NCBI GenBank assembly: GCA_946480605.1
Contig: CAMLKW010000061.1
Span: forward strand, 1-20,204
Reading direction: 5' to 3'
DNA length: 20,204 bases
DNA from: an uncultured Roseateles sp.
GTDB lineage: Bacteria; Pseudomonadota; Gammaproteobacteria; Burkholderiales; Burkholderiaceae
The notes below the pieces were generated by a model. It was not told the DNA's origin. It made no database searches and was given only the letters and a program-made list of their open reading frames with translations. The position numbers were made by a program, and so were the translations under genes. Shown here piece after piece: positions 1 through 20,204 of the stretch (its first letter is position 1; the number at the start of each line of letters is the position of its first letter).

Positions 1-328
1 AGCTGACCAGGCGCACGCCCTGGTCGGGGTCGAAGCGCTTGACCGCCTTCATCAGGCCGACATTGCCTTCCTGGATCAGGTCGCCCTGCGGCAGGCCGTA
101 GCCCAGGTACTGGCGCGAGATGGACACGACCAGGCGCAGATGGGACAGCACCAGCCGGCCGGCAGCCTCCAGGTCGCCGGTCTCGCGCAGCTTGCGGGCG
201 GCGGAGGACTCCTCCTCGGCCGTCAGCAGCGGCAGGCGATTCACGGCCGAGATGTAGGCGTCCAGATTGCCCAGCGAGGGCACCAGGGCCCAAGGGTCGC
301 GGACGGCAATGGCGTTAGCAGCAGACAT
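1..328 (-). CDS. rpoH: RNA polymerase sigma-32 factor RpoH (5' part; runs off the window)
   Basis: Partial gene for the heat-shock sigma factor that directs core RNA polymerase to chaperone and protease promoters. About 109 codons are visible, beginning [18 protein letters not shown]. The visible part has the N-terminal sigma-32 region ([11 protein letters not shown] around residues 30-40) and the region 2.1-2.2 core-binding segment, including [14 protein letters not shown] and [12 protein letters not shown] at the window edge. This pattern is typical of RpoH rather than RpoD or RpoS, though the RpoH box and region 4 lie outside the window. The start at 328 is the first ATG in frame after the regulatory leader, with a modest GGA about 10 bases upstream. 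The leader carries a perfect CIRCE operator, so the gene is probably repressed by HrcA. It lies 157 bases downstream of cheW on the same strand, with a hairpin between. Confidence 0.95.
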
Positions 329-376
329 CGTCTTGATTCCTAGCAAGCCGCCGCGTGGGATGCAGCGGTGAAGGAG

Positions 377-406
377 ATATTAGCACTCTGAATCGTCGAG
401 TGCTAA
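377..406 (-). promoter_or_regulatory. Candidate rpoH promoter overlapping CIRCE
   Basis: Reading the minus strand, TTAGCA (plus positions 401-406) and TAATAT (377-382) are 18 bases apart. Each matches 4 of 6 bases of the sigma-70 -35 and -10 hexamers. The -35 lies inside the first CIRCE arm and the -10 begins in the second. Predicted transcription would start near 370 and give a leader of roughly 40 bases. This is inferred from position and consensus only; a heat-shock or other alternative promoter farther upstream is not excluded. Confidence 0.45.
380..406. promoter_or_regulatory. CIRCE operator (HrcA binding site) upstream of rpoH
   Basis: The sequence TTAGCACTC, a 9-base spacer and GAGTGCTAA form a perfect 9-bp inverted repeat. 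This matches the CIRCE consensus exactly in both arms and in spacer length. CIRCE is the operator of the heat-shock repressor HrcA, best known in front of groESL and dnaK. Here it sits 52 bases upstream of the rpoH start codon and overlaps the candidate -35 and -10 elements, so a bound repressor would block the promoter. hrcA itself is not in the window. Confidence 0.95.
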
Positions 407-443
407 GTCTTGCGAGGGTGACGATGGAATGCAGTATTTCCAA

Positions 444-463
444 GGCCGCAACAGTCAGCGGCC
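444..463 (-). terminator. Hairpin after cheW, weak terminator or attenuator
   Basis: GGCCGC, an 8-base loop and GCGGCC form a perfect 6-bp GC stem, 22 bases beyond the cheW stop on the minus strand. Only two T residues follow directly, so it is at best a weak intrinsic terminator. It would partly separate the upstream operon from rpoH. Confidence 0.35.
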
Positions 464-485
464 ACTAACTCATGCAGGGTCGGGC

Positions 486-986
486 TCAGTCCACCAGGCC
501 GAAATCGGGGCTCTTGATCATGGCCTCGATGTCCAGCAGGATGAGCATGCGCTCGCCGATCTTGCCCAGGCCGGTGATGAAGCGGGCGTCCATCGCGGCC
601 GGCACTTCGGGGCGGGGCTTGATCTCCTCTGCGCTCAGCGCCAGCACGTCGGACACCGAATCCACGACGATGCCCACCACCCGGCCGGCCACGTTCAGCA
701 CGATGACCACGGTGAAGGCGTTGTACTCGCCGGGCTGGCCCAGGCGGATGCGCATGTCCAGGATGGGGACGATGACGCCGCGCAGGTTGACGACACCCTT
801 CACGAAGGCCGGCGCGTTGGCCACGCGCGTGGGCGCCTCGTAGGAGCGGATTTCCTGCACGCGCAGGATGTCCAGGCCGTATTCCTCGGCGCCGATGCGA
901 AAGGTCAGGAACTGACGGTCGTCCGTGCGGGCGACGGTCTGGACGGCCTGGGCGCCGCTGCTGGGAACGAGGTCGGTGGAGCTCAT
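486..986 (-). CDS. cheW: CheW-like chemotaxis coupling protein
   Basis: A 166-residue single-domain CheW protein. CheW couples receptors to the kinase CheA in chemosensory arrays at the inner membrane. The fold is recognisable from QFLTFRIGAEEYGLDILRVQEI (residues 25-46, in part), the hallmark VVNLRG at 66-70 with VIVPILDMR following, and the GIVVDSVSDVL segment at 105-115. The chosen ATG at 986 gives a normal CheW length. The reading frame stays open to 1064, inside the kinase gene, but that extension (MTNCWHRRAG...) does not look like CheW. The gene follows the MASE1 kinase stop by 31 bases and ends the minus-strand run. No cheA, cheY, cheB, cheR or receptor gene is visible, so it either joins arrays encoded elsewhere or serves the adjacent kinase. 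No strong ribosome site is seen at this start. Confidence 0.9.
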   Translation of the reverse strand: MSSTDLVPSSGAQAVQTVARTDDRQFLTFRIGAEEYGLDILRVQEIRSYEAPTRVANAPAFVKGVVNLRGVIVPILDMRIRLGQPGEYNAFTVVIVLNVAGRVVGIVVDSVSDVLALSAEEIKPRPEVPAAMDARFITGLGKIGERMLILLDIEAMIKSPDFGLVD

Positions 987-1017
987 CGGACGCTGCACTG
1001 GGAGAGGAGGGAGGCCT

Positions 1018-4000
1018 TCATTCTGCCCGCTCCGGCCCGCCCGCCGGTGCCAACAATTCGTCAACCAGGGCCAGCAGTTCGCGCACGTCCAGTGGTTTGG
1101 TCAGGTAGTGCCGGGCGCCGGCGGTCTGAGCCAGCGCGATCTGTTCGGGCTGGGCGTTGGCGGACACGACGATGACCGGAGGCGGCGTGCCACCCAGGTC
1201 GCGCAGGTGGCGCAGCAGCACCAGGCCGTCGCCGTCGGGCAGCTGCCAGTCCAGCAGCAGCAGCGCCGGCAGCCGCTCGGACAGCGCGCGCTTGCCGGCC
1301 TCGGCGGTGGTGGCGATCTCCAGCTCCAGCCCCGGGCGCTGCTCCAGGATGCCCCGCATGACCTCCACGTTCAGCGGGTTGTCCTCCACATAGAGCACAC
1401 GGCGCTGCGGGCTGGCGCGCGGCGGGTCCAGCTCGCCCGGCAGAGTCTCGTGCGGCGCCAGCGGCTGCGCGCCGCCGGCCGGCAGGCGCAGCACGAAGCG
1501 GGCACCGGGGCCCTGGACCGCTTCGGCGCGCAGGCTGCCGCCCATCATCTCGGCCAGGCGCTGACTGATGACCAGGCCGATGCCGGTGCCCGGCAGGCCG
1601 CTGTGCTCGCGCCCCAGCCGGTTGAAGGGCTGGAACAGTGCCGCGCGCTGCTCGTCGCTCAGACCCAGGCCGGTGTCGCTGACGGCCACCTCCACCCAGC
1701 CCGGTTCGGGGCTGTGCGCCTCGATGTCCACGCTGCCGCCAGCACGGTTGTACTTGACGGCATTGCTGAGCAGGTTGGTCAGGATCTGCGTGACGCGCGT
1801 CGGGTCGCCCATCAGGCGCTGTGCGCCATCGTCCAGCCGTTGGACGATGGCGATGCCGTGCTCCGCCGCGCTGTGCTGCACCAGGGACAGCGCCCGGCCC
1901 AGCAGCGGCGGCAGCTCCAGCACCGCCGGGTCCAGCCGCAGCGAGCCGGCCTCGATGCGCGACAGGTCCAGGATGTCGTTGATCATCTCCAGCAGGTGCC
2001 AGCCGGCCTGCGTGATCTGCCGCGTGCGGTCGCGCTGGCCCGGTTGCAGCGGCTCGGCCGCGTCCATCTGCATCAGCTGCGTGAAGCCGAGGATGGCGTT
2101 CAGCGGCGTGCGCAGCTCGTGGCTCATGCGCGACAGGAACTCGTTCTTGGCGTGATTGGCCGCCTCGGCAGCCTCGCGGGCGCGGTCCAGCGCCTCCATG
2201 CGCAGCTGGTCGTTGATGTCCTCCACCACACCCACCAGCCGGTAGGGCCGGCCGTCGGTGTTGCGCAGCAGGCTGACCAGCACGCGGGCATGCACAACGC
2301 TGCCGTCGCTGGCCACGTAGCGCTTGAGCCGGCGGTAGAAAGGGATCTCGCCGCGGATCAGGCGGCGTCCCTGGCGGATGTCCTCGCGGCGGTCGTCGGG
2401 GTGGGTCACGTCAATGGAGCGCCGGCCGATCAGCTTCTCGGCCGAGTAGCCCACCAGGCTGCAGAAGCGCGCGTTGACCTCCTGGAAGCCGCCGTCGAGA
2501 TCGGTGAAGGCGATGCCTATGGGGGCCGTCTCGAAGATGCTCCGAAAGCGCTGCTCGCTCTGGCGCAGGGCCTGCTCGCCCTCGGCGCGGCTGGCGATCT
2601 CGCGCTCCAGCGCCGCGGTGCGCTCGTGCACCAGCGCCTCCACATGCTGGGTGCGGCCCGACATCAGCAGCAGCAGCGCGCCCACCATGGCCGTGGACAG
2701 CAGGCCCACCAGCGCGAACGCCCAGCTGCGGCCGGCCGGAGGCACCTGGCCGGGCAGGTCGTAGATGCGCACCTCCCAGGCCCGGCCGCCAAAGTTCAGC
2801 GGCAGCCTCACCAGCGGCAGTGCGGCGCCTGCGGTGCGCTGCACCGCCTCGCAGCCCAGCCGCCCCGCCAGCCGCTTGTGCACGGCATCGGCCTCCAGAT
2901 CGACCAGGCAGCCGCCCAGTTGCGGCGACCACTGCGCGGACAGCCGCGACAACAGCAGGTCGGGCCGCAGCGTCGCGAAGGCAACGCGGTCGGCCGGCCC
3001 CGGGCCGCTGCGCACCGGCTGGTAGACGACCACGCCGATGGCGCCCTCCTTGTCCTGCGACAGCTGGAAACCGGCCGACGCGCTGGCCCGACCGGTCTCC
3101 ATCGCGCGCTCCACCGCAGCGCGCGCGCCGGGGATGGTGCGGATGTTGACGCCCAGCGCCACCGCGTTGCGCGACATCGGCTCGATGAGGCGGATCGCGA
3201 TCATGTCCTCGTCGGGCATGGGCCTGAGGTCGCCGGCGCGGGTGCGGTCGCGGGCCTGGTAGTCGGGCAGGCCATCGGCCGCGGCCTCGGCGTTGAAGCT
3301 GCCCAGGTCCTCGCGTGCCACGCGCCGCGCCATGCCAAGCGCCAGCAGCGGGCTGTCCTCGGTCAGGAAGCCGCGCGTCGCGCGCTCCCATTCGTCGCGC
3401 GCGGGCTGGGCCTTGATCTTCAGCAGGCCGTGTGCGCCTTCCAGCGCCAGCAGCGGTTCGCGCAGCCGGCCGGCCAGCGCCTGCGCCGCGCTGGTGGCGT
3501 CGCGGGTGAAGTCGGCGCGGTTGCGCTGACGGTCCCATTCCACCGTGGCCGCCACGCCCAGGCCCACCAGCAGCGTGGTCAGCAGCATGGGCAGGCCCAC
3601 GCTGAGGCGCCGTGTGGCCCAGGCCGAGCGCGGATGGCCGATCAGCGCCAGTGTGATGGGCGTGGCGATCAGCACGCCCATCAGGTCGCCCGTCCACCAG
3701 ACGACCCAGACCAGGTCCATCTGCGCCGTCTCGATGATGCCTGCCATGCGCAGCAGCAGCGTCGCGCCGCTGGGGCTCACGCAGCCGGCCAGCACCGCAG
3801 CCGCCAGATAGCCCGCCACCTCGCGCGGCGACGCCAGCACCAGCGGCCGGCCGCACCAGCGCCGCATCAGCAGCGTGCCGACGGCCGCCTGCGCCGCCGC
3901 ACCGCAGCCTATGCCCAGCGCCAACGGGAGCACGTCGGCCCGCATCTCGCTGAGCATGGTGGCCTGCACGACGAAGGAGCCCAGCGCCACCGCCGGCAGG

Positions 4001-4182
4001 TAGCGCAGCCCTCCCACCAGCAGCACCGCCAGCCCCCAGCCGGCGGCCGGGTAGATGGGCGCCACCTGGTAGGGGGGCAGCACCATCAGCAAGCCCAACC
4101 GGGCCAGCAGGTAGTAGACGGCCGTGATGCCGGCCGACAGCGCCAGATAGCGGCCGACCTCGCGGGCCGTCAAGGGCCTCAT
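1018..4182 (-). CDS. Membrane hybrid histidine kinase, MASE1-CHASE-PAS-HisKA-HATPase-REC
   Basis: A 1054-residue hybrid sensor kinase. Residues 1-210 are strongly hydrophobic with several membrane spans, of the MASE1 type (PPYQVAPIYPAAGWGLA, WWTGDLMGVL). Residues ~215-480 form a periplasmic CHASE-like sensor (FNAEAAADGLPDYQ, RLIEPMSRNAVALG) closed by a membrane span at ~486-507. Next come a short coiled segment, a PAS domain (~540-660), HisKA with H688 in SHELRTPLN, an HATPase with N803 (NLLSNAVK), DTGLG 836-840 and GTGIGL 865-870, then a receiver with E933/D934, phosphoacceptor D978 and K1029. All catalytic residues look intact. The start at 4182 overlaps the permease stop as ATGA, so translation is probably coupled; the frame is open to 4317 but that extension lies inside the permease gene. 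No DNA-binding output regulator is adjacent, so the terminal receiver's partner is unknown. The ligand is unknown; CHASE domains usually bind small molecules. Confidence 0.93.
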   Translation of the reverse strand: MRPLTAREVGRYLALSAGITAVYYLLARLGLLMVLPPYQVAPIYPAAGWGLAVLLVGGLRYLPAVALGSFVVQATMLSEMRADVLPLALGIGCGAAAQAAVGTLLMRRWCGRPLVLASPREVAGYLAAAVLAGCVSPSGATLLLRMAGIIETAQMDLVWVVWWTGDLMGVLIATPITLALIGHPRSAWATRRLSVGLPMLLTTLLVGLGVAATVEWDRQRNRADFTRDATSAAQALAGRLREPLLALEGAHGLLKIKAQPARDEWERATRGFLTEDSPLLALGMARRVAREDLGSFNAEAAADGLPDYQARDRTRAGDLRPMPDEDMIAIRLIEPMSRNAVALGVNIRTIPGARAAVERAMETGRASASAGFQLSQDKEGAIGVVVYQPVRSGPGPADRVAFATLRPDLLLSRLSAQWSPQLGGCLVDLEADAVHKRLAGRLGCEAVQRTAGAALPLVRLPLNFGGRAWEVRIYDLPGQVPPAGRSWAFALVGLLSTAMVGALLLLMSGRTQHVEALVHERTAALEREIASRAEGEQALRQSEQRFRSIFETAPIGIAFTDLDGGFQEVNARFCSLVGYSAEKLIGRRSIDVTHPDDRREDIRQGRRLIRGEIPFYRRLKRYVASDGSVVHARVLVSLLRNTDGRPYRLVGVVEDINDQLRMEALDRAREAAEAANHAKNEFLSRMSHELRTPLNAILGFTQLMQMDAAEPLQPGQRDRTRQITQAGWHLLEMINDILDLSRIEAGSLRLDPAVLELPPLLGRALSLVQHSAAEHGIAIVQRLDDGAQRLMGDPTRVTQILTNLLSNAVKYNRAGGSVDIEAHSPEPGWVEVAVSDTGLGLSDEQRAALFQPFNRLGREHSGLPGTGIGLVISQRLAEMMGGSLRAEAVQGPGARFVLRLPAGGAQPLAPHETLPGELDPPRASPQRRVLYVEDNPLNVEVMRGILEQRPGLELEIATTAEAGKRALSERLPALLLLDWQLPDGDGLVLLRHLRDLGGTPPPVIVVSANAQPEQIALAQTAGARHYLTKPLDVRELLALVDELLAPAGGPERAE

Positions 4183-6746
4183 TCCGCCTGCGCCTCCCGC
4201 AGCGTCTGCACCACCGGGCGCTGCAGCACGCCGCGCAGGCTCCACCAGCCGGCGCCCCAGGCCAGCAGCGCGCCGCAGGCGGCGCTGACCAGCGGCACCC
4301 AGGGCTTGATCTGCCATTCGAACTCGAACACGTAACGCGACAGCAGCGCCGCCAGCAGCAGCGCCACGCCGCCGGCCAGGAAGCCGGCCAGCGCGCCCAC
4401 GCCCAGCAGCTCGGCGCGCTGCACCTGCGCCAGCAGCGAGGAGGGCGCGCCCAAAGCGCGCATCAGCCCGAACTCGCGGATGCGCGCCTCGCGCGTGCTG
4501 CTGACCGCCGCGATCAGCACCACCAACCCGGTCGCCAGCGTGAAGCCGAACAGGAACTGCACGGCCTGGATGACCTGGTTCAGCACGCCCTGCACCTGGT
4601 TGAGCTGGGCCGACACGTCGATGACGGTCAGGTTGGGGAACTGCCGCGCCAGCTCGCGGTCCAGCTGGGCGCCGGCCGGCATGCGATAGGCGGCGATCTG
4701 CGTGGCCGGCAGCTCCGGCAGCTCGGCCTTCTCGAACAGCACGAAGAAGTTGACCCGCATGGACGACCAGTCCACCTTGCGCAGGCTGGTGACGCGGCCC
4801 TGCACCGGCTGGCCGGCGATGTCGAAGGCCATGGTGTCGCCCAGCTTCAGACCCAGCGTCTGCGCCAGGCCTTCCTCAACGCTCAGGCCCGTCTCGCCCG
4901 GCGCGGCGGAACCCCAGCGGCCACCCACCAGCTGGTTGTGCGTCGGCATGTCGCCCGTGTGGCTCAGGTTGAACTCGCGCTCCGCCAGGCGCTGGGCGCG
5001 GTCCTCGCTGAACTTCCTGCCTTGCACCGCCTCGCCGTTGATGGCCGTCAGGCGGCCGCGGATCATGGGATACCAGTCGTAGTCCTTCACGCCGGCGGCA
5101 TCCAGGGTCTGCCGGAAGGCCGCGCCCTGGTCGGGCTGGATGTTGATGACGAAGCGGTCCGGCGCCGAGGCCGGCGTGGCCTGGCGCCAACTGGCGATGA
5201 GGTCGGTGCGCAGCAGCACCAGCAGCGCCAGCGCCAGCAGGCCCACGGCCAGCGACGACACCTGCATGACCGCGAAGCCCGGCCGCGCGGCGACCTGGCG
5301 CGTGGCCAGCAGCAGCCAGCGCGGCACGCCCGCGCCGCTGACGTTGGTGGGCACGATGCGGCGCAGCAGCTTCACGGCCACCCAGGCCAGCGCGGCGAAC
5401 ACCAGCACCGCGCCGGCAAAGCCGGCGGCCGCGATGGCGCCCAGCACCATGTCGCCGGCCAGCACCACCAGGATGGCCGCGAGGCCGGCCACGCCCGCGC
5501 CCAGCACCAGCAGCGAACCGGCCTTGGGCGCGCCCAGGTCACGGCGGATCACGCGCAGCGGCGGCACGGCGGACAGCTGCAGCACCGGCGGCAGGCCGAA
5601 GCCCAGCAGCAGCGACAGGCCCAGGCCCAGGCCCAGCAGCGCCGGCCAGACGCTGGGCACCGGCAGCGTCACGTTGATGAGGCCGGCCAGCAGCGACACG
5701 AAGACCTGGTGCAGCGCCAGGCCACCCAGCACGCCGACGAAGCTGGCGGCAAGGCCCGCCAGCAGGAACTCCAGGCCATAGGCCCAGGCGATGCGGCGTT
5801 GCGGCTGGCCCAGCACGCGCAGCATCGCGCAGGCGTCCAGGTGGCGCGCGGCGAAGTCGCGCGCCGCCAGCGCCACGGCCACCGCGGCCAGCAGCGCCGA
5901 CAGCATGGCCACCAGCCGCAGGAAGCGCGCCGCGCGGTCCAGCGTCTGGCGCATCTCGGGCCGGCCCGCCTCCAGCGACTCCAGCCGCACGCCGCGCAGC
6001 TTGTCCTTCTCGACCAGTTGCGCGGCGGCGCTCACGAAGCGCCGCACCGCATCCGGCGTCGCGCCGGGGCCGGGCACGACGGCCAGCCGGTAGGTCAGGC
6101 GGCTGGCCGGCTGCACCAGGCGCGTGGCTTCCAGGTCGGCCTCGGTCAGCATCACGCGCGGCGCGAAGTTGATGAAGCCGCCACCGCGGTCGGGTTCGTT
6201 CTGGATGAGGGCGGCCAGGCGCAGCGTGGCGTCGCCCAGCAGCAGCGGGTCGCCCAGCTTCAGGCCCAGCGCGTCGGCCACGGCCGGGTCGGCCCAGACC
6301 TCGCCGGCGGCCGGTGCGCCGGCGCGGCCGGGCAGGGCATCGCGCAGCGTGATCTTGCCGCGCAGTGGATAGCCCGCACTGACCGCCTTGACGGCCACCA
6401 GCCGGCTCTCGCCGCCGTGCGCGTCGTCGGCGCGCGCCATGCTCGGGAAGCTGGCGCTGCGCACGGTGGTCAGTTGGTGCTCGGCGGCGAGGTCCAGGAT
6501 GGCCTGCGGCGTCGGCTGGTCGCTGGCGACGACCGCGTCGCCCCCCAGCAGCTGGGCCGCGTCGCGGCGCAGACCCTGGTCCAGCCGGTCCGACAGGAAG
6601 GCCACCGCGCACAGCGCCGCGACGGCCAGCGCCACGGCCAGCATCAACAGCCGCAGCTCGCCGGCCCGCCAATCCCGCAACAGTTGTCGCCAGGCAATGG
6701 ACAGCGTGGCGGGCGGACGCTGGGCGGCTACAGCAGAGGACGTCAT
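4179..6746 (-). CDS. ABC transporter permease, YbbP/FtsX family
   Basis: An 855-residue inner-membrane permease resembling E. coli YbbP and other FtsX/MacB-type permeases, which act in lipoprotein or hydrophobic-compound export and in mechanotransmission. There is one membrane span at ~32-52, a large periplasmic domain at ~60-270, and two FtsX-like blocks of spans (~276-390 and ~727-836) with further spans at ~411-460 and ~492-513. REARIREFGLMRALGA (752-766) is the conserved cytoplasmic motif after the span at 727-750. A second periplasmic domain spans ~520-720. The start at 6746 (MTSSAVAAQR) precedes the IAWRQLLRDWRAGELRLL segment typical of the family; the open frame upstream to 6824 lies inside the peptidase gene. 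It begins 26 bases after the peptidase stop and its own stop overlaps the kinase start. Such permeases need an ATPase partner (YbbA-like), and none is encoded beside it here. Confidence 0.92.
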   Translation of the reverse strand: MTSSAVAAQRPPATLSIAWRQLLRDWRAGELRLLMLAVALAVAALCAVAFLSDRLDQGLRRDAAQLLGGDAVVASDQPTPQAILDLAAEHQLTTVRSASFPSMARADDAHGGESRLVAVKAVSAGYPLRGKITLRDALPGRAGAPAAGEVWADPAVADALGLKLGDPLLLGDATLRLAALIQNEPDRGGGFINFAPRVMLTEADLEATRLVQPASRLTYRLAVVPGPGATPDAVRRFVSAAAQLVEKDKLRGVRLESLEAGRPEMRQTLDRAARFLRLVAMLSALLAAVAVALAARDFAARHLDACAMLRVLGQPQRRIAWAYGLEFLLAGLAASFVGVLGGLALHQVFVSLLAGLINVTLPVPSVWPALLGLGLGLSLLLGFGLPPVLQLSAVPPLRVIRRDLGAPKAGSLLVLGAGVAGLAAILVVLAGDMVLGAIAAAGFAGAVLVFAALAWVAVKLLRRIVPTNVSGAGVPRWLLLATRQVAARPGFAVMQVSSLAVGLLALALLVLLRTDLIASWRQATPASAPDRFVINIQPDQGAAFRQTLDAAGVKDYDWYPMIRGRLTAINGEAVQGRKFSEDRAQRLAEREFNLSHTGDMPTHNQLVGGRWGSAAPGETGLSVEEGLAQTLGLKLGDTMAFDIAGQPVQGRVTSLRKVDWSSMRVNFFVLFEKAELPELPATQIAAYRMPAGAQLDRELARQFPNLTVIDVSAQLNQVQGVLNQVIQAVQFLFGFTLATGLVVLIAAVSSTREARIREFGLMRALGAPSSLLAQVQRAELLGVGALAGFLAGGVALLLAALLSRYVFEFEWQIKPWVPLVSAACGALLAWGAGWWSLRGVLQRPVVQTLREAQAE
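5616..5636. repeat. Short CAGGCC hexamer repeat in the permease gene
   Basis: Three full CAGGCC units plus a half unit lie in tandem. On the minus strand they encode the alternating Leu-Gly run LGLGLGL in a membrane span of the permease. Gain or loss of a unit would keep the frame, so any slippage would only lengthen or shorten the span by two residues. Confidence 0.8.
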
Positions 6747-6772
6747 GCGCGCGACTGTAGCCGCGCAGGCGC

Positions 6773-7723
6773 TTATTTCGGGGTGTCGATAGTCGCCAGT
6801 GTGGCGCGGGCCGCAGCGGCCCAAGCAGGCTCGGCCGCCTCAGCGCGGCGCAGTGCCCGTTCGGCCGCGTCGCGTGCGCCCGCGCGGTCACCAGCATCGA
6901 GGCGCAGCAGCGCCAGGTTGTTCCAGGCGACGGCGCTGTCGTGCCGCTGCGCGACGGCCTCGAACGCGGCGCGTGCGCCGGCCGCATCGCCGGCCGCGTT
7001 CAGCGTGTTGCCCAGGCCGATGCCGGCCAGCAGGTTGCCGGGCCAGCGTGCCAGCAGCGCGCGCCAGGCCAGCGCGGCGCGGGCCGGCGGCGCGGCGCGC
7101 TCGAAGCCCAGTGCTGCGTCCTGCGCGTCGGTCTCCAGCGCGGTGGCCGGCAGGCGTCCGGGCGGCAGCACAGCGATGGCCCAGCGGCCGGCGCGGGCCC
7201 AGGTGTATTCGAAGGTGCGCAGCGCCATCACCTCGCGCGCCGTCGTGCCGCTGCGCAGCAGCAACTCGCGGCGCGGCAGGTCGTAGCCCACCACGACGGC
7301 GTAGTGCCAGCGCGGTGCGAAATCCAGGCCGAGGTTCTGCAGCACCACCACGGCGTGGCCGGCCGCCACCTCGCGCAGCAGCGCCTGCAGCTCGCGCGGC
7401 AGCCGGGTTGCGAGCGCGCCCTGGCGGCGTGCGCCGCCCAGCATCTCAAGCTGCAGCGTGCCGCCGCGGGCGGGCAGGAAGATGGCGTCGCCCAGCCGCT
7501 CGGGATCGGCAGGCAAACCTACATCGGCGAGCGCCGTCGCCAGCGCGGCGGGGCCGCAGTGGTCGCGCGTCTGCGCATAGAAGGGCACTTCGACGCGCTC
7601 GACGCGTGCCGGCAGGTCGGCCGGCGGCTGCTGCAGCAGCGCTGCGGTCTGCGGTGGCGTGAACAGCGCCGCGCAGCCGGACAGCAGCAGCGCGGCGGTG
7701 GCCGTGGCGAGCCGCGCGATCAA
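6773..7723 (-). CDS. PA2778-like lipoprotein, C39-type cysteine peptidase with TPR tail
   Basis: A 316-residue predicted lipoprotein. The signal peptide MIARLATATAALLLSGC ends in a lipobox with lipidated Cys17. Residues ~45-190 form a papain-like C39 peptidase domain: VPFYAQTRDHCGPAAL gives Gln51 and the candidate nucleophile Cys56, and RWHYAVVVGYD gives His140 and a nearby acidic residue. Residues ~205-316 are Ala-rich TPR repeats (NTLNAAGDAAGARAAFEAVA; WNNLALLRLDAGDRAGARDAAERAL). This arrangement matches the family named after Pseudomonas PA2778. C39 domains usually cleave double-glycine leaders of secreted peptides, but the substrate here is unknown. The start is a TTG: TTGA overlaps the stop of the PA2779-like gene, and the lipoprotein signal begins at exactly that codon, so no other start fits. 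Location is probably the periplasmic side of a membrane. Confidence 0.9.
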   Translation of the reverse strand: MIARLATATAALLLSGCAALFTPPQTAALLQQPPADLPARVERVEVPFYAQTRDHCGPAALATALADVGLPADPERLGDAIFLPARGGTLQLEMLGGARRQGALATRLPRELQALLREVAAGHAVVVLQNLGLDFAPRWHYAVVVGYDLPRRELLLRSGTTAREVMALRTFEYTWARAGRWAIAVLPPGRLPATALETDAQDAALGFERAAPPARAALAWRALLARWPGNLLAGIGLGNTLNAAGDAAGARAAFEAVAQRHDSAVAWNNLALLRLDAGDRAGARDAAERALRRAEAAEPAWAAAARATLATIDTPK

Positions 7724-8115
7724 CGCACCGAGCGCGTGAACGGGAAGACCTTGGTCAGGCCGAGGATGTCGGTCACCAGCAGGATGATGAAGACGGTGAA
7801 CAGCACGCCCACGACGTCGCTGGCGCCGGCGGGGTCCTGGTCGATCTGCTGCACCATTTGCCTGGCCTCGGCGTCGGTCAGCGCGTCGACGCGGGCGCGC
7901 ATCTCGTCGGCCGACACGCCCCGGGCCTGCAGCATGGCGGCCAGGTCGGCGCGGTCCAGCGCGGCGTGCAGCTTGGCGTGGGCCTCGCTGTGCGCGGCGG
8001 GCGCCAGTGCGGCGGCGGCCTGCTCGGTGCTGATCAGCGGGGTCGCGTGTGCGGTGCTGCTGAAGACGAGCGACGAGATGAGGATGGAGGTGAGGATGCG
8101 TCGTGCCTTGTTCAT
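7720..8115 (-). CDS. PA2779-like small membrane protein
   Basis: A 131-residue protein of the family named after Pseudomonas PA2779, found here as usual next to a PA2778-like peptidase. It has a signal peptide (MNKARRILTSILISSLVFSS, cleavage likely after AHA at ~24), an Ala-rich helical region at ~30-95 (RGVSADEMRARVDALTDAEA), and a hydrophobic C-terminal anchor at ~101-120 followed by a basic tail (TRSVR). The start at 8115 is set by AGGAG six bases upstream (plus positions 8122-8126). It is the first gene of the five-gene minus-strand run, so the operon promoter should lie in 8116-8256, though no convincing hexamer pair was found there. Function is unknown. Together with the lipoprotein peptidase it may form an envelope complex; that is inference from linkage. 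Confidence 0.88.
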   Translation of the reverse strand: MNKARRILTSILISSLVFSSTAHATPLISTEQAAAALAPAAHSEAHAKLHAALDRADLAAMLQARGVSADEMRARVDALTDAEARQMVQQIDQDPAGASDVVGVLFTVFIILLVTDILGLTKVFPFTRSVR

Positions 8116-8240
8116 GGCCTTCTCCTGCAGGGGCAGTGGTGAATGGGGCGGCATGCTAGGGCGGCGCCGGTGCCCGGACGCCAAGGCATCGGCATCTCGC
8201 GGCCTTGTCCTACAGCTGCTGTGGCGCCGTTGAATCACGC

Positions 8241-8246
8241 CATAAT
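8241..8246 (+). promoter_or_regulatory. Candidate -10 box of the tRNA-Gly gene
   Basis: CATAAT ends 10 bases before the mature tRNA start and matches 5 of 6 bases of TATAAT. The following stretch is very GC-rich, as in stringently controlled stable-RNA promoters. No good -35 was found 16-18 bases upstream, so this call is tentative. Confidence 0.4.
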
Positions 8247-8256
8247 CCGGCCCGAC

Positions 8257-8330
8257 GCGGGCGTCGTTCAATGGTAGGACCTGAGCTTCCCAAGCTCATG
8301 ACGTGGGTTCGATCCCCATCGCCCGCTCCA
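8257..8330 (+). tRNA. tRNA-Gly(CCC)
   Basis: A complete 74-nt cloverleaf. The acceptor stem is GCGGGCG (8257-8263) paired with CGCCCGC (8320-8326), followed by discriminator T and an encoded CCA end. The anticodon stem TGAGC/GCTCA encloses the loop TTCCCAA, giving anticodon CCC at 8289-8291. The T arm contains the usual TTCGATC loop. It reads GGG glycine codons and closely resembles E. coli glyU. It is the only plus-strand gene in the first 15.5 kb, and its 3' end is 15 bases from the stop codon of the convergent OLD-type gene. Confidence 0.98.
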
Positions 8331-8345
8331 CTTCGACAGTGAGCA

Positions 8346-10118
8346 TCAGTGCTGCCGGTTGCAGATGCAGTTGCGACAGGCCTGACGGGCCAGCACCGTC
8401 CCAGGTTGGCTGGGTGGTTGCCCATTCCAGTGGTGAATTGCAGACAGGATCTGTTCGATCACGGGTTGCATGGTCAATGCAGAGTCGAAGCAGGTCATCC
8501 AATCGACGAAGCGGCTCTCGTAGTGACGAGCGATTGCCACCTTCTTGCCTTTGATGTGCAGCAGGCGGTCCGGCTCTTCCTTGAAGTACGTCGAACGGAA
8601 TTCTTTGGGCAGGCTGGATTCGATGGTGTAGCCAGGCGTGAGCAGGCCGACGCAGGAAGGCGAGTTCAAGATCCTGATGTCATCGAGCATCGCCTGCTTG
8701 GCAGCGTTGACCTTCTCGGGCGCGATGTCGTCGCCGATGTCGTCGTCGCGATCCATCAGCACAACGAAGTTCCGGTTCAGCCGCGACAAGTCAAGTCGTT
8801 GTGTCGTCGAGCCATGGGCACCCAGGTGGGCCAGCACGGCGCCGCCGTGGAACGCAAAGCTGTAGTCGCGGTGCTCAAGCGGCAATGGAGCGCCGATATG
8901 GGCGCAATGGAGTGCCAGCCAGTGCTTGATGTAGATGCGGTCTGAAGGGCCCTCGACCCAGATGATGCCGTTGCTGACCCCGTACTCGCCGCCGCTGATG
9001 CCGAGCATGTCCAGCATGCGCCGTTCGTCGATCCCGGTATGCAGTTCGTGGGCGCCTGCCTCGAAGAACTTGACGTCCAGGGATGGAGCCGACGCGTTCC
9101 AGAGGAAACGGGACTGAAAGCTCATGGCATGCGTGGACAGGAACACTTGCAGCCCTTTGCTCCAAACGATGCGAGCCATCTCGGCGATGACGGCCCGCTG
9201 CAGGGCCGGATGCATGTGGCAGTCCGGCTCCTCCAGCACGCAGATGGAACCATCGGGTGCGGCATCCAAGCAAGTCAGCAATGATGCCGCGGAACGCCAG
9301 CCCGATGGCAGCGCTTCGGGGCTGACGATGTTCGCTTGGGTTCGATCGTCTGAGAGGTAGGCGGCCAGCTTGTTGCGCTCGAAGACGATGAACACATGAC
9401 GGTTGTCCATCCATTCGCTGTGCGGCGGGCGTTCTTCGAGGGGAGCATGTGGGTCCGATTCAAGTCCGGAGAGGTGTGCAGCAAGGCGGTTCAGCGTGGC
9501 AGCCAACGCGTCGTGGGGCGGCCTCGCGTCACGGTCCCAAACCGAGACGCGGCACTGCAGTGGCGCTAGCGCCCCGTTGAGCCAGGCCGTGGACGATGCG
9601 TCGAGTGCGACCTTGCTTACGTTCCTGCAATGCTCCGATAACGTCCCGTTCGCAAGCACAAACAGCTGCACATGCTGATAGTCGTGAAGGAAATCTCCGG
9701 CTTGCCTCGGTGGCATGGCAAACCCGTCGAGTGGGTTCGGGAGTACCGTCGCGTGGAGCGCGGCGCCGTTCTCGAAACGCAGGTCAATCAGACAGTGGCT
9801 GTCGCTCTTCCTGTTTTCTCGGGGCAGTGTGCCGAGCTTGCCGGGGATGCCAAACATTGCGACAAGGTCCAGCACCGTGCTCTTGCCGGCTCCATTGCGG
9901 CCAGCGAAGACGTTGATGTCACCGAACTCGTAGATTTGGCGGTTGTCATGCCAAGCAGCAAGGAGATCGGCGCCCTTGGCCGAGCATACAAAGGGGTTGA
10001 GTCGCCTTAGGCCTGCAAACGCAAGCGTGCTGATGCGCGGTCGGCTATGCGTCGCGTGCGGCTGGCTGCTGGGTGCCATGGGCGAGACGCCGCATTTCTC
10101 TTCAGTGCTGATATCCAT
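8346..10118 (-). CDS. Stand-alone OLD-family ATPase/TOPRIM endonuclease, candidate phage defence
   Basis: A 590-residue protein with an N-terminal ABC/RecF-like ATPase and a C-terminal TOPRIM nuclease domain, the OLD (overcoming lysogenization defect) architecture. Walker A is GRNGAGKST (73-81), a signature-like segment is at ~270-281 (LPSGWRSAASLL), Walker B with catalytic acids is CVLEEPD (293-299), and H330 lies in STHA. The TOPRIM domain shows E389 in WVEGPSD, the DRDDD acidic cluster (456-460), E500 in GYTIES and a lysine-rich stretch at ~524-527. All expected catalytic positions are present. Several OLD-type proteins act against phages. No UvrD-like helicase partner is adjacent, so it resembles class 1, not a Gabija pair. 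Composition differs: two hand-counted 60-base rows give 32 and 34 G+C, against 46 in rows from the neighbouring operons. The start at 10118 is the first ATG; no clear ribosome site is visible, and Met14 (10079) is an alternative. Confidence 0.88.
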   Translation of the reverse strand: MDISTEEKCGVSPMAPSSQPHATHSRPRISTLAFAGLRRLNPFVCSAKGADLLAAWHDNRQIYEFGDINVFAGRNGAGKSTVLDLVAMFGIPGKLGTLPRENRKSDSHCLIDLRFENGAALHATVLPNPLDGFAMPPRQAGDFLHDYQHVQLFVLANGTLSEHCRNVSKVALDASSTAWLNGALAPLQCRVSVWDRDARPPHDALAATLNRLAAHLSGLESDPHAPLEERPPHSEWMDNRHVFIVFERNKLAAYLSDDRTQANIVSPEALPSGWRSAASLLTCLDAAPDGSICVLEEPDCHMHPALQRAVIAEMARIVWSKGLQVFLSTHAMSFQSRFLWNASAPSLDVKFFEAGAHELHTGIDERRMLDMLGISGGEYGVSNGIIWVEGPSDRIYIKHWLALHCAHIGAPLPLEHRDYSFAFHGGAVLAHLGAHGSTTQRLDLSRLNRNFVVLMDRDDDIGDDIAPEKVNAAKQAMLDDIRILNSPSCVGLLTPGYTIESSLPKEFRSTYFKEEPDRLLHIKGKKVAIARHYESRFVDWMTCFDSALTMQPVIEQILSAIHHWNGQPPSQPGTVLARQACRNCICNRQH

Positions 10119-10194
10119 GGATGCGCAGGGTAGGTCTGTTATTGCGGTCTACCGTGATGCCTCACTTATTTCATGCGCATTAAGCCCGCGGCAG

Positions 10195-11129
10195 TCACCC
10201 CTCCACCCAGCTCACCCGTCCGCGCCCCGCCGCCTTGGCCAGATACAGCGCCTTGTCCGCCATCTCCACCAGCCCCTGCCCCTGATTGCCGGCCGCCACG
10301 CCCAGGCTGATGGTCACGATGCCGTCCGTGCCGGGGTGGGGCAGGGCCAGCGCGCGCACGGTGTCCTCCATCAGCTGAGCCACGCCGATGGCGCCGGCCA
10401 GGTCGGTGTCGGGCAGCAGGCAGACGAACTCCTCGCCGCCATAACGGGCCAGCAGGTCGGTGGGCCGGCGCAGGCAGGCCTTCAGGGCGGCGGCGACGCG
10501 GCGCAGGCAGTCGTCGCCGGCCAGGTGGCCGAGCGCGTCGTTGTAGCGCTTGAAGTGGTCCACGTCCGCCAGCACGACGGCCAGGGGCGCGCGGCTGCGC
10601 TGGGCGCGGCGCGACTCGGCCTGGAAGCGGTCGTCGAAATGGCGGCGGTTGTGCACGCCGGTCAGGCCGTCGACGAAGGCCAGCTCGCGCAGCAGGTCGG
10701 CCTGGGCCTTCAGCGTCAGCTGCGTGCGCACGCGGGCGCGCACGACGGTGGGGTTGAAGGGCTTGGTGATGAAGTCGGCCGCGCCGGCGTCGAGCGCCCG
10801 GGTCTCGTCGTCGGGGTGGTCCTGCGCCGTGACGAAGATGACGGCGATGCCGCGCAGCAGCGGGTCGGCCTTCAGCTCGGCGCACAGTTCGTGGCCGTCC
10901 ATGCCGGGCATCTGCACGTCCAGCAGCACCAGGTCGGGCTGGCGCTCGCGGCACAGCTGGAGCGCGCGCCGGCCGTCGGTGGCCATCAGCACCTGGCAGT
11001 CGGCCGCGAACACGCGGTGCAGCGCCTGGATGTTGACCGGCTGGTCGTCGACCAGCAGCAGCCGCGGCTTGCGCCCCGGCGGGCCGAGCCCGGGCATCAG
11101 CGGCGTGTGCTCGGGCAGCGAGATCTGCA

Positions 11130-11133
<4 letters not shown>
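10195..11133 (-). CDS. REC-GGDEF response regulator (diguanylate cyclase)
   Basis: A 312-residue cytoplasmic protein predicted to make c-di-GMP when phosphorylated. The receiver (residues ~23-140) has the acid pair D29/D30, phosphoacceptor D72 ([12 protein letters not shown]) and the TKP lysine. The GGDEF domain (~152-310) has an intact active-site motif GGEEF at 232-236 and, five residues before it, RPTD (223-226), the RxxD inhibitory site that gives feedback control by c-di-GMP. ATG at 11133 overlaps the hybrid kinase stop as ATGA and has GGAGG seven bases upstream; a second ATG follows immediately. An open extension to 11169 lies inside the kinase gene. Tight coupling points to the upstream kinase as its phosphodonor. 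Gene order resembles PleD/WspR-type modules but without an additional output domain. Confidence 0.94.
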
Positions 11134-13712
<2,579 letters not shown>

Positions 13713-13757
13713 TGCGCTCCCGCCGTTGGCATCCGGCCTGCAGTGCCGGACGCTGCG

Positions 13758-13786
13758 AGTCTAGGACGGTGGTGTCCGGCCGTCAG
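13758..13786 (-). promoter_or_regulatory. Candidate sigma-70 promoter for the kinase/GGDEF operon
   Basis: On the minus strand, CTGACG (13781-13786) and TAGACT (13758-13763) are separated by 17 bases. Each matches 4 of 6 consensus bases. Transcription would start near 13751 and leave a leader of about 38 bases before the kinase ATG. Such matches also occur by chance in this genome, so confidence is moderate. Confidence 0.4.
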
Positions 13787-13792
13787 CGCGCG

Positions 13793-13812
13793 CGTCGCTG
13801 CAACGAGCGACG
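13793..13812 (-). terminator. Perfect 7-bp hairpin between nucleotidase and kinase genes
   Basis: CGTCGCT, a 6-base loop and AGCGACG form a perfect stem 20 bases after the nucleotidase stop, just before the candidate kinase promoter. There is no T tract on the minus strand, so it may stabilise the 3' end or act as a poor terminator. Confidence 0.35.
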
Positions 13813-13832
13813 GGTTTGCCCTAGGCGGGCGC

Positions 13833-15527
13833 CTACTCGCGCACGATGCGGCCCGGCGCAACCCGCTCCACGGCCTTGGGGTCGGCCTTCAGCAGGTCCA
13901 CCAGCGCGTCGATGTCGGTGCCCAGCACGGCGCGGTCGCGGCCGTGCTTGAAGCCGGCCTGGGCGTCGCCGCCTTCGGACAGGAAGTTGTTGACGACGAT
14001 GCGGTAGTCGCGCGTGCGCTGCAGCGGCTGGCCGTCGACGAGGATCTCGCCCAGCTGCGGCGTGCCGTCGGCACCGCTGCGCCAGCGGTAGCGCAGCGTG
14101 GAGGAGGGCTGCAGCAGGCGCGGCTGGGCGTCGCCCTTGGGCAGCGCGCGCTGCAGGATGTCCCAAAGCTGCTGGCCGGTCAGCGTCAGCACGACGATCT
14201 CGTTGCCGAAGGGCTGGATGGCCAGCAGGTCGCTCATGGTGGTGGGTTTGCCGGGCTCCACCACCAGGTCGGCGCGGATGCCGCCGGGGTTCATGAAGGC
14301 GATGTCGGCCGGGCCCTGTTTGCGCGCGAAGGCGAGCTGGCTGTCGGCGATCAGGTTGCCCAGCGCCGAGTCGCCATGCGGCTCCCTGGCGTTGCGGGTG
14401 GCGCCGCGCGACAGCGTGGCGACCGGCTTCATGCGGGCGGCCTCGGTCAGCGCGGCGGCCTGGGCGACCAGCGCTGCCAGCGCGGGGTTGGGCGCGTAGA
14501 CGGACTGCAGCACCGGGTGGTTGACGGCCTGGGCGTCCAGCACGCGGCCGCTGTCGTCCAGCTTCAGGCGGCTCTCGGTGATCCAGCCACCGTAGCTGCC
14601 GGCCTGCACGACGAGGCGGCCGTTGATCTTGCAGGTGTAGGCCTGGTGGGTGTGGCCGCCGATGATGATGGCGTAGGCCGGGTCCAGGCGCTTGGCGATG
14701 TCCAGCACGCGACCGCTCAGCGTCGGGCAGGCGTAGGTTGGATCGTTGGCCGCGCCGTCCTTGCCCTGCACGCCGCCCTCGTGCATGACGGCCACCAGCA
14801 CCTGGGCGCCCTCGGCCTTCAGCTGCGGCACCAGCGCGTTCAGCGTGTCGGCCTCGTCGGCGAAGCGGATGCCCTTGATGGCCTTGGCGACGATGACATG
14901 CGGCGTGTCCTTTGTGGCGACGCCGGCGATGGCGACCTTCAGGGTGCCGGCCTGCTTGTGGACGTGGGTGGGCAGCAGCGGCTGGCCCGTCGCGGCGTCC
15001 AGCACGTTGGCGCCCAGGAAGGGGAAGCCGGGCCCTTTGTAGCCCGGCCACAGGCAACCATTGGCGCCGCATTCGCCGCGCGCCTGGCGCAGCAGTTCGG
15101 GCAGGCCGGCGTCCAGCTCATGGTTGCCCAGCGCGCTGGCGGCGATGCCGAGTTCGCCCATGGCCGCCAAGGTGGGCTCGTCGCGCAGCAGGTTGGAGAT
15201 TTGCGGCGAGGCGCCGATCAGGTCGCCGCCGGCGACGATGACGGCGTCGGGGTTCCTGGCCTTCAGCTGCGCCATGGCCGTGGCCAGGTGGGCCACGCCG
15301 CCTGCCGGCTGCGGCTTGACCTCGCCGGTGGCCGGGTCGGGAAGGCGCGGCATCAGCGGCGTCGGCTTGGACGGCTGGATGTTGCCGTGGAAGTCGTTGA
15401 TGGACAGCAGCGTCAGCTCGCGGGTCTTGGGCGGCTGCGGGGTTGCGCAACCGGCAAGAAGGGCAGCGGCCACGGTGATGGCGGAGGCGATGCGCAGGGC
15501 GGCGGGGAGGGGCATGGAGCGCGGCAT
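13833..15527 (-). CDS. Lipoprotein 5'-nucleotidase / 2',3'-cyclic phosphodiesterase family
   Basis: A 564-residue UshA-type enzyme that removes phosphate from nucleotides outside the cytoplasm. The signal peptide ends in LLAGC, so lipidated Cys27 anchors it to a membrane. The N-terminal metallophosphatase domain has the metal-binding motifs NDFHG (44-48), GGDLIGA (100-106), GNHE (134-137), MHEGG (248-252) and GGHTH (290-294). The C-terminal substrate-binding domain (~365-564) has NPGGIR (413-418), FGNE (440-443) and VNNFLSEGGD (512-521). It contains four further cysteines, at 153, 158, 267 and 299, the first two close enough for a disulphide. The start at 15527 leads directly into the signal peptide. 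The frame stays open to 15803, but that extension is not protein-like and lies in the control region. It diverges from the TonB receptor gene. Exact substrate preference cannot be read from the sequence. Confidence 0.93.
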   Translation of the reverse strand: MPRSMPLPAALRIASAITVAAALLAGCATPQPPKTRELTLLSINDFHGNIQPSKPTPLMPRLPDPATGEVKPQPAGGVAHLATAMAQLKARNPDAVIVAGGDLIGASPQISNLLRDEPTLAAMGELGIAASALGNHELDAGLPELLRQARGECGANGCLWPGYKGPGFPFLGANVLDAATGQPLLPTHVHKQAGTLKVAIAGVATKDTPHVIVAKAIKGIRFADEADTLNALVPQLKAEGAQVLVAVMHEGGVQGKDGAANDPTYACPTLSGRVLDIAKRLDPAYAIIIGGHTHQAYTCKINGRLVVQAGSYGGWITESRLKLDDSGRVLDAQAVNHPVLQSVYAPNPALAALVAQAAALTEAARMKPVATLSRGATRNAREPHGDSALGNLIADSQLAFARKQGPADIAFMNPGGIRADLVVEPGKPTTMSDLLAIQPFGNEIVVLTLTGQQLWDILQRALPKGDAQPRLLQPSSTLRYRWRSGADGTPQLGEILVDGQPLQRTRDYRIVVNNFLSEGGDAQAGFKHGRDRAVLGTDIDALVDLLKADPKAVERVAPGRIVRE

Positions 15528-15911
15528 GACGTGAGGCGGAAGGGCGCCGATGTTAGGTGTGGGTTTGTTGCAGGAGTTTGTCGCGAAATCACGACATTTA
15601 GAGAAAAGTTTACAAAGAAGTCGAAATGCACTTTCGTGGTGCATTTGGTGCCGTCCTGCAGGGCGTCGAGAGCGGCGACAGCAGCCAGGGCAGGCCGGGG
15701 CGGGCATGGCGGCGACGCACTCCGACAGTGCCCGGACGCCGGGGGCAGTGTCTAAAACGGGCCACATCTGACTTACCCGTAAAGTTCTGTCACAGAAAGT
15801 CATGACAATTCCGAGGCGGTCGCAAAACGACCCCAGTGCCGTCGTTGGAGCGGCATCTCACCGAATTTTGTTTAGCCCGCGCGCGTTGCCGCGCCCACTA
15901 GGAGTCTAGGA
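15528..15911. promoter_or_regulatory. Divergent control region, nucleotidase / TonB receptor
   Basis: This 384-base gene-free stretch must carry promoters for both flanking genes. It has two AT-richer parts (about 15550-15640 and 15775-15890) separated by a GC-rich middle. Each AT-richer part holds a related dyad: TGTCG, 8 bases, CGACA at 15579-15596, and TGTCA, 10 bases, TGACA at 15788-15807. Both spacers contain GAAA and TCA. They could be operators for one shared regulator. No convincing -35/-10 pair was found. AGGAG (15900-15904), seven bases before the receptor ATG, is a good ribosome site. No RNA gene or open frame of interest is seen. Confidence 0.5.
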
Positions 15912-18377
15912 ATGAAGAGCAGACTGTTCTGCAAGACGGCCACCGCTCTGGCCGTTTCCGTACTGGCAACCGGCATGGTGCACGCCCAGACGGCGCCTGC
16001 CGACCCGGCCAAGGAAGAAGCGGCACCGCGCGCGCAGGAAGACAAGGTTCGCCTGGGCACGATCACGGTGGTCGGCTCCGCCAACAAGCTGGGCACCGGC
16101 ATGATGCTGAACGACGATTCCGTCAAGGGTCGCAGCACCATCACCCAGGCGGCGATGGAAAAGGAATTGGGCACCGGCAACGTGCTGCAGAGCATTGCCC
16201 AGTTGCCCGGCGTGAGCACCTACAACTACGACGCCACGGGTCTGTTCGGCGGTGACGTCAGCATCCGTGGCTTCGCCTCGGACCAGATCGGTTTCACCGT
16301 GAACGGCGTGCCGGTCAATGACTCGGGTGGCTATGCCTTCTACGCCCAGGAAATGATCGACAAGGAGAATGTCTGCACGGCTTCGGTGGCACAGGGTTCT
16401 CCGGAACTTGAGTCGCCGAACAGCGGCGCCACCGGTGGTGCGGTGAGCATGATCACCTGCGACCCCGCCAACACTCGCCGCGTTCGCCTGACCCAGACTC
16501 TCGGTGGCCTCAACCTGAATCGGACGTTTGTGCGCGTTGATTCGGGTCGTTTCGCCAACGATATGGCCAAGGTTTTCCTGAGCTATTCGCACGCCGAGGT
16601 GGACAAGTGGAAGGGCCTGGGCTCTGCCCGCAAGGACCACATCGACGCCGGCTTCTCGCTCGACCTGAACGAGGACAACAAGATCCTGGGCTCCATCCTG
16701 TACAACCGGATGGTCAACCAGAACATCTCCAACGTCAGCCTGGCGCAGCTCAACAACCCGGCGCAGGGCTACTTCTACGACTTCACGTCGCCGACCTTCA
16801 ATCCGTTGAAGACGCCGGGCGCCGGCGCGCAGACGGACGTGGCGCAGTCGCCGATCTTCTACGGCATGTCGTTGAATCCGTTCAAGAACGTCATCGCCTC
16901 GCTGTCGGGTTCTTTCAAGATCGCCAACGACACCTACCTCAAGGTCCAGCCCTACATGTGGTACGGCTTCGGCAATGGCGGCTGGTCGCAAACCCTGCTG
17001 CAGGAAGGCACGATGCCGATCGGTGGCGCCGTCGACATCAACGGTGACGGAGACACGCTGGACCGCGTGGCCGTGGGCCGCGCCAGCGTGACCAAGACCA
17101 ATCGCCCGGGCGTCACAGCCGAAGTCAACACCACGCTCGGCAACCATTTCCTGAAGGTGGGCCTGTGGTACGAGCGGGCCGAGCACCGCCAGACTCAGCC
17201 GGCCGTGAAGATCGGCGCCGACGGCGTGCCGACCGACATTTGGCTGCAAGAGGGCTGCGTCAAGCGTGCCACCGGCGATTGCTACTCGGCGCGCAACACG
17301 CAGACGATCAGCACGGTCTACCAGCTCTATTTGAACGACCAGATCAGCCTGCTGAACGACCGCGCATTCATCAACCTGGGCTTGAAACTGCCGACCGTCG
17401 TCCGTGACGTGACCAATTTCGCCAACGAGACGGGCTATCCGACGTACACGGGAACGCCCGGCAACTATGTTGCCGGTGGCCGTGTGTACGACAAGGACTT
17501 CAACATCAAGCGGACTTTCCGCGAGGTGCTGCCGCAGTTGGGGGCTCGCTTCAAGCTCGACGGCAAGCAACATGTCTTCGCCAACGTGTCGAAGAACTTC
17601 CGTGCGCCGCCGAACTATGCCTACATGGTCAGTTCCAGCGGTGTCTACGTGGCCTCCATCAACGGCGGTGCGGTTCAGCCCATCAAGGAAGTCGATTCGG
17701 AAACGACGGTGATGGTCGATGCGGGCTACCGCTTCCAGTCGCGTGACCTGTCGTTCACGGCCACGCTGTTCAGCTCGGACTTCAAGAACCGCCAGGTGCA
17801 GGTGGTCGATGAAGAATCCAAGCTCAGCACCTACCTGAATGCGGGCGGTGTGAAGAACCGCGGCATGGAGCTGGAACTCGGCAGCGGCGTCTACAAGGGC
17901 TTCTCGGCCTACGGTTCGCTGACGCTGCAAAAGAGCCGGATGAAGGAGAACCTGCAGCTGACGGCGACCGGCGCACTGCCGACCGCTGGCAAGCAGTTCG
18001 CCAAGACGCCGGAAATGATGGCCGCGCTGTCGGTGCAGTACGAGCAAGGTCCGGTGTACCTGCGCTTGAAGGGCAAGTACACCGGCGCTCAATATGCCGA
18101 CCTGATGAATCAGGAGTCCATGCCGGGCCACTCGATGTTTGACCTGGACGCCGGCTACACCTTCCCGAGCTGGGGCATGCTGAAGAATCCCAAGCTGCGC
18201 CTGAACATTGCCAACCTGGGCGACAAGCGGGCCCGCGCAGGCGTGTCGTCGATCATCTCCAACGCAGCGGCGACCCCGCTGCAAGGCTCGGGCGCGAACT
18301 GGAACGGCAGCACCGCCTTCTACTACCTGCTGGCTCCGCGCCTGACCACGCTGACCTTCAGCGTCGACTTCCAGTAA
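15912..18377 (+). CDS. TonB-dependent outer-membrane receptor
   Basis: An 821-residue outer-membrane active transporter driven by TonB-ExbBD. The signal peptide runs to about residue 25 (cleavage after VHA). A TonB-box-like segment, ITVVGS, is at 51-56. The plug domain (~70-185) shows DVSIRGF (115-121) and FTVNGVPVND (128-137). The remainder is a 22-strand-type barrel with many alternating aromatic strands (YLKVQPYMWYGF; FYYLLAPRLTTLTFSVDF). The last residue is Gln after Phe, a slight departure from the usual terminal aromatic. Two cysteine pairs (155/183 in the plug; 449/457 in a loop) may form disulphides. DINGDGDTLD at 375-384 looks like a calcium-binding loop. Substrate is not evident; the divergent 5'-nucleotidase hints at nucleotide- or phosphate-related scavenging. 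Codon composition is less GC-rich than neighbouring genes (35 of 60 in one counted row). The AGGAG site fixes the start. Confidence 0.93.
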   Translation: MKSRLFCKTATALAVSVLATGMVHAQTAPADPAKEEAAPRAQEDKVRLGTITVVGSANKLGTGMMLNDDSVKGRSTITQAAMEKELGTGNVLQSIAQLPGVSTYNYDATGLFGGDVSIRGFASDQIGFTVNGVPVNDSGGYAFYAQEMIDKENVCTASVAQGSPELESPNSGATGGAVSMITCDPANTRRVRLTQTLGGLNLNRTFVRVDSGRFANDMAKVFLSYSHAEVDKWKGLGSARKDHIDAGFSLDLNEDNKILGSILYNRMVNQNISNVSLAQLNNPAQGYFYDFTSPTFNPLKTPGAGAQTDVAQSPIFYGMSLNPFKNVIASLSGSFKIANDTYLKVQPYMWYGFGNGGWSQTLLQEGTMPIGGAVDINGDGDTLDRVAVGRASVTKTNRPGVTAEVNTTLGNHFLKVGLWYERAEHRQTQPAVKIGADGVPTDIWLQEGCVKRATGDCYSARNTQTISTVYQLYLNDQISLLNDRAFINLGLKLPTVVRDVTNFANETGYPTYTGTPGNYVAGGRVYDKDFNIKRTFREVLPQLGARFKLDGKQHVFANVSKNFRAPPNYAYMVSSSGVYVASINGGAVQPIKEVDSETTVMVDAGYRFQSRDLSFTATLFSSDFKNRQVQVVDEESKLSTYLNAGGVKNRGMELELGSGVYKGFSAYGSLTLQKSRMKENLQLTATGALPTAGKQFAKTPEMMAALSVQYEQGPVYLRLKGKYTGAQYADLMNQESMPGHSMFDLDAGYTFPSWGMLKNPKLRLNIANLGDKRARAGVSSIISNAAATPLQGSGANWNGSTAFYYLLAPRLTTLTFSVDFQ

Positions 18378-18390
18378 AACCAATTGAGAC

Positions 18391-18419
18391 GGCTGCCGGG
18401 ATTACCAGCCCGGACAGCC
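18391..18419 (+). other. Hairpin directly after the receptor gene
   Basis: GGCTGCCGGG pairs with CCCGG and CAGCC, with one unpaired A and an 8-base loop. It lies between the receptor stop and the main terminator. No T tract follows on either strand, so it is more likely an mRNA 3'-end stabiliser than a terminator. Confidence 0.45.
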
Positions 18420-18427
18420 AGATCGGT

Positions 18428-18466
18428 AACCGCGAGTGCAGCCAGAAGCTGCCTCGCGGTTTTTTG
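18428..18466 (+). terminator. Rho-independent terminator of the TonB receptor gene
   Basis: ACCGCGAG pairs with CTCGCGGT and, after one bulged T, GCAGC pairs with GCTGC around a CAGAA loop. Six T residues follow (18460-18465). This is a strong intrinsic terminator for plus-strand transcription, 50 bases after the receptor stop. It ends eight bases before the stop of the convergent dehydrogenase gene. Confidence 0.92.
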
Positions 18467-18473
18467 TTGTCGA

Positions 18474-20204
<1,731 letters not shown>

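Follow-up and report, generated by a model that had tools for sequence, protein, structure and literature searches.

A predicted HrcA operator over the putative core promoter of the heat-shock sigma factor gene rpoH in Roseateles and its relatives

The window, a stretch of 20,204 nucleotides of DNA from an uncultured Roseateles sp., carries upstream of rpoH what is very probably a genuine HrcA operator (CIRCE) that coincides with the sigma-70 (housekeeping) core promoter of the gene; HrcA would repress rpoH and groESL together. The HrcA/CIRCE circuit and sigma-32 are usually presented as heat-shock systems that run in parallel, and the model organism E. coli has no HrcA and sets its sigma-32 level largely after transcription. 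If the arrangement proposed here is true, a large bacterial group sets the transcription of its heat-shock sigma factor by chaperonin-sensed repression, and groESL and rpoH share one switch. Operator arms that overlap promoter hexamers would be a compact design, and lineages without HrcA, or with a sigma-E promoter outside the operator, would provide natural comparisons.

Materials and methods

Genome contigs were scanned with the RpoH fragment encoded in the window, and the best 80 of at least 516 stretches encoding a relative were kept, some of them from metagenome bins classified only to class or phylum. From the loci among these best 80 of at least 516, 18 genomes were chosen for the HrcA search. 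The order sample consisted of 60 genomes from the order of Roseateles saccharophilus. Its rpoH count comprised 58 loci in 57 genomes (one with two loci), R. saccharophilus being counted among the 80 and genomes G047 and G062 being dropped because RpoH was not above the cut-off. The class sample had 56 genomes, with RpoH above the cut-off in 53, HrcA in 37 and CIRCE in 38. From the phylum sample of 36 genomes, 29 loci were scanned, one rpoH copy each and some with short flanks.

The 159 rpoH sites compared with one another were those of the best 80 of at least 516 relatives, 50 of the order sample and 29 of the class sample. Two sources supplied the 38 groES sites that served as control, namely the 18 relatives' genomes and genomes of the order sample. 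The 48 hrcA loci were those of the 18 relatives' genomes and 30 of the 54 in the order sample. Shared ancestry is uncorrected in all counts that relate HrcA to CIRCE.

Results

The motif scan of the window gave the dyad TTAGCACTC-N9-GAGTGCTAA at 380-406 with 0 mismatches, i.e. a perfect CIRCE, located upstream of a heat-shock gene. The whole-window scan gave no other match at up to 3 mismatches, and there were 0 matches across 100 dinucleotide shuffles of the window. The initial annotation had reported an exact dyad before rpoH, spanning 377-406 and 52 bases from the gene. The exact dyad and its upstream position were confirmed. The CIRCE itself occupies 380-406 and the three extra bases complete the predicted -10 hexamer, while the counted gap between CIRCE and the rpoH ATG is 51 nt.

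The rpoH ATG is at 328-326 on the minus strand and the gene is cut by the window edge (Table 1). Translation of the open reading frame yields 114 residues, beginning 5 codons ahead of the ATG, and its best profile matches are RpoH (sigma-32 subfamily, 148 bits; TIGR02392, 142 bits). Since only part of the gene lies in the window, these scores stay below the full-length cut-offs of 241 and 323.

Table 1 Features at the rpoH end of the window
Feature	Positions	Strand	Basis
CIRCE operator (HrcA site), palindromic 9-9-9 inverted repeat	380..406	-, rpoH strand	motif match and conservation in relatives
Inferred -35, TTAGCA, start of the left arm in rpoH sense	401..406	-	18-nt spacing and comparative third-position G
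Inferred -10, TAATAT, formed by the final three right-arm bases and three bases beyond the palindrome	377..382	-	near-invariant last T
TG that may belong to an extended -10 (TGCTAATAT)	384..385	-	sequence
Predicted transcription start, about 7 nt past the -10	369..371 (near 370)	-	inferred from the -10 position only
rpoH (sigma-32), first 109 codons, continuing past the window start	1..328	-	profile matches of the translation
AGGA, likely rpoH ribosome-binding site	338..341	-	sequence

CIRCE with at most 2 mismatches was found upstream of rpoH in 80/80 loci of the best 80 of at least 516 relatives. The genera among them were mostly Burkholderiales (Roseateles, Comamonas, Variovorax, Acidovorax, Rubrivivax and others), the closest being R. 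saccharophilus DSM 654 (locus L001) with 93 % over the RpoH fragment. The 159 rpoH sites with near-exact arms comprised 151 different 27-mers, which means that the arms are kept while the loops vary. Judged by this distribution, a predicted CIRCE at rpoH is ordinary for the window's group. At one locus (L277, genome G085) a second CIRCE-like repeat, with an intact right arm and 1 mismatch in the left arm, was present five bases before the rpoH CIRCE, forming a tandem operator.

The operator arms appear to double as the rpoH promoter, the left arm serving as the -35 and TAA of the right arm, together with three outside bases, as the -10. In the window the hexamers TTAGCA (406-401) and TAATAT (382-377), separated by 18 nt, have 8/12 consensus matches, i.e. 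they are weak, and a stock promoter scan, which needs 9/12, gave no promoter at 300-520. The hexamers that had initially been claimed to overlap the CIRCE are thus present, though weak and below the threshold of that scan, and the support for them is comparative, with strong constraint across relatives. The final T of the -10, three bases past the right arm, was found at 157/159 rpoH sites vs 2/38 groES sites (p 1e-34). By set, this T was present at 80/80 sites of the best 80 of at least 516 relatives, at 50/50 in the order and at 27/29 in the class, and the -10 at the aligned rpoH sites was mostly TAAtAT or TAAaAT. The mirror bases left of CIRCE were rare, occurring at 1/80 sites of the best 80 of at least 516 relatives and at 3/50 order rpoH sites. 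The right-arm T that opens the -10 was present at 159/159 rpoH sites and at 35/38 groES sites.

At the rpoH sites the left arm, 18 nt upstream of the -10, reads TTAGCA or TTGGCA, and arm position 3 was G (TTGGCA) at 34/159 of them vs 0/38 groES sites (p 5e-4). When compared with TTGACA/TATAAT at the same spacing, most rpoH sites had 8 or 9 of 12 matches and none had more than 10; 35/38 groES sites had 7 or fewer. The TG of the possible extended -10 is no independent evidence because it is inside the operator arm. These comparisons suggest that CIRCE is used in two arrangements: at rpoH it would cover the core promoter, and at groES it would be near the start.

A further promoter-like element was found beside the operator in many relatives. 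A GGAACTT-like -35 followed after 15-17 nt by TCNNA was taken by us to be the sigma-E promoter motif. Such an element overlapped CIRCE in 39/80 loci of the best 80 of at least 516 relatives (200 shuffles: mean 0.3, max 2), in 32/50 order loci (200 shuffles: mean 0.2, max 2) and in 16/29 class loci (200 shuffles: mean 0.1, max 2). In the order sample its -35 mostly starts 16-17 nt before CIRCE and its -10 spans the loop and the adjoining left-arm end; among the best 80 of at least 516 relatives both hexamers are mostly shifted 4 nt further along, together. The element was absent from the window and from its nearest relatives L001-L003 in the motif search, and the best RpoE matches in the genomes of L001-L003 had 221-233 bits, just under the cut-off of 236 bits. 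Of the 18 genomes, 10/13 with RpoE above the cut-off and 0/5 without it had the element, overlapping or downstream, in a comparison that was made post hoc.

Just downstream of CIRCE, a sigma-E-like element was found in 9 other loci among the best 80 of at least 516 relatives (shuffles: mean 0.1, max 2), and not a single locus of the order or class sample showed this placement. The loci concerned are L004, L006, L010, L014, L020, L042, L044, L052 and L060, where the -35 follows the operator start by about 33 nt. HrcA control of the sigma-E input may differ at these loci.

If the HrcA operator were real and the main rpoH promoter located elsewhere, either upstream or as read-through from the CheW-like open reading frame that ends at 486 on the rpoH strand, 79 nt before CIRCE, HrcA would act as a roadblock or have little effect. 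The 8/12 hexamers of the window and the stock scan without a sigma-70 promoter at 300-520 would agree with such an arrangement, as would the several promoters known for E. coli rpoH, but across the relatives the sigma-E-like -35 adjoining CIRCE is the one element that stands out as conserved over the 60 upstream nt. Only 3/80 loci (best 80 of at least 516, some flanks short) had a relative of the CheW-like frame in the flank of rpoH, which indicates that conservation of the promoter region is a local feature of rpoH. Since the T past the right arm is also near-invariant at rpoH and not at groES, we consider a main promoter outside the operator unlikely.

HrcA was above the curated cut-off in 18/18 of the relatives' genomes in the profile search, and the window's own genome presumably also carries hrcA. 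The lack of an encoded HrcA, which had been named initially as an observation that would speak against the cascade, was therefore not seen among these relatives. In the order sample of 60, RpoH was above the cut-off in 58 and HrcA in 54 genomes, and the genomes had 0 (7 genomes), 1 (4 genomes), 2 (47 genomes) or 3 (2 genomes) CIRCE sites. The 52 HrcA-bearing order loci comprised 19, 21, 10 and 2 with 0, 1, 2 and 4 mismatches, respectively, and the best of the 6 HrcA-less loci had 5 mismatches. A site with at most 2 mismatches was thus found in 50/52 loci with HrcA vs 0/6 without it (Fisher p 7e-7, ignoring shared ancestry). In the HrcA-less genome G051, the 5-mismatch site is about as far from rpoH as the others and resembles a relic.

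Among 51 rpoH loci of the class sample, 29/33 with HrcA vs 1/18 without it had the site at up to 2 mismatches (Fisher p 6e-9, ignoring shared ancestry). One of the 4/33 HrcA-bearing loci that did not have it was a second rpoH copy, and two further class rpoH loci outside the 51 had 0 and 3 mismatches. The exception among the genomes found HrcA-less by the family search was G091, with a 1-mismatch CIRCE at rpoH (L291); its assembly may be incomplete or the loss of HrcA recent. By these counts, CIRCE and HrcA were mostly lost together, and the predicted wiring is frequent in the order and class samples. In the phylum sample, perfect rpoH sites were found in three HrcA-bearing genomes, all shared with the earlier samples. 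The 15 new HrcA-bearing loci comprised 14 without CIRCE at up to 5 mismatches and one with 4 (copy checked), and the presence of HrcA and RpoH thus does not everywhere imply CIRCE at rpoH. Our guess is that most genomes of the phylum sample are alphaproteobacteria.

The distribution of the site also bears on whether the dyad acts as an mRNA hairpin that sets message stability, not as a DNA operator. CIRCE in the leader RNA is reported to affect message stability in Bacillus, but HrcA-less loci kept the site in 0/6 cases in the order and 1/18 in the class, as a protein site predicts, and if the -10 is on CIRCE, CIRCE is upstream of the transcript. A hairpin function is in our judgement very improbable. 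That the CIRCE is a chance or relic match without function, as the one decayed site in a similar place in HrcA-less G051 (5 mismatches) might suggest, is refuted for practical purposes by conservation, with 0 matches in 100 shuffles and near-exact arms in 159 rpoH loci.

As to other targets of HrcA, 15 of the 18 relatives' genomes had two CIRCE sites and 3 had three (at most 2 mismatches), and all 18 had one at rpoH and one at groES. A GroES start follows 18 of the 21 non-rpoH sites, one in each genome; the remaining L127, L130 and L133 (2, 1 and 1 mismatches) had no downstream GroES motif. In the order sample, R. saccharophilus aside, the motif search placed a GroES start after every one of the first 20 of at least 37 non-rpoH sites. 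At 35/38 groES sites a TTGAA element like that of a sigma-32 promoter was present no more than 60 nt before the CIRCE.

A CIRCE within 3 mismatches was found at 0/48 hrcA loci and one with 4 mismatches was seen (1.5 kb flanks). In the window's order, hrcA thus appears to be free of repression by its own product, and the two recurrent HrcA targets appear to be groESL and rpoH. In the class sample at least 14 genomes had CIRCE within about 150 nt upstream of hrcA, as read from coordinates, which suggests that self-repression of hrcA was probably lost in the window's order.

Discussion

HrcA binding, repression, the transcription start and the heat response at rpoH are what we infer from sequence. 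An HrcA dimer on CIRCE would cover both the -35 and the -10 of rpoH and exclude RNA polymerase. At groESL, with a sigma-32-like promoter and CIRCE just downstream, HrcA would repress one main target of the activator as well as the activator itself. Active HrcA needs GroE, as established for the HrcA of Bacillus subtilis. Upon heat shock, damaged proteins would occupy GroE, HrcA would lose activity and leave both operators, rpoH would be transcribed and sigma-32 would rise, and groESL would be freed and activated together. New GroE would then restore HrcA and close the loop. The overall circuit would be a coherent feed-forward loop within negative feedback.

A cascade from HrcA to rpoH had been proposed in the initial annotation, and, a few exceptions aside, it is supported at the level of sequence by the conserved site, the presence of HrcA in relatives, the co-loss of the two and the promoter-like core. 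Its contrast with two separate circuits is less surprising than it was made to be, since CIRCE at rpoH has been published for Geobacter sulfurreducens (PMC545781, in the part of the text available) and is common in the order and class.

A CIRCE operator at rpoH is a known kind of thing. Work by Permina and Gelfand from 2003 is said to cover the HrcA/CIRCE regulons of beta-, gamma- and epsilon-proteobacteria and may predict rpoH as a target. In G. sulfurreducens, CIRCE upstream of rpoH was listed in 2004 as a candidate site, and the available part of that paper gives, as in the window, a perfect TTAGCACTC-N9-GAGTGCTAA upstream of rpoH (position -51 there) and a site at groESL (PMC545781). The hrcA-grpE-dnaK-dnaJ cluster of G. 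sulfurreducens also has CIRCE according to the same part of the text, whereas 0/48 hrcA loci of the window's order have it within 3 mismatches. On a promoter lying within the operator arms, the available part of PMC545781 is silent. In Agrobacterium tumefaciens groESL is under both RpoH and HrcA (cited in the available part of PMC11764788). Both heat-shock circuits thus converge on groESL there as in the window's group, although the title of the cited study terms the roles of RpoH and HrcA independent.

For the sigma-E-like element, the closest comparison is Bordetella bronchiseptica, from the same order as the window. In this species rpoH is called fam, and a sigma-E promoter directly precedes it. 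SigE of B. bronchiseptica transcribes the fam (rpoH) promoter region in vitro (PMC3490749, available part). This fits the element that overlaps CIRCE in many relatives; the window itself does not have it. HrcA and CIRCE are absent from the main text of PMC3490749.

In E. coli K-12 the same search as used for the relatives gave a sigma-E motif match at -121 in the rpoH upstream region, and the 250 nt before the gene had no CIRCE at up to 7 mismatches. E. coli was outside the control genomes that matched HrcA. The motif match falls in the region known to contain P3, the sigma-E promoter of E. coli rpoH. The name P3 is also found in the available part of PMC3490749.

Nothing on an overlap of operator and promoter at rpoH was found in the available parts of PMC545781, PMC3135505, PMC11764788, PMC3490749 and PMC3989490. 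The open papers searched gave no description of the operator-as-promoter layout, of the sigma-E overlap or of a regulon with two targets and no self-repression, which is weak evidence of absence.

We lean slightly towards an evolutionary reading in which the rpoH promoter of the common ancestor of the HrcA-bearing members of the class was a three-way overlap. The CIRCE arms would have served as the sigma-70 -35 and -10, the left-arm end together with the loop as the sigma-E -10, and the sigma-E -35 would have abutted the operator. One HrcA dimer would thus have gated both the housekeeping and the envelope-stress input to sigma-32 synthesis. By later rewiring the element would, among the best 80 of at least 516 relatives, have shifted by 4 nt, come to lie downstream of CIRCE or, as in the window, been lost, and HrcA-less lineages such as E. 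coli would have kept the sigma-E promoter only.

Other features of the window

An RNA thermometer in the rpoH leader gained no support, as the 121-nt fold of the predicted leader and rpoH start was no better than shuffles (z 0.07). A large hybrid sensor kinase (MASE1, CHASE, PAS, HisKA, HATPase and receiver domains) is encoded at 1018-4317 on the minus strand and adjoins the CheW-like open reading frame. Plasmid records searched with positions 1-1000 gave 112 matches, 0 of which extended over 80 % of the query, and the 20 matches listed were cheW-like and rpoH-like fragments with about 68-75 % identity. The sole match in the Rfam search of the whole window was a tRNA gene at 8257-8327 on the plus strand. 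Near it is an AAA-domain open reading frame (Pfam AAA_21) at 8346-10118 on the minus strand, which may represent a mobile or defence gene located at the tRNA.
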